Shown here: positions 1-64,000 of the stretch, piece after piece | Layout of the letters: the number at the start of each line of letters is the position of its first letter | Numbering within the stretch: position 1 is the stretch's first letter | NCBI GenBank assembly: GCA_947564735.1 | Contig: CANOEC010000011.1 | Span: forward strand, 39,471 to 103,470 | Length of the DNA: 64,000 nt | DNA from: an uncultured Lachnospiraceae bacterium | GTDB taxonomy: Bacteria; Bacillota; Clostridia; Lachnospirales; Lachnospiraceae | Reading direction: 5' to 3' | Program-made: the position numbers and the translations under genes | Notes under the pieces: generated by a model | Seen by the model: only the letters and a program-made list of their open reading frames with translations | What the model was told of the DNA's origin: nothing | The model's database searches: none

Positions 1-36
1 GCATACTGTGATACGAATCCGTGCGCCACGTTTTTA

Positions 37-1200
37 TCATAACCTGCTTGGTCCGTCGCCAATCTCTACCACATAGAAATCAGCGGTTTTACCCACACGT
101 TCCTGATAGGCAGCCCCTACCTTTTCTTTAAATGCATCGACCGCCTCATCACGCACAATGCTGACCGTACAGCCGCCGAAACCGCCGCCTGTAATGCGGG
201 AGCCAATCACACCGTCAATCTTCCATGCTTCCTCAACCAATACGTCAATCTCTTCGCAGGAAACTTCATAATCATCACGCAAAGACACATGAGACGCATT
301 CATCAGTTCCCCAAACAGCTTCAAATCATTGTTCTTCAACGCCTCGACCGCACGTATAGTCCGCTGGTTCTCATATACCGCGTGTTTTGCTCTTCTGACA
401 CGCACCGTGTCCTTGATGGCGGATTTGTTCGCCTCGAACTGCTCCTCACTCAAATCGCCCAATCCCTTGATATCGACGACTGTCTGCAGCTCCTCCAATG
501 CCTTCTCACACTCGCTTCTTCTCTCGTTGTATGCCGAATTGACGAGGGAATGTTTGACATTGCTGTTTGTCACTACGATTTTCGCACCATCTAATACAAG
601 CGGCGCATACTCATAAGACAAATCCGCTGTGTCCAAGAAAATGGCATGGTCTTTCTTACCCATAGCTGACGCAAACTGATCCATGATGCCACAGTTCATT
701 CCATTAAAATTGTTCTCGGAATACTGCCCGATTTTCGCCAAATCTACATTGGTTACGTCAAATCCGTACAAATCCTTAAGCAGATATCCGGTCAACACCT
801 CCAAAGACGCTGAAGAAGACAATCCGGAACCATTGGGAATGTTTCCGTTTAACACAATGTCCAGTCCACAGTCCAGCTCCATGCCCCTGCCGGCAAAAGC
901 CCACATAACGCCCTTCGGATAGTTCGTCCAATCCGCTGCTTCAGACGGCGTCAAATCATCCAGACTGCTCTCGATGACACCCATCGACTCAAAATTCATG
1001 GAATAAAAATGCAATTTTCTGTCGTCCCTTTTTCTGGCGGCGGCATATGTGCCAATGGTCAAGGCACAGGGAAAAACATGTCCGCCATTATAGTCCGTAT
1101 GCTCACCGATTAAGTTCACACGCCCCGGCGCAAAGTAAACATTCACACCCTGCACATCCCCAAACAGCTCTTCAAATTTCTTCAATACAATTTCTTTCAT
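37..1200 (-). CDS. galK: Galactokinase
   Basis: Galactokinase phosphorylates D-galactose at C1 with ATP, the entry step of the Leloir pathway, in the cytoplasm. The 387-residue product has the usual family length. It carries the galactokinase signature around residues 25-40 (PGRVNLIGEHTDYNGG), the GHMP ATP-binding loop near 121-132 (IPNGSGLSSSAS) and the C-terminal GHMP motif near 336-344 (TGGGFGGC). The start is ATG with AAAGGAG just upstream. An AraC-family regulator lies immediately upstream on the same strand and may control it (inference). No galT or galE is visible, but the window ends 36 bases after the stop codon. Confidence 0.97.
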   Translation of the reverse strand: MKEIVLKKFEELFGDVQGVNVYFAPGRVNLIGEHTDYNGGHVFPCALTIGTYAAARKRDDRKLHFYSMNFESMGVIESSLDDLTPSEAADWTNYPKGVMWAFAGRGMELDCGLDIVLNGNIPNGSGLSSSASLEVLTGYLLKDLYGFDVTNVDLAKIGQYSENNFNGMNCGIMDQFASAMGKKDHAIFLDTADLSYEYAPLVLDGAKIVVTNSNVKHSLVNSAYNERRSECEKALEELQTVVDIKGLGDLSEEQFEANKSAIKDTVRVRRAKHAVYENQRTIRAVEALKNNDLKLFGELMNASHVSLRDDYEVSCEEIDVLVEEAWKIDGVIGSRITGGGFGGCTVSIVRDEAVDAFKEKVGAAYQERVGKTADFYVVEIGDGPSRL

Positions 1201-1349
1201 ACCCCATTCTCCTTTTTGCTACATTGTTATTTTGTTATAATACTTTTCCTACATTTTTCACCGCAATCCCACATCTCAATTTCTATGCGCACTCGGTTGT
1301 CCACTCTTTTTTATCTACTATTATCATATTAAATATTTCTTTTTTCTAA

Positions 1350-1378
1350 AATATCTCTTTGTTAAATATATCTGTCAA
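1350..1378 (-). promoter_or_regulatory. Possible galK promoter
   Basis: On the minus strand TTGACA (1373-1378) is followed after 17 bases by GATATT (1350-1355), a weak -10 box. It would give a leader of about 145 nt before galK. The -35 match is perfect and the -10 match is 4 of 6, so this is tentative. Confidence 0.3.
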
Positions 1379-1425
1379 AATGTTGTCTCATTCTATCCGT
1401 CCACCCATACGTGCGTCCTGCATTC

Positions 1426-2334
1426 TTATATACCCTCGCTCAAGCTGTTAATCTGATTAATGAAATCTTCCACCTGCCGCAGATATTCTTTGTTACGTCT
1501 TGTCTCACCCTTCTGCATTTCTCTGCGGTAACTCGTGGGCGACATTTTTTTCATCTGCTTAAACGCCTTGGTAAAGACCAGCGGGTCATGATATCCGCAC
1601 GACAGCGCGATGCTCTCCACTGGCAGCGCGGTGAGCTGTAAAAGCTCCGTCGCTTTTGTAATGCGAAACGTCGTCAGAAACTGCTGTGGAGACATGCCCA
1701 TGGATTTTTGAAAAAGAGTGTACAGGTAACTCCTGTTAATGCAGACATAGTCCGCAACATCCGTCACTTTAATCGGATTGCAGTAATTGCTCTGGATGAA
1801 GGAAACCGCCTTGCGTACATAGGTGTTGGCTCTGTCTGTTTCGCTCCTCTCGGCAACCTTCGTTCCTTCCGCTATGATTGAAAGAAATACTCCCAGTTGT
1901 CCGTTCCGCCGCAAATCATTGGATAGCCCGAATGTATTGTGTTCCATCATATCCTTTACTATCCGGTACAATTCCTCCGACGCCTCGGATTTAAAAACAG
2001 GCTGTCTGACAGACAGCCCGATATTACCGACATACTCCGCAGCCTGCGTACCGCTGAAACCCACCCAGACATAGGTCCAAGGGTCGTCCTCGTCCGCCTG
2101 ATAAAATGCCAGCTCATCAGGCGTAATCAAAAAACCGTATCCTGCCTCCAGCGGATATTCTTTTCCCCCTATGGAAAACCTTCCTTTGCCGCTTAATATA
2201 TAGTGTACCAGATAATGTGGTTTTAATGCCGGTCCGAAGCTGTGCAGACCTTCCGTCCGCGAAAGCCCACAGCAATTTACATATAAGCTTCCTGTCTTCT
2301 CTCCGGCAAATTCTAATTTGTACGCTTTTTCCAT
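1426..2334 (-). CDS. AraC-family transcriptional regulator
   Basis: A 302-residue AraC/XylS-type regulator. The N-terminal half, roughly residues 20-150, reads as a cupin-like sensor domain. The C-terminal 100 residues hold the two helix-turn-helix motifs of the family: a segment with INRSYLYTLFQKSMGMSPQQ, then one with ESIALSCGYHDPLVFTKAFK. The ATG follows AGGGG by 7 bases. It sits directly upstream of galK in the same direction, so control of galactose or galactoside use is a reasonable inference, but no effector can be read from the sequence. Its upstream region holds unusual hairpin clusters. Confidence 0.9.
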   Translation of the reverse strand: MEKAYKLEFAGEKTGSLYVNCCGLSRTEGLHSFGPALKPHYLVHYILSGKGRFSIGGKEYPLEAGYGFLITPDELAFYQADEDDPWTYVWVGFSGTQAAEYVGNIGLSVRQPVFKSEASEELYRIVKDMMEHNTFGLSNDLRRNGQLGVFLSIIAEGTKVAERSETDRANTYVRKAVSFIQSNYCNPIKVTDVADYVCINRSYLYTLFQKSMGMSPQQFLTTFRITKATELLQLTALPVESIALSCGYHDPLVFTKAFKQMKKMSPTSYRREMQKGETRRNKEYLRQVEDFINQINSLSEGI

Positions 2335-2365
2335 AAGATTTCCCCTGTTTTCAAGCCATTGCCCT

Positions 2366-2474
2366 GCGTCTATTGTGCCATAGGCACAAATGCTGTAAAC
2401 CTACAGTACCTCAGCAAGAATTGCAGAGCAATTCTTGCGACGCAAGCTGCTGAGCTTGCGTCTATTGTACCATA
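2366..2474. repeat. Cluster of perfect hairpins bounded by direct repeats
   Basis: Three perfect inverted repeats lie in about 110 bases: TTGTGCC/GGCACAA (2373-2389), GCAAGAATTGC/GCAATTCTTGC (2414-2438) and GACGCAAGC/GCTTGCGTC (2439-2462). A near-identical 17-base direct repeat (GCGTCTATTGTRCCATA) bounds the block at 2366-2382 and 2458-2474. It lies in the 5' region of the AraC gene. It is either a mobile palindromic element or a structured leader. Confidence 0.6.
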
Positions 2475-2510
2475 CCTCCCATCCTTCCGCTATACCAATC
2501 AGACTTCTTC

Positions 2511-2542
2511 CCCCAACATCATCCTAATACCATAAAAAGAAG
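2511..2542 (-). repeat. Solitary end of the 305-bp repeat family
   Basis: This stretch, reading TAGGATGATGTTGGGG on the minus strand with the CTTCTTTTTATG next to it, closely matches the outer right end of the element at 28318-28622 (same bases at 28613-28642) and shares its core with the copy at 43263-43566. No matching left end was found nearby, so it is a fragment or a separate motif shared by three upstream regions. Confidence 0.5.
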
Positions 2543-2705
2543 AATAAACTGGGTAAAATTGTTGATAAGTGTGTTTTATGGTACGATAAAAACACAAACA
2601 TAACAAAAATATAGCATGTTAAGACTTTTATCCAAAATGTAAATGAAAGTTGATAGAAAAAAAACAGCATTTTGTTAGTATTTGAAACAAGGAGGCAAAT
2701 GGTAC

Positions 2706-3230
2706 ATGAATATTGGAGAAAAAATACACCAGATTAGAAAAATGTCAGGAATGACACAGGAAGAGCTTGCAGAAAAAATGAACGTATCAAGACAGACCAT
2801 TTCAAAATGGGAAAATGGAACAGCGGCACCCGACTTGGAAAATGCAGTCCTCTTATGTGAACTTTTTCAAATTTCTTTAGACGACTTTCTAAAAGGAGAG
2901 CGAAAGCCAGTTGACAGAGAAGAGCGGATTTCATTACAGGACATTGTAAAAATAAACAGCCGTTTGCAGCGTATGACGATTATGCTTGTAAGTGGACTAT
3001 TCTTTCTTATGGTTGGAGGACTTGTAGCATTTTTTATTGGAGCCTTATTCAGCACTACAACCAGCCTAGAGTACACGCTATACCGCTATATTGCTGTAGG
3101 TGAGTATGACAATATGCCTCTTAATTATTGGAAAATGGTATCACCTGCTATCGTTTTGATTGTAGTTGGTGCAGCCTTATGTGCAAACTTTATTCGTGAA
3201 AAATGGAGGGAAAAGAAACATGAACAGTAA
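2706..3230 (+). CDS. XRE-family regulator with membrane anchor
   Basis: A 174-residue protein with an N-terminal Cro/C1-type helix-turn-helix in about the first 60 residues (MTQEELAEKMNVSRQTISKW) and two hydrophobic segments near residues 95-120 and 140-165, so the DNA-binding domain appears tethered to the membrane. This layout is common in Firmicutes. An in-frame TTG lies 24 bases upstream, but the ATG at 2706 sits 10 bases after GGAGG and is preferred. It overlaps the next gene by 11 bases, so the two are translated together. The signal it senses is unknown. Confidence 0.85.
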   Translation: MNIGEKIHQIRKMSGMTQEELAEKMNVSRQTISKWENGTAAPDLENAVLLCELFQISLDDFLKGERKPVDREERISLQDIVKINSRLQRMTIMLVSGLFFLMVGGLVAFFIGALFSTTTSLEYTLYRYIAVGEYDNMPLNYWKMVSPAIVLIVVGAALCANFIREKWREKKHEQ

Positions 3231-3798
3231 GAAACCATTTATAATCATCGGAATTATTTTCCTAAGCATATGCTTTACCGGATGCGGCAAGAAACCTGTT
3301 GACAATACTGAAGCCTATGGGAACATTATAGCCGGTCTAGGGGATGCGGAAGCGTATGCTTTTCTGGTCATGGATACGGATAATCATGTTTTGGTGACGT
3401 CCGATTCGGTCTATGATACCGGAACAGAAAAGCAGGCTTCCATTTCCTGTAATGTGTATTATTTTTTCTCTGGTAAGACAGAAAATCTAGGCAGCATCGC
3501 GGGCGGGGGAACCGCATATCCCCTTACCTTTTCAGAAAGCGCAATCTATACAGCTTCCAATCACAGTGTAGAAAGATATACTGTTTCCGATAAAGACGGA
3601 TTGCTGCACTTAGAATGCGGTATTTATGAAAACTTTGACGAAACAGGGAATGCTTCCTATACAAGCATAAAAGGTGAGGAAGAAACCGTGTCAACCGAGG
3701 CAGAATATGTGAGTCTTATAAATGAATATGCCGAAAGTCAGATGATTCACTTTTCCTATGGCGCAAGCGGTTGTATGAATGAAATAATGAAAAAATAA
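3220..3798 (+). CDS. Predicted lipoprotein of unknown function
   Basis: A 192-residue protein with a short basic N-terminus, a hydrophobic segment and a lipobox ending in FTGC, so it should be lipidated and anchored outside the membrane. I recognise no domain in the mature part. The ATG lies 9 bases after GGAGGG, inside the end of the XRE gene. The overlap suggests the membrane-bound regulator and this lipoprotein work together, perhaps as a sensor pair or a regulator and its target (inference). Confidence 0.7.
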   Translation: MNSKKPFIIIGIIFLSICFTGCGKKPVDNTEAYGNIIAGLGDAEAYAFLVMDTDNHVLVTSDSVYDTGTEKQASISCNVYYFFSGKTENLGSIAGGGTAYPLTFSESAIYTASNHSVERYTVSDKDGLLHLECGIYENFDETGNASYTSIKGEEETVSTEAEYVSLINEYAESQMIHFSYGASGCMNEIMKK

Positions 3799-3840
3799 GC
3801 AGTTGAGGTATCATTCCGGTTTCTACGCTTTTTCCATGTG

Positions 3841-6288
3841 TTACCGATTTGCTTCCTCCCACATCTTATCCATTAAGTCATTGCGCCACAACAAAACTTC
3901 CTTCTTACACGCATCATAGTCAAACCGCCCCATCGACTCGGCGGCTGCCTGCATATGCGTCTCCCAGCTATCGGTAAAATCAAACTCGTTCAGCCGGGCA
4001 AGCACTTCTTCGGCGCAAATGGAATCATACATATTAACACTGTTAAACAACTGTCCCAGCAGTTCCAACAGCTCCTTATCCGTAAAGCTTCTTTTTTCCG
4101 GAGCTTCTTCTTCCTTTACGGTGCGGTAGGGCATAATAATATGATACAGCCCCCGATACATGGATAACAGCGCCGGTGTCCTTGCGATAATCGGTCCCCA
4201 CTCTTTGTTTTTTCCATTTGCCTCCAAATCTTTCGCCAGTTCCGAAAGCTCCACTGCGCCGATGGACTTTGAAGTGCTCTTCAAAGAATGTACTTCTATC
4301 GTATAGGTATCTAAATCCCCGTCCTCAATCGCTTTTTCAATGATATCCGCCTTCTCCTCTATGGTATCCATATAGTCGGACAGAACTTCCCGGTACAAAT
4401 CCGCATCCTCACCGGAATACTTCATTCCTACAACCACATCGATGCCCTCCATCTGCCACAAGAGCGGATTTATCTTCGGGCTGGTTTTTGCTTCAGCTTC
4501 CTGTTCCTCCTTCAGCGCCATCTCTGCCGCATCCTTGTTTGATATAATCTTACCCGCCGGCAGCCACTTGCGCAGCGTCCTGTCCATAATCCGCATCTCA
4601 ATAGGTTTTGCCACGAAATCGTTCATGCCCGCCTCAAGAAACATTTCTTTCGCGCCCCGCACTGCATTCGCCGAAAGCGCTATAATCGGCATCTCACGGA
4701 ATCTCTCCCCGTCCAGACCACGGATTATCTTCGCTGCTTCCACACCGTCCATCTGCGGCATCATATGATCCATAAAAACCAAATCATAGATGCGGTTTTG
4801 TATCAGCTCAATCGCCTGCATTCCACTGTCCGCCATCTCTATGCACATCTTATACGGGCGCAGAAGCCCTTCCGCCACTTTCAGATTAACCTTGTTGTCA
4901 TCTACAAGCAGAATCCTTGCACTGGGAGCCGTGAACGTCGTCTGCCGCCCTTTCTGTTTGCGGTTCTCCCTGTCCGCCGCATGATCCTCCTGCTGAAATA
5001 CCGGCTGTTGTACCATCTGCGGGTCCGTCTCAATACAAGGTCTGGAATCCATTACCGCCTGTCTGACTGTAAATGTAAACTCAGAACCTTTCCCGACTTC
5101 GCTTTTCGCCTGCAGCGAACCCTGCATCAGTTCAATCAACCGCTTGGAAATCGCCAGACCAAGTCCGCTTCCGCCCTTAGCACGGCTGCTGTTTGCGTCC
5201 GCCTGCTGGAACTTCGTAAACAAATCCTCTAGCTGCTGTTCTGACATTCCGATACCGGTATCTGTCACGCAGACCTTCAAATCAATCTTTTCACTCTCAC
5301 CCTCCACCGGCAAAGCCTCCACGTTCATGCGAATCGTACCCTTCTCGGTATACTTGGCGGCGTTACTCAACAGATTTAAAATAATCTGCTTAATACGCAC
5401 TCCATCCCCCCGCAAACACGCAGGAATAGCCGGATCCATATCCACCATCAATACCACCGGTTTGTCTCCAAGCATGACTTGAACCACGTTCACCGCATCG
5501 TGTATCAATGAGGTAATTTCATAGTCTTCTTCGGTAATTTCAAGGTTCCCGGAATCCATTTTGGTAATATCCAGAATATCATCAATGATGGACACCAAAT
5601 CTTCCCCTGCCGCCCGGATGTTATACAGATAATCTTTATCCTGCTCTTGAAGCATATCATTGCGGAGCGCAAGTTCTACCATTCCGGCAATTGCATTCAT
5701 CGGTGTTCTGATTTCGTGGCTCATGTTCGCCAGAAAATCCGATTTTGCCTGTGCCGCCGCCTCCGCTTCATGCGCTTTCTGCTCCGCCAGTCTATGAATA
5801 TTCTGCTGTCTCTTAATCAGCATAATCATCAGAAACTGCACCAGATACACACTGAAAATCCGGATTACAACGGCAATAGAGCTGTCCCGCGACAAGAAAT
5901 TACGCCACTCTCCCTGCCATACCAGTTCATATAACATAAAAAAAGTGCAAAGCCCCAGCATTAAATAATTCGCTTTTAAAATATGATAAAAAGATATCAG
6001 ACAGACCGCCGCACAAAATACAGTGAAAAGCTCCGTAAATTCTTGGAACATCACACCGTATGAAAAGATATTAACAAACGTCAGAATTGATACCGTATAT
6101 GCCTGAATTTCTACACTGCCGCCATGCATTCCCAGTACAAAAAGACTGACCACAAAACTCAACCCCGGCACAAACAGCCACCTGACGTCCGTATCCAAGT
6201 AAACAATGATAGATGCAAAATATAACAAATAGAAACAAAAAGCTCCAAATAAATATTTTGGAACCTTGTTATTTTCACTTCCCGACAT
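3841..6288 (-). CDS. Hybrid sensor histidine kinase (HisKA-HATPase-REC-Hpt)
   Basis: A multidomain phosphorelay kinase of about 815 residues. In order: several transmembrane helices in the first 160 residues, a short coiled linker, a HisKA domain with the phospho-accepting His near 191 ([11 protein letters not shown]), a HATPase with its glycine boxes, a receiver domain beginning RILLVDDN with aspartate in VFMDHMMP, and a C-terminal Hpt domain ([14 protein letters not shown]). There is no large extracellular sensor, so it probably senses a membrane or intramembrane cue. GAGGG lies 8 bases before the ATG at 6288, which is preferred over an upstream TTG. The receiver-only protein encoded just upstream is the likely partner. 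Confidence 0.93.
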
Positions 6289-6336
6289 ATAGCAATCCCT
6301 CAATCTACTTCTCCATGCAATTTTTCAACCTATCCC

Positions 6337-6750
6337 CTATTTGGAAAATGCTTCTCTCATCTTTGCGAGTAATGCATCCTTTGCTACAGGCTTAACGATA
6401 TATCCCTCCGGTTTTAAGGAAAGACATTCCATAACCGTAGTTTTATCAGTCTGTCCCGTGAGAAAGTAAACCGGAATATCTTTTGTTGCCTCTCTGCTTT
6501 TAATAATCTTAAGAACAGCTGCACCGTTAAACATGGGCATCATATAATCCAAGAGAATCAAATCAGGCGTAAATTTCAACAGAAAATCCACCGCCACTTT
6601 GCCGGAATTAATGACTGTCACTTTATATTCATCCTGTAAATAATAACGCAGCGTCTTTAACATGTTCAAATCATCATCTATAATCAGAATATGCTTCCTG
6701 TTCGCCGAATCTCCCGTCTGCTCTAATACAACTTTTTGCTTCCCTTCCAT
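6337..6750 (-). CDS. Single-domain (REC-only) response regulator
   Basis: A 137-residue CheY-like protein consisting of one receiver domain. The acidic pocket (IIDDDLN), the phospho-acceptor region (LILLDYMMP) and the conserved Lys before Pro (YIVKPVAK) are all present, so it should be phosphorylatable. It has no output domain. It lies 48 bases upstream of the hybrid kinase gene on the same strand, so the two are probably co-transcribed, with this protein acting as a phosphorelay intermediate or a protein-protein regulator. Confidence 0.88.
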   Translation of the reverse strand: MEGKQKVVLEQTGDSANRKHILIIDDDLNMLKTLRYYLQDEYKVTVINSGKVAVDFLLKFTPDLILLDYMMPMFNGAAVLKIIKSREATKDIPVYFLTGQTDKTTVMECLSLKPEGYIVKPVAKDALLAKMREAFSK

Positions 6751-6871
6751 GCTACCACCGTCCTCTCATATTACGACCCATACTGTGTGTATGACTACTT
6801 ATTATTTATTGTAGCATTAAACCGAAATTGTTTCCATGCCTTTTGTTATATTTCATTTTCTTTTATATATC

Positions 6872-6904
6872 AAAAAAAGGAAACCCGATTTTCTTCAGAT
6901 TTCC
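6872..6904 (-). terminator. Rho-independent terminator after the amidase gene
   Basis: On the minus strand GGAAATC pairs with GGTTTCC (one G-U pair) around a 12-base loop and is followed by seven T residues. It lies about 50 bases after the stop of the amidase-like gene. Confidence 0.65.
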
Positions 6905-6951
6905 TTCCTCACAATCCTCTCAATTGCCCAGAACCGGAATCAAACCAGTGG

Positions 6952-8193
6952 CTATACTTCTCCCGATTCTTTGTAAACCGCCACATCCTGTAACAACTGC
7001 TGCCATGCGTCTTCATGCTCTACATAATAAATCGGGCACATCTTGCCGCCACAGTCATAATGTCGCAAAATATCATCCGTTGACAAATCATATTTGTCAA
7101 GCAGCCATGCCAGTGTATGCACGAGCGTATCATAAGTTTCCGGCGTAAAAGAACCATCCTCCGCCGTATAGCAGCACTCGATTGATATGGAATCCTCGTT
7201 TCTTGTCATCACCGCATACGCCTGCTCGTCAAGCGGAATGCACTGCACAATTTCCCCTTCATAACCAATGATAAGATGCGCGCTTGCCGACCGTTCCTGC
7301 GTGATCGCCAGATTTGCAAAATAGCTCCGATTCTGCGCTGCAGATGTGCCGGGATTCGCCGTGTAATGAACGAAAATATTGTTTACCCTGTTTAGCTGCG
7401 TACCCGGACGGGAATAGTCGTTCACTTCTAAATAATCTTCTATAATTGCCGGCGGCGCAATTCCCGTCGTCTCCACTTTTTCCGCAATGGTCTGGGCAGC
7501 TTCCGGCTCCGTTTCAGGATATGTCTGTCTGCTATGTACAAACCGATAAATCTCTCCCGTTAAAATATAAATTAGGGCAAGGCACAACACCACAAACACT
7601 GCCGCCGTCATTCTGGCAAAAAATATTTTTCTCTTCCTTGCCTTACGCCTTTTAATGGACTGTACGGGTCGGGCACTTCCTTCGTAGGCATAACCTGCCG
7701 CCGCAACCGCGTATCCCCGCGACCGTACATTCTGATACCTTCTGATATCCTGCACCTGCAGCTCACAAACAACGCCCTGCCCATTCGTCCGATTCCTGTT
7801 CCGGCTCTCCGAACGGTTCCGCCCCGTACTTCCCTGTCTCTGCTCGTACGCACGGATATTCCGGGCACTTCTATTTCCCTGCCTGCTTTCATTCACCGAC
7901 CTGCCTCTGCTGTCAGCGCCCGCAGGATTTCTGTCTCTGCTGCGACTCCTGTCACTTACCTGTCTGTTGACAGCATCCGCACGGTTTCTGTCTCCGCTGC
8001 GGCTCCTGCCACTTACCTGTCTGTTGACGACGCTCCTGCTGCCTGTCTGTCTGCTTCCATTACGGTTTCCCGTCTGTCTGCGGCTGCCGCCTCTTCCGCT
8101 CCGCTCGTCTTCGTCGCCGTCTAATTCCCACAAGTCCAATTCCACTTCTCTGTACGGAACACTCCGCTGTCTGCTGCTCTGTGCCTGTCCCAC
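6952..8193 (-). CDS. N-acetylmuramoyl-L-alanine amidase domain protein with Arg/Ser-rich cytoplasmic tail
   Basis: A ~413-residue membrane protein. The first ~180 residues are low complexity, rich in Arg, Ser, Asn and Gln, with repeats of the type VNRQVSxRSRS. A transmembrane helix follows (about 190-215), then an extracellular amidase_2/PGRP-like domain from about 255 on, with IFVHYTANPG, an HLIIG segment and HYDCGGKMCP. These supply zinc-binding His and Cys positions typical of peptidoglycan amidases. I prefer the GTG at 8193, which sits 7 bases after GAGGGG; an in-frame TTG lies 24 bases further up. It likely cuts or binds peptidoglycan stem peptides at the cell surface. The basic tail is unusual and could bind nucleic acid or membrane (inference). 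Confidence 0.8.
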   Translation of the reverse strand: MGQAQSSRQRSVPYREVELDLWELDGDEDERSGRGGSRRQTGNRNGSRQTGSRSVVNRQVSGRSRSGDRNRADAVNRQVSDRSRSRDRNPAGADSRGRSVNESRQGNRSARNIRAYEQRQGSTGRNRSESRNRNRTNGQGVVCELQVQDIRRYQNVRSRGYAVAAAGYAYEGSARPVQSIKRRKARKRKIFFARMTAAVFVVLCLALIYILTGEIYRFVHSRQTYPETEPEAAQTIAEKVETTGIAPPAIIEDYLEVNDYSRPGTQLNRVNNIFVHYTANPGTSAAQNRSYFANLAITQERSASAHLIIGYEGEIVQCIPLDEQAYAVMTRNEDSISIECCYTAEDGSFTPETYDTLVHTLAWLLDKYDLSTDDILRHYDCGGKMCPIYYVEHEDAWQQLLQDVAVYKESGEV

Positions 8194-8221
8194 TTGTCTT
8201 CCCCTCTTTTGTTTCAATATT

Positions 8222-8244
8222 GTGTACTAATACAGCTAGTACAC
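8222..8244. promoter_or_regulatory. Inverted repeat upstream of the amidase gene
   Basis: GTGTACTA and TAGTACAC form an 8-base perfect inverted repeat with a 7-base spacer, just upstream of the ribosome binding site of the amidase gene. It contains TGTA/TACA steps like those in BlaI/MecI operators, and a BlaI/M56 pair is encoded next door. Assignment as a BlaI operator is inference only. Confidence 0.35.
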
Positions 8245-8351
8245 CTCTTTATATATTAGAGTCGCCAAGTTAAGAAAAAGTTTCATTATTTCTTAAAATT
8301 TTTTTAATTTTCACTAAATGAATCTCTAATTCGCGGATTTCCATCCAAATA

Positions 8352-10709
8352 CTACAGCAAATACTCCATAATCCTCACATATAAGTCCTCCAGCCACAAA
8401 ATATAACTTTCGTCGCTCTGATGCGCCTCCTCTGACCACGTCTCCCCGACTGCTTCCTCCAAGTCTGCTCTATGAAACGTATACGTCAGCGCGTCATATT
8501 CTCTTTCCTCAAGCTTTGGCGCTTCCGGTTCCATACCGCCTTCAAGATACTCCGCTCTATAATCCGCTTCCGTCCCACCTCTGACGATGACAAAACTGCA
8601 CTCGTCCAGATTCTTTATAGTGGCAAACAGCATCCCCGCATTGAAGAACAGAATATCGCTGGTTTCCTCCGACAGCTCCGCTTCTGTCATCCCATACGAA
8701 ATCTCTAACGATAGAGCAGTCTCCGGCTCCGTTTCCAGTGTATGCAGTGTTATCCCTGTATAAGTAAGCCCTTCCGCCTGCGGCAGTGCATTCACAAGCG
8801 CGCCCGTCTTTGACGCATCTCCCAGATATTCGGTTCTGTTTTTTGTCAATATATCAAACATCTCATCGCGAATCGCCCGGTTGATGCTTACCACCACAAC
8901 GCGGTTCGCCACACCCTCTAGTTCCCTGTTGATATACTCCATCTCCTCAAGATACTTCTCCTTGACATCGGAATAATCCGCCTTCACATAGACATAACAT
9001 TTGTCCGAAACCGCTTCTGCCGATGTATCATGATGCTGCGTTGCATTTTCGGATTCTGACGGAATGTATGTTGCCGTAATTTCCTCTGCAGGAAGATAAT
9101 CTACCGATTCCTCCACCTCATTTGACGCACTGCCGCTATCCTCTATCAGATAGGTAGTATCGTCATTCACATCTGTACCCGGTACACCGATGGCACTGTC
9201 TATCTCCTCCGAATGATAAATATCCTCATGTGCAATGACACCTTCTTCCTGTTCCTCCGCCTCCTCCAACGGCAACACTTCCCATTCCTTACTAAGCATC
9301 GGATTCTCACCGTCTGAATCTATTGCTTCTGCCCCCTCCACTTCCGGTCTATAAATATGTGTGGTGGTCTCTGTAGGTGTATATGTGCCCGATGAATGGA
9401 TATATCCTTTAAGATTGGGATTCATCCCATAGTTTCCCACCGGAACCACTTCTCTGCCCTCATCAACAAGCATCACTGCCTCTTCATAAGCCAGCACCCG
9501 GAATCTGCCCGCCTCCCTGCCGGAAGCAGTCTGATAAATGATAATGTCATTTTCATCCTCTGTCACATCATAACTGCTGATTCCTGCAATGGTTTCCGGC
9601 AGCGTAATACGCATATCCCCCGCGGTAAATGTAATCTCGCCCGCCCAAGTGCTTCCGCCGGACAAAGGGCTTTTCGTAAACACCAACACAGATACGAGCA
9701 AAGCAAGAATCAGCGCTGTCACAACCGCCGCGCCCAGAACCTTCGGCTTGTTGGCGATAAACTTAATCCGCTCCTTTACACTTTTGCCGCTCCCGTTCAT
9801 CGTCGTCGCCGTACACGCAATATCCGACAGTCTGCGTTTGCCTGTAAGGATAGAGAGCAGCGTCTCCCCGTAAGGAATCCTCTCCTCTTCTCCCAGTATC
9901 AAAAGCGCCGCCTCGTCACAGGCAAGCTCGCAGTCCCGCTTGGATAACACTACCGCCGCCCACACAAGCGGGTTCATCCAGTAGACACAGAGAAGAATAC
10001 TGCGAAGAACCGCCCAGAAACTGTCTCCGTGTTTTCTGTGGCATAACTCATGTGTCACCACATGCCGCAGTTTCTTTGCATCTTCCGTAATGTCCGTGGT
10101 CAAATAGATTGCCTCCCGCCCCGGAATACCATACAGACAGGAAGACGTCAGACAATCTGTCGTATAGCATCTGATTCTGCTTTCCTCCCCCGGAAGTACA
10201 AATTCTTTACGGCTCTTTCGCAGCTTACGCATAAATACAATGTTCACCGCCACCATCCAGACAGCAATTACCACCATTCCACCTATCCATATCAAACGGA
10301 ATACATCCAGCCAGAGGAGTCCAATCCGACCTGCCAAAAAAACGCTCGTCGGACCGTCCTGCGATTCCGGTATATCCAAGTCCTCTCCCAGTATCCATTC
10401 CGCCGCCTGTTCGCCGAGTGGCGAAGAAAGCGACATGGTAAACTGCACCGGCTTGTTAAGCTGCTCCGTCACATCACCAAATCTTTCTTCCAGCGCTTCC
10501 ACAATATCCATAATACGAAAGTCCTCTAGGGAACCGATTGCCATATGGAGCTGCGCCGCAGATGGAATCATCAGACGAAGCGCCACCAGAAGCCACAGTG
10601 CATATTGCAGTCTGCCGCTGATTTTCCCTCTAAAAACAATCCGAATAAACATGATACAAAGTATCAAGACCGAAGATGTAATCACAATCTCTTTCATTCT
10701 AATATCCAT
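8352..10709 (-). CDS. M56 (BlaR1/MecR1-type) zinc peptidase sensor
   Basis: A 785-residue membrane protein. The N-terminal ~320 residues form the multi-pass M56 metallopeptidase domain with the zinc motif HELCH at 220-224 and the downstream CELACDEAA segment. A further transmembrane helix near 329-347 precedes a ~430-residue extracytoplasmic part that is acidic and of no family I recognise; it is not a penicillin-binding domain. By analogy with BlaR1, an external signal would activate the peptidase, which relieves repression by the BlaI-type protein encoded 9 bases upstream. The signal is unlikely to be a beta-lactam given the missing sensor domain. Confidence 0.88.
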   Translation of the reverse strand: MDIRMKEIVITSSVLILCIMFIRIVFRGKISGRLQYALWLLVALRLMIPSAAQLHMAIGSLEDFRIMDIVEALEERFGDVTEQLNKPVQFTMSLSSPLGEQAAEWILGEDLDIPESQDGPTSVFLAGRIGLLWLDVFRLIWIGGMVVIAVWMVAVNIVFMRKLRKSRKEFVLPGEESRIRCYTTDCLTSSCLYGIPGREAIYLTTDITEDAKKLRHVVTHELCHRKHGDSFWAVLRSILLCVYWMNPLVWAAVVLSKRDCELACDEAALLILGEEERIPYGETLLSILTGKRRLSDIACTATTMNGSGKSVKERIKFIANKPKVLGAAVVTALILALLVSVLVFTKSPLSGGSTWAGEITFTAGDMRITLPETIAGISSYDVTEDENDIIIYQTASGREAGRFRVLAYEEAVMLVDEGREVVPVGNYGMNPNLKGYIHSSGTYTPTETTTHIYRPEVEGAEAIDSDGENPMLSKEWEVLPLEEAEEQEEGVIAHEDIYHSEEIDSAIGVPGTDVNDDTTYLIEDSGSASNEVEESVDYLPAEEITATYIPSESENATQHHDTSAEAVSDKCYVYVKADYSDVKEKYLEEMEYINRELEGVANRVVVVSINRAIRDEMFDILTKNRTEYLGDASKTGALVNALPQAEGLTYTGITLHTLETEPETALSLEISYGMTEAELSEETSDILFFNAGMLFATIKNLDECSFVIVRGGTEADYRAEYLEGGMEPEAPKLEEREYDALTYTFHRADLEEAVGETWSEEAHQSDESYILWLEDLYVRIMEYLL

Positions 10710-10718
10710 GCCTTTCTC

Positions 10719-11096
10719 TCAGTTTGTCTCTCTGCGCTTCGCCTGCTCCAAAATATCATACAGCTCCTGTATCTCTTCTCCCGACAACGCCTGATCCTCC
10801 ACCATGGCGTTGACCATCATGCCGATACTTCCCCGATATACTTTCTGCAAAAATCCGCGCGTCTCCTGCATGGATACTTCTGCGCGCGGCACAATCGGAT
10901 AAAATACTTTCGCCCGTCCGTCTTTCTTATGGGCAACAGCTTCTTTCTTTTCCATACGATTCAGCATTGTGATAATAATATGTTTGTCCCAGCCTGTCTC
11001 CTCTACAAGTGTCGTCGTGAGTTCCGTAATCGTGCTCCCCCCGCTCTCCCAGAGGCGGTTCATAATTTTCCACTCACCGTCCGATAAATTGACCAT
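10719..11096 (-). CDS. BlaI/MecI-family repressor
   Basis: A 125-residue winged-helix repressor of the BlaI/MecI/CopY family (LSDGEWKIMNRLWESGG at the N-terminus; TTTLVEETGWDKHIIITMLN in the recognition region; a dimerising helical tail). The ATG at 11096 follows AAAGGA; the longer reading frame upstream lacks a ribosome site and is not used. It is the first gene of a pair with the M56 sensor. A palindromic operator overlaps its promoter, which points to autorepression. Confidence 0.92.
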   Translation of the reverse strand: MVNLSDGEWKIMNRLWESGGSTITELTTTLVEETGWDKHIIITMLNRMEKKEAVAHKKDGRAKVFYPIVPRAEVSMQETRGFLQKVYRGSIGMMVNAMVEDQALSGEEIQELYDILEQAKRRETN

Positions 11097-11176
11097 ATGT
11101 ATTGTCCGTCCTTTCCCGCTATTGCAATATATGTATTGGTATATTTTGGTATACATCCGTTTACCTTTATGTGCTT

Positions 11177-11205
11177 ATGATATACCACAGGTATACAATT
11201 GTCAA
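11177..11205 (-). promoter_or_regulatory. Promoter and BlaI-type operator
   Basis: TTGACA (11200-11205) and TATCAT (11177-11182) are separated by 17 bases. Within the spacer lies the perfect palindrome TATACC-aca-GGTATA (11181-11195). Two more GGTATA half-sites occur in direct repeat at 11138-11143 and 11148-11153 downstream of the start point. The position fits autorepression by the adjacent BlaI-type protein. Confidence 0.7.
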
Positions 11206-11253
11206 CCTTAAATGAAGTATGTGAAGAAGATGTGATTATATCAAAAAGTTTAT

Positions 11254-11373
11254 ATGAAAAAATTAATGCAATACAGAGATGAAAATGAGGATGAAAATGC
11301 AAGAAGAATATATATTGGAGAGTTAGATGGGGATTCACTGGTTCTCTATAGTATTCTATCTAGTTTGAAATGA
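11254..11373 (+). other. Possible small gene or gene remnant in a 397-base gap
   Basis: A 39-codon frame begins with ATG but has no clear ribosome site. Its composition is charged, and a second open frame overlaps it upstream in another phase, as would be seen in a decayed gene. The rest of the gap from 11097 to 11493 holds the BlaI promoter region and nothing else I can name. Confidence 0.2.
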
Positions 11374-11493
11374 TGTAATTTATTCTGCGTCGGGGCTTAA
11401 CTAAGTCACATTGACTATATAAGCGTTTTTACAATAATGAACAACGCCGCTCAAACTTTCTCTTCGCATTGCTACTTTGTCCGAACCAGCAAT

Positions 11494-12825
11494 TTACTTA
11501 TTTAGGCGGTACCTTAAATATTTACCGCCACCTTCTTTTACAAGAATGCCTTTTTTTACCATTTCACGAAGAACCAGCACCGCGGTAGCCTGTGACATTC
11601 CCAAAGCTGCTTCTGCATCTTTACGACCAATGGTATCCATTTCCTCAAACAATTCAATCACGACATTTTCACGGGCATCTACGGTCGCTGCAACCGCAGG
11701 CTTATTCATTAATATTTCCTGTTTGTTGTGGACAGCCTTTCCGTAATTAATATTTGGCAACGTGACTTTAAACGCATTATCCGTTACTTGAATTTTAGGC
11801 TTTACAATAAAATCTGCATAGCTTTCGCTAATTTTCAACATCCCTGTCCCATATGCTTCAATAAGCTTCAAACGGTAAAATACATTGGCAAGATGCTGAT
11901 TGCGCAGCACCGAAACACCCAGCATAATATCCTCAAAAGAAACACCCCGCACCAGACCGCCAATCGTGACAATTTCAATTCTGTCATCAAAAATGCTGAT
12001 CAGCGTAGGACTACTGATAGAATAATCCCTGTGTACAACCGCATTCAACAGGGCTTCCCTAAGCGCTTCCACAGGATAATCCCTTGTATCAATCCTTTCC
12101 AAACCCTCAAATTCCGCACGGGTTCTGTTATAAGAATCAATATATGCATATGCATCCTCTAATTGCTGTAATAAGGAGCCGTCCAATTCCTTGCGGTCGC
12201 GAAATACACTTTTCTGACTGCCTTCAAATACCGCCATTTTAATGGTATGAACGCATTGATCCGAAAGCAGCATCGCTAAGTTAGAATAAGTTCCGTCCTG
12301 ACTAATAATATTCATCGTGCGCTTCTGTGCATCACCAAATTCTATCTGCCTCCTTTGAAAATACGCAGAAGTCTTTTCAAAAGTCAGCTTCTGGTTAATA
12401 GAACGGGCATCCTCATAACTGTCACCACTAGTTTCTTTTATCATGTTCAGGATTGCTGTCTGCGATGCGGGGACGGAAGATGCACCTTGACGAACATAAA
12501 CACCTTCCGGACGGACACCCTTTCCATTCAGATAATAAGGCCGGAAAGTACCTCTTTGAACGGTCACAACAATAAGCTGCTTATTGCCAACATTTTCCAC
12601 GCTGCAATCCATAAACATCGTTACATCCGGAGAAATCACGTCACGAACCATATTTGTTACACGCAGCATCGTATCATCTATATCCGTGATACCTGCTGCT
12701 GTTCCATCATCATTCATTCCAATATAAATTTTGCCGCCATCCGTGTTAGCAAAAGCAATAACAGCATATTTGATATCATCCGTATATTCTCTCTTAAATT
12801 CGGTCGTTTTATTTTCAATCATCAT
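11494..12825 (-). CDS. AlbA_2 (Schlafen-type) DNA-binding regulator
   Basis: A 443-residue protein of the family often labelled RecG-like or divergent AAA-4. The N-terminal ~120 residues match the AlbA_2 domain (TTEFKREYTDDIKYAVIAFA, then NTDGGKIYIGMNDDG). The middle has the HATPase-like segment common to this family (REALLNAVVHRDY), and the C-terminus is a winged helix of about 70 residues. Helicase motifs are absent, so it is not RecG. Such proteins are generally treated as transcriptional regulators, though the biochemical role is poorly defined. An inverted repeat in its promoter suggests autoregulation. Confidence 0.85.
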   Translation of the reverse strand: MMIENKTTEFKREYTDDIKYAVIAFANTDGGKIYIGMNDDGTAAGITDIDDTMLRVTNMVRDVISPDVTMFMDCSVENVGNKQLIVVTVQRGTFRPYYLNGKGVRPEGVYVRQGASSVPASQTAILNMIKETSGDSYEDARSINQKLTFEKTSAYFQRRQIEFGDAQKRTMNIISQDGTYSNLAMLLSDQCVHTIKMAVFEGSQKSVFRDRKELDGSLLQQLEDAYAYIDSYNRTRAEFEGLERIDTRDYPVEALREALLNAVVHRDYSISSPTLISIFDDRIEIVTIGGLVRGVSFEDIMLGVSVLRNQHLANVFYRLKLIEAYGTGMLKISESYADFIVKPKIQVTDNAFKVTLPNINYGKAVHNKQEILMNKPAVAATVDARENVVIELFEEMDTIGRKDAEAALGMSQATAVLVLREMVKKGILVKEGGGKYLRYRLNK

Positions 12826-12844
12826 GTATCTCCCTGCTTATAAT

Positions 12845-12886
12845 CTTGCTGATAATAATTATAAGCAGTAATCAGCAAGAAATCAA
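12845..12886 (-). promoter_or_regulatory. Promoter with operator for the AlbA_2 gene
   Basis: On the minus strand TTGATT (12881-12886) and TATAAT (12858-12863) are 17 bases apart. A perfect 9-base inverted repeat (CTTGCTGAT at 12845-12853, ATCAGCAAG at 12871-12879) brackets the -10 box. This is a typical place for a repressor operator. The start codon lies 20 bases downstream. Confidence 0.65.
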
Positions 12887-13091
12887 CAGGAACCTTTGTC
12901 GCACCACGGAAATCAATTTTTAAGAATATCGGAAAGCATCCAGCAGTGAAGAAATTTCATCTTTCAAAAGCCTGCTGATATCATCAATAAGCAATTCCTA
13001 ACTGACATTGATTCAGCCTTTCATGTCAGACGCGTCCGAATAGATAAACCGACATGAAATGCCAAACTGCTACCAATTTTCCTTTCTTCAA

Positions 13092-14432
13092 TCATAAATA
13101 CCGTGACAATTTTTCCGCAATGATACCGACATTCTTATAGGTAATCCGTCTGCATACCCAGTCCGTAAATTTACCATATTTGCGACAGAAAAAATTGAAC
13201 AAGAAATACGCCGCCCGCTGGCTTTTATCCTCCGGCATTCTCTTGAAAATATTTTTAACGCTGTATATCTGTCTATAAATCCATAGATATCCGTCATACA
13301 GCTCCTTCTCTGTCATTTGCGCCGGGCGAAATACGACATGCGCCGTATTATACTTGGATAAATCATCGGAAAGGATTCTGCCTTCTTTTCTGAGCCTGTT
13401 ATACAATTCTGTACCGGGATAGGGCGTTAATATATGGGATGTAACCGTTTCAATTTTATTTTTTACAATCCATTCAAGGGTTATTCTGAATGTTTCCGGC
13501 GTATCGCCATCCAGACCAAAAACAAAGCTGGCGTTAATCATAATTCCCCTGTCATGCGCCATTTTAACGGCTTTCTCATATACCTCTATGTTGTTCTGTA
13601 TTTTGTGGACAGTATGTATCGAGTCCGCCTGTATGCTCTCAAACCCGACAAACAACCCCTGACAGCCGCTGCGCTTCATCAAATCAAGCAAATCGGCGTC
13701 GCATAAAGCATTTAAGGAAACGGCGGCATTCCATTTGATGTGCAGCGGAATCAGTCTGTTTAAAAATTCCTTAAGCCACGCCGGATTGCCGGCAAAATTA
13801 TCATCGATGAACATGATATGCTTTGACCCGACCGCTTTGATATCCTGCAGGACATCCTCGATTTCACGGTTCATATACATCCTTGCTTTGGCGCTGTTAT
13901 AACAAAAATCACATCGAAACGGGCAGCCCCTGCTTGTATGGATCACATTGCAGTATAAATATTGGTCTTTTGACAGAAAATCATATGCCGGCGGTACGAT
14001 ATCCTTCCCCGCAAAATTTTTCTGGCATCTGTAGATGCTTTTTAAGGTTCCCTCTTTGAAATCTTTGACGATGTCGAGCCACGTTCCCTCCGCCGCTCCG
14101 ATGCACAATACATCGAAGGCGTCCTTCGGGATGGTATCGTGGGCGGTCGTTATATGGATTCCTCCCGCCACGACAATAATGCCCCTGTGCCGGAATTTTT
14201 TCGCAATTCTTACCGCTCCCGGCAAGGTATCAACGGTAACGGATATCCCGACGATATCGGGATGGTCCGTGTAATCGATACGCTGTATATTTTCATTTTC
14301 CAAGGAAACGGTATGCTCCTTCCTGAGAAGACTCACAATCGTAAGCAATCCCAAGGGCGGCGCCATATGAAGTTTAAGGTCTGTGTCCATAGGTCGTTTT
14401 ATCATTTTGGGCTGTATTAATTTGATATACAT
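13092..14432 (-). CDS. B12-binding-domain radical SAM protein
   Basis: A 446-residue enzyme with an N-terminal cobalamin-binding-like Rossmann domain (about 1-140) followed by a radical SAM domain. The cluster motif is SRGCPFRCDFCYN with Cys at 170, 174 and 177; the order CxxxCxxC is intact. C-terminal residues are helical and basic. Members of this class methylate or rearrange unactivated carbons or modify lipids and antibiotics; the substrate cannot be read here. The ATG follows GGAG by 6 bases. The gene follows the BlaI/M56/561-residue protein set by 25 bases on the same strand and may belong to that operon. Confidence 0.9.
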   Translation of the reverse strand: MYIKLIQPKMIKRPMDTDLKLHMAPPLGLLTIVSLLRKEHTVSLENENIQRIDYTDHPDIVGISVTVDTLPGAVRIAKKFRHRGIIVVAGGIHITTAHDTIPKDAFDVLCIGAAEGTWLDIVKDFKEGTLKSIYRCQKNFAGKDIVPPAYDFLSKDQYLYCNVIHTSRGCPFRCDFCYNSAKARMYMNREIEDVLQDIKAVGSKHIMFIDDNFAGNPAWLKEFLNRLIPLHIKWNAAVSLNALCDADLLDLMKRSGCQGLFVGFESIQADSIHTVHKIQNNIEVYEKAVKMAHDRGIMINASFVFGLDGDTPETFRITLEWIVKNKIETVTSHILTPYPGTELYNRLRKEGRILSDDLSKYNTAHVVFRPAQMTEKELYDGYLWIYRQIYSVKNIFKRMPEDKSQRAAYFLFNFFCRKYGKFTDWVCRRITYKNVGIIAEKLSRYL

Positions 14433-14457
14433 CTCAATCTCCGTTCTCTATACCAAG

Positions 14458-16143
14458 TCAGTTTCTGTCACGTAAAAACTCACAAATCCTTTCAATATAC
14501 ATATCTTTTTCCGCTATCTGCTCTGCAACCTCCATCATCATATCCTCCGCCAGATAAAATTCCTGTTCTCCGGCTAAAAATATTTTCACGCCTGTGCGCG
14601 GAACCGTCTTGTCTGCCCCTGCCCTGTAGCAATAATATGTGACAATTATCACGTCCTGCTTTCCGTCCTCATTGATATCCCGGAAAGCAACTGCCCCAAT
14701 GTCATCAAATACCCCCATATACCCTACGATATTGTTATCCTCACGAAGATAGGGGAACTGATACAATATCTGTTCTCCTCTGACTAAGAAAAAGGATGCA
14801 TCCTCAAGGTCATGGAACTGCGGCTTGCAGGATACAAATGTAACCTCTCCCCAATCTTCCAGCGAAACAGCAAAGCTTTGCTCCGCTATCTTATACGCGT
14901 TCACCTTTTCTATTGACCGATAGCCTGCTTCTTCCGGATAATAATCCGCCGAGTACCCCGCTTCCTCCTCCAGAAAGCTCTGATATCCCATATACAAATA
15001 ACGTACCGGTGCAATTGCTTCATCCTCCGGGCAGAATACGGAGATGCTGTAGCCCGCAAAATAATCATCCTTTGCCGAAGGCAGTCTGCTTTCTCCCTTA
15101 TGGTTCAGATAGCAGATTCCTTCCGACCCATGCCATTCGCGCGTTCCATAATACAAAATGCCAAAGCTTTCCTGTCCGTCCCATTTTCCTACCGTTTCCC
15201 TTAAGGGCATTGCGGAAACTGCCTCCACAAGCGGTCCTAAATCCTTCTCAACGTCAAAATCCGCCCCTGCCGCCCCGCCAAGATAAATCGTGATTTCTTC
15301 TGAACGGGCAGCATGATATGTGATTAAATAACTGTCTGTAAATTGACCGTCTTCATCGAATCCGTACAGCATCGTATCAAATGTCTGGATTGTCCCGTCC
15401 GGCGCAAAATGCAGGTTAAAGCTCGTTGCCAGACATAACGTTTCCGGCAGTTTCACTTTGGTCCTGATATCCTTCAAAATACCGTCTATCCCCGACTCAT
15501 AAATATTGTCATGCACCAGTACAGCGCTTCTCTTATCCCGAAGCTCATCCAGATACCATGACAGCTTCCCGTTGTAGGGCACTGCGCTTCTTACAACAAG
15601 TGCGCTTCCATACAAGGTGACAATCATCAGAAAAACGCCTGCCAACAGCCTATACTTCCTTTTTCCCAAAGCATTGACCGCCGATAATTTCAAGTCCAGA
15701 AAATCCCTCTCATCCCCGGCAAGTCCCTGTAGATTTACGACAAGCACAGACCTATTTTTCAAAAAAAGCAGGCAGACATCTTTTTTTCTGACATACCATC
15801 TCACATCTTCCGCCTTCACCCCGGAAATGGCATCCCAAGATTCACTCACTTCCCTTCTTTTGCCATAACAAATCCATAGAAAAAGTCCATAACCAACAGC
15901 GCCTATCCACCACGCCAAACAGAGGATTACTATCGGTATATTCTTATGCAGCCTGCCAAACTGGCACAAAGAATACAAATGAAACCATGTAATCCCGTAA
16001 ACAATCAGATTTAACGGTCTTGTCCCCACATACCATGCCGTTCTCCAAAAAAGCGGCGTCTTACTATTTTCGTATGACAAGCCCTTTGTATTCCCATGTC
16101 CTTCCTTCATCGACTGACTCATATTTTGCCTTGGTTCCGCCAT
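14458..16143 (-). CDS. Membrane protein of unknown function with C-terminal FG-GAP-like segment
   Basis: A 561-residue protein with transmembrane helices near 40-60, 70-95 and 165-190, then a ~370-residue extracytoplasmic part. A C-terminal stretch DINEDGKQDVIIV is like the calcium-binding FG-GAP/VCBS repeats, but only one copy is seen. GGAGG lies 12 bases before the ATG, and the gene starts 80 bases inside the end of the M56 gene upstream, so the two are translationally linked. It is probably an accessory or effector of that receptor (inference). Confidence 0.7.
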   Translation of the reverse strand: MAEPRQNMSQSMKEGHGNTKGLSYENSKTPLFWRTAWYVGTRPLNLIVYGITWFHLYSLCQFGRLHKNIPIVILCLAWWIGAVGYGLFLWICYGKRREVSESWDAISGVKAEDVRWYVRKKDVCLLFLKNRSVLVVNLQGLAGDERDFLDLKLSAVNALGKRKYRLLAGVFLMIVTLYGSALVVRSAVPYNGKLSWYLDELRDKRSAVLVHDNIYESGIDGILKDIRTKVKLPETLCLATSFNLHFAPDGTIQTFDTMLYGFDEDGQFTDSYLITYHAARSEEITIYLGGAAGADFDVEKDLGPLVEAVSAMPLRETVGKWDGQESFGILYYGTREWHGSEGICYLNHKGESRLPSAKDDYFAGYSISVFCPEDEAIAPVRYLYMGYQSFLEEEAGYSADYYPEEAGYRSIEKVNAYKIAEQSFAVSLEDWGEVTFVSCKPQFHDLEDASFFLVRGEQILYQFPYLREDNNIVGYMGVFDDIGAVAFRDINEDGKQDVIIVTYYCYRAGADKTVPRTGVKIFLAGEQEFYLAEDMMMEVAEQIAEKDMYIERICEFLRDRN

Positions 16144-18427
16144 ATTCAGAGTATTCCTCCATTCCTATATACAGACACAAAATACCATCCCTCATCTGGG
16201 GCGCATAAGCCTGCGTATAATACTGCGGCACATCCGTAAGCATCTGCAGTTCCCATGTTTTCCCGCCATCCTGCGTCCGCCAGATATCCGGTTCTTCCGA
16301 ACCCTGCATGGTCATAAATCCTATCCTGTTATTCAAAAACACAGCGTCCGTCGTCAGTAAATGACCTTCCCTGAGCATATCCGGCACCACCCCCGAATAC
16401 TGCCATGACCTTCCTCCATCCTCTGTACAGAACAAAAATGTCATTTCATCCCGGACAACACGTTCCCCTGTAATAATCAAAAATCCCTCCTGCCCGTTTT
16501 CCGGAAAATCAATAAATAGTTTCCTGCCCCCGAAAAACTTGGTTGTCACCACGGATTTCTGAAAGCTCCGGCTCTCCTCGTCATAAAAAACAACGGAAAA
16601 CGGCACCTTGCTGTCCCCGCCGTATGCAAATATAATCTTCTTCTCATCCACCTGATAGCTGCCGGGCTGCAGGGAGGTCAGTTCCCCCTCCATCTCATCC
16701 CCTCTTTCAAAAAGCTCTTCCAAGGTAACCGGCACTTCCCTCCACACACCGTCCCCTCCGCTTACCTGCAAAACGTCTCCGCTGGTATCTATCTGATATG
16801 CATTTTCGTTCATGCCTGCCAAAACGGGGCGATTATCTATGGAATAAACCAAATCAACTTTTGGCATATCGGAAAAATCCGCCTGCGCGTATCTCTCCGT
16901 ATAAGCCTGCAGCACATCTTCCGTCTTGGCGATTCCTTCAACCTCAAACACATAGTCCTGCACCATACGAATCCGCAGCGTCCAGTCAAAATATGCATAA
17001 TAGCCGCTCTTTTCATGGGCAATCTGCGCCCTGTCTTTTAACTCCTGCGGAAACTTGGCAAGCTCACTTTCCTCGTATCCGATAGCATACTTACAGATGA
17101 CCGCAAAGACCGCTTCCTCCCTATCTCCCGCAAGCAATCTGCTATATACCGGCTCAGCTACGGTATACCACGAATCTTCCCCACTCTGCCATGCCGCCTT
17201 ACTCTGATCCTCAAAATACAAAACATACCGCTGTAACAGCATGGGAACGGCATCGCCATAATGATCCGCATCCTGCAGCCTGACCTGCCACGGACCCTCG
17301 GCTTCATAGGGAAGTTCCGCATACTCTTTCCATTCGTAAACATCTTCTCTGTTCCGCTCAAGAAAGTATGCGTCCTCAGAAACAGGCTCCAGCTTTATCA
17401 TCTCGTCGATTGCCGTCTGTGTGAAACTTTCCGGCAGACTATATCCTTCATAAATAGACGTTTCCGCCATTTCGGCTTCTCTTCCTGCCAGATAACTCTC
17501 ATAGAATCCGCCGCCAATGCGATATAGACTAAGCGCCGCCTCCAGCAATAAAATCCCGATTGCACAGTATGCCGTCACATCCCATCTTTTATCCTCCCTC
17601 ATAATTGCAGAGATTCTTGCCTTCATCATCTGCTTCCCATGGTAAAAAAACGAGCACAGCTCGTTTGCGAGATTCGCTTCGCGAACTCGTGAATAAACGC
17701 AGGAATTTCCCATTATATTAAAATAGGTTGAATACGCCTGCCCTTTCACCTTCCCCATCTTGATACATTCTAACAGCGCATGCGCATACTCTTCTCTGTC
17801 AGACAGGTCTTTCCCTGCCACTACCGCTTCATCGCAGGCAACCTCCACATCCCGGTAACTGACTGCCTTTATCAGATACATAAGCGGCTGAAACCACAAA
17901 AGCGACTGCATGAACAACATAAACAATTTATAGAGCATATCCCTATGCCGCATATGGGTACATTCATGCAAAAAAATAAAATGCAGCACCTGCGCACGAT
18001 ATTCCCTATCCGGTACTATCAAAATAGGTTTGCGAAAACCAATCAGAAACGGTTCTCTTGCTTCCTTACTCCGATAGAGAAAAGACCGTTCGCTCCTCCC
18101 TCCATGCAGCCCCGTCTCCATCACAGCCGCCGCCAGACTCTCCCGGACTTCCGTTTCCGACACCATACTTAACCGGTTGATACAACGTCTGCGAAACCGT
18201 ACATAACTCCAATCATGCAGCGCCATGATAAGGACTGCCAATAGAAGCCAGATAACTACCGCCAGCCTTTTCCAATGAAGATAGCACAGATAGGGCAGAC
18301 CCAGACGATCCACAATCCGGTTCACAAAATAGTCCAGTCTGACACTTTTTTCCAACAAAAGTACATGCCACAGTAAAAGCTGCAACGCCAAAACCGCCCA
18401 TATCGCTTTTCTCCATTTTGCCCGCAT
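16064..18427 (-). CDS. M56 (BlaR1-type) peptidase sensor with C-terminal Asp-box domain
   Basis: A ~787-residue receptor. N-terminal helices and the M56 zinc motif HECTH near 154-158, followed by VEVACDEAVV near 194, define the peptidase. A transmembrane helix near 290-310 leads to a long extracellular part whose last ~150 residues hold three Asp-box motifs (TEDGGRSW, TQDGGKTW, SVDEGRTW), as in sialidase-like beta-propellers. The start at 18427 follows GGAGG by 10 bases; an in-frame ATG at 18448 is an alternative. Inside the peptidase domain about 20 residues are encoded by a dispersed palindromic repeat (17641-17712). A BlaI-type repressor gene lies upstream. Confidence 0.85.
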   Translation of the reverse strand: MRAKWRKAIWAVLALQLLLWHVLLLEKSVRLDYFVNRIVDRLGLPYLCYLHWKRLAVVIWLLLAVLIMALHDWSYVRFRRRCINRLSMVSETEVRESLAAAVMETGLHGGRSERSFLYRSKEAREPFLIGFRKPILIVPDREYRAQVLHFIFLHECTHMRHRDMLYKLFMLFMQSLLWFQPLMYLIKAVSYRDVEVACDEAVVAGKDLSDREEYAHALLECIKMGKVKGQAYSTYFNIMGNSCVYSRVREANLANELCSFFYHGKQMMKARISAIMREDKRWDVTAYCAIGILLLEAALSLYRIGGGFYESYLAGREAEMAETSIYEGYSLPESFTQTAIDEMIKLEPVSEDAYFLERNREDVYEWKEYAELPYEAEGPWQVRLQDADHYGDAVPMLLQRYVLYFEDQSKAAWQSGEDSWYTVAEPVYSRLLAGDREEAVFAVICKYAIGYEESELAKFPQELKDRAQIAHEKSGYYAYFDWTLRIRMVQDYVFEVEGIAKTEDVLQAYTERYAQADFSDMPKVDLVYSIDNRPVLAGMNENAYQIDTSGDVLQVSGGDGVWREVPVTLEELFERGDEMEGELTSLQPGSYQVDEKKIIFAYGGDSKVPFSVVFYDEESRSFQKSVVTTKFFGGRKLFIDFPENGQEGFLIITGERVVRDEMTFLFCTEDGGRSWQYSGVVPDMLREGHLLTTDAVFLNNRIGFMTMQGSEEPDIWRTQDGGKTWELQMLTDVPQYYTQAYAPQMRDGILCLYIGMEEYSEYGGTKAKYESVDEGRTWEYKGLVIRK
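17641..17712 (+). repeat. Palindromic double-hairpin element, in frame inside the M56 gene
   Basis: The segment contains CGAGC-aca-GCTCG, then a second hairpin with arms CGAG.TTCGC and GCGAA.CTCG, then a tail ending in GGAATTTCC. About 56 bases are identical to the copy after the reverse rubrerythrin gene at 33228-33300. On the minus strand it is read through without a stop and supplies residues between NSC and FFYHG of the M56 protein. Confidence 0.85.
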
Positions 18428-18480
18428 AATCCGCCATCCTCCATACATCTGCTCCGCAGATACCCGTCTGCAGCTTTCTT

Positions 18481-18870
18481 TTATCTGTGCTCCTGCCCAG
18501 TCTGCGTATCCGGACGCATCTTTTGAATAAACGTCTCCAGTTCCTCTATCTCTTCAGAGGAGAGCCCTTCGCCGTCATACAATGCCGACACAAAATTTTT
18601 TAAAGAATTTCGATACATCTTCCGCAAAATATTTCTGCTTTCTTTTTGCAGATATTCCTCTTCTTTTACAAGCGGAGTATACCAATTGACTTTCCCGATT
18701 TTCTCCACACTGACAAACCCTTTTGTCTCCAGACGGTTCAGAAAGGATAAAATTGTGGGCGCAGCTACATTCTTTTTGAGACGCTCTTCAATCTCCATCC
18801 TGTTGACTGGTCTGTCATAGCCCCATATAACCATCATAATTTCCAGTTCCGATTCCGGCAGTCTTTTCAT
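18481..18870 (-). CDS. BlaI/MecI-family repressor (second copy)
   Basis: A 129-residue winged-helix repressor (LPESELEIMMVIWGYDRPVN at the N-terminus, VAAPTILSFLNRLETKGF around the recognition helix, charged dimerisation tail). It is the first gene of the set BlaI, M56-Asp-box receptor and 561-residue membrane protein, all on the minus strand. A strong promoter with two direct operator-like repeats lies upstream, suggesting autorepression lifted when the receptor peptidase is activated, as in the BlaR1/BlaI paradigm. Confidence 0.92.
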   Translation of the reverse strand: MKRLPESELEIMMVIWGYDRPVNRMEIEERLKKNVAAPTILSFLNRLETKGFVSVEKIGKVNWYTPLVKEEEYLQKESRNILRKMYRNSLKNFVSALYDGEGLSSEEIEELETFIQKMRPDTQTGQEHR

Positions 18871-18904
18871 AATAACCTCTCTATTCCAGAGTGCTTATGC
18901 GATA

Positions 18905-18936
18905 GGCGACGCAAATTTCAAATTTGCCTCTGCCAT
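18905..18936. repeat. Hairpin in the leader of the second BlaI gene
   Basis: GCAAATTT-c-AAATTTGC forms an 8-base perfect stem flanked by GGCGAC and CTC, between the promoter and the start codon. On the minus strand the stem is followed by TTGCGTCGCC, similar to the TTGCGACGC that follows the hairpin at 2414-2438, so the two may be related. Confidence 0.45.
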
Positions 18937-18952
18937 CACTACTCTTATTTTT

Positions 18953-19007
18953 TACATTTGCCTAAATTCATTATATATATTCTACAATTGCCTAAAAAGT
19001 GTGTCAA
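18953..19007 (-). promoter_or_regulatory. Promoter with two operator-like direct repeats
   Basis: TTGACA (19002-19007) and TAGAAT (18979-18984) are 17 bases apart. The 14-base motif TTTAGGCAAWTGTA occurs twice in direct orientation on the minus strand, at 18983-18996 (between -35 and -10) and at 18953-18966 (just after the start point), 30 bases apart. These are the best candidates for binding sites of the adjacent BlaI-type repressor. Confidence 0.7.
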
Positions 19008-19052
19008 GATGAAGATTACAAAAGGTTCTCTGCCCATCCGAATCCTGTCAAA

Positions 19053-19113
19053 TAAAAAGAGGGACGGCAGGATAATTCCTCATTTATCACCGCTGTCCCA
19101 ACTCTCTTTTTAT
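19053..19113 (-). terminator. Terminator of the ackA transcript
   Basis: On the minus strand AAAAAGAG..GGGAC..GCGG pairs with the downstream C.GC.GTCCC.CTTTTT, an interrupted stem ending in a T-run. It follows the small membrane protein gene downstream of ackA by about 10 bases. Confidence 0.7.
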
Positions 19114-19121
19114 ATTCTTTA

Positions 19122-19571
19122 TTACTTTATCTCATCCTTATACTTCTCATACAGCTCCATCATCTTATCCATATCCTCATCGGATATGCTGTTTTGCAGA
19201 TATTGTTCCACCTGCGAGATGGATTCGCTGTTGACGCCGTCGCCCACAATATCCATGACGTCTGACAAGGTATCTTTGTCGGCATATTTCTCAATAATCT
19301 CCGTCGCTTCCTTCTTATCCGATTCATCCATATTGTTGACAATCTCTTTCGCCTTTTCCGCCGCCTGCGGATTCCCTGTGCTCTCCAAAGCCTTCTGGAT
19401 TGCCTGCTCCATGACCTGTTCCGTCACTTTCTCAGCAACTGCGGACTTAATCCCATCCGTCAGATTCCCCCGAAACATCCCGATCAGAATCACCACACAG
19501 ACGATAATAACAAGGCTTAGGAATATTATCATTCCCATGCCCTTCTTCTTTTTCTTTCTGCGCCTACTCAT
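19122..19571 (-). CDS. Small membrane-anchored protein of unknown function
   Basis: A 149-residue protein with a very basic N-terminus (MSRRRKKKKKG), one transmembrane helix (about residues 12-32) and a charged, helical, Ala/Glu/Asp/Lys-rich extracytoplasmic part. By the positive-inside rule only the first residues are cytoplasmic. The gene begins 14 bases after ackA and ends at a terminator, so it is the last gene of the ackA operon. I recognise no family. Confidence 0.7.
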   Translation of the reverse strand: MSRRRKKKKKGMGMIIFLSLVIIVCVVILIGMFRGNLTDGIKSAVAEKVTEQVMEQAIQKALESTGNPQAAEKAKEIVNNMDESDKKEATEIIEKYADKDTLSDVMDIVGDGVNSESISQVEQYLQNSISDEDMDKMMELYEKYKDEIK

Positions 19572-19585
19572 AATGTCTCTTCCTT

Positions 19586-20785
19586 CTACGCTCTCACCAG
19601 ACGCACGGTCTCCCTCGCGATGGCAAGTTCTTCGTTGGTAGGAATCACCATCGTGGTAACTTTCGCGCCTTCATCGGAAAGAATGACCTCCTCACCGCGA
19701 AGCTTATTCTTCTCCGGGTCGATATTGGTTCCAAGATAGCCAAGATATTCTCCAATCAATTCCCTTGCCTCGGCATTATTCTCCCCGACGCCTGCCGTAA
19801 ATACAATCACATCTACGCCGTTCATCGCTGCCGTATAGGCGCCGATATATTTTGCCACGCGGTAGGCATATGTTTCCAATGCCGTCTTCGCCGCTTCATT
19901 TCCCTGTGCCTTCGCTTCCGCCAAATCGCGGAAATCACTGGATACACCGCCGGATAAGCCGAGCACTCCCGATTTTTTATTACATACATCAATCACTTCT
20001 GCCGCGCTGATGCCTTCCTTCTCGGCAATAAACGTAATAATTGCCGGATCCAGATCGCCGGAGCGCGTTCCCATGATTAACCCTTCTAAGGGCGTCAGTC
20101 CCATAGACGTATCGACGGACTCCCCATATTTTACCGCAGACACCGATGCACCATTGCCAAGATGACATACGATAATCTTCAAATCCTTAATATCTTTTCC
20201 AAGAATCTGCGCGGCACGTTTGGATACGAAATCATGGCTTGTGCCGTGGAACCCGTAACGGCGCACTTTGTAATCCTCATAGTAAGAAAGCGGAAGTCCA
20301 TATAAATATGCCTTCTTCGGCATGGTCTGATGAAACGCCGTATCAAACACACCCACCATCGGCACATCCGGCATAATCTCTTTGCAGGAATTAATTCCAA
20401 TCAGGTTTGCCGGATTGTGAAGCGGTGCAAGGTCGTTACACTGCTCAATCACCTCAAGCACTTCCTCGTCCAATACAACAGAACTTGCAAATTTCTCACC
20501 GCCGTGCACAATACGATGTCCGACCGCATCAATCTCCTCAAGCGACTGAATCACCCCTACCTGCGGGTCAGTAAGCTTCTCAATCACCAGCTTCACAGCC
20601 GCCGTGTGATTCGGCATATCCGCCTCTGTTTTCACTTTGTCACCGCCCGCAGGCTGATGAACAATGGCGCTGCCATCGATTCCAATCCTCTCGCACAAAC
20701 CTTTTGCCAATACATCTTCCGACTCGCTGTCAATCAACTGATATTTCAGCGAAGAAGAACCACAATTAATAACCAGAACATTCAT
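19586..20785 (-). CDS. ackA: Acetate kinase
   Basis: Acetate kinase converts acetyl phosphate and ADP to acetate and ATP, the substrate-level phosphorylation step of fermentation. The ~399-residue product has the family signatures near the N-terminus ([14 protein letters not shown]) and in the middle ([10 protein letters not shown]), and the ATP-binding glycine segments [19 protein letters not shown] and GGVSSDFR. The ATG at 20785 lies about 10 bases after GAGGG; an ATG 9 bases upstream is too close to it. No phosphotransacetylase gene is adjacent. The next gene downstream encodes a small membrane protein. Confidence 0.97.
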
Positions 20786-20914
20786 TGTTATCATTCCCTC
20801 TTTTCTTTTCTAAGATATACGGCTTACGAATAACCGCTTTCTATTTTTATCATAGCACTATTATACGACGTATACATGCAAAATTGAAACCTTTTCTCCA
20901 CAGACAGCCAGAAA

Positions 20915-22345
20915 TTAGTAGGCTCTTCCCCAGTAAACCATCTTCTTAGCAGGTTTCCCACAGCATACGCATGTGTCTCCAATCTGCTCCTGCTCAAAAG
21001 GCATACAACGGCTTGTCACAGCAAGCTCTTCCTTAATCTTATCCTCACAATCCTGTTCGCCGCACCACATCGCTTTGACAAAGCCGGACTTCTCCGTAAA
21101 CAATTTGCGGAATTCATCCATGTTCTTTGCTTCATAGGTATGGGCATCTCTATGGGCTCTCGCACGCTCTAACATCTCCGTCTGCATTCTATCAAGAATC
21201 TCTCCTGCTTTTACTTCCAGTTCATCCAGAGAAACCTCGATCTTTTCTCCCGTATCGCGGCGACAGATAACACACTTATTCGCCTCGATGTCCTTTGGTC
21301 CGATTTCCACACGGATTGGGATGCCCCGCATCTCCTGCTCTGAAAATTTCCAACCGGGACTCTTATCCGCATCATCCACTTTCACGCGGAAGTTACCAAG
21401 CTTATCTCTTAATTCGTACGCCTTATCCAGCACGCCTTCTTTTTTCTGCTGGATAGGGATAATCATAATCTGTGTAGGCGCAATTCTGGGAGGCAGCACA
21501 AGTCCGGAATTGTCTCCGTGTACCATAATCACCGCGCCAATCAGACGGGTCGTCGTACCCCATGAAGTCTGGTGCACATATTTGAGCGTATTGTCTTTGT
21601 CTGTAAACTGGATACCGAATGCCTTGGCAAAACCGTCGCCGAAATTATGGCTCGTACCGGACTGCAATGCCTTACCGTCATGCATCAATGCCTCAATCGT
21701 GTAGGTTGCCGTTGCGCCTGCAAATTTTTCTTTGTCCGTCTTACGACCCTTGATGACAGGAATCGCCAGCACCGTCTCGCAAAACTCCGCGTAGACATTC
21801 AACATCTGGATTGTCCTCGCCTCCGCTTCCTCTGCAGTCGCGTGCGCGGTATGTCCCTCCTGCCATAAAAACTCGCGGCTCCGCAGGAAAGGTCTTGTTT
21901 CCTTCTCCCAGCGGACGACAGAACACCACTGATTGCACACCTGAGGCAAATCACGGTAAGACTGTACCACGTTTTTATAGTAATCACAGAATAGCGTCTC
22001 CGACGTAGGTCTGACGCACAGTCTCTCCTGCAAAGGCTGCATACCCCCATGTGTCACCCAAGCTACCTCCGGCGCAAATCCTTCCACATGATCCTTCTCT
22101 TTATTCAGAAGACTCTCAGGAATAAACATAGGCAGATATACGTTCTGTACTCCTGTCGCCTTAAACATCGCATCCATCTGCTGTTGAATCAGCTCCCATA
22201 TGGCATATCCCGCCGGCTTAAATACCATGCATCCTTTAATGCTTGTGTAATCCAGCAGTTCCGCTTTCTTCACCACATCGGTGTACCACTGCGCGAAATC
22301 ATCTTCCATGGACGTAATTGCTTCTACTAATTTCTTGTCAGCCAT
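20915..22345 (-). CDS. proS: Prolyl-tRNA synthetase (archaeal/eukaryal type)
   Basis: A class II aminoacyl-tRNA synthetase charging tRNA-Pro. At 476 residues it is the shorter archaeal/eukaryal form without the editing insertion typical of most bacterial ProRS; the C-terminal zinc-binding-like domain (CGEQDC, then [11 protein letters not shown]) and the terminal Tyr (WGRAY) are hallmarks. Class II motifs include [20 protein letters not shown]. The ATG at 22345 follows GGAGGAG. Expression is controlled by a T-box leader upstream. This type of ProRS is found in many Clostridia. Confidence 0.97.
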
Positions 22346-22374
22346 TTTTTGTCTCCTCCTTCTTATGAAACATA

Positions 22375-22667
22375 CTTTACCAAAATACAAAAACCGCCAA
22401 AATTCCCATCCCAAAAGGGACCGAAATCTCGGCGGTACCACCCTGATTAACATATTTTATATGCTCTGCTTCTCATACCGTTATCGCCGGTGCTACGCTG
22501 CGCTCATCACGCAGGACTCCGAGTCCGGTTCCGGATACTTCCCGTAAGAGCCTTCCACCATCAGCCCTCTCTCTGTAACGTTTCCCATCCGTACTATTCT
22601 CTTCTTCGCCACGTTTATTCCTCTGATAACCGCTCTCCACTTATATATCGGCGAAAGCGTTATATTT
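22375..22667 (-). promoter_or_regulatory. T-box riboswitch leader of proS
   Basis: About 290 nt on the minus strand between the promoter and proS. The conserved antiterminator sequence AGGGTGGTACCGC is at about 22432-22445, followed by a terminator in which ACCGCC pairs with GGCGGT before TTTTTG. Upstream lie the Stem I features AGAGAG and GGTGGAAGG. CCG triplets (Pro) occur in the GGAACCGGAC and TATCCGG segments where the specifier loop should be; which one is the specifier needs folding. Uncharged tRNA-Pro would stabilise the antiterminator and allow proS expression. Confidence 0.92.
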
Positions 22668-22673
22668 TTATTT

Positions 22674-22702
22674 ATTCTATCCGCATGAATGCACTTTGTC
22701 AA
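22674..22702 (-). promoter_or_regulatory. proS T-box promoter
   Basis: TTGACA (22697-22702), a 17-base spacer and TAGAAT (22674-22679) give a near-consensus vegetative promoter. The start point would be close to 22667, giving the full T-box leader. Confidence 0.85.
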
Positions 22703-22735
22703 CTGCCTTTTCAGAAAGCTGCATCTACTCATTTT

Positions 22736-23815
22736 TCAACAAAGCCGCATCTGCTCCCACTTCCGTTCCATATCCGCCACAAGTGCAAGCTGCGTACGGC
22801 AGCGGTCCAGATTCTGTCCCTCACGCTCCGTATGGTAATACGTATCTCCCTGCAGGTAATCCGTCAAAAACCGCATCCCCTGTTCCAGCGTGATGGTCTT
22901 GGCGCCCAAGGGAAGCGTCTCAATCTCCTTAGGCGTCAGTCTTCCCCCGCAGCCTTCTAAAAACCCTTTCGCATACGCCCGGTACAATTCCAGCGAAAGC
23001 GACACCCTGCTTAAATCCGTCTCATCCTCCATCGCCGTATTGGCACCGAAACGGATGGCATCACCAAAATCATATGCACATAATCCCGGCATAATCGTGT
23101 CTAAATCCACAATGCAGACCGCCTCATGCGTATCGGCGTCTAGCAGGATATTATTTAGCTTGGTGTCATTGTGTGTAATGCGCAGGGGCAGCTCTCCCCT
23201 CTGCAATAAATCTGTCAGAACAGAAATCTCCTCCTTACGTGCCTTGATAAACGCAATTTCCTGCCCCACAGACTCCGCCCGGTGACAAATATCTTCCGTC
23301 ACTGCCTGCTCAAAAGCCTGATACCGCTTGGGTGTGTTATGAAAATCGGGGATTGTCTCATGCAGCGACTCTGCCGGATAATCCGCAAGCTGCGCCTGAA
23401 ATCTGCCAAATGCAAGACCGCTCGCATAGAACTCCTCCGCGTTCTTTGCCTGATCCAAGGAAACAATATGTTCTATCAAAAGATAAACCCGCCAGTCACT
23501 CCCGTCTGCATCGGTATAATAATATGTTCCGTCCTTCGCCGGGATTACCGTCATCGTCTCCCGTTCCGGGTTTCCGCCTGCCTGTTTGATCCGCTCCCGC
23601 AGATACGCCGTCACATTCACGATATTCTCCATCAAACCATCCGTATCGCGGAAAATATCCGTATTAATCTTCTGTAAAATATATTTCTTTACTCCGTCCG
23701 TCGTCACCAGAAACGTATGGTTGATATGTCCGCTGCCATGCGGTGTTACATCTGTTACCTCACCCTCCAGCATAAAATGTTCCAAAAGCTCTCTCTTATC
23801 CGCAGTTACCCCCAT
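22736..23815 (-). CDS. nahK: NahK-like N-acetylhexosamine 1-kinase
   Basis: A 359-residue aminoglycoside-phosphotransferase-fold kinase. It resembles N-acetylhexosamine 1-kinase (NahK/LnpB of bifidobacteria), which makes GlcNAc-1-P or GalNAc-1-P in use of host lacto-N-biose and galacto-N-biose. Supporting features are the nucleotide loop GHINHTFLVTTDG, the YILQKINT segment, the catalytic loop THNDTKLNNILLD near residue 220 and the downstream DLDTIMPG. GGAGGG lies 8 bases before the ATG. It follows two O-antigen-ligase-like genes by 21 bases, so here it may serve glycan assembly or salvage; the exact substrate is not proven. Confidence 0.8.
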   Translation of the reverse strand: MGVTADKRELLEHFMLEGEVTDVTPHGSGHINHTFLVTTDGVKKYILQKINTDIFRDTDGLMENIVNVTAYLRERIKQAGGNPERETMTVIPAKDGTYYYTDADGSDWRVYLLIEHIVSLDQAKNAEEFYASGLAFGRFQAQLADYPAESLHETIPDFHNTPKRYQAFEQAVTEDICHRAESVGQEIAFIKARKEEISVLTDLLQRGELPLRITHNDTKLNNILLDADTHEAVCIVDLDTIMPGLCAYDFGDAIRFGANTAMEDETDLSRVSLSLELYRAYAKGFLEGCGGRLTPKEIETLPLGAKTITLEQGMRFLTDYLQGDTYYHTEREGQNLDRCRTQLALVADMERKWEQMRLC

Positions 23816-23836
23816 GCCTTCCCTCCATTCTCACCT

Positions 23837-25441
23837 TCACTCAGACTTCTGTCTGGCAATATACTCTCCAATCCCCATCAGAATAAAAACAAAGGGGGTG
23901 CAGAGCACTTGTTGATAGCAGAAAAAATTGTAACACATATAAGATATACAGGCTGCCGCGATACCGGCAAGCAGAATATCCTTTCTATGATTCCGCATAA
24001 ATCTGGCGACTGCCGTCACATAAATTCCAATGTATGCCGCCGCTCCCAAAATCCCGCCGTTAATTAGAATATTCAGCCATTCGTTATGGGCGTTCGTCAA
24101 CTGTTTCTCTCCCCAAAGCAGCTCCTCCTCCGCACTGTAATAAGCGTTCAGATAACTGCTGAAGCAATCCGGTCCGACGCCGAATAGCTTATAGCGCCAT
24201 TTTTCCTCCCAAAAAACCTTCGCGCTAAACTGCCATATTCTTCCTCTGCCGTTTCCCCAACTGTCATTCCAATTGAAATAGGAGATGCCTGCCAGTCTGT
24301 CCGCCACCCTCTCCGGCAACAGCCCCCGCGTCTGCAGAACAATCAGCGCCACAACTCCCGCTATCGCCACAAATACCGCCAACAGCACAATCCACCGTAT
24401 CTTACTAAGCAAAGCTGCCAGATATCTCAGTTCCGGCTCTTTTTGGCCCATCCCATACAGCACAGCCGTCACCGCAAGACAGAGAAAGAACAGCACCCAT
24501 GTCAGACCAGAAGTCCACATAATCTTCGTCACAAAATCCGGTTCAAGCTCCGGATTCGGATGAATCTGCAAAAGATAGTACATCAGCTTACCTGCCGCAA
24601 AGAACAGTGTCAGCACACCCATGAAACGACACATCGTTTCTCTCCCGCAGACGGATAACAGGAAAAAAATAAGCAACGCGCCTGCCAGTCCGAAATATGC
24701 GCTGTCACTGTTCTGCGTCACCAGCGTACAAAATCCGAGTATCGTGTAGATACACCCAAATATACGCCATGCCCTGCCATCGGCATATAGAAACACACCA
24801 ATCCCCACGGGTAACGTTACCGCAAGGAAGCTTCCATACCATGACGCCTGCCCCAGCGTGGACAGAAACTGCGCCTTCTGAAAATATTCCAGCCCTTCAT
24901 AAAATCCAATGGGGTCAATCAGCAGCCGGTGCAATATCCCTATCACATATACAATGCACGCCGCACCGCATAATATGGTAAGCATCGCGCGGTAATATTT
25001 TCCAAATCGTGACAAAAAAAAGTAGAGCAGTACGAAGCTGACTTGAGACAAGAGCCCCATGTTCCAGCCATAATATCCCCATAGCGCGTCTTGATAAAAC
25101 CCGCCTGCCAGAACCGACACGCATGTCGCAATTAAATATGCCGCCACAAAGCCGTCGATAACAGAAACATCCGTTTTCTTATTTCCCTTCATCGCAAACG
25201 CAAAATAAATTGCCGATACAATAAGAATCAAGGGACAGCCCGTTATCATAATTGCTCTGTAGACTTCAAACTTGGCATTTCCTATCTGATTATAGCCGTC
25301 CTCCGCATACAAGGGTACAATCACACACACTGCTATCACCAGCGCCGCAACAAAGTATTGTGCCGCCTGTCCCATAACCTCCGCACCCACATGCGCAAAA
25401 GAACGCTTTCCTTCATGGACTCTTCCTATTTTGTTACTCAT
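23837..25441 (-). CDS. O-antigen ligase/polymerase-family membrane protein
   Basis: A 534-residue polytopic membrane protein with about 12 hydrophobic segments and a large external loop (roughly 380-440). The segment TNAHNEWLNILINGG matches the conserved part of the Wzy_C/O-antigen ligase family. These enzymes join or polymerise lipid-linked glycans on the outer face of the membrane. The ATG lies 7 bases after AAGGA and overlaps the end of the upstream paralogue by 8 bases. In a Gram-positive cell the acceptor would be a wall or surface polysaccharide or protein rather than LPS. Confidence 0.82.
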   Translation of the reverse strand: MSNKIGRVHEGKRSFAHVGAEVMGQAAQYFVAALVIAVCVIVPLYAEDGYNQIGNAKFEVYRAIMITGCPLILIVSAIYFAFAMKGNKKTDVSVIDGFVAAYLIATCVSVLAGGFYQDALWGYYGWNMGLLSQVSFVLLYFFLSRFGKYYRAMLTILCGAACIVYVIGILHRLLIDPIGFYEGLEYFQKAQFLSTLGQASWYGSFLAVTLPVGIGVFLYADGRAWRIFGCIYTILGFCTLVTQNSDSAYFGLAGALLIFFLLSVCGRETMCRFMGVLTLFFAAGKLMYYLLQIHPNPELEPDFVTKIMWTSGLTWVLFFLCLAVTAVLYGMGQKEPELRYLAALLSKIRWIVLLAVFVAIAGVVALIVLQTRGLLPERVADRLAGISYFNWNDSWGNGRGRIWQFSAKVFWEEKWRYKLFGVGPDCFSSYLNAYYSAEEELLWGEKQLTNAHNEWLNILINGGILGAAAYIGIYVTAVARFMRNHRKDILLAGIAAACISYMCYNFFCYQQVLCTPFVFILMGIGEYIARQKSE

Positions 25442-27062
25442 CGCAAGTTCCTTCTGACGTTATTCTCTGCAATGTATCCCTATCATACTTTTCACCAATT
25501 CCGAGTATGATAAAAACAAAAGGGGTATTTAACACCTGCTGAAAACTCACCAGATTATGCACCATATATGCCAGAATACTGACAGCACACAGATATAGAA
25601 CCGGCTGCTTCCCGGCTCCTTTCAAATATCTCGCAAATCCGCTTACCAGAATTCCCATGTAGCATATAAAACCCAGCATACCGTTATTCACCAGCAGCGT
25701 AATCGGTTCGCTGTGCGCATTGGTCAGCCTCAAAGCACCGAACCATTGCATCAGTTTATCTGCCAGCTTGGGCACACTGTATACATAATCGGCAAAACAG
25801 TCCGGTCCTATCCCTACCGCCTTATGCAGAATATCCATACTCCGGTATGCCTCCATACCGCAGTTCCACGCGACGCCTCTGCCGTTTCCCCATTCTTCGT
25901 CAAAATAAATTCCAAAACTGGTATCTTCCTCCGGTGTCTGCGGCGGTATATCACAAAGACCCAGCACGCCATTGTCAAACAGCCAGAGAACCACTGCAGC
26001 CGCAGCAACCAATATCACTACAGCGGTCAGAATCCCCCATAGCCATTTGTGCCTCTCTATACAAAACAGCCCGTGTTTATCTAACACACGGAACAGTATG
26101 TAACATCCGAGCAGAAGCAAAAACGCCCACACAGTACTGTTACTGTCCAGCAATATATATGACACCATCGATTCTACGGCGTCATATATTTTATAATTAT
26201 ATTCCAGTCCCGGTATATACTTCATAGCCCTTCCGAGCTGGCAGGCGGCTGTAAACATCATACACAGCTCCAGAAAACGGTACAGCCTCCTATTACTGTT
26301 CAAAGACAGGATAAACAGAATGAGGAGCATCCCGGTAAACACCAGATATGCGCTGCTGCTCCCCTGCGTTATTCCGGTAAGCATCGCAATCACACTGTAT
26401 ATTCCGGCAGGAATCCGAACCCGCATCTTATCGCTGCTCCAATAAGCGGCGATTCCCATAGGCGCCGTTACGGACCAGTAACCGCAAAACCAGTTAATAT
26501 TTCCGAGGGTAGAGATAAATCCTTTCCCCTGACCCTGCATCACAACCGGATAAACGCTATAGCGGTTGCATATTCCGAGCAAAAACACTATTGCCGTTGA
26601 CAACATCCATAGTTTCAGCCATTTTTCATCCATGTGAAAATAGCGCGAAAAGAAGAAATAACTCAAAATGAATATCATCTGACTAACTACACCCATATGC
26701 CAGCCTTCGACACCCCACAATGCATCTTTCTTATATGCAGAGCAAAGATACGAAAGCATCACCGCCACCAGATACCCATAAGCAAACCAGTCAGTCACCG
26801 ACATCCGCTTATACACCCCAAGCAGCCACCCTTTGTCCCTCCGGATCAAGCATGTACACAGCATAACCGCTATGACTGCCGCTGCCGCCGCAAGACTTAC
26901 ATTCCGAAAAAACGCATACTTTACCTCGCCGATATGTAGATACCCACCCGGCGCATATAAGGGATACACTACCGTCATCGCAAAGAAATACAGCATGACT
27001 ATCCCTTGACAAATCTTTGTATGATTTATGATTATCTTTTTTTCCAATTTTCCTGCACGCAT
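25434..27062 (-). CDS. O-antigen ligase/polymerase-family membrane protein (paralogue)
   Basis: A 542-residue paralogue of the next protein in the operon, with the same topology and a matching conserved segment (LTNAHSEPITLLVNNGMLG). Both share a motif pairing GNGRG with IGPDCF before it. The ribosome site before the ATG at 27062 is weak, so the start is less certain than for its neighbours. Two tandem copies suggest different acceptor or donor specificities or a heteromeric unit (inference). It is the first gene of the set with nahK. Confidence 0.8.
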   Translation of the reverse strand: MRAGKLEKKIIINHTKICQGIVMLYFFAMTVVYPLYAPGGYLHIGEVKYAFFRNVSLAAAAAVIAVMLCTCLIRRDKGWLLGVYKRMSVTDWFAYGYLVAVMLSYLCSAYKKDALWGVEGWHMGVVSQMIFILSYFFFSRYFHMDEKWLKLWMLSTAIVFLLGICNRYSVYPVVMQGQGKGFISTLGNINWFCGYWSVTAPMGIAAYWSSDKMRVRIPAGIYSVIAMLTGITQGSSSAYLVFTGMLLILFILSLNSNRRLYRFLELCMMFTAACQLGRAMKYIPGLEYNYKIYDAVESMVSYILLDSNSTVWAFLLLLGCYILFRVLDKHGLFCIERHKWLWGILTAVVILVAAAAVVLWLFDNGVLGLCDIPPQTPEEDTSFGIYFDEEWGNGRGVAWNCGMEAYRSMDILHKAVGIGPDCFADYVYSVPKLADKLMQWFGALRLTNAHSEPITLLVNNGMLGFICYMGILVSGFARYLKGAGKQPVLYLCAVSILAYMVHNLVSFQQVLNTPFVFIILGIGEKYDRDTLQRITSEGTCDE

Positions 27063-27200
27063 TCTGACTGTTGTCTTTTTTAACCATGTATCTTTCGTAA
27101 TCAGTCCAGCATTTCCTATCAGACGCGTCCAACTGAATGAACCAACATGGAATACTGAACGGATACTCTCTTTTCATCATAATCGAAGGATGCATTTTCG

Positions 27201-28286
27201 TCAAACACTCTCTGCCTTTGTTTGTTCCTCATTCTTTGCCTGTTTGTTGTTTTCCGTTTTCAACACCTTAAAAATCTCCATTATGACAATCAATGCAAAC
27301 GGTCCTTTGATAATGCCGCCAACGCCGAACAGTTTCACGCCCGCATAGACTGATAGTAACATGAGAACCGGGGCGACCCCGATTCTTCTGCCAATCAGCT
27401 TCGGTTCCAGCAGCTCTCTGGTCAGGATGCAAACACCATAGAGAATCAGACAAGCTGTCATCTGCACATACTGACCGTTCAGTAACTGCCATAAAGATAA
27501 AGGCACCAGCACGATACCTGTACCGATAAAAGGCAATACATCTAATACCCCTGCCAGAATACCGAATAAGATTCCTCCCGGCACCCCCGCTATACTTAAA
27601 GTCAGACAGCATAAAATGCTGATAACCGCCATGATAACGCCCTGCGCCTTGATAAACGTTATGATATATGACAAAACCCCTTCCACAACCAGCCAAACCA
27701 GATGCAGTTCCTGCGATTTTTTTAGTCTCTCCACGATACCCGCATACTCTTTTTCCAGTAAAAAAGCGGCGATACATGTGATGGCAAGGAAGCCAAACGC
27801 CGAAAAAATCCCTTTAAAACAACTGTAAGACGACGTGAGGATTCTCGGCACAACCTGCACCTGCACATTTTCCATAATGACGGTCATCCGTTCAATGACA
27901 AAATTTTCTATCTGCTGACCGTTCCATCCAAACTTGCCGTCCAGTCCGCAGCAGCACTGGTGAAAAAAGAGTTCAAGCTGCCTTCCTGCCTGTGTACACA
28001 ATGCCGGCAACCCCTCTAACTGTCTTCCGCCAAATATCATGATGACCCAGAGAATACCCGCTATGAACAATATGCATGGCACAATCAGACCCATCGCCAG
28101 AAATTTCTTTTTAACGGGAATCCTTCTCTGTATGCGTTCCAATAGCGGATAAACCAGCGTAATCAGCAAAAATGCCAGAATAAACGGTGCAACCAGTGCA
28201 AATAAATATCGGAAAAAAAACCAGACGCCAGCAAATATCAGACATATTTTTATCAGATTGTACTTTTGTATCGCTTCTTTTTCCAT
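27201..28286 (-). CDS. AI-2E family membrane protein, YtvI-like
   Basis: A 361-residue polytopic protein of the AI-2E/PerM family, with hydrophobic segments at about 12-45, 60-85, 155-175, 200-290 and 305-340 and the conserved segment VPGGILFGILAGVLDVLPFIGTG (central part GVLDVLPFIGTG). Length and pattern fit YtvI, a sporulation-linked member in Bacilli and Clostridia. The family includes exporters of small molecules and Na+/H+ exchangers, so a transport role is likely. The ribosome site is weak, and a 305-bp repeat element ends 32 bases upstream of the start codon. Confidence 0.75.
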   Translation of the reverse strand: MEKEAIQKYNLIKICLIFAGVWFFFRYLFALVAPFILAFLLITLVYPLLERIQRRIPVKKKFLAMGLIVPCILFIAGILWVIMIFGGRQLEGLPALCTQAGRQLELFFHQCCCGLDGKFGWNGQQIENFVIERMTVIMENVQVQVVPRILTSSYSCFKGIFSAFGFLAITCIAAFLLEKEYAGIVERLKKSQELHLVWLVVEGVLSYIITFIKAQGVIMAVISILCCLTLSIAGVPGGILFGILAGVLDVLPFIGTGIVLVPLSLWQLLNGQYVQMTACLILYGVCILTRELLEPKLIGRRIGVAPVLMLLSVYAGVKLFGVGGIIKGPFALIVIMEIFKVLKTENNKQAKNEEQTKAESV

Positions 28287-28317
28287 GCTTCATCTCTGCC
28301 TTTTTCATTTCCTATTC

Positions 28318-28622
28318 GATTCGGGTACCAAAAGGTGCTCTGGCGACTTTGTATAGGCAGATTGTACAAATTGCTCACGCAGTTGTTTTGCGAAGGAGAT
28401 TGTGATTTTCTTCATATTCCGCTCAGTATCCAGCATTTTGCGGACACGGATGTCCGCAAAAGCCCTCAACGAGCCCGGATGGCTCATTGAGGGCGGATGC
28501 GTCCGGCAGTCAATGTCCTGCCGGAATATGTTAGAAAATCCATTCGACAAAGCAGACACAAGAGAGCAATTTGTGCAATCTGCCTTTTCAATTTGTACAA
28601 AGCACTTTTTGACCCCAACATC
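28318..28622. repeat. 305-bp inverted-end structured element, copy 1
   Basis: The element has an inner terminal inverted repeat of about 21 bases (GGCAGATTGYACAAATTGCT, at 28356-28376 and 28564-28584) and outer imperfect arms of 38 bases each. Inside are perfect hairpins, including TTTTGCGGACA/TGTCCGCAAAA and CCGGCAG/CTGCCGG. A second copy lies at 43263-43566 in the same orientation. It fills most of the gap between the YtvI-like and RluA genes. Apparent short open frames within it are by-products of the repeat. Confidence 0.85.
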
Positions 28623-28638
28623 ATCCTATTACATAAAA

Positions 28639-28668
28639 AGAAGCAGGAACGTTATCTGTTCTGCTTCT
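28639..28668 (-). terminator. Terminator after the RluA gene
   Basis: On the minus strand AGAAGCAG pairs with CTGCTTCT around a 14-base loop, followed by TTTTTATG. It lies about 95 bases beyond the RluA stop codon and directly abuts the right end of the repeat element. Confidence 0.65.
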
Positions 28669-28763
28669 CATAGTACTTACCTTATATTATTAATTATCTT
28701 TCACAATCCTATCTTTTATCATATGTTATCTTCTATCATCTATTATACGGGATTTAATGTCTG

Positions 28764-29567
28764 CTATACAATTTGCCGCCCAATATATTTTTGGAAAATT
28801 TTCCCTTCCGGTCGAATCTCAAACTGCAGCTTCTTACCTGTCCTTGGATGCTTGAAAACCAGCCGGTAGGCACACAAGGCGACTCCTTTCACATGCATCT
28901 TTTCCGACAATGCTACAGCCTGTGCACCGGCATATTTATAATCACCTAGAAGACTCATGTCCGCATGGCTCATCTGCACCCGTATCTGATGATGTCTGCC
29001 GGTATGAAGACGGATTCTTGCAAGACCAATCCGCAACGGACATGTCTCCATATCCTCCTCTTTTATCACAAAAGTTTCATTAAGAATCTCATAGTCAAGC
29101 ACCGCCCTCTTGGCATCCTTCACCTCCGCCGGCACTATACGGGAAGTGTTTGTTCTTGCGTCCTTCAACAAGTAATCGGTCATTTCACCGCTTTTTTCAA
29201 ATCTGTGTCCACACACAACGGCATAGTATTCTTTCTCCATACAGTTTTGTGCAATCTGTCTGCTCAATCCGGCTGCCGCCTGCTTATTCTTGGCAAACAC
29301 CAGCACGCCTTCTACCGGCTGGTCAAGCCGATGCACGACTCCCACATACGGAATATTTCGGTTATTGTATCCCTGTTTTCCGCTACTGTCCCGTTGTCTG
29401 TCATCTTTGCCGGCATCTCTTTTACCGTCTGCAGCGTGCATCAGATAATTCGTAACTTCACTCACCATGTCAGCCTGCCCGACTCTGGAAGTCTGGGTGG
29501 CAATACCCGAAGCCTTATGACATACTATAATATCTTCGTCCTCATACAGAATTCTCTCTTTACCCAT
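28764..29567 (-). CDS. RluA-family pseudouridine synthase
   Basis: A 267-residue enzyme that isomerises uridine to pseudouridine in rRNA or tRNA. The RluA/RluD motif with the catalytic Asp is present (VHRLDQPVEGVLVFAK, around residues 75-92), and the later RLHTGRHHQIRVQMSH segment matches the family. No S4 domain is visible, so it is one of the short forms. The gene begins 14 bases after the OmpR-type response regulator gene and probably shares its transcript. The target uridine cannot be deduced. Confidence 0.9.
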   Translation of the reverse strand: MGKERILYEDEDIIVCHKASGIATQTSRVGQADMVSEVTNYLMHAADGKRDAGKDDRQRDSSGKQGYNNRNIPYVGVVHRLDQPVEGVLVFAKNKQAAAGLSRQIAQNCMEKEYYAVVCGHRFEKSGEMTDYLLKDARTNTSRIVPAEVKDAKRAVLDYEILNETFVIKEEDMETCPLRIGLARIRLHTGRHHQIRVQMSHADMSLLGDYKYAGAQAVALSEKMHVKGVALCAYRLVFKHPRTGKKLQFEIRPEGKIFQKYIGRQIV

Positions 29568-29581
29568 ACCGCTTTTGCCTT

Positions 29582-30271
29582 CTATATCTTAAACCGGTAT
29601 CCCACGCCCCAGATTGTCTCAATATACTGTGGCTTTGCCGTATCATACTCAATCTTCTCACGAATCTTCTTAATATGCACGGTAACGGTTGCAATATCGC
29701 CAATGGAATCCATATCCCAGATTTCGCGGAACAGCTCTTCCTTGGAATAGACATGGTTCGGGTTCTCCGCAAGAAATGTCAGCAGGTCAAATTCCTTCGT
29801 TGTAAAAACTCTCTCTTCTCCGTCCACATAGACTCTTCTCGCTGTCTTATCAATCTTAAGCCCTCTGATTTCTATGATATCGTTCATCTTCTGGTTGCTG
29901 CCCACCAGTCTGTCATAACGCGCCATATGCGCCTTCACTCTCGCCACCAGCTCGGAAGGGCTGAACGGTTTGGTCATATAATCGTCAGCTCCTAAGCCCA
30001 GACCTCTGATTTTATCGATATCATCTTTTTTGGCAGACACCATGATAATCGGAATATTTTTCTCCTCACGGATTTTCTTGCACACTTCAAATCCGTCTAT
30101 GCCCGGCAGCATCAAATCCAGAATCACAAGGTCAAATTCTCCCGTCATAGCGGTTTCTAATCCTTTATCCCCGGTGTTTTCAATTGTCACTTCAAAGTCA
30201 CTCAGTTCCAGATAATCTTTCTCTAAATCGGCGATTGCCTCTTCGTCTTCTATAATCAATATTTTGCTCAT
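29582..30271 (-). CDS. OmpR/PhoB-family response regulator
   Basis: A 229-residue regulator with an N-terminal receiver domain (acidic pair in IIEDEEA, phospho-Asp in LVILDLMLPGIDG near residue 52, Lys in DDYMTKPF) and a C-terminal winged-helix DNA-binding domain (VFTTKEFDLLTFLAENPNHV, then VTVHIKKIREKIE). It follows a histidine kinase gene by 75 bases on the same strand, forming a classical two-component pair. The order kinase then regulator is less common than the reverse. AAGGGG precedes the ATG. Confidence 0.95.
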   Translation of the reverse strand: MSKILIIEDEEAIADLEKDYLELSDFEVTIENTGDKGLETAMTGEFDLVILDLMLPGIDGFEVCKKIREEKNIPIIMVSAKKDDIDKIRGLGLGADDYMTKPFSPSELVARVKAHMARYDRLVGSNQKMNDIIEIRGLKIDKTARRVYVDGEERVFTTKEFDLLTFLAENPNHVYSKEELFREIWDMDSIGDIATVTVHIKKIREKIEYDTAKPQYIETIWGVGYRFKI

Positions 30272-30346
30272 GTGCCCCTTCCCTTCTTTTCCTTTTCAGA
30301 TTTATCCCATCAGCCTATACTTTTCCGTCACTATGCCATCCGGCTG

Positions 30347-31825
30347 CTACGTTTCCGGCGGCGCCTGATACTTACGGATTACAAAATGCATACAGGTTCC
30401 TTCATTCTCCTTGCTGGTCGCCCAGATATATCCGCCGTGATCCTCTATGATTTTCTTCACGATAGATAAGCCGATTCCACTGCCTCCCTTGGACGAATTG
30501 CGCGAAGCGTCCGTGCGGAAAAATCTCTCAAAAATATTCGGCAGGTCTTTCGCTGCAACACCCATACCGTTATCTTCAATTTCTACGCGTATGGAATCCA
30601 CCTCATCCAAAATACGAATATCAATTACCCCTTTTTCTTTGTTCATATATTTTACACTGTTACTAATAATATTATTGATTACCCTCTTAAGCTGCTCGGG
30701 GTCGGCAATAATCTGCGTTGAAGGCTCAATCAGCGCATCATAGTTTAACTGGATATTCTTGGATTCCAAATCCAAACCGACCTCTTCCACACAATCTCCG
30801 AAATACTCGCAGACATTAATCCGGCGGAATGTGTAAGGAATCCGGTTATTGTCGATTCCCGAATAAGTAGTCAGTTCATTAATCAGCCGGTCCATATCGT
30901 TCGCCTTATCATAAATGGTCCGGATATACTTATTCATCTTCTCCGGTGTATCGGCAACCCCGTCCATAATGCCTTCAACATATCCCTTAATTGATGTGAT
31001 AGGCGTCTTTAAATCATGTGAGATATTACTGACCAGTTCTTTATTCTTCTGTTCATGCTCAAACTTCTCATCCAAAGACTCCTTAAGCCGCAGACGCATA
31101 TCCTCATAATTACGATACAGCTCTCCGATTTCGCCCTTTTCCTCCGTCGTCAGCATATATTCCAGATTGCCCTCGGCGATGTTCTGCATGGCAGTATTTA
31201 GCTGGTTTATCGGTGTAAAAATGCCTTTCTGGATTCCCCGTGTCAATAATATGCTGGTCAGACAGAGTACAAAGATAAACGCGATAATCATCCGCTTCAA
31301 CACATTTTTTGAAATCAGCGAATGAACGCTTGTCACTATAAAAAAGCTGCCATCGCTTCCGTCCGAAAATGTGAAATCAACCTGCTTGACAAGTTTTTTC
31401 ATATCATTGTAGTAGAGCCCTGTCTCCGCATCCGGCAGTTCATTGCCATATTCCGGAAGCATCTTAAAAATCTTCGATGCCGCTTTCTCATTTCCCGCAT
31501 AATAGAGACTGTCCCCTTTTCGCACGACAATGTAGGAAAATCTCCTGTTCAGTTCCCCGCTGATTTCATCTAAATATTCCGTATCCTCAAGCTTTAAGGA
31601 ATTCTGCGCAATCTGCTCCTTTGCCTTTTGTAAAACCTCTTCTGTGATGTAACTGTAATTCTCTATCGTATAGGAAAAAGAAAGGGTATCCTTATCTAAA
31701 AGACCAAATTCAGTTTCCGCATCTTCTACCTGCCCTCCTATCACAACAAATGAAATACATGTCAATAAGAGCGGCACCAGCACGATAGCAATCGACGTGA
31801 CCAAAAGCCTCGTTCTGAATTTCAC
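30347..31825 (-). CDS. Sensor histidine kinase
   Basis: A 492-residue kinase with an N-terminal transmembrane helix (about 7-30), an extracytoplasmic sensor domain (about 31-175), a second helix (176-197), a HAMP linker (about 198-250), HisKA with the phospho-His in SNISHDLKTPITS (near 275) and a HATPase domain with NIISNSVKYM, DNGMGV and GGSGIGLSIV. The start codon is GTG, 8 bases after GGAGGAG. It is the first gene of the set kinase, regulator, RluA. No transporter target gene is adjacent, so its signal is unknown. Confidence 0.93.
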   Translation of the reverse strand: MKFRTRLLVTSIAIVLVPLLLTCISFVVIGGQVEDAETEFGLLDKDTLSFSYTIENYSYITEEVLQKAKEQIAQNSLKLEDTEYLDEISGELNRRFSYIVVRKGDSLYYAGNEKAASKIFKMLPEYGNELPDAETGLYYNDMKKLVKQVDFTFSDGSDGSFFIVTSVHSLISKNVLKRMIIAFIFVLCLTSILLTRGIQKGIFTPINQLNTAMQNIAEGNLEYMLTTEEKGEIGELYRNYEDMRLRLKESLDEKFEHEQKNKELVSNISHDLKTPITSIKGYVEGIMDGVADTPEKMNKYIRTIYDKANDMDRLINELTTYSGIDNNRIPYTFRRINVCEYFGDCVEEVGLDLESKNIQLNYDALIEPSTQIIADPEQLKRVINNIISNSVKYMNKEKGVIDIRILDEVDSIRVEIEDNGMGVAAKDLPNIFERFFRTDASRNSSKGGSGIGLSIVKKIIEDHGGYIWATSKENEGTCMHFVIRKYQAPPET

Positions 31826-31976
31826 CGGATTCTCCTCCTTTTGTATGATTCCGTCTTTACAAATTTCAATATCTGCATCATATGCCCACTGATAAACGAT
31901 AGTACTTTCTAATTAATATACCACACTTTTCAGCAATAGAAATAAAACATATCCGATAAACTTATAAAATCTTTAT

Positions 31977-32049
31977 AAAAAAAACGAGCAAAGCTCGTTT
32001 GCGAGATTCGCTTCGCGAACTCGGCATTCGTGGCTATCCAAGGAATTTT
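31977..32049 (+). repeat. Palindromic double-hairpin element upstream of perR
   Basis: CGAGC-aaa-GCTCG, then a hairpin with arms CGAG.TTCGC/GCGAA.CTCG as in the other copies. The tail diverges but ends in AGGAATTT like them. It follows an A-rich run (TTTATAAAAAAAA) and sits just upstream of the perR promoter. Confidence 0.8.
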
Positions 32050-32052
32050 ATG

Positions 32053-32081
32053 TTGACATGTCCTTTCTTGTCTGGTATATT
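32053..32081 (+). promoter_or_regulatory. perR promoter
   Basis: TTGACA (32053-32058), a 17-base spacer and TATATT (32076-32081). The start point would fall at about 32088, at the left edge of the PerR box. Confidence 0.8.
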
Positions 32082-32087
32082 ATGTTA

Positions 32088-32110
32088 AAAATAGTAATCA
32101 TTACTATTTT
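32088..32110 (+). promoter_or_regulatory. PerR/Fur-type operator
   Basis: AAAATAGTAAT, one base, then its exact inverted complement. The core TAGTAAT-N-ATTACTA is close to the PerR-box pattern TTATAAT-N-ATTATAA (7-1-7). It covers the predicted transcription start of the perR gene, so autorepression is likely. Confidence 0.85.
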
Positions 32111-32123
32111 AAGGGGATATGTA

Positions 32124-32516
32124 ATGGCTCTGAAATACAGCAGACAAAGAGAAGTCATCAAGAATTTTCTGATGACACGTAAAGACCATCCTACCGCCGA
32201 CGTCGTATATATGAATGTCCGGCAGGATTATCCGAATATTAGTCTTGGCACCGTATACCGTAATCTTTCACTACTGGCGGACTTAGGAGAAATCCAACGA
32301 CTGCAGGTAGGCGACGGTGTAGACCGCTTTGATGCGGATACCTCCGAACATTATCATTGCATCTGTACGCAGTGCGGTAAGGTCGTTGACTTGAAAATGG
32401 ACAGTATCAATTACATTACGGACAGTGCCGATGCGGATTTTGAGGGAAAGATACAAGGACATGTAACCTATTTTTATGGTATATGCGGCGATTGTTGCGG
32501 GAAAGCTTTATCTTAG
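32124..32516 (+). CDS. perR: PerR-type Fur-family peroxide regulator
   Basis: A 130-residue Fur-family repressor with the winged-helix region (YSRQREVIKNFLMTRKDHPT, SLGTVYRNLSLLADLGEI) and the metal-binding half (FDADTSEHYHCICTQCG; terminal CGDCCG). The two CxxC pairs fit the structural zinc site. The Asp in the RFDADT segment and nearby His fit a PerR-type regulatory Fe/Mn site, where oxidation by peroxide releases DNA. I start it at ATG 32124 after AAGGGG rather than at the upstream TTG-type start. A PerR box precedes it, and the peroxide-reducing reverse rubrerythrin and rubredoxin follow, so they probably form its regulon. Confidence 0.9.
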   Translation: MALKYSRQREVIKNFLMTRKDHPTADVVYMNVRQDYPNISLGTVYRNLSLLADLGEIQRLQVGDGVDRFDADTSEHYHCICTQCGKVVDLKMDSINYITDSADADFEGKIQGHVTYFYGICGDCCGKALS

Positions 32517-32623
32517 ATATTTTTCATGCTATACTATACACAGCTAAAAACATTTTACGTCTGCAAATCAAATATCCTATGATATTTGCGTTTTGCCTGC
32601 GTAACAAGCTTATGATTGAACGA

Positions 32624-32656
32624 TAAGACACAAATACATGTTTATTCTGTGTCTTA
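32624..32656. promoter_or_regulatory. Inverted repeat upstream of reverse rubrerythrin
   Basis: TAAGACACA and TGTGTCTTA form a perfect 9-base inverted repeat with a 15-base loop, 35 bases before the start codon. It is either a weak terminator for perR or an operator or leader hairpin; no long T-run follows. A second short hairpin, CAAATATC/GATATTTG, lies at 32568-32587. Confidence 0.45.
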
Positions 32657-32690
32657 CAATATAATTTTATAAGAAAAGGAGAATACAACT

Positions 32691-33230
32691 ATGAAATTTG
32701 TATGTCAGGTATGCGGCTATGTCCATGAAGGAGATTCCGCACCGGAAAAATGTCCGGTATGTAACGCACCGGCTGAGAAATTCACTGCACAGGCAGGCGA
32801 GAGAGAATGGGCTGCGGAGCATGTTGTAGGTGTTGCTAAAGGCGTTAGCGAAGACATTATGGCTGACCTTAGAGCAAACTTCAACGGCGAGTGTACAGAA
32901 GTAGGTATGTATCTTGCTATGGCAAGAGTCGCTCACAGAGAGGGCTATCCGGAAATTGGTTTATATTGGGAGAAAGCGGCTTGGGAAGAGGCTGAACATG
33001 CTGCAAAATTTGCTGAGTTATTAGGTGAAGTTGTTACCGATTCCACCAAGAAGAATCTGGAAATGAGAATAGATGCAGAAAACGGCGCTACAGCAGGTAA
33101 ATTTGATCTTGCAAAGCGTGCAAAAGCTGCCAACCTTGATGCAATCCATGACACCGTTCACGAGATGGCACGTGACGAGGCTAGACACGGCAAGGCATTT
33201 GAAGGTCTGTTAAAGAGATACTTTGGTTAA
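32691..33230 (+). CDS. Reverse rubrerythrin (NADH peroxidase type)
   Basis: A 179-residue peroxide-reducing protein. The domain order is reversed relative to classical rubrerythrin: an N-terminal rubredoxin-like domain with Cys at 5, 8, 21 and 24, then a four-helix ferritin-like diiron domain from about residue 45, whose EXXH-type ligand motifs are seen in [10 protein letters not shown] and [10 protein letters not shown]. Reverse rubrerythrins in clostridia accept electrons from NADH via rubredoxin and its reductase to reduce H2O2 and O2. A rubredoxin gene lies downstream and perR upstream. A palindromic repeat begins on the stop codon. Confidence 0.93.
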
Positions 33231-33300
33231 AAAAACGAGCACAGCTCGTTTGCGAGATTCGCTTCGCGAACTCGTGAATAAACGGATGAATTTCCTATAC
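33228..33300 (+). repeat. Palindromic double-hairpin element after reverse rubrerythrin
   Basis: The stop codon TAA runs straight into AAAAACGAGC and the two hairpins of the family, with the tail GTGAATAAACG..GAATTTCCTATA. About 56 bases match the in-gene copy at 17641 without a mismatch. Two further small hairpins (GAGAATGC/GCATTCTC at 33333-33351 among them) follow. Confidence 0.85.
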
Positions 33301-33389
33301 CATAAAAAATCGCCGCCAAACAGCGACGATTCAGAGAATGCTTTGCATTCTCCTTGAATGATTTACGTTATCACAATTTCCAAAATAAA

Positions 33390-33440
33390 TAAAAATCGAG
33401 CTTCGCTTCTTTGCAAACTCGCGCACAAACATAGGAATTT
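33390..33440 (+). repeat. Decayed palindromic element
   Basis: TCGAGC-ttc-GCTTC, then TTTGCAAACTCGCG..CAAACATAGGAATTT: the order and tail match the double-hairpin family, but the left arm of the second hairpin is lost. It lies between the reverse rubrerythrin and rubredoxin genes. Confidence 0.6.
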
Positions 33441-33488
33441 GTTGCACAAACTTAAAATACAATTAAAATAAAAAAGGAGATTAAAATT

Positions 33489-33662
33489 ATGCAGAAATAT
33501 TTTTGTAACCCTTGCGGATATACTTATGACCCCGAAAAAGGCGATCCGGAACACGGCATCAAACCCGGCACGGCATTTGAAGATTTACCGGCTGACTGGT
33601 GCTGCCCTCTCTGCGGTGTAACCAAGGACATGTTCCAGCCTTGCATTGAGAATTACAACTAA
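33489..33662 (+). CDS. Rubredoxin
   Basis: A 57-residue small iron protein that carries single electrons. The two Cys pairs that bind iron are C6-x2-C9 ([11 protein letters not shown]) and C39-x2-C42 (CPLCGV), with the usual aromatic residues around them. An extra Cys precedes the second pair (WCCPLCG), which is uncommon. The ATG follows AAAGGAG. As a probable electron donor to the reverse rubrerythrin upstream, it completes a peroxide-detoxifying set. It ends at a strong palindromic terminator. Confidence 0.95.
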
Positions 33663-33705
33663 ACCGAAAACGATATAAAAAATATTGTTTTTAACGGAAA
33701 TCTAT

Positions 33706-33735
33706 AAGGCGGAGCCATGGCTCCGCCTTCATATT
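33706..33735 (+). terminator. Terminator after rubredoxin
   Basis: AAGGCGGAGCC and its exact complement form a perfect 12-base palindrome at 33706-33729, followed by a moderately T-rich stretch (CATATTTATA). It may act in both directions, since the GNAT gene converges from the other side. Confidence 0.7.
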
Positions 33736-33813
33736 TATACCCAAAGTGTAACTCTAAAAGGTATTGGACTGCTCCTTTGTGCCGCCAATAACCCCAACGC
33801 AGACAGCAGGCTA

Positions 33814-34842
33814 TCAGTCATCCTCCAGCCGGAACATTTCCTTCGGTATATATTGAATCAGCTCCCGGATTTGATACTTGTCCTTGATTTCCTCGGGAAG
33901 ATTTGGATAAAACGTTATCGACGCATACTCAAAAACCCGGTTTCCCCACAAATTATCCGTCATGAACAAATATCCATAATAATCCTCATCATAGTGGATA
34001 TGACATGATAACTCCCTAATCAAATGCAGGACAACCGCTATTTCCGGCGTCAATTTTTCCCTCTGTAAAATCACATCATACTCCGCATCAAATATCAGCC
34101 CTGCCACTTCCGCCGGCTGTCCGTCTATGAGCAGTTCCATGGCAAGATTCAAATAATCCTTAACCGCTCCTTTAAAAGAATGCGACAACGGTAGATTCTT
34201 AATCCCGTTCTTTTGTAACTGTAAAATCGTCCTCATAAAATATAAGATGACTTCATCGGACAATCTGCTCCCATATTTTTGCCTAATGCTTTTCGTCAAG
34301 TCCTCTTTAAGAATCGCGTAATAGGTCTTGTCTTCAATTCCTTGATTGTTTTTACCCGCCGCCCGTAAAGTTCCTTCGTATTTCATCCCGGCTTTTTCCA
34401 TGACTCTGCCTGATTTTGCGTTATTATAGTCATGCGTTGCCACCACACGGTTCATCCCGACTTCTTCTATGAGATAACGGATGACTGCACGCAATGCCTC
34501 CGGCATGATACCCTGTCCCCACCATGCCCGCGACATACAGTAGCCAACCTCTGCTGCCGCAACTGTTCCATCCTGCTTCACGACAGAAATATTACCAATG
34601 ACCTGCTTTGCATCCTTGTGCTCAATTACCCAGTTATAATACGAAGAATCCACATATTTCCCAATCCACCCGGCAACCAGCATCCTTGTAAAATCAACGT
34701 TGGTATGTGGCTGCCATGTCAAAAATTTTGTCACTTCCGGGTCGGAAGCCCAGTTATGAAACATCTGCTCTGCATCGTCTATCCGGAACTTTCTAAGTAT
34801 CAGTCTGTCCGTTTCCAGCATCTTGGTTCCTTTGTGCTGCAT
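33814..34842 (-). CDS. GNAT acetyltransferase with C-terminal extension of unknown fold
   Basis: A ~342-residue protein. The N-terminal ~175 residues form a RimJ/RimL-like GNAT acetyltransferase (ETDRLILRKFRIDDAE; acetyl-CoA loop region RAWWGQGIMPEALRA; ATHDYNNAKSGRVMEKAGM). The remaining ~165 residues are a separate acidic, helical domain I do not recognise. The ATG at 34842 follows GGAGGGG by 7 bases; the longer frame is not used. The fusion suggests the acetyltransferase acts on, or is controlled by, a specific partner bound by the tail (inference). Confidence 0.82.
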   Translation of the reverse strand: MQHKGTKMLETDRLILRKFRIDDAEQMFHNWASDPEVTKFLTWQPHTNVDFTRMLVAGWIGKYVDSSYYNWVIEHKDAKQVIGNISVVKQDGTVAAAEVGYCMSRAWWGQGIMPEALRAVIRYLIEEVGMNRVVATHDYNNAKSGRVMEKAGMKYEGTLRAAGKNNQGIEDKTYYAILKEDLTKSIRQKYGSRLSDEVILYFMRTILQLQKNGIKNLPLSHSFKGAVKDYLNLAMELLIDGQPAEVAGLIFDAEYDVILQREKLTPEIAVVLHLIRELSCHIHYDEDYYGYLFMTDNLWGNRVFEYASITFYPNLPEEIKDKYQIRELIQYIPKEMFRLEDD

Positions 34843-35012
34843 AGAGTCTCCCCTCCTTCTTAAAACCGTATATTTGTGTTTAGTATACACTATCTTATCA
34901 TTCTTTGATATATAATATTTTTCAATAGGATATCAATCATTATCGTGAAAGATAAACATGAAAGAGAATCAACGGAGACAGCGGCAGACAACGGCAACGA
35001 ACTACAAACCTC

Positions 35013-35041
35013 TTGCATAAATTCAATAACTATTCTATAAT
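35013..35041 (+). promoter_or_regulatory. Promoter in the 451-base gap before the Rpn gene
   Basis: TTGCAT (35013-35018), 17 bases, TATAAT (35036-35041). It would give a leader of about 245 nt for the nuclease gene. I see no gene or structured element in the rest of 34843-35293. Confidence 0.5.
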
Positions 35042-35293
35042 AAAATCATATTGCACAGGACATTATCTTAACTGTGCATCCAGACGATTCCGGCAGGAAT
35101 CACAGCCGTATTTTCTGATATTGGCTGAATACCCATATACAACTTAAATCCGGCAGACTAAATCTGTACTGCATGATTTGAAAGCAGACTTTTCTCATTA
35201 CCCGCGAACGGTCCTTCTTGCCGCACGCGATTCTGACGCATATCTTCTGCTCCAATCCGTTCTGCCACTGTTCACATCGAAAGGAGACCCTTA

Positions 35294-36322
35294 ATGACAA
35301 ATCAAAAAAAACCGGTACACAGACACCAACCCCAGATTTCCAACAGCAAGCCCCATGACAGCAGCAGCAAGCTCATCTTTGGCAACGCACAGCTCTGTTC
35401 TCAATTCTTAAGAAACTACATAGACATCCCGCTTTTAAAAAATGTACGGGCGGAAGATATCGAAGATGTCACGGAGCGGTATGTTCCCATGTTTACCGAA
35501 GAAAGGAACTCAGATACGGTAAAACGTATAAAATTGCCGGAAAATAATACATTATTTTTTATCTCGCTTATTGAACATAAGACCAAGGTCGATTATAATG
35601 TGAGTATGCAGCTTCTCCGTTATATGGTCTATATCTGGGAAGATTATGAGAAAGAAATGGAACGGCAGAAGAAAGGCATCAGCAGAAGCAAAGATTTCAA
35701 ATATCCGCCCATCCTTCCCATCGTATACTATGAAGGAAGGGGCAGGTGGAGTGCGCCGCGCAGTTTGCAGGAGCGAATCGTATTCAACAAAGCATTTGAA
35801 CCGTTCACACCTAAATTTTTCTATAAGCTAATTGAACTAAATTCCTACAGTATTGGACAATTGGCCGAGAAAAATGACGAACTGTCTCTAGTAATGCTCA
35901 TCAACCGGCTGCAAAGCATTGAAGAATTTAAAAAACTGAACTTACCCAATGACTATTTTAAAAACCTGTCGGAACATTCCACGGAGGAAGTACTTGGCAT
36001 CGTTGCAAAAGTAACTGCAGCCATGCTACGGCACCTACACCTGCCTGAAGAAGAAGTGGAAATGTTTACGGAACAGGTAAAGGAGCGTAAAATGGCAGTA
36101 TTATTCGAGCATTTCAAGGATGTTGATATCCCTGCCGAAAGGAGAAAAGCGCGTACAGAGGGACATGCAGAGGGACACGCGGAAGGTCTTGTAGAGGGCG
36201 AAGCACGTCTCGCCAAACTCACACAGTTTCTTTTGCAGTCAAACCGCATGGATGATTTGACGAAAGCGCTTATCGACTCAGCATACCGGGAAGTATTATA
36301 CAAAGAGACGGGTTTAATATAA
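35294..36322 (+). CDS. Rpn-family PD-(D/E)XK nuclease (transposase-like)
   Basis: A 342-residue protein of the YhgA/Rpn (transposase_31, PDDEXK) family. The N-terminal half contains the family pattern: SSSKLIFGNAQLCSQFLRNY, then DVTERYVPMF, then the nuclease strand with FISLIEHKTKVDYNVSMQL and a later ILPIVYYEGRGRWSAP. A repeat-rich tail (EGHAEGHAEGLVEGEA) is typical. E. coli Rpn proteins are DNA endonucleases that promote RecA-independent recombination. The ATG follows AAAGGAG. It stands alone between a promoter and a terminator. Confidence 0.88.
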   Translation: MTNQKKPVHRHQPQISNSKPHDSSSKLIFGNAQLCSQFLRNYIDIPLLKNVRAEDIEDVTERYVPMFTEERNSDTVKRIKLPENNTLFFISLIEHKTKVDYNVSMQLLRYMVYIWEDYEKEMERQKKGISRSKDFKYPPILPIVYYEGRGRWSAPRSLQERIVFNKAFEPFTPKFFYKLIELNSYSIGQLAEKNDELSLVMLINRLQSIEEFKKLNLPNDYFKNLSEHSTEEVLGIVAKVTAAMLRHLHLPEEEVEMFTEQVKERKMAVLFEHFKDVDIPAERRKARTEGHAEGHAEGLVEGEARLAKLTQFLLQSNRMDDLTKALIDSAYREVLYKETGLI

Positions 36323-36335
36323 AACCATTAATCAG

Positions 36336-36380
36336 ACCGGAATATACCAACTCTTTCTGCTCTGGTATATTCCGGTTTTG
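36336..36380 (+). terminator. Terminator after the Rpn gene
   Basis: ACCGGAATATACCA and TGGTATATTCCGGT form a perfect 14-base stem with a 13-base loop, followed by TTTTG. The ABC permease gene converges from the right, so it may serve both. Confidence 0.8.
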
Positions 36381-36412
36381 ATTATTTATGGGTTATTATA
36401 TATTGCGTCACA

Positions 36413-38524
36413 TCAAATTTCCAACTGTCTCTTAATCGTCCGAACCGAAACCCGGTAGACCACATAAACAATTGTAGCAAGAACTCCCAATATTCCAAGG
36501 CAGACAAACATTGCAAGAATCTCTGTTAAAAGCAGCCTATTGTCATTGCCGTACAAAATCATGACGAAAAACATATAAATTGCAGTCATACCAATTATTG
36601 CCGGTACTTGAAAGACATTTTTGCACTGGCTGCGTATTTCCTTATGCAAAAACTGCGGCGAAGCTCCCAGCTTCTTAAGGTCATCGAAAATATATCGGTT
36701 ATTCAGCGCAATTGTCTGACAGCGTGTGTAGCATACCACCAATGCCGTAAGCATACATACAATGCAGATAAAAAGGAACATCATAAACAGCACTGCCATA
36801 CTGCGAAGATAATCATTCTGGCTTAAAACCCTGAACTGCGGCTGATATGCCCAAAAGACTCTGAACTGAAAGGAATCCTTATGTTCATAACTGACTGCTG
36901 ACATATCCTCTGTGTCTCCCCAATAGACCTCTCCTGCCTCATTATCGCGAATCTTTTGTACCCGATCATAATAGTTCGGAAGCTCACAGCTTTTGTCGAA
37001 AGAGTACACGAAAAGATTATAAAACGCATTTGCAAACTGATAATCATCCTTACCATCAATATTGAACTGTACAAAACGCCCTTTCCAATCATCCGTCAAC
37101 CCCTCTGAAATCAGTGCATAGTCTTCATTGGAAAGCACGGAACAGCCAATCTGGTCACACAAAAGATCATGATACAGATATCCGGCAAACTCTGTGTCAA
37201 GCTGCTTGCGGGTAACCATATTGGTAAACTCACGCGCGCTATTATTTACATATAGTGACGTTTCGTCCATATCTATAATATTCATATAAGTACCCGGTTC
37301 TACATCCGCCTCCTGTCCGGTCAGCATGCGGTATGCATCTTCGGAAAGAACTTTTTCTTCACCTGCCATTGGAACATATTCGATATCATAATGGCTGCTC
37401 CCCTCTTCTTCTACAATCGTCCTTTCTCCCATTCCCAGCGTGATATATTCACACTCACCCCAATCCTTCAGGGTAAGCTGATATTTATTGCCAAGCGCTT
37501 CTACCGCCTCCCTATCCGGAACATTCTGATCCGCCCGGTAATGATAGAAATAATCATACGCTTGATTCGCATAACGAACCAGCGCGGAAACAGCACTTGC
37601 AGGCAGATAGAATATTCCGAAGCAGGCTCCAGCAATCAGCAGCGTAATTACAATCAGGTTATTGACCGTCTGTTTTCCTTGAAATTTCATCATGCTTCTG
37701 GAAATAATATTTCTGTAAGGATTCTTTCTGTTGTTCCTCCAGCCGTGTACTACCGTATGCAGCATAACCATATAAAGTCCGACCAAAGCCGGCGCATAAA
37801 AAATGCCCAGCCATGATGGCGGATACATATGAAGCCAGTCATGGCACAAAGATGGTGTTCCATACCCAAGCGCCGCGCCGACAAAAATTAAAACCATTCC
37901 CACTGAACCGCACCATTTTCCTAACTCCTTGACCGGCTCATTGATATGTTCTTCCCGAATGACTTCCATGATGTTGGTCTTTCTCAGATACCGCCATGCC
38001 GTCAGGCAAGCAAATCCTACTACCAGCAAGAAAAACAAAAACGACACAATCAGACATTTCAGGTCAAAAGAAAGCACCATGTCCGAACTGTCTATCAGAA
38101 CCAGCCGAAACCCCTGCCAGATTACCCACACAAAAGGAAATCCCGCGACAATGCCTGCCAAGGCGGAAACGCTGCTTAAGACAAATACCTCCCGAAATAA
38201 TCCCGGCGCCAACCGTTTCCTCGACGCGCCAAGCGCCATCAAAATACCGAGCTGACCGGATTTATGCCGGAAAAATAACCCCAGTGCATAAATTGTAAAA
38301 ACAACACATCCAATCAGCGTCATGACAAATATCATATACATCTGCTTTGCGCTGTCTCCGCCTTCCGGAAAAACATTTTGTACCGTCGGAGAAAACATTA
38401 ACGCCGAATACGCCGAAATAATCATAAGCGCCATAAAATTACAAAACAGGTACAGATGAGACTGTTTCCTATCTGCTTTTTGCAATTTTTGTTCCATTTG
38501 TTTCATATTCATTATATGTGCCAT
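36413..38524 (-). CDS. FtsX-like ABC transporter permease, BceB-like
   Basis: A ~703-residue integral membrane protein with FtsX-like permease domains near 60-190 and 590-700 (GILMALGASRKRL in the first) and about 10 predicted helices. A large extracellular domain (about 330-590) between the two halves is the layout of BceB-type antimicrobial-peptide detoxification permeases. The ATG at 38524 lies 6 bases after GGAGG; the first in-frame ATG, 6 bases earlier, leaves no spacing. It forms an operon with the ATPase gene upstream. A LytTR/GHKL pair is divergent, unlike the OmpR-type pair usual for BceAB. Confidence 0.9.
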   Translation of the reverse strand: MAHIMNMKQMEQKLQKADRKQSHLYLFCNFMALMIISAYSALMFSPTVQNVFPEGGDSAKQMYMIFVMTLIGCVVFTIYALGLFFRHKSGQLGILMALGASRKRLAPGLFREVFVLSSVSALAGIVAGFPFVWVIWQGFRLVLIDSSDMVLSFDLKCLIVSFLFFLLVVGFACLTAWRYLRKTNIMEVIREEHINEPVKELGKWCGSVGMVLIFVGAALGYGTPSLCHDWLHMYPPSWLGIFYAPALVGLYMVMLHTVVHGWRNNRKNPYRNIISRSMMKFQGKQTVNNLIVITLLIAGACFGIFYLPASAVSALVRYANQAYDYFYHYRADQNVPDREAVEALGNKYQLTLKDWGECEYITLGMGERTIVEEEGSSHYDIEYVPMAGEEKVLSEDAYRMLTGQEADVEPGTYMNIIDMDETSLYVNNSAREFTNMVTRKQLDTEFAGYLYHDLLCDQIGCSVLSNEDYALISEGLTDDWKGRFVQFNIDGKDDYQFANAFYNLFVYSFDKSCELPNYYDRVQKIRDNEAGEVYWGDTEDMSAVSYEHKDSFQFRVFWAYQPQFRVLSQNDYLRSMAVLFMMFLFICIVCMLTALVVCYTRCQTIALNNRYIFDDLKKLGASPQFLHKEIRSQCKNVFQVPAIIGMTAIYMFFVMILYGNDNRLLLTEILAMFVCLGILGVLATIVYVVYRVSVRTIKRQLEI

Positions 38525-38538
38525 AATCATCCTCCACC

Positions 38539-39303
38539 TCAGAGCTTCAAGCTATTTTCCCTATCATTCATACTCATTTCCTTAATAACATCCAGCAATT
38601 CATCTTGAAATGCCCCACGTTCACCATTTTTCTCCAGCTGACGGTAAATGCTTCCGTCTTTTAACAGAATCACGCGATCACAGAATGACGCTGCAAAACT
38701 ATCATGCGTCACCATGAAAATAGTGGCATTCATTTTTGTCTTGGCATTGCCAAATGTCTCAATGACGGTACGGCTTGCCTTGGAATCCAGATTACCGGTC
38801 GGCTCATCCGCCAGAATGATGAGCGGATTGTTAATCAAGCTTCTTGCCACCGCCGCTCTCTGCTTCTCACCGCCAGATATCTCAGCCGGATATTTGTTCA
38901 GAATATGACTGATTCCGAACATGGACGCAAGTTCATCGGCAAGCTTTTCCGCCTCGCTGCTCACTTCCCCCTGTATAATGCGCGGAATCAGAATATTCTC
39001 ACGGATTGTCAATCCGTCCAATAACATGAAATCCTGAAAGACAAATCCAAGCTTTGTATTTCTAATTTCTGCCAGCATCTCCTCGTTCTGCCCCGCAAGC
39101 TTGACACCGCCTACCGTAATACTGCCTTTGTCAAACGGAATATAACAGGAAATACAGTTTAAAAGTGTCGTCTTACCGGAGCCGGACGGTCCCATCACGG
39201 CAACAAATTCTCCCTGCGCCACATGAAAATCAACCCCTTTCAAAACCGGATACTTGTTTTTACCCACTTCATAAGATTTGTGGAGATCATTTACATACAA
39301 CAT
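38539..39303 (-). CDS. ABC transporter ATPase, BceA-like
   Basis: A 254-residue ATP-binding subunit. Walker A is GPSGSGKTT near residues 36-44, the signature ISGGEKQRAAVARSL lies near 140, and Walker B with LADEPTGNLD follows, plus the H-loop in MVTHDSF. These match the MacB/BceA/LolD group that energises FtsX-like permeases. I start it at ATG 39303 after AAAGGCGGG; the 5' extension reads as non-coding. It is 14 bases from the permease start, so the two subunits are co-expressed. Confidence 0.95.
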   Translation of the reverse strand: MLYVNDLHKSYEVGKNKYPVLKGVDFHVAQGEFVAVMGPSGSGKTTLLNCISCYIPFDKGSITVGGVKLAGQNEEMLAEIRNTKLGFVFQDFMLLDGLTIRENILIPRIIQGEVSSEAEKLADELASMFGISHILNKYPAEISGGEKQRAAVARSLINNPLIILADEPTGNLDSKASRTVIETFGNAKTKMNATIFMVTHDSFAASFCDRVILLKDGSIYRQLEKNGERGAFQDELLDVIKEMSMNDRENSLKL

Positions 39304-39482
39304 AATTTTTCCCGCCTTTCTTTTCAATCGGAAGTGGAAGCAGTCAAAAAACATATATCTATAAAAACATTGATACAAATAGTATTTACCGACGTTTTTT
39401 CCACTTGGTTGATTGTGATGGATACACCATACCACAGAAATACAACCCGACACGTGGCACCCGTCATAATCGACCGCTCTTA

Positions 39483-39544
39483 TGTAAAGTTTGTCATCTC
39501 CATACAAACTTTGTAAAATTTGACCGCGCGGAATGTAAAGTTTG
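39483..39544 (+). promoter_or_regulatory. Direct repeats, candidate LytTR binding sites
   Basis: TGTAAARTTTG occurs three times in the same orientation at 39483-39493, 39512-39522 and 39534-39544. The last two are 22 bases apart, the spacing used by LytTR regulators that bind two turns of the helix. They sit in the intergenic region between the divergent ABC operon and the LytTR/GHKL operon. The likely -10 box for the latter is TATGAT (39585-39590), with no good -35, as expected for an activated promoter. Confidence 0.55.
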
Positions 39545-39656
39545 GTTTTTCAAAAAAGAAATGAAAATACTATTCAGAGAAAAATATGATACACTAAAAT
39601 AAAACCATCCGGCTCCTCTCAAAGAAGTGCCAATTCAACCGGAAAAGGAGAAAGAA

Positions 39657-40373
39657 ATGCTTAGAATAGCGATATGCGATGACGAAACGGAATCAAGAGA
39701 CGCTCTGCGGTTCCAGCTGGAAAAAATTCTGGTAGAAGATACGGAGCAAATTGTTTATGAATTTTCTTCCGGGACAAATGCTGCATCATGGCTTGCAAAG
39801 CATCCGGGGGAACTGGATTTACTCTTTCTGGATGTGGAAATGACCGGATTAAACGGCATGGAAACTGCCGGACGGATTAGGGAAACCGACACCAATCTGA
39901 TTATCGTATTCGTGACCGGATATGCCGACTATGTGTTCGACGGTTACAGGGTAGGCGCCTTGGATTATCTGATAAAACCCGTTCCCATGCCAAAACTACA
40001 GGAGCTGCTCCATCGGGTGCGCGTAAAACTTACTTCGGAAGAAGCACATACCTTTACGGTAAAAACCATGGACGGCACATGGCGCTTTCCTCTGCGCGAT
40101 ATTCTGTATTTTTATTCCGACAGAAGAAAAGTAATCCTTGTCACTGCCAAGGGCGAATATCCTTTTTATGCAAAATTGGATGATATCGAGACCAGACTTG
40201 CTCCTTCTTTCGTCAGAATCCACCAGCGCTATCTGGTCAATCCGTCGGCTGTAGATTATCTGAAATCGGACTCTGTCACACTGGCAAATGCCCAGCTTCC
40301 GTGCAGCCGGAAATACAAAGAAGCCGCTGTGTCAAAAATTGCCAAATCTATGTTGGGAGGTCTGGGACAATGA
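39657..40373 (+). CDS. LytTR-family response regulator
   Basis: A 238-residue regulator with an N-terminal receiver domain (RIAICDDET, phospho-Asp in LDLLFLDVEMTGLNG near residue 59, Lys in DYLIKPV) and a C-terminal LytTR DNA-binding domain (about 135-235; APSFVRIHQRYLVNP). LytTR domains bind direct repeats, and candidate sites lie just upstream. The ATG at 39657 follows AAAAGGAG. Its stop codon overlaps the start of the kinase gene (ATGA), so the pair is translationally coupled. Divergent from the ABC transporter it probably controls. Confidence 0.94.
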   Translation: MLRIAICDDETESRDALRFQLEKILVEDTEQIVYEFSSGTNAASWLAKHPGELDLLFLDVEMTGLNGMETAGRIRETDTNLIIVFVTGYADYVFDGYRVGALDYLIKPVPMPKLQELLHRVRVKLTSEEAHTFTVKTMDGTWRFPLRDILYFYSDRRKVILVTAKGEYPFYAKLDDIETRLAPSFVRIHQRYLVNPSAVDYLKSDSVTLANAQLPCSRKYKEAAVSKIAKSMLGGLGQ

Positions 40374-41782
40374 GCAGGTTTATATCTCTTCTGTTGTGGG
40401 TCTGTATTACTTCGTGCAATGCATGGTTAATTATGCAGGCGATGGCATATTTAATCCGCCCCAAACAAAATAGGCGGTTTTTGAGGCACTGTGTCATGTT
40501 TACCAGCTGCTTTATTCTGAGCAGCACGATAATCTTTATCGGCGATCCATTTAATATTCTCGTAGTAACCCCTTTGTTCATGGCAGTCGTTTTTATTATC
40601 TACGAGGGCAGCTTCTGGAAGAGAGTTACCCTCGGGGCAATGTATGCCAGCACCATTCTCTCTTTCAATATCCTGCGTGATAACTACTGCAAACCACTGT
40701 TTGCAAAACTGGAAGCTTTCCTGTTTCCGGAACACCGGATTCTCTACAATGAATATATCACTGAAGAGTTATCACTGGATTTTATAAGAACCGTCTCTGT
40801 ATTTACAAGCCTTCTGTTTACCCTGTTTCTATATGCCAGCACCAGAAAGTCCGCGCCGGACAAGGATTATACAATTTCAGACGACTTATGGAAGCTGCTG
40901 TTGCTGCTTACAATGGCACCCTTTGGAATTGTACTTTGCATCTGCATCTTACCCGAAGCTGACCGCCAGATTTATTCTGCTTGGCCGCATTATTATATTA
41001 CATCCGTCACGTATCTTTTGCTTACGCTGATTGCTATTTTCTCTTTTGTCATCCTGCTTCGATGCATCATCGTTCTGGCAAAACAGCAGAAACTGGAACA
41101 ACAGAATATGCTCACAGAGATTAACCGGACTTATTATGAAACCATGGAACAACAACACTTTGAGATACGACGTTTAAAGCACGATTTGGCAAATCATTTG
41201 CAGGTATTATCGGCTTTACCGGAAGAGGACCGAGATGCATATCTGTCTGACCTGACAGAAAACGCCGCAATCACGCAGACCATATCCTACTGTACAGACA
41301 CCACCGTCAATGCGGTATTAACCGTAAAAAAGAGCCTAATGGAACGACACGACATCTTAATGAAAACTGTTATTGATATTCCTGTCGAACTGCCTTTTGA
41401 CAAGACCGATCTCTGCGCCCTTTATGCCAATGCCTTAGATAATGCCATAGAAGCATGTCTGAAGCTTCCGAAGGCTGAACGCATAATCAACTTAAAGAGC
41501 AAAGCGCAGAAGGGATTATTCTGCCTTGAAGTCACAAATCCGCTCCCGTCTCTCGCCGAAATCAGCCCCGGACAAATCGAACAAAAACCAAAAGAAAATG
41601 CGTATATGAAACTTAAAAATGCTTTGCAGGAAAGCGTCATTCCGTCAACCTCAAAATCCGACAAGCATAACCATGGTTTTGGTCTGAAAAGTATCAATGA
41701 AATTGTCGAACGGTATCACGGTTCTCTGGAATTAAAAGCTGAAAATCAAGCATTTAACCTGTTTTTGTACATTCCGCTGTAA
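40370..41782 (+). CDS. GHKL sensor histidine kinase (AgrC-like)
   Basis: A 470-residue kinase of the HPK10/AgrC group. About six transmembrane helices occupy the first 260 residues. The dimerisation helix carries the phospho-His in RRLKHDLANHLQ, and the GHKL ATPase domain has NALDNAIEAC and a glycine box (HGFGLKSINEI). The start codon overlaps the regulator stop, and GGGAGG lies 9 bases before it. With its LytTR partner and the adjacent BceAB-like transporter it probably senses an antimicrobial or signal peptide (inference). Confidence 0.92.
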   Translation: MSRFISLLLWVCITSCNAWLIMQAMAYLIRPKQNRRFLRHCVMFTSCFILSSTIIFIGDPFNILVVTPLFMAVVFIIYEGSFWKRVTLGAMYASTILSFNILRDNYCKPLFAKLEAFLFPEHRILYNEYITEELSLDFIRTVSVFTSLLFTLFLYASTRKSAPDKDYTISDDLWKLLLLLTMAPFGIVLCICILPEADRQIYSAWPHYYITSVTYLLLTLIAIFSFVILLRCIIVLAKQQKLEQQNMLTEINRTYYETMEQQHFEIRRLKHDLANHLQVLSALPEEDRDAYLSDLTENAAITQTISYCTDTTVNAVLTVKKSLMERHDILMKTVIDIPVELPFDKTDLCALYANALDNAIEACLKLPKAERIINLKSKAQKGLFCLEVTNPLPSLAEISPGQIEQKPKENAYMKLKNALQESVIPSTSKSDKHNHGFGLKSINEIVERYHGSLELKAENQAFNLFLYIPL

Positions 41783-41887
41783 TAAAAAGTAAAATATTCA
41801 GCACTTTAAGAACAAGCTCCTTCCAGATACAAAAATTATTACGACACTCTGAACAAAAAATCTAAAAAAGTTTATAGATTATGCCTA

Positions 41888-42117
41888 TTTACATTTTGCA
41901 AAACGCCATATATTATATTCTCACAATAAGTTTATAAATATATGTAGGCTGGAAGGAGGGGGCGCAACACCATAACGAAAGAATTTTTCAAACGACTGAC
42001 TAAAGCTTGTGTTTTTGGGAAACCTGCGTATAGGGGAATTGTAATGAATCCGGAGTTGGCTAATAAAATATTATATTTTTCATAATGTCAATGACGATTA
42101 AAGGAGGAAATGATTTT
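41888..42117 (+). promoter_or_regulatory. Promoter and long leader of the HPr-like gene
   Basis: TTTACA (41888-41893), 17 bases, TATTAT (41911-41916), then a ~195-nt leader. The leader holds AAGGAGGGGG (about 41953-41962), with no standard start codon at the usual distance, and a second ribosome site AGGGG followed by a 13-codon frame (42044-42085, beginning MNPELANK). The HPr-like gene starts 32 bases after that frame. The rest of 41783-42117 shows nothing I can name. Confidence 0.45.
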
Positions 42118-42342
42118 ATGCAGCAGGTAAATGTCAAGTTTAACAGTGTTAATCAGATTCGACAGTTTGTGGATATAATTGATAAGTTTGATTCAACTTT
42201 CGATTTGGGCGAAGGACGCCGGACTGTTGATGCCAAGTCCATACTGGGGGTAATGGCTTTAGATTTAACCAGACCGCTTAGACTCAGATACGATTCGGAA
42301 GATGCGGCAATCAGGGAGAAACTTGCTCCCTTCATATATTAG
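42118..42342 (+). CDS. HPr-like protein lacking the phosphorylated histidine
   Basis: A 74-residue protein of HPr fold and length. The region around the regulatory Ser46 is recognisable (VDAKSILGVMALDL), but the active-site His15 segment GLHARPA is replaced by SVNQIRQ, and the protein has no His at all. It cannot serve as the usual PTS phosphocarrier. Like Crh of Bacillus, which also lacks His15, it could act by Ser phosphorylation on transcription or metabolism (inference). The ATG follows AAAGGAGG by about 10 bases, and a strong terminator follows. Confidence 0.8.
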   Translation: MQQVNVKFNSVNQIRQFVDIIDKFDSTFDLGEGRRTVDAKSILGVMALDLTRPLRLRYDSEDAAIREKLAPFIY

Positions 42343-42350
42343 TAAATATT

Positions 42351-42383
42351 AACGGAGGCGTAAGATTGTACGCCTCCGTTTTC
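42351..42383 (+). terminator. Terminator after the HPr-like gene
   Basis: AACGGAGGCGTA and TACGCCTCCGTT form a perfect 12-base stem with a 6-base loop, then TTCATTT. It lies 9 bases after the stop codon. Confidence 0.85.
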
Positions 42384-42419
42384 ATTTGGTATCTTTGGTA
42401 TCACTTGTTCTATCTAATT

Positions 42420-43205
42420 TCATTCTCCCGATTTCTGCAGCCACGCCACAGATTGACGAAGCGCCGCTATCGTCTTCGTTTCCACCACACAGCGGCACCC
42501 GCACGCTCTGGCAATACTGATTCTCTGATGCAGGTCAATCTCCCCCGTACCTAACGTCTGGTGGTTCTTGCTTCCTTGACCGTCATGGATATGAAAATGA
42601 TATAGTCTGTGTCTACGCTCCATCAGAAATTCTTCATCCACGTTGCCGCATGTGTGGGAATGTCCGATATCCCATGTCAACGCAAACATATCACTCTGTA
42701 ATAAATAATCGATTGCCTCCCTTTCAAAGCTCTGGTAGCCATCCGTATTTTCAATACAGATTTTAATCCCTGTATCGCCGGCTACCCGTTCACACATATC
42801 CCTAAACCGCTCAAACGCTGATAGATATTCTTCCAAATACTCCCCGAACAACCTTACCTTTTTATCCGGAAGAGTAATATATATCCCATGGTTCATATGC
42901 ATATTCAGGAGGGGTGCGTGAATCTTGCGCGCCGCCTTAAGCGTCCTCTCGACCGTCTCCATATACGCGTCCGAGACAAATCGGTTAAAATCACATACAT
43001 TAAGATTTTCATCCAGATGAATCGTGAAATATATATCATTCTTCTGTGCCAGCTCATTTAAATAATCCGTTTTCTCCAGACACGGCACCTGATACATTGG
43101 AAAATTCATATTCAATTCTATAAACTGTAATCCCAGCTCTTTGCACAGTGCAACGGTTTCCTCTAAGTTTTTATTTTCAATTAACGTCGGCATTCCGAAA
43201 TCCAT
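42420..43205 (-). CDS. Xylose-isomerase-like TIM-barrel protein
   Basis: A 261-residue member of the AP endonuclease 2/sugar-phosphate isomerase-epimerase superfamily. It begins MDFGMPTLIENKNLEETV and has the family's metal-ligand pattern: Glu in FIELNMNFP, His in IHLDEN and NMHMNHG, Glu in ICIENTDGY, Asp and His in LTWDIGHSH, His in HFHIHDG, Glu near the end in VVETKT. These line a divalent-metal active site for aldose-ketose isomerisation or epimerisation. The substrate is not predictable. A 305-bp repeat element ends 58 bases upstream of the start codon. Confidence 0.85.
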   Translation of the reverse strand: MDFGMPTLIENKNLEETVALCKELGLQFIELNMNFPMYQVPCLEKTDYLNELAQKNDIYFTIHLDENLNVCDFNRFVSDAYMETVERTLKAARKIHAPLLNMHMNHGIYITLPDKKVRLFGEYLEEYLSAFERFRDMCERVAGDTGIKICIENTDGYQSFEREAIDYLLQSDMFALTWDIGHSHTCGNVDEEFLMERRHRLYHFHIHDGQGSKNHQTLGTGEIDLHQRISIARACGCRCVVETKTIAALRQSVAWLQKSGE

Positions 43206-43262
43206 ACAAGCCCTCCTTCCGAGTCGTCCTGCTCATTCTCTTTTTACACGCCCCAATCCTAT

Positions 43263-43566
43263 GATGTCGGGAGCAAAATGAACTTTTACAAAATACTACT
43301 GGCAGATTGCACAAATTGCTCACGCAGTTGTTTTGTGAAGGAGATTGTGATTTTCTTCATATTCCCCTCAGTATCCAGCATTTTGCGGACACGGATGTCC
43401 GCAAAAGCCCGAAACAAGCCCGGATGGCTCATGGAGGGCGGATGCGTCTGTCAGACAATGTCTTGCCGGAATATGTTAGAAAATCCAATCGACGAAGCCA
43501 ACACAAGAGAGCAATTTGTGCAATCTGCCATCCCAATTTACCAAAAGTTCATTTTGCCCCAACATC
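43263..43566. repeat. 305-bp inverted-end structured element, copy 2
   Basis: It has the same inner terminal repeat (43301-43321 and 43509-43529) and a conserved TTTTGCGGACA/TGTCCGCAAAA hairpin as the copy at 28318-28622, in the same orientation. The outer 37-38-base arms match each other (both carry CAAAATGAACTTTT) but differ from the arms of copy 1. The gap 43206-43835 holds this element and, to its right, about 270 bases with no gene I can support. Confidence 0.85.
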
Positions 43567-43835
43567 ATCCTATAAGAAGTATAACACGACAGCCCTATAT
43601 CTGCCATCCCTATATCCATGCGATATTAGGCGGTTGCCAATCACAATACGGGGAAATCGGTCGCTGTACTCTATGCAAACATTTATTTCGTTATGCCAAA
43701 ATGCGACACAAATGATAATGAAGCAAAACAAGAAAGAAAAAGAATAACCATATTTTTATGGCATTGTGTAGGAGCTCGTGGTAAAATATCCATGTTGAAC
43801 AAATCAACCAATTTGTGACTTACGGAGGTATTTTG

Positions 43836-44615
43836 ATGTCTCTCAATCAACAAGAAATCGTAAAAGCACAATATAAATCAGCAAATAATCTGAATACGAG
43901 AATGTCCATTCATGAAAAATATTCCACTAATAAACTGGGTTTTGGTAACTGGATATTTTCACATTACGATATCAATCCTCATTGTGAGATACTTGAATTA
44001 GGATGCGGTACAGGCGATACATGGAAGGCTCCATTAAAGGAACTGGATAAAAGTATAAGTCTAGTTCTGACTGACTTTTCAGAAGGAATGCTTTCATTTG
44101 CCCGAAAAAATTTAGGTGAGCATGCCAATGTTTATTATAATATAGTGGATATCCAGCAGATACCTTATGAAAATGACAGATTTGACAAGGTGATTGCCAA
44201 TATGATGTTGTATCATGTTCCGGATTTAGAAAAAGGATTATCGGAAGTCAGACGTGTACTTGCTCCTCATGGCGCGTTTTACTGTGCAACTTATGGCGAA
44301 AATGGAATACTTCCGTTTCTTGCCTCCCTTTTAAAAGACTTTGACATCAAAGACACGACCAATAAAAATTTTACATTACAAAACGGACAGGCAATTTTGC
44401 AAAAATATTTTGATTCCGTACAGAAACTTGAATATGAAGATTCGTTAGAAGTCACAAATCTTGACGATATGATTGATTACATTTATTCTCTGACGAGTAT
44501 GGCTGAACTATCTGGTATTAAAAGAGATACATTGAAATCTGTTTTAAGTAAGCATATGGTAAATGGTGTACTTCAAATACCGAAGGAATACGGAATGTTT
44601 ATTTGCAAGAAATAA
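43836..44615 (+). CDS. Class I SAM-dependent methyltransferase
   Basis: A 259-residue methyltransferase. Motif I, which binds S-adenosylmethionine, is ILELGCGTGDTW near residues 50-61; the acidic loop (VLTDFSEGML) and motif IV-like segment (DKVIANMMLYHVPD) follow in order. It resembles the methyltransferase type 11/UbiE group that methylates small molecules. The ATG at 43836 lies after ACGGAGG. The gene ends one base before the end of a convergent GNAT gene. Substrate unknown. Confidence 0.88.
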   Translation: MSLNQQEIVKAQYKSANNLNTRMSIHEKYSTNKLGFGNWIFSHYDINPHCEILELGCGTGDTWKAPLKELDKSISLVLTDFSEGMLSFARKNLGEHANVYYNIVDIQQIPYENDRFDKVIANMMLYHVPDLEKGLSEVRRVLAPHGAFYCATYGENGILPFLASLLKDFDIKDTTNKNFTLQNGQAILQKYFDSVQKLEYEDSLEVTNLDDMIDYIYSLTSMAELSGIKRDTLKSVLSKHMVNGVLQIPKEYGMFICKK

Positions 44616-45116
44616 CTAAGTATATTTCTCCATCAGGTAGAATCTGCCTTTGCGCCAATCCGCATGTCCGACTTTGACATAACCCAGCTTTTCATATAAT
44701 TTTAGTGCATACGGATTCTTGCTGAAGGCATCCAGACGAATGGCGTGTATCCCCCGCCCGGCAAGCTGTTCTTCTATATGCAGAAGCGTCCATCTGGCGA
44801 CTCCCTGCTTCTGAAAAATCGGATGCACGCACAGTCTATGTACCACATAATAAGGCATATCCGCATGTTTCCATGCGCCATTTGCATATTGCTCGTCACT
44901 TTCCTGATTGATGACATAGACTACCGCAATTTTCTCTTCCATTACACCCACATAGAGTTCTCTTCTGTCAATATCCTTTTGAAGATCCCACCTTGTCGGA
45001 TAAACTTCATCCCACTGAAAAATTTTATTCTGTATCATCGTCTTGACGGCATTTTCAAATAAATCGCATATTTCCTGTAAGTCTTCTAATGTTCCCATTC
45101 TGTATTGGATATCCAT
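44616..45116 (-). CDS. GNAT-family N-acetyltransferase
   Basis: A ~166-residue acetyltransferase. The acetyl-CoA binding region is seen in VHRLCVHPIFQKQGVARWTL, and the usual terminal segment AFSKNPYALKLYEKLGYVKVG follows. Start: ATG 45116 lies 6 bases after AAAGGA; the longer frame contains no ribosome site. It probably acetylates a small amine or a protein N-terminus. It stands alone and converges on the methyltransferase gene. Confidence 0.85.
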   Translation of the reverse strand: MDIQYRMGTLEDLQEICDLFENAVKTMIQNKIFQWDEVYPTRWDLQKDIDRRELYVGVMEEKIAVVYVINQESDEQYANGAWKHADMPYYVVHRLCVHPIFQKQGVARWTLLHIEEQLAGRGIHAIRLDAFSKNPYALKLYEKLGYVKVGHADWRKGRFYLMEKYT

Positions 45117-45352
45117 AAACATTCCTTTCAAGTGCACTGAATCTTTAGCATTCGCAAGACATCTCCGTCCATCATCCGGTGCCTGCGCTTTGTCCTTTAT
45201 TTTACTGCTAGACTGCACACATTATAACCTTTTTCTTTTTGAAAGAAAATCCCTTCATTAAAGTAATTCATTTCGCCTACTCCCATTTTTTAAAATAATA
45301 TTGAAGCCACCCCTCTTTATTTTTTCTTTATAAATACTTTACATTTTCATAA

Positions 45353-45381
45353 TTGATTGTCTGTTCTATATGGTGTATAAC
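45353..45381 (+). promoter_or_regulatory. Promoter of the hsp20 transcript
   Basis: TTGATT (45353-45358), 17 bases, TATAAC (45376-45381). No CIRCE element is visible. The leader to the Hsp20 start codon is about 285 nt and carries three tandem palindromic repeats. Confidence 0.55.
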
Positions 45382-45449
45382 ATATATAAACAAAGAAACA
45401 GATAACAGAGCTGAATCGGATTTTTCGATTTGGTCATACTGATATCAAA

Positions 45450-45638
45450 GCGAGCAAGCTCGCTTACGAGATTTGCTTCGCAAACTCGGTGTACAACGGC
45501 ACACTACACAGAAATGAGCAAGCTCGCTTACGAGATTTGCTTCGCAAACTCGGTGTACAACGGCACACTACACAGAAATGAGCAAGCTCGCTTACGAGAT
45601 TTGCTTCGCAAACTCGGTGTACAACGGCACACTACACA
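45450..45638 (+). repeat. Three tandem 64-bp palindromic units in the hsp20 leader
   Basis: Units begin with GAGCAAGCTCGCTTACGAG at 45452, 45516 and 45580, an exact period of 64 bases. Each has GCGAGC/GCTCGC hairpins, then a hairpin with arms CGAG.TTTGC and GCAAA.CTCG, and the tail GTGTACAACGGCACACTACACA. The copies are essentially identical including the tails, so this is a recent tandem amplification and not a CRISPR array. Confidence 0.9.
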
Positions 45639-45668
45639 ATAACACAATATATAAAAGGAGTGATTGAT

Positions 45669-46121
45669 ATGTTAAGACCAGCATTATTTAACAACCGTAC
45701 CTACAAACCTATGTTTTTTGATGATTCTTTTGACCAGATGTTTGACAACGCTTTCAAGAACTTCTGGGGCAATAATGAACTGGCGACCTTTGATGCGTTC
45801 AGGACGGACGTCATCGACCAAGGAGACAGCTATCTGTTACAGGCGGAACTGCCCGGTTTTGACAAGTCCGACATCAACATCGACTTGAAAGATAATCTGC
45901 TGACCATCTCCGCTTCCCATAAGGAAGAGAAGAACGACGAGGATAAGGACAAATATATTCGCAAGGAGCGCTATTACAGTTCTTATTCCCGAAGCTTCCG
46001 TGTAAATGATGTGGAGGCAGGCGATATCGACGCTTCCTATAACAACGGTATTCTGGAAGTCAAATTCCCGAAGAGGGAAATTGCCGCTAAGGAAGATGTC
46101 AAAAAAATTGAAGTGAAATAA
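45669..46121 (+). CDS. Hsp20/alpha-crystallin small heat shock protein
   Basis: A 150-residue ATP-independent chaperone that holds unfolded proteins. The alpha-crystallin domain spans about residues 40-145 (TDVIDQGDSYLLQAELPGFD, LTISASHKEEK, YSRSFRVNDVE, NNGILEVKFPKRE). The ATG at 45669 lies 8 bases after AAAAGGAG. Its ~285-nt leader contains three tandem palindromic repeats, which could affect transcript stability or act as a temperature-sensitive structure (inference). Confidence 0.94.
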   Translation: MLRPALFNNRTYKPMFFDDSFDQMFDNAFKNFWGNNELATFDAFRTDVIDQGDSYLLQAELPGFDKSDINIDLKDNLLTISASHKEEKNDEDKDKYIRKERYYSSYSRSFRVNDVEAGDIDASYNNGILEVKFPKREIAAKEDVKKIEVK

Positions 46122-46172
46122 TCTTATTTCCCTAATTCTATGGCATACCTGCGGATGCCGGTATGTCGAAAG

Positions 46173-46206
46173 AATCCCATCGCTAAGTCCGGTGGGATTT
46201 TTTGTT
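46173..46206 (+). terminator. Terminator after hsp20
   Basis: AATCCCA and TGGGATT form the stem around a 13-base loop, followed by TTTTTG. A second small hairpin, GGCATACC/GGTATGTC, precedes it at 46142-46167. Confidence 0.8.
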
Positions 46207-46332
46207 TGCATCGCTTTCAAGGATTGATCGCAGTGAATCTGCACCGCATTGATTTGGCGAACAGAAAAAGATATACTATACTATAAGACCAAAATCACAT
46301 TCATCAGATATATGCTTAAGGAGGGGTGAGAC

Positions 46333-47787
46333 ATGCAGATAGCAATTTGCGATGATGACGAGAGTGAGCTTCGCCATCTTTCAGAACTGATTGCCGCCTA
46401 TCAAATCAATCGCGGAATACGTATTGACTATTGTTCCTTCCATAACGGCATGGATTTTCTCAGTCATATAAAGGGCGGAGAATACGACCTTATTTTGATG
46501 GATATACTCATGCCGGGGTTAAACGGAATGCAGATTGCACAGGAGCTAAGGACTCTGGACGCAAATGTAAAACTCATTTTTATTTCAGCCTCCCCGGAAT
46601 TTGCCATGGAAAGTTATCGGGTAGAAGCATACCACTATCTGCTTAAACCCATAAACGCCAATGACCTTTATCCACTGTTAGATAAAGTGCACAGAGAATT
46701 ATGCACGCAGGAAGAGGAGAAGCTTTTGCTAAAAACCCGACAGGGCATCGTCGGAATTTCTATTACGAATCTTGAATATGTGGAAGTGATAAACAAATCC
46801 GTATCTTTCCACCTATCAGACGGCACCACCCGTCAAGTGACCGCCACACTGACAGATTTTGAGCAGACGCTGTTACACAGACCAGAGTTTATCAAGACGC
46901 ACCGCGCCTACCTTGCCAACTTAAGCCTCGTCCAATCCATTGAGTTGAATTGCCTTGTGACCAAGAGCGGATGCCGCATTCCTGTATCACGTCAGCGGCG
47001 TCACGAAGTCCGGGATGCTTATATACATTTTTTACAGCAAAAAAAGCTGACCCTTTCCACACTCGCTGCACAGGTGGAAGCTCCTTGCAAAAAATCTGGA
47101 CATTCCGACGGCAGCTGGCATATTCTTTTGGTGGATGATGATGCTTCCGATTGCAGCTTCTGGGCAGGTATTTTACAATCCCACGGCTGTGCGGTGCAAT
47201 CCGCCAAAAGCGGGCAGGAAGCTCTTACTTTGGCACAAAGTGTTCCTTACGACTGCATTCTTTTAGATGTGATGATTCCCGGAGAAAATGGATTTTCCAT
47301 CTGCGAAAAGCTTCGTAAGCTGACGCACACCCCTATTATTTTCCTAAGTTGTCTTACGGAATCAGACAGGCAGCTGGAAGGGTTTGCCGCTGGCGGCATA
47401 GATTATATCACCAAGAACACTCCGCCGGAACTTTTCTGGGCAAAAATAGAAACCCGCATAAAACTGGCGGGATCCAACCGCACCGGTCTCTGTTACGGTC
47501 CACTCCTATTGGATTTGGCAAAACGCAGAGGCTACATCAATCAAATGGAACTTCCTCTTACTTCCACCGAATTTGATATTCTGCATTTGCTCACGAAACA
47601 TGCAGAACATGTGGTAACGCCCAAAGAAATTTCTGACATCGTCTTTTACGGACAACCGTGGGACGGCGGGCAAACGGTGCAGATACATATGTCCAGACTC
47701 CGTCGGAAATTAGAAAAGGCATGGAGCGAATACCCTCTTATCGAAACAGTCTGGGGACAAGGGTACCGGTTTGTTCTGACCAGATAA
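46333..47787 (+). CDS. Fused response regulator: REC-LytTR-REC-winged helix
   Basis: A 484-residue protein that joins two complete regulators. First a receiver domain (QIAICDDDE; phospho-Asp 57 in LILMDILMPGLNG; Lys in YLLKP) and a LytTR DNA-binding domain (about 135-235). Then a second receiver from about 262 (WHILLVDDDA; Asp 312 in LLDVMIPGENG) and a C-terminal OmpR-type winged helix (about 390-484; LTSTEFDILHLLTKH, VQIHMSRLRRKLEKA). Both acceptor Asp are intact; the second receiver has YITKNTP in place of the Lys-Pro. The coordinates show one frame without a break. A histidine kinase gene follows by 40 bases. Confidence 0.92.
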   Translation: MQIAICDDDESELRHLSELIAAYQINRGIRIDYCSFHNGMDFLSHIKGGEYDLILMDILMPGLNGMQIAQELRTLDANVKLIFISASPEFAMESYRVEAYHYLLKPINANDLYPLLDKVHRELCTQEEEKLLLKTRQGIVGISITNLEYVEVINKSVSFHLSDGTTRQVTATLTDFEQTLLHRPEFIKTHRAYLANLSLVQSIELNCLVTKSGCRIPVSRQRRHEVRDAYIHFLQQKKLTLSTLAAQVEAPCKKSGHSDGSWHILLVDDDASDCSFWAGILQSHGCAVQSAKSGQEALTLAQSVPYDCILLDVMIPGENGFSICEKLRKLTHTPIIFLSCLTESDRQLEGFAAGGIDYITKNTPPELFWAKIETRIKLAGSNRTGLCYGPLLLDLAKRRGYINQMELPLTSTEFDILHLLTKHAEHVVTPKEISDIVFYGQPWDGGQTVQIHMSRLRRKLEKAWSEYPLIETVWGQGYRFVLTR

Positions 47788-47827
47788 CGGAGCAACCGAC
47801 GCGCCTTACCCCAAAGGAGAAGTACGC

Positions 47828-49741
47828 ATGAAACAGTCAAAAACTTTGTGGCAGTCACTATTTACCCTGACCCTATTGACGGTCTTTTTTGTGTTGCTTT
47901 TTTATACAGACAATAAATATCAGACGCCGCCGCCCTATGGCAAATCCGGCATAATCACTCTGCATGAGCAGGATTTTGAGCGAAATAATCCAATTTTTTT
48001 AATTGACGGCTGGCTGTTTAGTGATGAAAGGCAGACAGAACAGCCCACTTACATTGGAGAGTTTTCCAACCTTCAGCATGGTGATTTATCAGTTTCTCCA
48101 CACGGAAAAGCCCGCTACCAACTGACACTGCGTTATAGCGGCGCACCGCAGATAGTGACGGTGGACTTTCCACAATTAGCTTTCCTATATACGATTTCTC
48201 TGGATGACATACAAATTTCTCAAGGATTTGGTAACGGACAGATTACATTTCCCTTAACGTCGGGTAACCATGTTCTGACTGTAGAAACTTCGTCACAAAC
48301 GGGCTATTACAGCGGCATGTATTTTCCGCCCGCACTGAGTACGGCAGAAACATTCCGCAGGGTAGACAATATCCAAGGCTTTTCTTACGCTCTGGCTTTT
48401 ATACTTCCGCTTGCATTAGCGATGTTCACACTTTTCCTGTGGCGCACGGGTGATATCTTAAGCCGTTGTCTCGGTTTATTATGCTGTTTCTATGCGCTCT
48501 ATATGTTCCGATATTTTGTGTTTCTTTTTTCTATGCCTGTGGCAAAATACTGGTTCGCCGTGCAAAGTGTGGCTTTGTACTGCTTGTGCTTCTGTGTCGT
48601 GCAGCTTACCGCTCTTATTTCCGGCTGTGTCCACGACAAAGCATGGAAATGGATAAGAGCTGTTCTTCTTGTACTGCCAGTCCTTTTGCTGCTACTGTGT
48701 CTGTTCATCCCTGTTCTGCCGTGGGCGGTTTTTGTCCATGGTAAACTGACTGATATTTACTATCTCTTTACTTTTTGCTGTACCGCCTACTTCGCTGTAC
48801 AGGCTGTTATACGACAAAGTAAGGAAAGCCGTTATACACTGGCTGGCTGCTTTGTGTTTGGAGCCGGACTTATCATCAATCTCTTTTTTGCCAACCGCTT
48901 CGAGCCAATACGCTTTTTCTGGCAGTTTGAATGGTGCGGTCTTCTGCTGGTAATATTATTTGGTGTCATGATGGTATTGCACAGCCGCCGCATTCTGCAG
49001 GAAAATGATGCGCTCACAAATCATCTGGAAGAGCAGGTCAGAGAGCGCACGAAGGAAGTCACGCAGCTCTTAGAAGAACGCAAAGCATTCTTTTCAGATA
49101 TGGCGCACGACCTAAAAGCGCCGGTCTTTGCCACGCAGTCTTTTATTAACGCCATACGCCAGCGCGGGATAGGCGTGGATACGGAACTGATGGGATATCT
49201 GGAGCAGGCGGAGACCAAACAGCAGGAAATGGCGAGACGCCTTCAAGGACTTTCTACCCTCAATGCATTGGACAGAATTAAGGAAAAGCGGGTGAAGGTG
49301 TCTCTGAAAGAATTTCTTGAGGAAATTTACGATGTCCACCACGCAGAAGCGGCAGTCCGGTCGGTGCATCTATTTGTGGATCCACCGACACAGGATGCAT
49401 ATCTGTACGCCCAATTGGAAAAACTTAATATCTTATTTGAAAACCTTATTTACAATGCACTCAAGGCAACGCCATGTAACGGAAGCATCACTGTATTTGC
49501 ACAAGTAAAAGAGAATAGAATCCATATTACTGTGGAAGATACCGGCTGCGGTATCCCCAAAGAAGAATTACCTTATATTTTCCAACGGTTCTATGTCGGC
49601 GCCCAAAATAAAGATACGGGCACAGGACTTGGCTTATACATTGTACACAGCATTGTGACCGAACTTGGCGGCACAATTAACGTTTCTTCTACAGTAGGTA
49701 TTGGTACAAAATTTGTCATTATACTGCCACAAATTATCTAG
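47828..49741 (+). CDS. 7TM-type sensor histidine kinase
   Basis: A 637-residue kinase. A first helix (about 10-27) precedes an extracellular, beta-rich domain (about 45-185), then seven helices (about 190-400) as in 7TMR-DISM receptors, a coiled coil with EQVRERTKEVTQ, HisKA with the phospho-His in FFSDMAHDLKAPVFA, and a HATPase domain (ENLIYNALKA, VEDTGCGIP, TGTGLGLYIV). It follows the fused REC-LytTR-REC-wHTH regulator by 40 bases, so one kinase may feed two receiver domains. Confidence 0.92.
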   Translation: MKQSKTLWQSLFTLTLLTVFFVLLFYTDNKYQTPPPYGKSGIITLHEQDFERNNPIFLIDGWLFSDERQTEQPTYIGEFSNLQHGDLSVSPHGKARYQLTLRYSGAPQIVTVDFPQLAFLYTISLDDIQISQGFGNGQITFPLTSGNHVLTVETSSQTGYYSGMYFPPALSTAETFRRVDNIQGFSYALAFILPLALAMFTLFLWRTGDILSRCLGLLCCFYALYMFRYFVFLFSMPVAKYWFAVQSVALYCLCFCVVQLTALISGCVHDKAWKWIRAVLLVLPVLLLLLCLFIPVLPWAVFVHGKLTDIYYLFTFCCTAYFAVQAVIRQSKESRYTLAGCFVFGAGLIINLFFANRFEPIRFFWQFEWCGLLLVILFGVMMVLHSRRILQENDALTNHLEEQVRERTKEVTQLLEERKAFFSDMAHDLKAPVFATQSFINAIRQRGIGVDTELMGYLEQAETKQQEMARRLQGLSTLNALDRIKEKRVKVSLKEFLEEIYDVHHAEAAVRSVHLFVDPPTQDAYLYAQLEKLNILFENLIYNALKATPCNGSITVFAQVKENRIHITVEDTGCGIPKEELPYIFQRFYVGAQNKDTGTGLGLYIVHSIVTELGGTINVSSTVGIGTKFVIILPQII

Positions 49742-49768
49742 CCGGTAATCTATGAATCTTTCCGCTTT

Positions 49769-51160
49769 TTAGCTAATAAAAAAATTGATATTTAAAATAC
49801 CTATAATCTGCGAAACCATCCTGCCGGATATCAAGTTTGCTTTTATTCTGACAGTAAGAGCGGAAATACAAATATCCGCAATGGTATCTGCCGCCAGCAA
49901 CTGCGCGGATGCCTCGAATCTATTCACAAAAACTTCATCTTCCATGGGTTGTTGATTCAGACCAAATCCTGCATTTGCTGACGTATTCGGACGAACCGGC
50001 TCCTCCAACTGACTCACTATCCCCAAAGATAACTCCGGTTGTTGTTCTTTCGGCTCATTCTGCGTACTTTGTTGTAAATATGACTGTTGCGCCTCCTGCA
50101 TGTTTCCCGGATTTTGTGATACATCCGCCTGTTGTCTTTCCTGCCCGTTCTCCGGATTCTGTGATACGTCCGGCTGCTGTACTTGCGGATTTCTTGGAAG
50201 ATTCGGTCGCTGCCCTTCCGCCGTGCTGTCCTTCCTGTTATCAGTCCCGGCATTGCCTTCATTTCCTCCCGCGCCTCCGGAAAACACCTCCGTCACATTT
50301 TCACCATTCTCTTTCCCATCGGAGACAACATTCAACACCAGTCTGACTTCATCCGTGACAATCCTATCCTGCGCAATCCCAAGTGGTTCCTCCAGCTGGA
50401 ATACCCCGACCGGCGTACTTACCAGCGTACCCGCAGGAACGATAAGCGCTTCCGCAACATTCGGAATCGTCACACTTTCCCCAACAGTCAGTGGCGGAAG
50501 AACAATTGACCTCCATACGACAGGACAATCTACGATACCGTTTGCAACATAATCTTTCCCCTTTTGGATCTGCACTTCAAGCGGAAGCGTATCCGGCAAA
50601 AGCTCCTCTATCTCTTCCTTCGTGGCGTCCGCCTTTACGGTAAGCTGATATCTGCCATAATAGCAATACGGATTTCTCTCAAAAACTCTCATGGATGAAA
50701 CAAACGTCGCAGTGAAAGTTAATTCTTCGGGAGCCGGCAACGGCGTGCCACGGTCAATAAATGCCGGCTTTGTGTCATAAATCCTTCCATTTTTCTCAGT
50801 AATCCGCCACTTTAAATAGAAACTGTCCACTTTTCCCGCGAGATAACTTTTCAAGGGTTCAAAACTGTCATAAAGACAAATCTGACTCTTCCTATACCAA
50901 TCTCCTTCTCTGTCGCATGTTTTCCATATCTCCCCATCCAACGAATACATCAACTGGATACGACTCATATCGGATGTAAATTCAAAAGTACTTTTTACGA
51001 CATATCCTTCAAAAGAATACTCTATCCACGCTCGAAACAGCGGCTCTGCATCGGGAATCTGCATATCCTTTTCTTCTGCTCTCGCCATTAATACACAAGG
51101 ATTGCCTGTTGCCATCATAAGTGCAGCCAGCAGCACCACCATCCGAAGCCGTATTCTCAT
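49769..51160 (-). CDS. Secreted protein with Gln/Asn-rich repeats, unknown function
   Basis: A ~463-residue protein with a signal peptide (MRIRLRMVVLLAALMMATGN, cleavage probably near ARA-EE). The mature N-terminal part (about 30-290) is beta-rich and of no recognised family. A low-complexity region (about 290-400) has imperfect repeats of the type QQADVSQNPGNMQ and would be extended. The C-terminus has a hydrophobic stretch that could anchor it. GGAGG lies 6 bases before the ATG at 51160. It stands between two signalling operons and is convergent with one and divergent from the other. Confidence 0.7.
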   Translation of the reverse strand: MRIRLRMVVLLAALMMATGNPCVLMARAEEKDMQIPDAEPLFRAWIEYSFEGYVVKSTFEFTSDMSRIQLMYSLDGEIWKTCDREGDWYRKSQICLYDSFEPLKSYLAGKVDSFYLKWRITEKNGRIYDTKPAFIDRGTPLPAPEELTFTATFVSSMRVFERNPYCYYGRYQLTVKADATKEEIEELLPDTLPLEVQIQKGKDYVANGIVDCPVVWRSIVLPPLTVGESVTIPNVAEALIVPAGTLVSTPVGVFQLEEPLGIAQDRIVTDEVRLVLNVVSDGKENGENVTEVFSGGAGGNEGNAGTDNRKDSTAEGQRPNLPRNPQVQQPDVSQNPENGQERQQADVSQNPGNMQEAQQSYLQQSTQNEPKEQQPELSLGIVSQLEEPVRPNTSANAGFGLNQQPMEDEVFVNRFEASAQLLAADTIADICISALTVRIKANLISGRMVSQIIGILNINFFIS

Positions 51161-51457
51161 AATCATCCTCCCTTTCAGAGCCGCCCGATGCAATGAACGC
51201 ACAAGAAATCTCAAAATTTTCCGAAAGAATACTTTTCATCCTGCCTCAAATTGCCGTTCACACCGTTTTAAATACATTTCACGCCAACGACAGTTATATA
51301 ATCTCAATTATGTTATGTTATTTAGATACACTGGTATCATATCTATCCGTACATTATTCAGTTACTTTAATAAAAATCAACAGCTATGTCAAGTATTATC
51401 AGCAAAATACTTATTTGAATATAACGTGTACGGACTATAGAGGGAGTTTGGATTTTT

Positions 51458-52195
51458 ATGATAAAAATAGCCGTTTGCGACGATGATTTGACAGAACTAA
51501 ATGAGCTAAAAATTCTGCTGGAAGAATATCGTACAGAGCATAGTCAGGAAATTGTATACACAGCTTTTCACAGTCCCTTGGAAATACTGGCTGGCATTGA
51601 AAAAGGTATCCATCCGGATATTCTCTTTCTGGATGTCATTATGCCGGGTGAAAACGGGATTGATGTCGCAAGGGAAATCCGACAGTATGATGACTCTGTC
51701 AAAATCATCTTTTTGACATCATCTGCCGAATTTGCAGTAGAATCCTATACCGTCGGCGCATATTCTTATCAGATGAAGCCTATTTGCAGACAAAGCTTTG
51801 TTCAATTAATGGATTCTGTCATTTCCGATTGTGAGAAAGCCCGGCAAAACGGTCTGATTCTACACTGCAAAAACGGCATTACACGAATTCCTTTACAGAA
51901 ACTGAAATACTGTGAGATTATCGGACATACCTTATTGTTCCATATGGAAAACGGAAAAGTCATAGAAGGCAGCGGAAGCATGGACAAACTTTGCAGTAAG
52001 CTCTCACAATATGAAAATTTTTTGCGTCCGCACCGTTCCTTCTTAATTAATATGGAATATATCCAGACGATTTCCTACAAAGCAATTATAATGGATAATC
52101 TTGCTGAAATTCCCATTCCACACGGAAAATGCTCTGAAATCAAAAATCGTTATCTTGAATATGCATTTGACAGAAAGCAGGTATTTCTATCATGA
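51458..52195 (+). CDS. LytTR-family response regulator (second pair)
   Basis: A 245-residue regulator with a receiver domain (KIAVCDDDL; phospho-Asp in ILFLDVIMPGENG near residue 60; Lys in YQMKPI) and a LytTR DNA-binding domain (about 140-238; NFLRPHRSFLINMEY). GAGGGAG precedes the ATG. The stop codon overlaps the start of the kinase gene by the bases ATGA. It is a separate system from the pair at 39657-41782, with only moderate similarity in its receiver. Confidence 0.94.
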   Translation: MIKIAVCDDDLTELNELKILLEEYRTEHSQEIVYTAFHSPLEILAGIEKGIHPDILFLDVIMPGENGIDVAREIRQYDDSVKIIFLTSSAEFAVESYTVGAYSYQMKPICRQSFVQLMDSVISDCEKARQNGLILHCKNGITRIPLQKLKYCEIIGHTLLFHMENGKVIEGSGSMDKLCSKLSQYENFLRPHRSFLINMEYIQTISYKAIIMDNLAEIPIPHGKCSEIKNRYLEYAFDRKQVFLS

Positions 52196-53460
52196 ACTAC
52201 ATACACTTACTCAACCTTATTTCCGTGGGAATTTTCGGCATGATTCTATCTGCATCGTTCTGCAATATTATATGGACGTGGCAAAAAAAACTGGTATTAG
52301 CTGGAAATATGGCTGTTATCCTGCTGTTTCAAGGCATGATATATTTTTGGATTAATTCAAGTGTTGTCGAAATCATTTATCCCTTTATCACCCATTTGCC
52401 ATTAATCATAATACTTTTTATTCTCAGCAGGAAATTTCTCTGGTCCGTTATTGCGGTTCTGACAGCATATCTATGCTGTCAGCTGCGCCGCTGGCTGGCA
52501 TTGTTGATTGTAGCCATTTTTTCTGGCAATGCTGCATTACAGGACACAGCAGAACTCATTCTGACACTGCCAATCTTACTGCTGCTGTTACGATTGACTT
52601 CGTCGTCCATACGCTCCGTTTCACATTATACAGTCTTTGCACAAATCCAGTTCGGTCTGGTACCGGCACTCTATTACGGTTTTGACTATCTGACGCGTAT
52701 CTATACAAATCTTCTTTTAAAAGGCGCCTTGGTCGCCGTGGAATTTATGCCGTTTGTATGCAGCGTTGCATACTTAGTATTTGTGGTGCATGTTTCGGAG
52801 TCAGGTCAGATACGCAGCCGGCTTGAACAGACGCAGGAGCTCTTAAACCTGCAGATTGAGCAAGCCGTCCGTGAAATCAAGGCGTTACGGGCATCCCAGC
52901 AGAAAACCAAGACTTACCGGCACGATTTACGGCATCATATGCAATACATTTCCTCATGCATTGAAAACAAAAAGTTTGAGCAGGCACAGAAGTATATTCT
53001 TGAAATCTGTTCGGAAATCGAAAAAGAACGCCTGACTGCTTTCTGTGAAAATGAAGCGGCAAACTTAATCTTCTCTGCTTTTTCCGAACGCGCCAGAAAT
53101 GCCGGCATTTCCATGAAGATTAACGCAGCAATCCCTCCGAGCATCCCCATATTGGAAAGCGACTTATGCGTATTGCTATCCAATGCGTTAGAAAATGCAC
53201 TCCATGCATGCCAACAGCTAGATGAAACCAAACCGGCAAGCTTTATTGAAGTGACAGCATATCAACAAAAGAGTAAATTATTTATACAAATCATTAATTC
53301 CTGCGATTCAGAGGTCATGTTTAACCGTGGCGTCCCTGTCACAAACACTCCGGGACACGGACTCGGTGTACGCAGTATTTGTGCCATTGTAGACAAATAT
53401 GGCGGTATGTATCATTTCTCCCTCAAAGACGGAACGTTCATTTTACGGGTCTCATTTTAA
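52192..53460 (+). CDS. GHKL sensor histidine kinase (second pair)
   Basis: A 422-residue AgrC-like kinase with about six transmembrane helices in the first 205 residues, a phospho-His helix (KTYRHDLRHHMQYI) and the GHKL ATPase (NALENALHAC; glycine box PGHGLGVRSI). It overlaps the LytTR regulator gene by 4 bases. A lipoprotein gene follows 147 bases later and may be its target or accessory. No AgrB-type peptidase or peptide precursor is visible nearby. Confidence 0.92.
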   Translation: MNYIHLLNLISVGIFGMILSASFCNIIWTWQKKLVLAGNMAVILLFQGMIYFWINSSVVEIIYPFITHLPLIIILFILSRKFLWSVIAVLTAYLCCQLRRWLALLIVAIFSGNAALQDTAELILTLPILLLLLRLTSSSIRSVSHYTVFAQIQFGLVPALYYGFDYLTRIYTNLLLKGALVAVEFMPFVCSVAYLVFVVHVSESGQIRSRLEQTQELLNLQIEQAVREIKALRASQQKTKTYRHDLRHHMQYISSCIENKKFEQAQKYILEICSEIEKERLTAFCENEAANLIFSAFSERARNAGISMKINAAIPPSIPILESDLCVLLSNALENALHACQQLDETKPASFIEVTAYQQKSKLFIQIINSCDSEVMFNRGVPVTNTPGHGLGVRSICAIVDKYGGMYHFSLKDGTFILRVSF

Positions 53461-53607
53461 GCTTATTGCAGATTCAATGCAATTTTGGGTCGATTCACGA
53501 ATGCTCAATCTTTTTTTAAAATGTTACGTTATACTTGTCAAGAAACCATGCATGGCACGTTGCTAAAGATAACCAATAACGAATTATTATCGAAGGGAGA
53601 ATAAAAA

Positions 53608-54339
53608 ATGAAAAACAAATTTGTATCAGCTATTTTAACTGCTCTCATGACAGCTTCTCTATTAACTGCATGCGGCGGCAAGCAAGCCGAAACATCCGCT
53701 CCTGCAACGGAGACGCCCGCCGTAGAAGAATCCGCAGAAGAAACGGTTCCCGAAGAAAAACCGGCGGAATCAGCACAATCCGAAGATATGGTATCCGATG
53801 AAGAATTTGCGGCTTTACAGGATACTTATTCTGCAATGGTAGATTATTACAATGCAGTACTTGATTTATACAGCTCAGATGAAATTGCTGCAGATGCTGA
53901 TATTGAAGAGGTAATGAATCAGGCTGCAGACGTTATCAATGAGATGGGAGAAATTACACAGGAAGAGCTTACATCCGATGACGCCACGAAATTAAATGAC
54001 GCTATGGGAGATATCATAGACGCTCTTTCCTATGTAGTAGACGGTATGGAGCTTGCAGACACAACGGATGGAGAGATGGTTTCCGATGAAACTTTTGCCA
54101 CCTTACAGGAAAACTATGCCGCCTTAACAGAAGCTTATAATTCGGTAGCAGAAGCATACAACAGCGATGAAGTTGAAGCAAATGCTGATATTGAAACGAC
54201 AATGAATGAAGCGGCGGAAATTATTGAACAAATGGGAGAAATAGAGCAGACAGAGCTCACGGAAGCCGATGCGGAAGAGCTCAACGAGGCAATGTTACAA
54301 ATCCTTGAAGTACTTGGAATGGTCGTTGATGCAATGTAA
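53608..54339 (+). CDS. Lipoprotein with two tandem helical repeats
   Basis: A 243-residue lipoprotein: signal peptide with lipobox LLTACGG, an acidic Glu/Pro/Ala-rich linker (about 25-62), then two ~85-residue copies of one domain (each starting MVSDE.FA.LQ..Y and containing AADVINEMGEI or AAEIIEQMGEI). The domain is all-helical and strongly acidic. I recognise no named family. It lies after the second LytTR/GHKL pair and before a diguanylate cyclase, all on the plus strand. Confidence 0.85.
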   Translation: MKNKFVSAILTALMTASLLTACGGKQAETSAPATETPAVEESAEETVPEEKPAESAQSEDMVSDEEFAALQDTYSAMVDYYNAVLDLYSSDEIAADADIEEVMNQAADVINEMGEITQEELTSDDATKLNDAMGDIIDALSYVVDGMELADTTDGEMVSDETFATLQENYAALTEAYNSVAEAYNSDEVEANADIETTMNEAAEIIEQMGEIEQTELTEADAEELNEAMLQILEVLGMVVDAM

Positions 54340-54409
54340 TAGAAACAAAGGTAAAAGAGGATATAAATACAAAGGAATATTTTCAACGTTTGAGAGGGTG
54401 TAAGTAAAG

Positions 54410-55696
54410 ATGAAACCAAGAGGGAGCAGCTTTTTCTGGGTTCTGCCCAAAATGAATATGCTACCGCTTATTTTATTGACTCTGGTGCTTACGATGTTCA
54501 GCACCTTTCAATTTGCAGCTTCCATCAATGTAGAAGCCAAAAACGGCTTAGTTAATTTATGCCATGCAGTTGTCACTTTATATGACCATGTATACGAAGG
54601 CGATTATTATGTCATAAATACCGGATATGATACTTATATGATGAAGGGAGATCACATGTTAAACGGTGATTTCACCATTATCGATTCCATAAAAGAAAAA
54701 ACCGGCGTCGATATCAGCATTTTTTATCAGGACACCCGCGTAACGACTACCATTCAAATGGATAACGGTACGCGGGCAATGGGCACAAAGGCAAATGATA
54801 TGGTCATTGAAGACGTTCTGAAGGGCAGACAGCCACATTTCTATTCGAGCACAATGGTGGAAGGCGTCCGGTATTTTTCCTATTATGAACCCCTTTATAC
54901 ATCTGACGGAGCCTGTATCGGTATGATTTTCCTCGGAAAACCTTCCGCAGAAGTGGAGCGTCTGGTTTTTGCTTCCATCCGCCCGATTATCCTATTTGGC
55001 ATTCTTACAATGCTGATTGCATGCTTTGTAACAACCCGTTTTTCTAATAAACTTGTCAATGCAATCCGAAAGACAAAATCATTTTTGGAGACAATTTCCG
55101 AGGGTGAACTCCATGCGCAATTTGACGAGGATGTTCTGCGGCGAAAAGATGAACTGGGAGAAATGGGTCATTGCCTGATTGATATGCAAAAGTCCCTTCA
55201 GGAACTGGTGGAACAGGATATACTGACCGGATTGTACAATCGGAGAAGCGGAGAGAATCTGTTGCGACGGACCTATGAAAACTTCCAAAAAGAAGGAACC
55301 CCTTTCTGTGTCGCAATCGGCGATATAGACCACTTCAAAAGCGTTAACGACACTTACGGTCATGAATGCGGCGATATAGCGCTTGCCAGAATCGCTGAAC
55401 AAATCAAAAGACATATGCAGGGGCGTGGGTTTGTGGCAAGATGGGGCGGTGAAGAAATGCTTCTGGTGTATGATAATATGCAGCTGGAAAAGGCTGTTTC
55501 CTGCATGAACGAACTGCTGGAAGAAATTCGCTGCCAGCGCATTGCCTATGGCGATTCCGTGATTCATGTCACGATGACCTTTGGCATTACAGAAGGAAGT
55601 GCAAAGAAAGTCGAACACATTGTCCGCGACGCAGACGCCAAGTTATACGAAGGAAAAAATAGCGGTCGGAACCAAATCGTATATGATACATTCTAA
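54410..55696 (+). CDS. Membrane diguanylate cyclase with Cache-type sensor
   Basis: A 428-residue protein: transmembrane helix (about 16-38), an extracellular Cache-like sensor (about 40-180; YVINTGYDTYMMKGD, then GTRAMGTK), a second helix (about 187-210), a HAMP-like linker, and a GGDEF domain (from about 270; FCVAIGDIDHFKSVNDTYGH). The catalytic loop reads GGEEM rather than GG[DE]EF, so the last position is non-standard but the acidic residues are intact. It should make cyclic di-GMP in response to an external ligand. A terminator follows directly. Confidence 0.9.
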   Translation: MKPRGSSFFWVLPKMNMLPLILLTLVLTMFSTFQFAASINVEAKNGLVNLCHAVVTLYDHVYEGDYYVINTGYDTYMMKGDHMLNGDFTIIDSIKEKTGVDISIFYQDTRVTTTIQMDNGTRAMGTKANDMVIEDVLKGRQPHFYSSTMVEGVRYFSYYEPLYTSDGACIGMIFLGKPSAEVERLVFASIRPIILFGILTMLIACFVTTRFSNKLVNAIRKTKSFLETISEGELHAQFDEDVLRRKDELGEMGHCLIDMQKSLQELVEQDILTGLYNRRSGENLLRRTYENFQKEGTPFCVAIGDIDHFKSVNDTYGHECGDIALARIAEQIKRHMQGRGFVARWGGEEMLLVYDNMQLEKAVSCMNELLEEIRCQRIAYGDSVIHVTMTFGITEGSAKKVEHIVRDADAKLYEGKNSGRNQIVYDTF

Positions 55697-55752
55697 AAAA
55701 GACTGCCGCACCCGCAATGGTTCAACCACCACTGGCGTGGCAGTCTTTTTTT
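55695..55752 (+). terminator. Terminator after the diguanylate cyclase gene
   Basis: AAAAAAGACTGCC and GGCAGTCTTTTTT form a 13-base stem around a 32-base loop, with a run of seven T residues. It overlaps the stop codon. Confidence 0.85.
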
Positions 55753-55781
55753 ATAATAAGTTCACTATGCTCAATTTTTTA

Positions 55782-55857
55782 TGTTATAGAAATTCCTGCA
55801 TTTGCACACGAGTTTGCGAAGCAAATCTCGCAATTGAGCGAAGCTCAATTTTTTACC
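55782..55857 (-). repeat. Palindromic double-hairpin element after the VWA gene
   Basis: In gene orientation the stop codon TAA leads straight into AAAATTGAGC-ttc-GCTCAA, a hairpin with arms CGAG.TTTGC and GCAAA.CTCG, and the tail TGCAGGAATTTCTATA. Stem bases differ from the other copies, but their pairing is preserved. Confidence 0.85.
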
Positions 55858-57610
55858 GCATTTCCCGCACAAGTTCTAGGAACTCTTCCTTGTACTCATC
55901 CGACAAATCTATCGACTTCAATGCCTTTTCCACATGCTTTACCGACGCGTCTTCCGGATATTCACTGTGGGATGCCAGCAGCCCAAACTCCGCTACTGCC
56001 GCCGCAAAAACATAATCATCCGTCGGCGCATTGGTATAGCTCTCATATCCGACAGGATATTCCAACAAGCTGCTTTCCTCCTCAGCAGGCTTCTTATAAC
56101 GGATGCTGATAGTCAACCACTCTTCACCATTTGCCGAGTAAAGAGGTAATCCGCACATCTCCTCCTTATACTCTCTGCTGTACTTCAAATCCTCCACATC
56201 CTCTTTAGACAAATCACTTACGGGCTGTTTCAAAACAATCTCATACAGTGCCGTTACGCTGTGTCCTGCACCGATTTCCCCAGCGTCCTTCGTATCGTCG
56301 TCAAAATCCTCTTTCGCGAGCGCTCTGTTTTCATAGCCGAGAAGGCGATAGCTTTCTACCACTGCCGGATTGAACTCAACCTGAAACTTCACGTCCTTAC
56401 AGATTGTCAAGAGTGTGGCGGACATTTCCTCGACCAGCACCTTATTCGCTTCGCGCAGGCAGTCAATATATGCGTAGTTACCGTTTCCTTTGTCCGCAAG
56501 TGTCTCCATCTTATTGTCTTTGATGTTTCCTGTACCGAATCCCAATACCGATAAGAAGATTCCGGACTCCTTTTTCTCCGTAATCAGTTCTTCTAATTCT
56601 TCTTCGCTTGTCAGCCCGATATTTAAATCGCCATCCGTCGCAAGGATAATACGGTTATTGCCGCCTTCTATGTAATTCTCCTCAGCTAACGCATACGCCG
56701 TCTCAATCCCTTTGCTTCCATAAGTGCCGCCTCCGGCTTCCAGTGAATCTAACGCCTTGATAATCTTCTTCGTCTCATTGCCGCGTGCACCTTCTAATAC
56801 AATCTGGTCCTCCCCTGCGTAAGTTACAATGGAGACCCTGTCTTTTTTTGTCAGATTCTTGGTCAATAAGCCAAAAGACTCCTGCAGCAGCGGTAACTTG
56901 TCATCGGAATACATGGAACCCGACACATCCAGCAAAAATACAAGATTAGAAGCCGGTGCGTGAGAATAATCAATATCTTGGGTCTTTAACCCAATCATCA
57001 GAAGCTCCGCGTCGTCATTCCACGGGCAGGAACTAATCTGCGTCGTAACGCCAAAAGGCTCTTTGCCCTCCGGGTCATTATAATCATAAGAAAAATAATT
57101 AAGCATCTCCTCGATTCTGACTGCTCCCTGCGGTATTTCATCCAGAGTATATCCGCTGTTAATCAGTCTGCGCAGATTGCTGTAAGAAGCCGTGTCCACA
57201 TCCGCCGCAAAGGTAGAAAGCGGTGCTTTCATAACGGAAGTAAATCCTTGCTCTTCCCATTCGCTGTACTCTTCATTGTTATCATAATTTCCCGGTTCCC
57301 ACTCGTCATAACATGACTCGAGATAACTGTTCTCTCCCACTATCTTATTTTCGACCGCAGAATCATAGTTTCCTTCTTCTGCAGGCGCCACATCACATTC
57401 CGCATAACTATCTTCCGCCGCAGGAGCTTCTGCCACAGAATCATAGCTGCCGCCGTCCTCCTCCGCTGCCGCCTCATCTTCCGTGACAGCCATACCCCCG
57501 CTGTCAGACGGTGCACTGTCGGATTTACCCTGTCCGCCACAGCCCGTCATCAACATAACACCCGCTAAAATAAGCGCTGCCGCTCTTGTTCCGTAATTTT
57601 TCTTTTTCAT
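55853..57610 (-). CDS. VWA-domain lipoprotein (YfbK-like)
   Basis: A 585-residue lipoprotein: signal peptide with lipobox LMTGCGG, a Ser/Asp/Glu/Ala-rich linker (about 25-100), a YfbK-type N-terminal domain (about 100-215; TFAADVDTASYSNLRRLIN, PQGAVRIEEMLNYF), then a von Willebrand factor A domain with an intact MIDAS motif (LLDVSGSM, with TDGDLN later) and a C-terminal DUF3520-like domain. VWA domains bind protein partners through a metal ion. GGAGGG precedes the ATG. It lies downstream of an ECF sigma/DUF4179 pair on the same strand and may be part of its regulon. Confidence 0.9.
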   Translation of the reverse strand: MKKKNYGTRAAALILAGVMLMTGCGGQGKSDSAPSDSGGMAVTEDEAAAEEDGGSYDSVAEAPAAEDSYAECDVAPAEEGNYDSAVENKIVGENSYLESCYDEWEPGNYDNNEEYSEWEEQGFTSVMKAPLSTFAADVDTASYSNLRRLINSGYTLDEIPQGAVRIEEMLNYFSYDYNDPEGKEPFGVTTQISSCPWNDDAELLMIGLKTQDIDYSHAPASNLVFLLDVSGSMYSDDKLPLLQESFGLLTKNLTKKDRVSIVTYAGEDQIVLEGARGNETKKIIKALDSLEAGGGTYGSKGIETAYALAEENYIEGGNNRIILATDGDLNIGLTSEEELEELITEKKESGIFLSVLGFGTGNIKDNKMETLADKGNGNYAYIDCLREANKVLVEEMSATLLTICKDVKFQVEFNPAVVESYRLLGYENRALAKEDFDDDTKDAGEIGAGHSVTALYEIVLKQPVSDLSKEDVEDLKYSREYKEEMCGLPLYSANGEEWLTISIRYKKPAEEESSLLEYPVGYESYTNAPTDDYVFAAAVAEFGLLASHSEYPEDASVKHVEKALKSIDLSDEYKEEFLELVREMR

Positions 57611-57746
57611 ACCTTTCCCTCCTGTCCCGAAGCGTTATCGCCACACCTTCCGGCAAATCGTTCCTCCCTGTGCAATTACTTTGTCAGTAATTTTAGCGCT
57701 TCTATATTGAATACCCGTGACAGGATGAAAAGGTTGCAGAAAATAT

Positions 57747-59018
57747 TTAATTAGGAACAACCTTCTTAAAGACAGCTTTCTCTTCTATCATTTCCTGCAG
57801 CTTTTCATCATGATACTTTTCTGAAAGCTCGCTGTATTCGGATATTCCACAAATATAGACTGTCACGGTAGAAATATCATAGCCATCGATAAGCAGCGCA
57901 TTCCCTGCATTACTACTGTTTTTGTATGCAAGCATTCTTCCGTCCGCATCAAATACCACCGTACACAGACTGGCTTCTTCCGGTATTGCCGCATTTACAT
58001 TCATTTCCACAGAAGATATTTCTATACTATCAACGCCGATTCCGTCATCATTATATTGGTTGACTGTGATTGTCCGGACGTTCTCATCCGTCTGACTGAT
58101 TGGCAGTGTAAACTCCCACTTGCCTGCCTGATGCCAGCTTTGATATTCTAGTCCATACCACGCTTTCGGTATGCTGTCCAAGTATGCTGTCTGTTCTTCC
58201 TCTGTCATTTGCTCATATTCCTCGTCACTTACCTTGTATTCCTCCGGTAATTCGGCATCCTTTAAGGTGCTGGCAATCTCTGTAATCTCCAGTTTTATCG
58301 TAAACGACTCCGGAATATCCGCATCCGGAGTCGATGCATCAGACTGCTCCATATATCCGCGGATTTCATCATAATCTATTCTGATAATGCCAAGGAAAGT
58401 ATGCTCATCCACAAATTCTCCTTCTATATATCTTCTATTGTTATGCTCTCCCGACAAAAAAGAATAGTCTTCCACGGTTCTCGCCTTGATAAACTGCTGC
58501 CCATTCTCTACCGTTTCCACCATCTCAGGAAATGCCTGTTGATTCTCCACTTTTACACCAATATATGCCGCCTGATTGGAAACATATTGTTCCGTAACGG
58601 AAATGGTAATGCCGCCATCCGCAGATATGGAACCTTCTGCCGGAAGCACTTCCACCGTATTCTCCTGCGGGAGTTTTCCGAAGGGATACAAATCGGCAAC
58701 TTTTGCAAAAATGCTTCCCAAAATCGGAATCTCACTTGCCAAAACCGGATTCATGACACAGAAAGTAAACGTCACACACAAGACTGCCGCCATACTCCCA
58801 AGGGTAATCCCTAACTTTTTCCACGCTGCGCTCTTGCCGCCCCGGGATATGATATCTTCCTTTTTTCCAGCCTCTGCATCTTCCTGTATTCTATTTTTTT
58901 CTCTGATAATTCTATATGTTTCCTGCACCTTGGATTCTATGATATTGCTATCCGGAAGTTCTGCTCCCAGTACATCGTAGAAGACCTGTTCCGATATATT
59001 CACTGCTTTTTTCTGCAT
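57747..59018 (-). CDS. DUF4179-type membrane protein, probable anti-sigma partner
   Basis: A 423-residue protein: an N-terminal cytoplasmic segment (about 1-68), a transmembrane helix (about 70-90) followed by NPVLASEIPILGSIF, the DUF4179 hallmark, and a long extracellular beta-rich domain. Such proteins are commonly encoded next to an ECF sigma factor, and the cytoplasmic tail probably sequesters sigma until an envelope signal arrives (inference from family context). The gene begins 24 bases after the sigma factor gene, with AAGGAGG before its ATG. Confidence 0.85.
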   Translation of the reverse strand: MQKKAVNISEQVFYDVLGAELPDSNIIESKVQETYRIIREKNRIQEDAEAGKKEDIISRGGKSAAWKKLGITLGSMAAVLCVTFTFCVMNPVLASEIPILGSIFAKVADLYPFGKLPQENTVEVLPAEGSISADGGITISVTEQYVSNQAAYIGVKVENQQAFPEMVETVENGQQFIKARTVEDYSFLSGEHNNRRYIEGEFVDEHTFLGIIRIDYDEIRGYMEQSDASTPDADIPESFTIKLEITEIASTLKDAELPEEYKVSDEEYEQMTEEEQTAYLDSIPKAWYGLEYQSWHQAGKWEFTLPISQTDENVRTITVNQYNDDGIGVDSIEISSVEMNVNAAIPEEASLCTVVFDADGRMLAYKNSSNAGNALLIDGYDISTVTVYICGISEYSELSEKYHDEKLQEMIEEKAVFKKVVPN

Positions 59019-59042
59019 AGTCGTTTCCTCCTTTTTGCCCTG

Positions 59043-59543
59043 TCATGATAACTGTTCCCGAAGCTGCTCTTTGCCCCTATGGAGCTTGCTTTTGATTGTA
59101 TTTTCATTCATATCCAGAATGGCTGCTATCTCTTTGGTTGTAAACTGCTCACCATAATATAATTGGAAAATAGTGCGGCTGTCCTCTGGCAGACTCATAA
59201 GCAATTCTCTAAATTCCACGTTGGATTGTTGCACATCAGTCCGCCCGTCATATTCGAAATGCTCTTCTTTTTCAAGACTGATGTTTCTTTTTTTCTGCCT
59301 CCATACTTTGGTACAATTATTAATCAGGATTCTTACAATCCAAGTCTTGAAATGCTCTCCTCTTTTCAGCGTATTGATATGCTCATAAGCTGCCAGAATC
59401 GTATCCTGTATCGCATCGGCAACATCTTCATCATTGGCAAGATAGCCATACGCAACTCTTCGCAGTGTCATCTTACATTCTTCTATGAGCGCAATAAATG
59501 CCTCTGCATCTCCACGCTGTGCCTTTTTTACAAGTATATCCAT
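59043..59543 (-). CDS. ECF-type RNA polymerase sigma factor
   Basis: A 166-residue sigma-70 factor with region 2 (about 10-75; VAYGYLANDEDVADAIQDTI) and region 4 (about 110-160; LPEDSRTIFQLYYGEQFTTK, then ILDMNENTIKSKLHRGKEQL). It has no region 1 or 3, as expected for the ECF class. GGAGG precedes the ATG. The following gene encodes a DUF4179 membrane protein that is its likely regulator. No promoter motif for self-activation was recognised upstream. Confidence 0.95.
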   Translation of the reverse strand: MDILVKKAQRGDAEAFIALIEECKMTLRRVAYGYLANDEDVADAIQDTILAAYEHINTLKRGEHFKTWIVRILINNCTKVWRQKKRNISLEKEEHFEYDGRTDVQQSNVEFRELLMSLPEDSRTIFQLYYGEQFTTKEIAAILDMNENTIKSKLHRGKEQLREQLS

Positions 59544-59699
59544 GGTATCCTCCTAACTGTTTTCCATGTCGGTCTGATCAGTCGATATGTCTTAACTTTT
59601 GCACATTAGATGAAGATGTGGGGCATTTAGTTGCACACAATCTAAATTTATGGACAAATACCCGCCGCCAATCAAAAAAGTTGCAAGAACCACTGACAG

Positions 59700-59721
59700 A
59701 AAAAGGAGGCTTCCGCCTCCT
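59700..59721 (-). terminator. Terminator after the transglutaminase-fold gene
   Basis: On the minus strand AGGAGGC-ggaa-GCCTCCT is followed by TTTTTCTG. It lies about 40 bases after the stop of the 880-residue protein gene. Confidence 0.8.
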
Positions 59722-59761
59722 ATTCCTTTATGCTTAACTCGTCACATATCCGATAAAACTC

Positions 59762-62404
59762 TTAAAATCCTTCAGTTGTTAGGTAAATAACCCCCAGCCA
59801 GTAAAAGCCGTACAAGTCTATGTCATCTCCCATTATTTCATAGACACTGTCTGTAATTTCATAAAACCGTTCATCATTCAAATCATAATCTGTCCGCAAT
59901 GTGGCTTCCCCTGTTTCCCGCAGACTGCCCGATAACTGTTCCGCGATATCCTCCGCCGGAAAATATCGGTCCGTTATGTGATAATACTCGCTATCTTCGC
60001 TGTCTGACTTATAATCGTCAATTTTCTTATCCATCATGAAGCTTTTGTCTTCCACAAGAATCCGCTCTCCGGCGAAATTGGGGAGATTCAGCAGCGCATT
60101 AGCGATATAATCCGTATCGTTATTCGTGACGTCCACAATCTGCCACTCGTTGTCCAGTTTTATCTTATTCCACGCATGGGACAAGCCGCCGTCCAGAATC
60201 CCTGTGACCACGATGCTCTCCAGCCCCGCTTCCTCTGACAAAAGCTTAAATGCCGCCGCATAACCGCTGCACACGCATTTCCCGTTCACCAGCGCGCCAT
60301 ATGCCGTGAAAGAATCATTGAAGTTCTCGTCCACATGCATAAATTCATTTTCTTCCGCATTGTCAAGCGCATCAAAATCATATGTAATCGTATCGCACAA
60401 ATATTGATTAATCGCCAGCTCTATTTCCTCGTCAGTCATGTCCGCCGTCACAAGCTGTCCGATTATTTCCGAAACCTTTTCTTGGATTTCTTTCTGTTTT
60501 CTCGCCTGTACAGCGCTCTCATCATCATATGTCACATAGACCTGCATCTTCCTGCGGTCAATCCGGTATCCCTTCACACCCAGAATCAACGGATTCTGAT
60601 AATACGCTTCCATAAAGGCATCCTCTACCAGAGACATATCCTTCGCCTCCGGAAACTCGGATACATCTATAACTTCCATGCCGCCTAGCATATTTGCCGC
60701 CAGATATTCACCCAGCGCGCTGTTCGCAAAGATTTCCGTTCCTGCTACCTGCCGTACTTCTTCTTGTTTATCCGCAGGCTCGGTCGTTCTCTCCCGCAGC
60801 GCACTCGGTCCCACATCCCCGGACCTCATACGGAGCTGCGCTTCCCTGTCCTCCAAAAACTTCATGTCTTCCGCAAGGTTTGCCTTATCGTAATCGCCAA
60901 CCTGCATAATATAAGAAAAAGGCGTTCCCTCTACGACATACGGCACTTCCAGATAATCCTGCGTCTCGCCCTTCAGATAATTCCCTTCTTCATCGGTAAA
61001 CCATACACGCCTCGGGGTAACGACCGCTTCCTCCGTGTGAAAATCAATCAGCTTCTGATTGATAATACCATCGCACATCGTCACATAATCGTATGCCGGA
61101 AATTTCTCCACCGTCTCATACTCCGTGGAAAATCCGTTCTCTTTCTCAGTATTTACCGCAACGCAGTGCGGCAGATTCGGCGCCATATCACTGAGGATAA
61201 ACTGATTGCTCATCATGGAGGTTCCTTCCGGGCTGACTGCAATCACGCAGATGATATGCTCAAGACCCTCTGTCCACTCCGACTTCACTACCTCACCGGG
61301 CTCATATTTTTCCGCATAATAATCATAATCAATACCGCCCTTCCAGTTATCCTGCCCTACCATATAATCTTTAAAATCTTTGTTTGCCGTGGCATAATTA
61401 TCAAACTCTACCGCTTCCGTAGTCCATCTTGTCTCCTCAGATGTACCCAGCACAAGTAATGAAGTGGCACAGCCTGTTTCCGGCACCCACTCGCCCTTAC
61501 AGATAAAGTATTCGGAAGCTCCCTCCACCGGCGTCCATGCAAATTCCGGTCTGCCGTCGTCCAGAATCGAGTAGGAAAGAATCGGCGTATCTTCAAGCTC
61601 CCCTTTGAGCGTCACAATGCTTACCTCTGGCTGTTCCAGCTTCTCCCCTGTCTTCTCATCATAATAACATGCAAGATATAACGTTCCTACATTTCCCCAT
61701 GTCATGCCGCTGCCACGGTCAAAGAAATAGTACTGTGAATGGTCGTAGCGGTTGACGATTTCCGTATCCAACATAGAAGTTGCAATACACCCGGGCGCCC
61801 AGTTAGGCGGTGCAATTTTAAGCGTTCCCGTAGATTCATCCCAATCATACGAAGAACCTACAATCTCCCCGGTAAGGTCAGGATTTTGATATATCTTATA
61901 AAAATAGCCCCAGTTGTCAAGTCCTTCTATTCCATAGGGGTCAAACTCCATATGTACCGTAATCGGCTCGTCGCGCTCCAAATCATCTATCGTATCACCG
62001 TAAGTATAATCATAGATTGTAATATCCTTGAATTTTTCTTTTACACTCGTTGCCAGATGTACGGATGTCACATACTCCGCCTCCGCCAGAATCTCTTCTT
62101 CTTTCATCTGTTCCGGTGACTGCATATCCTCTCCGGCATCGTTTTCTGCACTGGCGCCGGCATCTTCCCGTGCCTGCCCTGCCTCCGGGACATCCTCCTG
62201 TTGTACAGCCACATAGGTATCCGGTCCCGATGATTTATGATAATGCCCATAGAGAACGCCGCTCAAAATTGCTACGATCAATACCATCGCCGTAATCGCA
62301 TATGGACGACGCTTCTTTCGCTTTTCATGGTGCGCCTGCCGTTGTTCCTCTGTTAATTCTTTCTTCTCAATCTCAATTCGTACATAATCATTCTCAAATT
62401 TCAT
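59762..62404 (-). CDS. Membrane-anchored transglutaminase-fold protein
   Basis: An 880-residue protein with a basic cytoplasmic N-terminus (about 1-32), one transmembrane helix (about 33-52), an acidic linker, a long extracellular region with fibronectin-like beta segments (about 110-420), and a transglutaminase-like domain near 640-790 with the catalytic Cys (NGKCVCSGYAAAFK), His (LSHAWNKIKL) and Asp (WQIVDVTNND) in the right order. It may cross-link or hydrolyse peptide bonds at the cell surface. It follows an ECF sigma/membrane-partner pair on the same strand and is probably controlled with them. Confidence 0.87.
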   Translation of the reverse strand: MKFENDYVRIEIEKKELTEEQRQAHHEKRKKRRPYAITAMVLIVAILSGVLYGHYHKSSGPDTYVAVQQEDVPEAGQAREDAGASAENDAGEDMQSPEQMKEEEILAEAEYVTSVHLATSVKEKFKDITIYDYTYGDTIDDLERDEPITVHMEFDPYGIEGLDNWGYFYKIYQNPDLTGEIVGSSYDWDESTGTLKIAPPNWAPGCIATSMLDTEIVNRYDHSQYYFFDRGSGMTWGNVGTLYLACYYDEKTGEKLEQPEVSIVTLKGELEDTPILSYSILDDGRPEFAWTPVEGASEYFICKGEWVPETGCATSLLVLGTSEETRWTTEAVEFDNYATANKDFKDYMVGQDNWKGGIDYDYYAEKYEPGEVVKSEWTEGLEHIICVIAVSPEGTSMMSNQFILSDMAPNLPHCVAVNTEKENGFSTEYETVEKFPAYDYVTMCDGIINQKLIDFHTEEAVVTPRRVWFTDEEGNYLKGETQDYLEVPYVVEGTPFSYIMQVGDYDKANLAEDMKFLEDREAQLRMRSGDVGPSALRERTTEPADKQEEVRQVAGTEIFANSALGEYLAANMLGGMEVIDVSEFPEAKDMSLVEDAFMEAYYQNPLILGVKGYRIDRRKMQVYVTYDDESAVQARKQKEIQEKVSEIIGQLVTADMTDEEIELAINQYLCDTITYDFDALDNAEENEFMHVDENFNDSFTAYGALVNGKCVCSGYAAAFKLLSEEAGLESIVVTGILDGGLSHAWNKIKLDNEWQIVDVTNNDTDYIANALLNLPNFAGERILVEDKSFMMDKKIDDYKSDSEDSEYYHITDRYFPAEDIAEQLSGSLRETGEATLRTDYDLNDERFYEITDSVYEIMGDDIDLYGFYWLGVIYLTTEGF

Positions 62405-62497
62405 CCAAAATACCTTTCCCCTATACCCGACAATACCTCTTCTGTCCTGTCAATGGGATATCGCTGCCCAATCCCGTCTACCGTTCATGGCACAGCT

Positions 62498-63421
62498 TTA
62501 CTCTATTCCATCAACCGTCTCTGTCAGCAATTCGTATGCTTTTTGGGCAAATGCCTCCCTGTCTGCGATTCCCTGCCCACTGCCGGTAATCACATAGCCG
62601 GTTTCATCAATACACACATATGCCTTCCACTGGTTGCCCCACTCCCTTGCCACATAAAACTGCAATCCATGGGAATCAATGCACCGGGTATTTTTATTGT
62701 CACAAAATTCCGGCTTTTCCTCCACTTCCTGAATGGTCAGTTCTCCCGCACCACCTTCGCTTATATTCGACTTATTTTCAGCGCTGTCAACACTATCATG
62801 CTCGGCGGCGGCTGCCGGAGCCTCCACCGTGGCACCTTCATCATACATTTCGTCCAACGCTTCCTCGTCTGCAGCGGCTACACTCTCCTCTGCCTCAGCC
62901 ACACTGTCCTCTGCAAATCCACTGTCTGCAAAGCTCTTGTCTATTCCGCCATCCGTATCGGCTTGTGCTGCTTCCTCTGTAACCTCCACCGGCGCTAAGT
63001 CATAGGCTCCCGATTCTTCTGCACCGCCTGCCATTCCCGCCGCCAGATCCATAGACGTATCTGACTGCGAAGCGCTAAACTTCCTGCCAATTATCATCGT
63101 TGAGGCATTTATCAACACAACAATAAAGATTGCTGCCGCTGCCGGAAGCGCCCATTTATATACCTTGCTATAATTGCGTCTTCTTGGTCTATCTGCAGAA
63201 TCGTCATGTCTCTCCGGCTTCTCCATCGTCCGCCAATCCGCTGTCTGCCGTCCTGCATCCCACGTCGTCTGCCGTCCTCCGGCTGTCTGAGCCGTCTGCT
63301 GCACACATTTCTGCTGTATACGCCTTTCTTCCTCCTGCACTGCCTGTTTCGTCCTTTGAATCAAATCCGCCGGTGCATGTATCTGTGAAGTTTCTTCTTT
63401 ATACTGATTCATCATATCCAT
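62498..63421 (-). CDS. Membrane protein, probable anti-sigma partner of the second ECF factor
   Basis: A ~307-residue protein: a cytoplasmic N-terminus (about 1-85), a transmembrane helix (about 90-110), then an acidic, Ala/Glu/Asp-rich linker and a C-terminal folded domain (about 225-305). The N-terminal segment HAPADLIQRTKQAVQEEERR is like that of membrane anti-sigma proteins next to ECF genes. The start is not certain: ATG codons at 63421, 63415 and 63412 lie 3, 9 and 12 bases after AAGGAAG. The gene follows the sigma factor gene by 24-33 bases. Confidence 0.7.
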   Translation of the reverse strand: MDMMNQYKEETSQIHAPADLIQRTKQAVQEEERRIQQKCVQQTAQTAGGRQTTWDAGRQTADWRTMEKPERHDDSADRPRRRNYSKVYKWALPAAAAIFIVVLINASTMIIGRKFSASQSDTSMDLAAGMAGGAEESGAYDLAPVEVTEEAAQADTDGGIDKSFADSGFAEDSVAEAEESVAAADEEALDEMYDEGATVEAPAAAAEHDSVDSAENKSNISEGGAGELTIQEVEEKPEFCDNKNTRCIDSHGLQFYVAREWGNQWKAYVCIDETGYVITGSGQGIADREAFAQKAYELLTETVDGIE

Positions 63422-63445
63422 CAACTTCCTTCTACCGTTAATCTG

Positions 63446-63940
63446 CTACCATTCGTCTCCAATGAAATCTTTTAGCATCTCCCTCGCCCGATGCATCTGG
63501 GATTTCACGGTGCTCTCTTTCTGATCCGTCAACTGCGCAATCTCCGCAACCGTCCGCTCCTCAAAATAATATAGATGTATGACCAGCCGGTATTTTGGCG
63601 GCAGCTTTTGTACCGCCGCACGCACCGGATGTTCCTCCGGCATTTCATAACCGCCGCTATCGTCCGATATCCGTTCCGGTTCCTCTATATAATCCACATT
63701 CTTGTTCCAGTACTGGTCAAAATGCTTCTTTGCACAATTAATCGTCACACGAATCAGCCATGCTTTCACATGCTCCCACGATTCCAAATCCTGTATATGA
63801 CTCACCAGACGCACAAATACTTCTTGAAATAAGTCGTCCGCATCCGTTTTATTCTTCATCTGCGACAACGCCAGCCGATACACCATATCAGCATATCTGT
63901 CAATCGCCGCCTCTGTTGTAATCCGTTCCTCTTTTGTCAT
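63446..63940 (-). CDS. ECF-type RNA polymerase sigma factor (second)
   Basis: A 164-residue ECF sigma factor with region 2 (about 10-75; YRLALSQMKNKTDADDLFQE) and region 4 (about 110-160; LPPKYRLVIHLYYFEERTVA, then TDQKESTVKSQMHRAREML). It differs from the factor at 59043-59543, so the two respond to different cues. It heads a set with a membrane partner and the transglutaminase-fold protein. Its ribosome site AGGGG lies in one arm of a 12-base inverted repeat. Confidence 0.95.
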   Translation of the reverse strand: MTKEERITTEAAIDRYADMVYRLALSQMKNKTDADDLFQEVFVRLVSHIQDLESWEHVKAWLIRVTINCAKKHFDQYWNKNVDYIEEPERISDDSGGYEMPEEHPVRAAVQKLPPKYRLVIHLYYFEERTVAEIAQLTDQKESTVKSQMHRAREMLKDFIGDEW

Positions 63941-63945
63941 ACAAA

Positions 63946-63997
63946 AATCCCCTATCGAAATAATGCATATCTATTTCATTATACACGATAGGGGATT
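63946..63997 (-). promoter_or_regulatory. Inverted repeat bracketing the -10 box and ribosome site of the ECF gene
   Basis: AATCCCCTATCG (63946-63957) and CGATAGGGGATT (63986-63997) are perfect 12-base complements with 28 bases between them. On the minus strand TATAAT (63978-63983, preceded by TG one base apart) lies between the arms, and the AGGGG of the second arm is the ribosome binding site of the sigma gene, 8 bases before its ATG. It could be an operator, a terminator of an upstream gene, or a hairpin that hides the ribosome site. Confidence 0.6.
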
Positions 63998-64000
63998 CTC

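Follow-up and report, generated by a model that had tools for sequence, protein, structure and literature searches.

A dispersed palindromic repeat inserted in frame in an M56 (BlaR1-type) receptor-protease gene of an uncultured Lachnospiraceae bacterium

The receptor gene and its in-frame insert

The window, i.e., the whole stretch of 64,000 nucleotides that was analysed, carries on its minus strand a gene for an M56 receptor protease, which is adjoined by a BlaI-type repressor gene and contains one copy of a palindromic repeat within its coding sequence. The features at this locus are:

16064..18448, minus strand: M56 (BlaR1-type) receptor-protease gene, 794 codons from the first ATG (PF05569, E 1.1e-32)
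18481..18870, minus strand: BlaI-type repressor gene, adjoining the receptor gene (PF03965, E 2.1e-25)
17645..17719, minus strand: in-frame palindromic insert, 75 bp = 25 codons, without counterpart in 8/8 spanning homologous loci (alignments A1 and A2)
17643..17723, unstranded: whole repeat including TAAAA at both ends (ends compared over 18 anchored copies)
17648..17666, unstranded: hairpin 1, AAACGAGC-ACA-GCTCGTTT (plus-strand RNA folding; same stem on the minus strand)
17667..17690, unstranded: hairpin 2, GCGAG-A-TTCGC-TTC-GCGAACTCGT, with a bulged A (plus-strand RNA folding; nearly the same stem on the minus strand)

The receptor scored 113.8 bits against PF05569 (curated Pfam cut-off 31), its HEXXH (as HECTH) and CDE motifs were intact in alignment A1, and a BlaI-type gene was found beside it as well as in all ten homologous records tested (L182–L191); by its profile score, HEXXH motif and neighbour it is an M56 (BlaR1-type) receptor. 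It is not a BlaR1 beta-lactam receptor by its sensor domain, as neither a beta-lactam sensor nor a penicillin-binding domain was detected at the C terminus and Pfam returned only M56 and a sub-threshold BNR (Asp-box) match in the C-terminal part (22.5 bits, cut-off 27). The relative L048 gave weak PDB matches outside its M56 part (Ycf48-like, cellobiohydrolase, and sialidase; E 0.018–0.36). Ten receptor homologues of approximately 50–75% identity were retrieved, and the start of most aligned relatives corresponds to Met8 of the window ORF. The region 14458–16143 after the receptor encodes a 561-residue protein without Pfam match, with a homologue in the same place in 9/10 records tested.

The insert is a complete single unit of the dispersed repeat and is free of stop codons within the 794-codon ORF. 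Its placement is ambiguous by up to 4 bases (A runs) and, because a Phe codon is repeated, it comprises residues 244–268 or 243–267. A preliminary description of this DNA had correctly recognised a dispersed double-hairpin repeat that is read through without a stop inside the M56 coding sequence, but had placed it at 17641–17712 with about 20 added residues, whereas 17645–17719 (75 bp) and 25 residues were measured here. The M56 copy has 68 bases identical to the nearest other copy (L003, contig C94) and 57 to the one at 33228, which lies behind a rubrerythrin gene; the latter match had already been described, with a count of 56 that has to be corrected by one. Because of these identities the insertion looks recent, as had been proposed. 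A generic repeat finder (17500–17900, minimum length 12) reported neither a repeat nor an inverted pair, because the hairpin arms are shorter than 12. No known RNA family was found at the insert site, with one sub-threshold ylbH match elsewhere in 14000–21000.

Eight homologous loci from seven genomes of the same genus (G011 twice) span the site, and none of them carries the insert. Exactly the 75 bp are absent in seven, and the eighth (L052, G043) lacks the 75 bp and one further T; L054 (G042) matches other parts of the receptor gene only and lies outside this count. The seven exact empty loci read TAY TTT TAY CAY GG uninterrupted, with TAAAAATA on the other strand in six and TAAAAGTA in L053. 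The segment is likewise absent from all ten further homologous records (L182–L191), some of which evidently derive from the same genomes as the spanning loci: the empty-site pattern was matched in eight, alignment A2 shows an identical gap for L186, and in L190 the segment is missing together with one T. Alignment A1 contains a single identical 25-residue gap in all five relatives aligned; among the 11 homologous loci, L192 (29% over part of the gene) was left out. The homologue alignment suggested in the preliminary description thus gave a precise gap with a length divisible by three and empty sites in sister genomes; neither of the contrary outcomes named there, homologues with the same residues encoded by unrelated DNA or a receptor family with no member lacking the segment, was observed. 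In L052 (near 2197–2226) one T is missing from the T run at the insert site and the frame breaks there, and L190 has one T fewer in the same run (near 3703); the A/T tract at this site may be a slippage spot besides an insertion target.

The repeat family, its target and its distribution

In the own genome (4.52 Mb, 102 contigs), at least 53 BLAST matches to the repeat were obtained at E ≤ 10, at least 43 of them below 1e-10 (best 40 of 63 candidates scored). The places read comprised 44 entries, which correspond to 41 by coordinates, as L012 and L029 overlap and have three entries in common; L040 and L041 also share the flank. Weak matches at C2:91009, C7:52034, and C51:7629 lay outside the places read. 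The window contains the following further copies:

33228..33298, plus strand: repeat copy, its first bases forming the TAA stop of the rubrerythrin gene (32691–33230, Pfam)
31978..32023, plus strand: shorter repeat copy, overlapped only by a frame opening 3 codons before the copy
55789..55857, minus strand: repeat copy at the 3′ end of a 585-codon ORF (55853–57610, minus strand)

A full copy reads, on the plus strand of the window, about T-AAAAAAA-CGAGCnnnGCTCG-TTTGCGAGATTCGCTTCGCGAACTCG-TGmATAAACGTAGGAATTTCCTAT-nnnn-TAAAA. Two hairpins fold on either strand, with a folding energy of −22.2 kcal/mol on the plus strand (0/200 shuffles as low) and −21.3 kcal/mol on the minus, i.e., coding, strand (10/200 shuffles as low). 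The ends were compared over the 18 copies anchored at both ends among 27 nearly complete ones, and the nine unanchored copies were dropped (two being the same copy). A T precedes the left A run in 15 of the 18; the right A run has an A in 13–15 copies at each of five positions, with a preceding T in 10. Outside TAAAA, sequence conservation drops in these 18 copies, and the spacer is variable in length. Applying a stricter pattern yielded 11 units, with lengths of 74 bp (eight), 75 bp (two), and 73 bp (one); one minus-strand frame was open in all 11, another minus-strand frame in eight, and one plus-strand frame in ten. With its 75 bp the M56 unit keeps the reading frame, which the commonest unit length of 74 bp would break.

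Several copies showed further peculiarities. At window positions 33228 and 55853 as well as in L004, L010, L021, and L030, an ORF ends within about one codon of the first base of the copy and the TAA of the repeat is the stop. Three head-to-tail copies of a related hairpin unit, approximately 64 bp apart, occupy 45447–45616. A 17-bp hairpin piece is locally expanded in a slippage-like manner inside the repeat copies of L041 (1501–1640) and L043 (1501–1602), and a tandem array was called in L043. A subtype with AGAAAAAATCGAGC at one end (L025, L026, L034, L036, and L044) is often located beside other small hairpin modules with a AATTTCCTA-like tail, and these AGAAAAAATCGAGC/AATTTCCTA modules apparently constitute a mosaic repeat family.

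The repeat prefers A tracts at its ends. After joining the flanks, i.e., without the insert, the receptor gene holds two TAAAAA sites on either strand and seven TAAAA sites, and the receptor genes of five relatives hold four to eight TAAAAA sites. The conserved codons for Tyr-Phe-Tyr make TTTTTA, the reverse of the TAAAAA found at the repeat ends. Given these TAAAAA counts, landing at this site was not unlikely; selection as the cause of the landing place was weighed and dropped, as chance and target preference suffice, and the place is probably not meaningful by itself. The empty and filled M56 sites are compatible with a duplication of 4 bases, AAAA, but the A runs would mask any target duplication, which is not separable from the sequence of the element because both ends are A runs.

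A second coding insertion was found in a histidine kinase gene of the own genome (contig C23, L036:620–1813), where a longer repeat variant lies in the HATPase domain (PF02518). It appears as a 90-bp gap in the DNA alignment to G013 and as a gap of 28 residues in the protein search, its exact edges being uncertain because the flanks differ. The kinase of G013 is continuous (empty site) and 78% and 77% identical on the two sides; more distant homologues vary here in length by a few residues. The kinase copy has the same orientation to the gene as the M56 copy and another reading frame, and the site is again TTTTA; its closest copy is L034 (89% over 103 bases). Copies inside a gene were found at 2/41 places, i.e., the receptor and the kinase. 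Among the 44 place entries, 21 ORFs extend 20 codons or more beyond a copy in both directions, including these two genes, and 10 of the other 19 were scanned with Pfam: L015 and L016 matched, L027 was sub-threshold, and seven gave no match. The Pfam families of L015 and L016 are located entirely downstream of the repeat, consistent with a 5′ leader. In none of 13 loci with longer frames from other genomes, read by eye, does the repeat lie within a gene that can be recognised. In L148, L149, and L150, and also in L020 of the own genome, the repeat stands in frame just before the likely start of a gene.

Matches at E ≤ 0.001 were obtained in 20/38 genomes of the same genus (own included), some of which rest on 22-base matches only (G018 and G033), and in 0/24 other genomes of the order, scoring the best up to 14 candidates per genome in both sets. 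A survey of 250 family genomes, in which all but one of the other genomes belong to other genera, yielded two matching genomes at E ≤ 1e-8, namely the own and one of another genus with a 46-base match (best up to three candidates scored). The repeat hence appears nearly confined to the genus of the window. It had no match in plasmids and phages, and viral contigs contained no exact match to its core pattern. Y1 transposase matches were present in 25/61 genomes, with no Y1_Tnp at E ≤ 0.001 in six of the eight genomes that have at least eight repeat hits and only pieces in the own genome. RAYT or IS200 as the mover was discarded as unsupported, since the Y1 transposase does not track the repeat, and this comparison of genomes brought up no mobilising enzyme. 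An IS200-like Y1 transposase match at C1:125109–125464 (L076, L077) of the own genome is split over two frames and apparently broken.

The autocleavage loop and the possible consequences of the insertion

The autocleavage bond of BlaR1 of Staphylococcus aureus is Ser283/Phe284 according to the available text of PMC9834060. A profile of the receptor family aligned to the BlaR1 chains 8exp and 8exs at E 9.4e-11 and 1e-9, respectively, placing the Phe before Tyr-His-Gly-Lys on Phe284 of BlaR1 (columns counted by hand; the sequence of 8exs has Ala at position 284), and the single-sequence alignment of L048 was off by one residue, with the same Phe on Ser283. Since the insert fits equally well on either side of a Phe, it would fall, by alignment, on the equivalent of Ser283|Phe284 within one residue either way. 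The two sides of the motif in the window are:

17720..17731, minus strand: N-terminal side of the autocleavage motif, codons Ser240-Thr-Tyr-Phe243 (alignment to 8exp/8exs and 18 other M56 rows)
17633..17644, minus strand: C-terminal side of the motif, codons Tyr269-His-Gly-Lys272, behind the insert (alignments to BlaR1, M56 rows, and A2)

The motif S-T-x-F-x-G-x-x-x-M-K-x-R is common, more or less closely, to the 18 other M56 rows (L182, L187, and 16 of the 18 distant loci L055–L072, two having been missed by the filter), none of which has an insertion at the motif. Behind the insert, Phe-Tyr-His-Gly-Lys is kept, and Cys-Ser-Phe replaces the Ser-Thr-Tyr or Ser-Ala-Tyr of close relatives. AlphaFold models (9 sequences each) reached a mean pLDDT of 49.9 for the window receptor and 41.7 for the empty homologue L182, and in both models most of the protease part, with the insert site, stayed below 50; L190 and L191 were not among the sequences aligned for modelling. 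These models are too poor for placing the insert.

Substitutions in the receptor gene were counted by lineage. Single-base codon changes unique to the window lineage were 26 synonymous to 13 not in the protease part and 35:12 in the rest of the gene, compared with 41:12 and 51:26, respectively, for three sisters pooled. Unique residue changes in the window receptor versus L182, using four outgroups, were 28/16, 17/9, 16/10, and 19/9 in the protease part and 39/34, 32/25, 33/21, and 35/19 in the rest of the gene. These counts fit a functional receptor gene in a somewhat faster lineage, and selection on the window receptor may have been relaxed recently.

We consider it probable, at roughly 0.8, that a nearly genus-confined mobile palindromic repeat was inserted into an A tract of the receptor gene and tolerated. 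A complete copy, presumably of an actively mobile element, would have moved into a TAAAAA tract of the gene and would have survived because it is 75 bp long, open in frame, and situated in a putatively exposed loop that precedes the last membrane helix of the protease part and likely corresponds to the autocleavage loop of BlaR1. Production and folding of the receptor probably continue, and its self-cleavage would be altered or slowed. For both coding cases, insertions of a selfish repeat that were tolerated, being 3n long, stop-free, and in loops, are the best reading.

A less favourable outcome, which we regard as possible though unlikely, is that the insertion inactivated the receptor, the open frame being a lucky leftover of a gene starting to decay. 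This would agree with the conserved protease motif hit by the insert, the larger number of residue changes unique to the window lineage, and the frame of the same gene in G043 (L052), broken by one missing T at this site; it is opposed by the full-length ORF, the intact catalytic motifs, the mostly synonymous changes, and the intact BlaI partner gene, points of little weight because the insertion looks recent and decay has had little time to show. More doubtful is an action of the repeat in the mRNA, where the hairpin followed by seven U on the sense strand would act from within the coding sequence to attenuate receptor transcription. Both coding insertions share the required orientation, which may, however, reflect the frames that are open; the insert is missing from the output of the terminator scan, because its stem takes part of the U run, and translating ribosomes usually suppress mRNA hairpins of this kind.

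Equally speculative is the idea that the repeat rewired the receptor protease by lengthening its self-inhibiting loop by 25 residues and doubling its cleavage motif, with Ser-Thr-Tyr|Phe in front and Cys-Ser-Phe|Phe-Tyr-His-Gly at the back; the Ser-Phe pair of the back motif, like that of BlaR1, would then come from the repeat, and the release of the loop, hence signalling, would be set by the sequence of a mobile element. An assembly artefact with repeat reads misplaced inside the gene is very improbable: the assembly consists of 102 contigs, with some repeat copies at or near contig ends, but the M56 copy is in the middle of a 103-kb contig with the frame exactly kept, and the same kind of event is seen in a second gene. 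The view of the segment as an extension of the receptor that is old and conserved can practically be dismissed: nothing was found in its favour, and the empty sites refute it; the segment is absent from the 8/8 spanning loci, 10/10 records, and 18/18 other M56 rows, and 68 bases of its DNA are identical to another copy in the own genome. The tolerated insertion of a mobile repeat is retained as the preferred reading; compared with the preliminary description, the equivalence to the BlaR1 autocleavage bond, the A-tract target, and the second gene with an in-frame copy have been added.

Comparison with known systems

The receptor shares with BlaR1 (8exp and 8exs; available text of PMC9834060) the M56 protease domain, HEXXH, the autocleavage-loop motif, and the BlaI-type partner, and differs from it in the C-terminal part (weak Asp-box match) and the 25-residue insert at the putative scissile-bond equivalent.

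Regarding the repeat, the kind of element is known from Rickettsia palindromic elements (RPEs), REPs, and bacterial MITEs. GTAG/CGTC-type REP elements are small palindromes located mostly between genes and sometimes providing stop codons or lying within ORFs, the latter in several species (PMC3733652, in its available part, where a term search gave no word beginning with Firmicutes or Clostrid). Unlike REPs with RAYT, the repeat is not tracked by a Y1 transposase across the genomes compared. By eye, GTAG was seen in many copies ahead of a weak palindrome, GGAATTTCC, and not where the two main hairpins have their foot. MITEs such as ERIC, NEMIS, and RUP are described as small and non-autonomous, several with TA termini and some with in-frame gene fusions (PMC2229807 and PMC10969869, available parts); unlike these, the repeat showed by eye no terminal inverted repeats, its ends being direct TAAAA.

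RPEs, as far as covered by the available text of PMC2229807, are likewise dispersed palindromes, inserted in frame and translated inside protein genes, and an RPE-bearing guanylate kinase was active with a changed substrate affinity. They measure 105–146 bp and carry terminal inverted repeats; in R. conorii, nearly half of them are located in genes (PMC10969869, available part). In-frame, stop-free insertion with empty homologues is found here in two genes, as in RPEs; the length of 105–146 bp, the long stem, and the terminal inverted repeats are not found, the repeat having 73–75 bp as measured (90 bp in the kinase), two separate hairpins, direct TAAAA ends, and a Lachnospiraceae host. The likeness to RPEs drawn in the preliminary description consequently holds for what the element does and not for family membership, from which length, layout, and host set it apart. 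The titles and abstracts listed by searches of open-access literature, with subscription journals mostly outside this scope, contained no report of the repeat or of a Lachnospiraceae case, and the repeat family, the host, and the insertion site appear to be new. In-frame insertion of palindromes has repeatedly been proposed as a way in which selfish DNA gives rise to new protein segments and is best known from Rickettsia; the present case from a gut Lachnospiraceae genus adds clean empty sites, two signalling genes, and two reading frames, and, as the function of the insert site is known in detail from BlaR1, the effect of a recent selfish insertion on a self-cleavage loop is directly testable.
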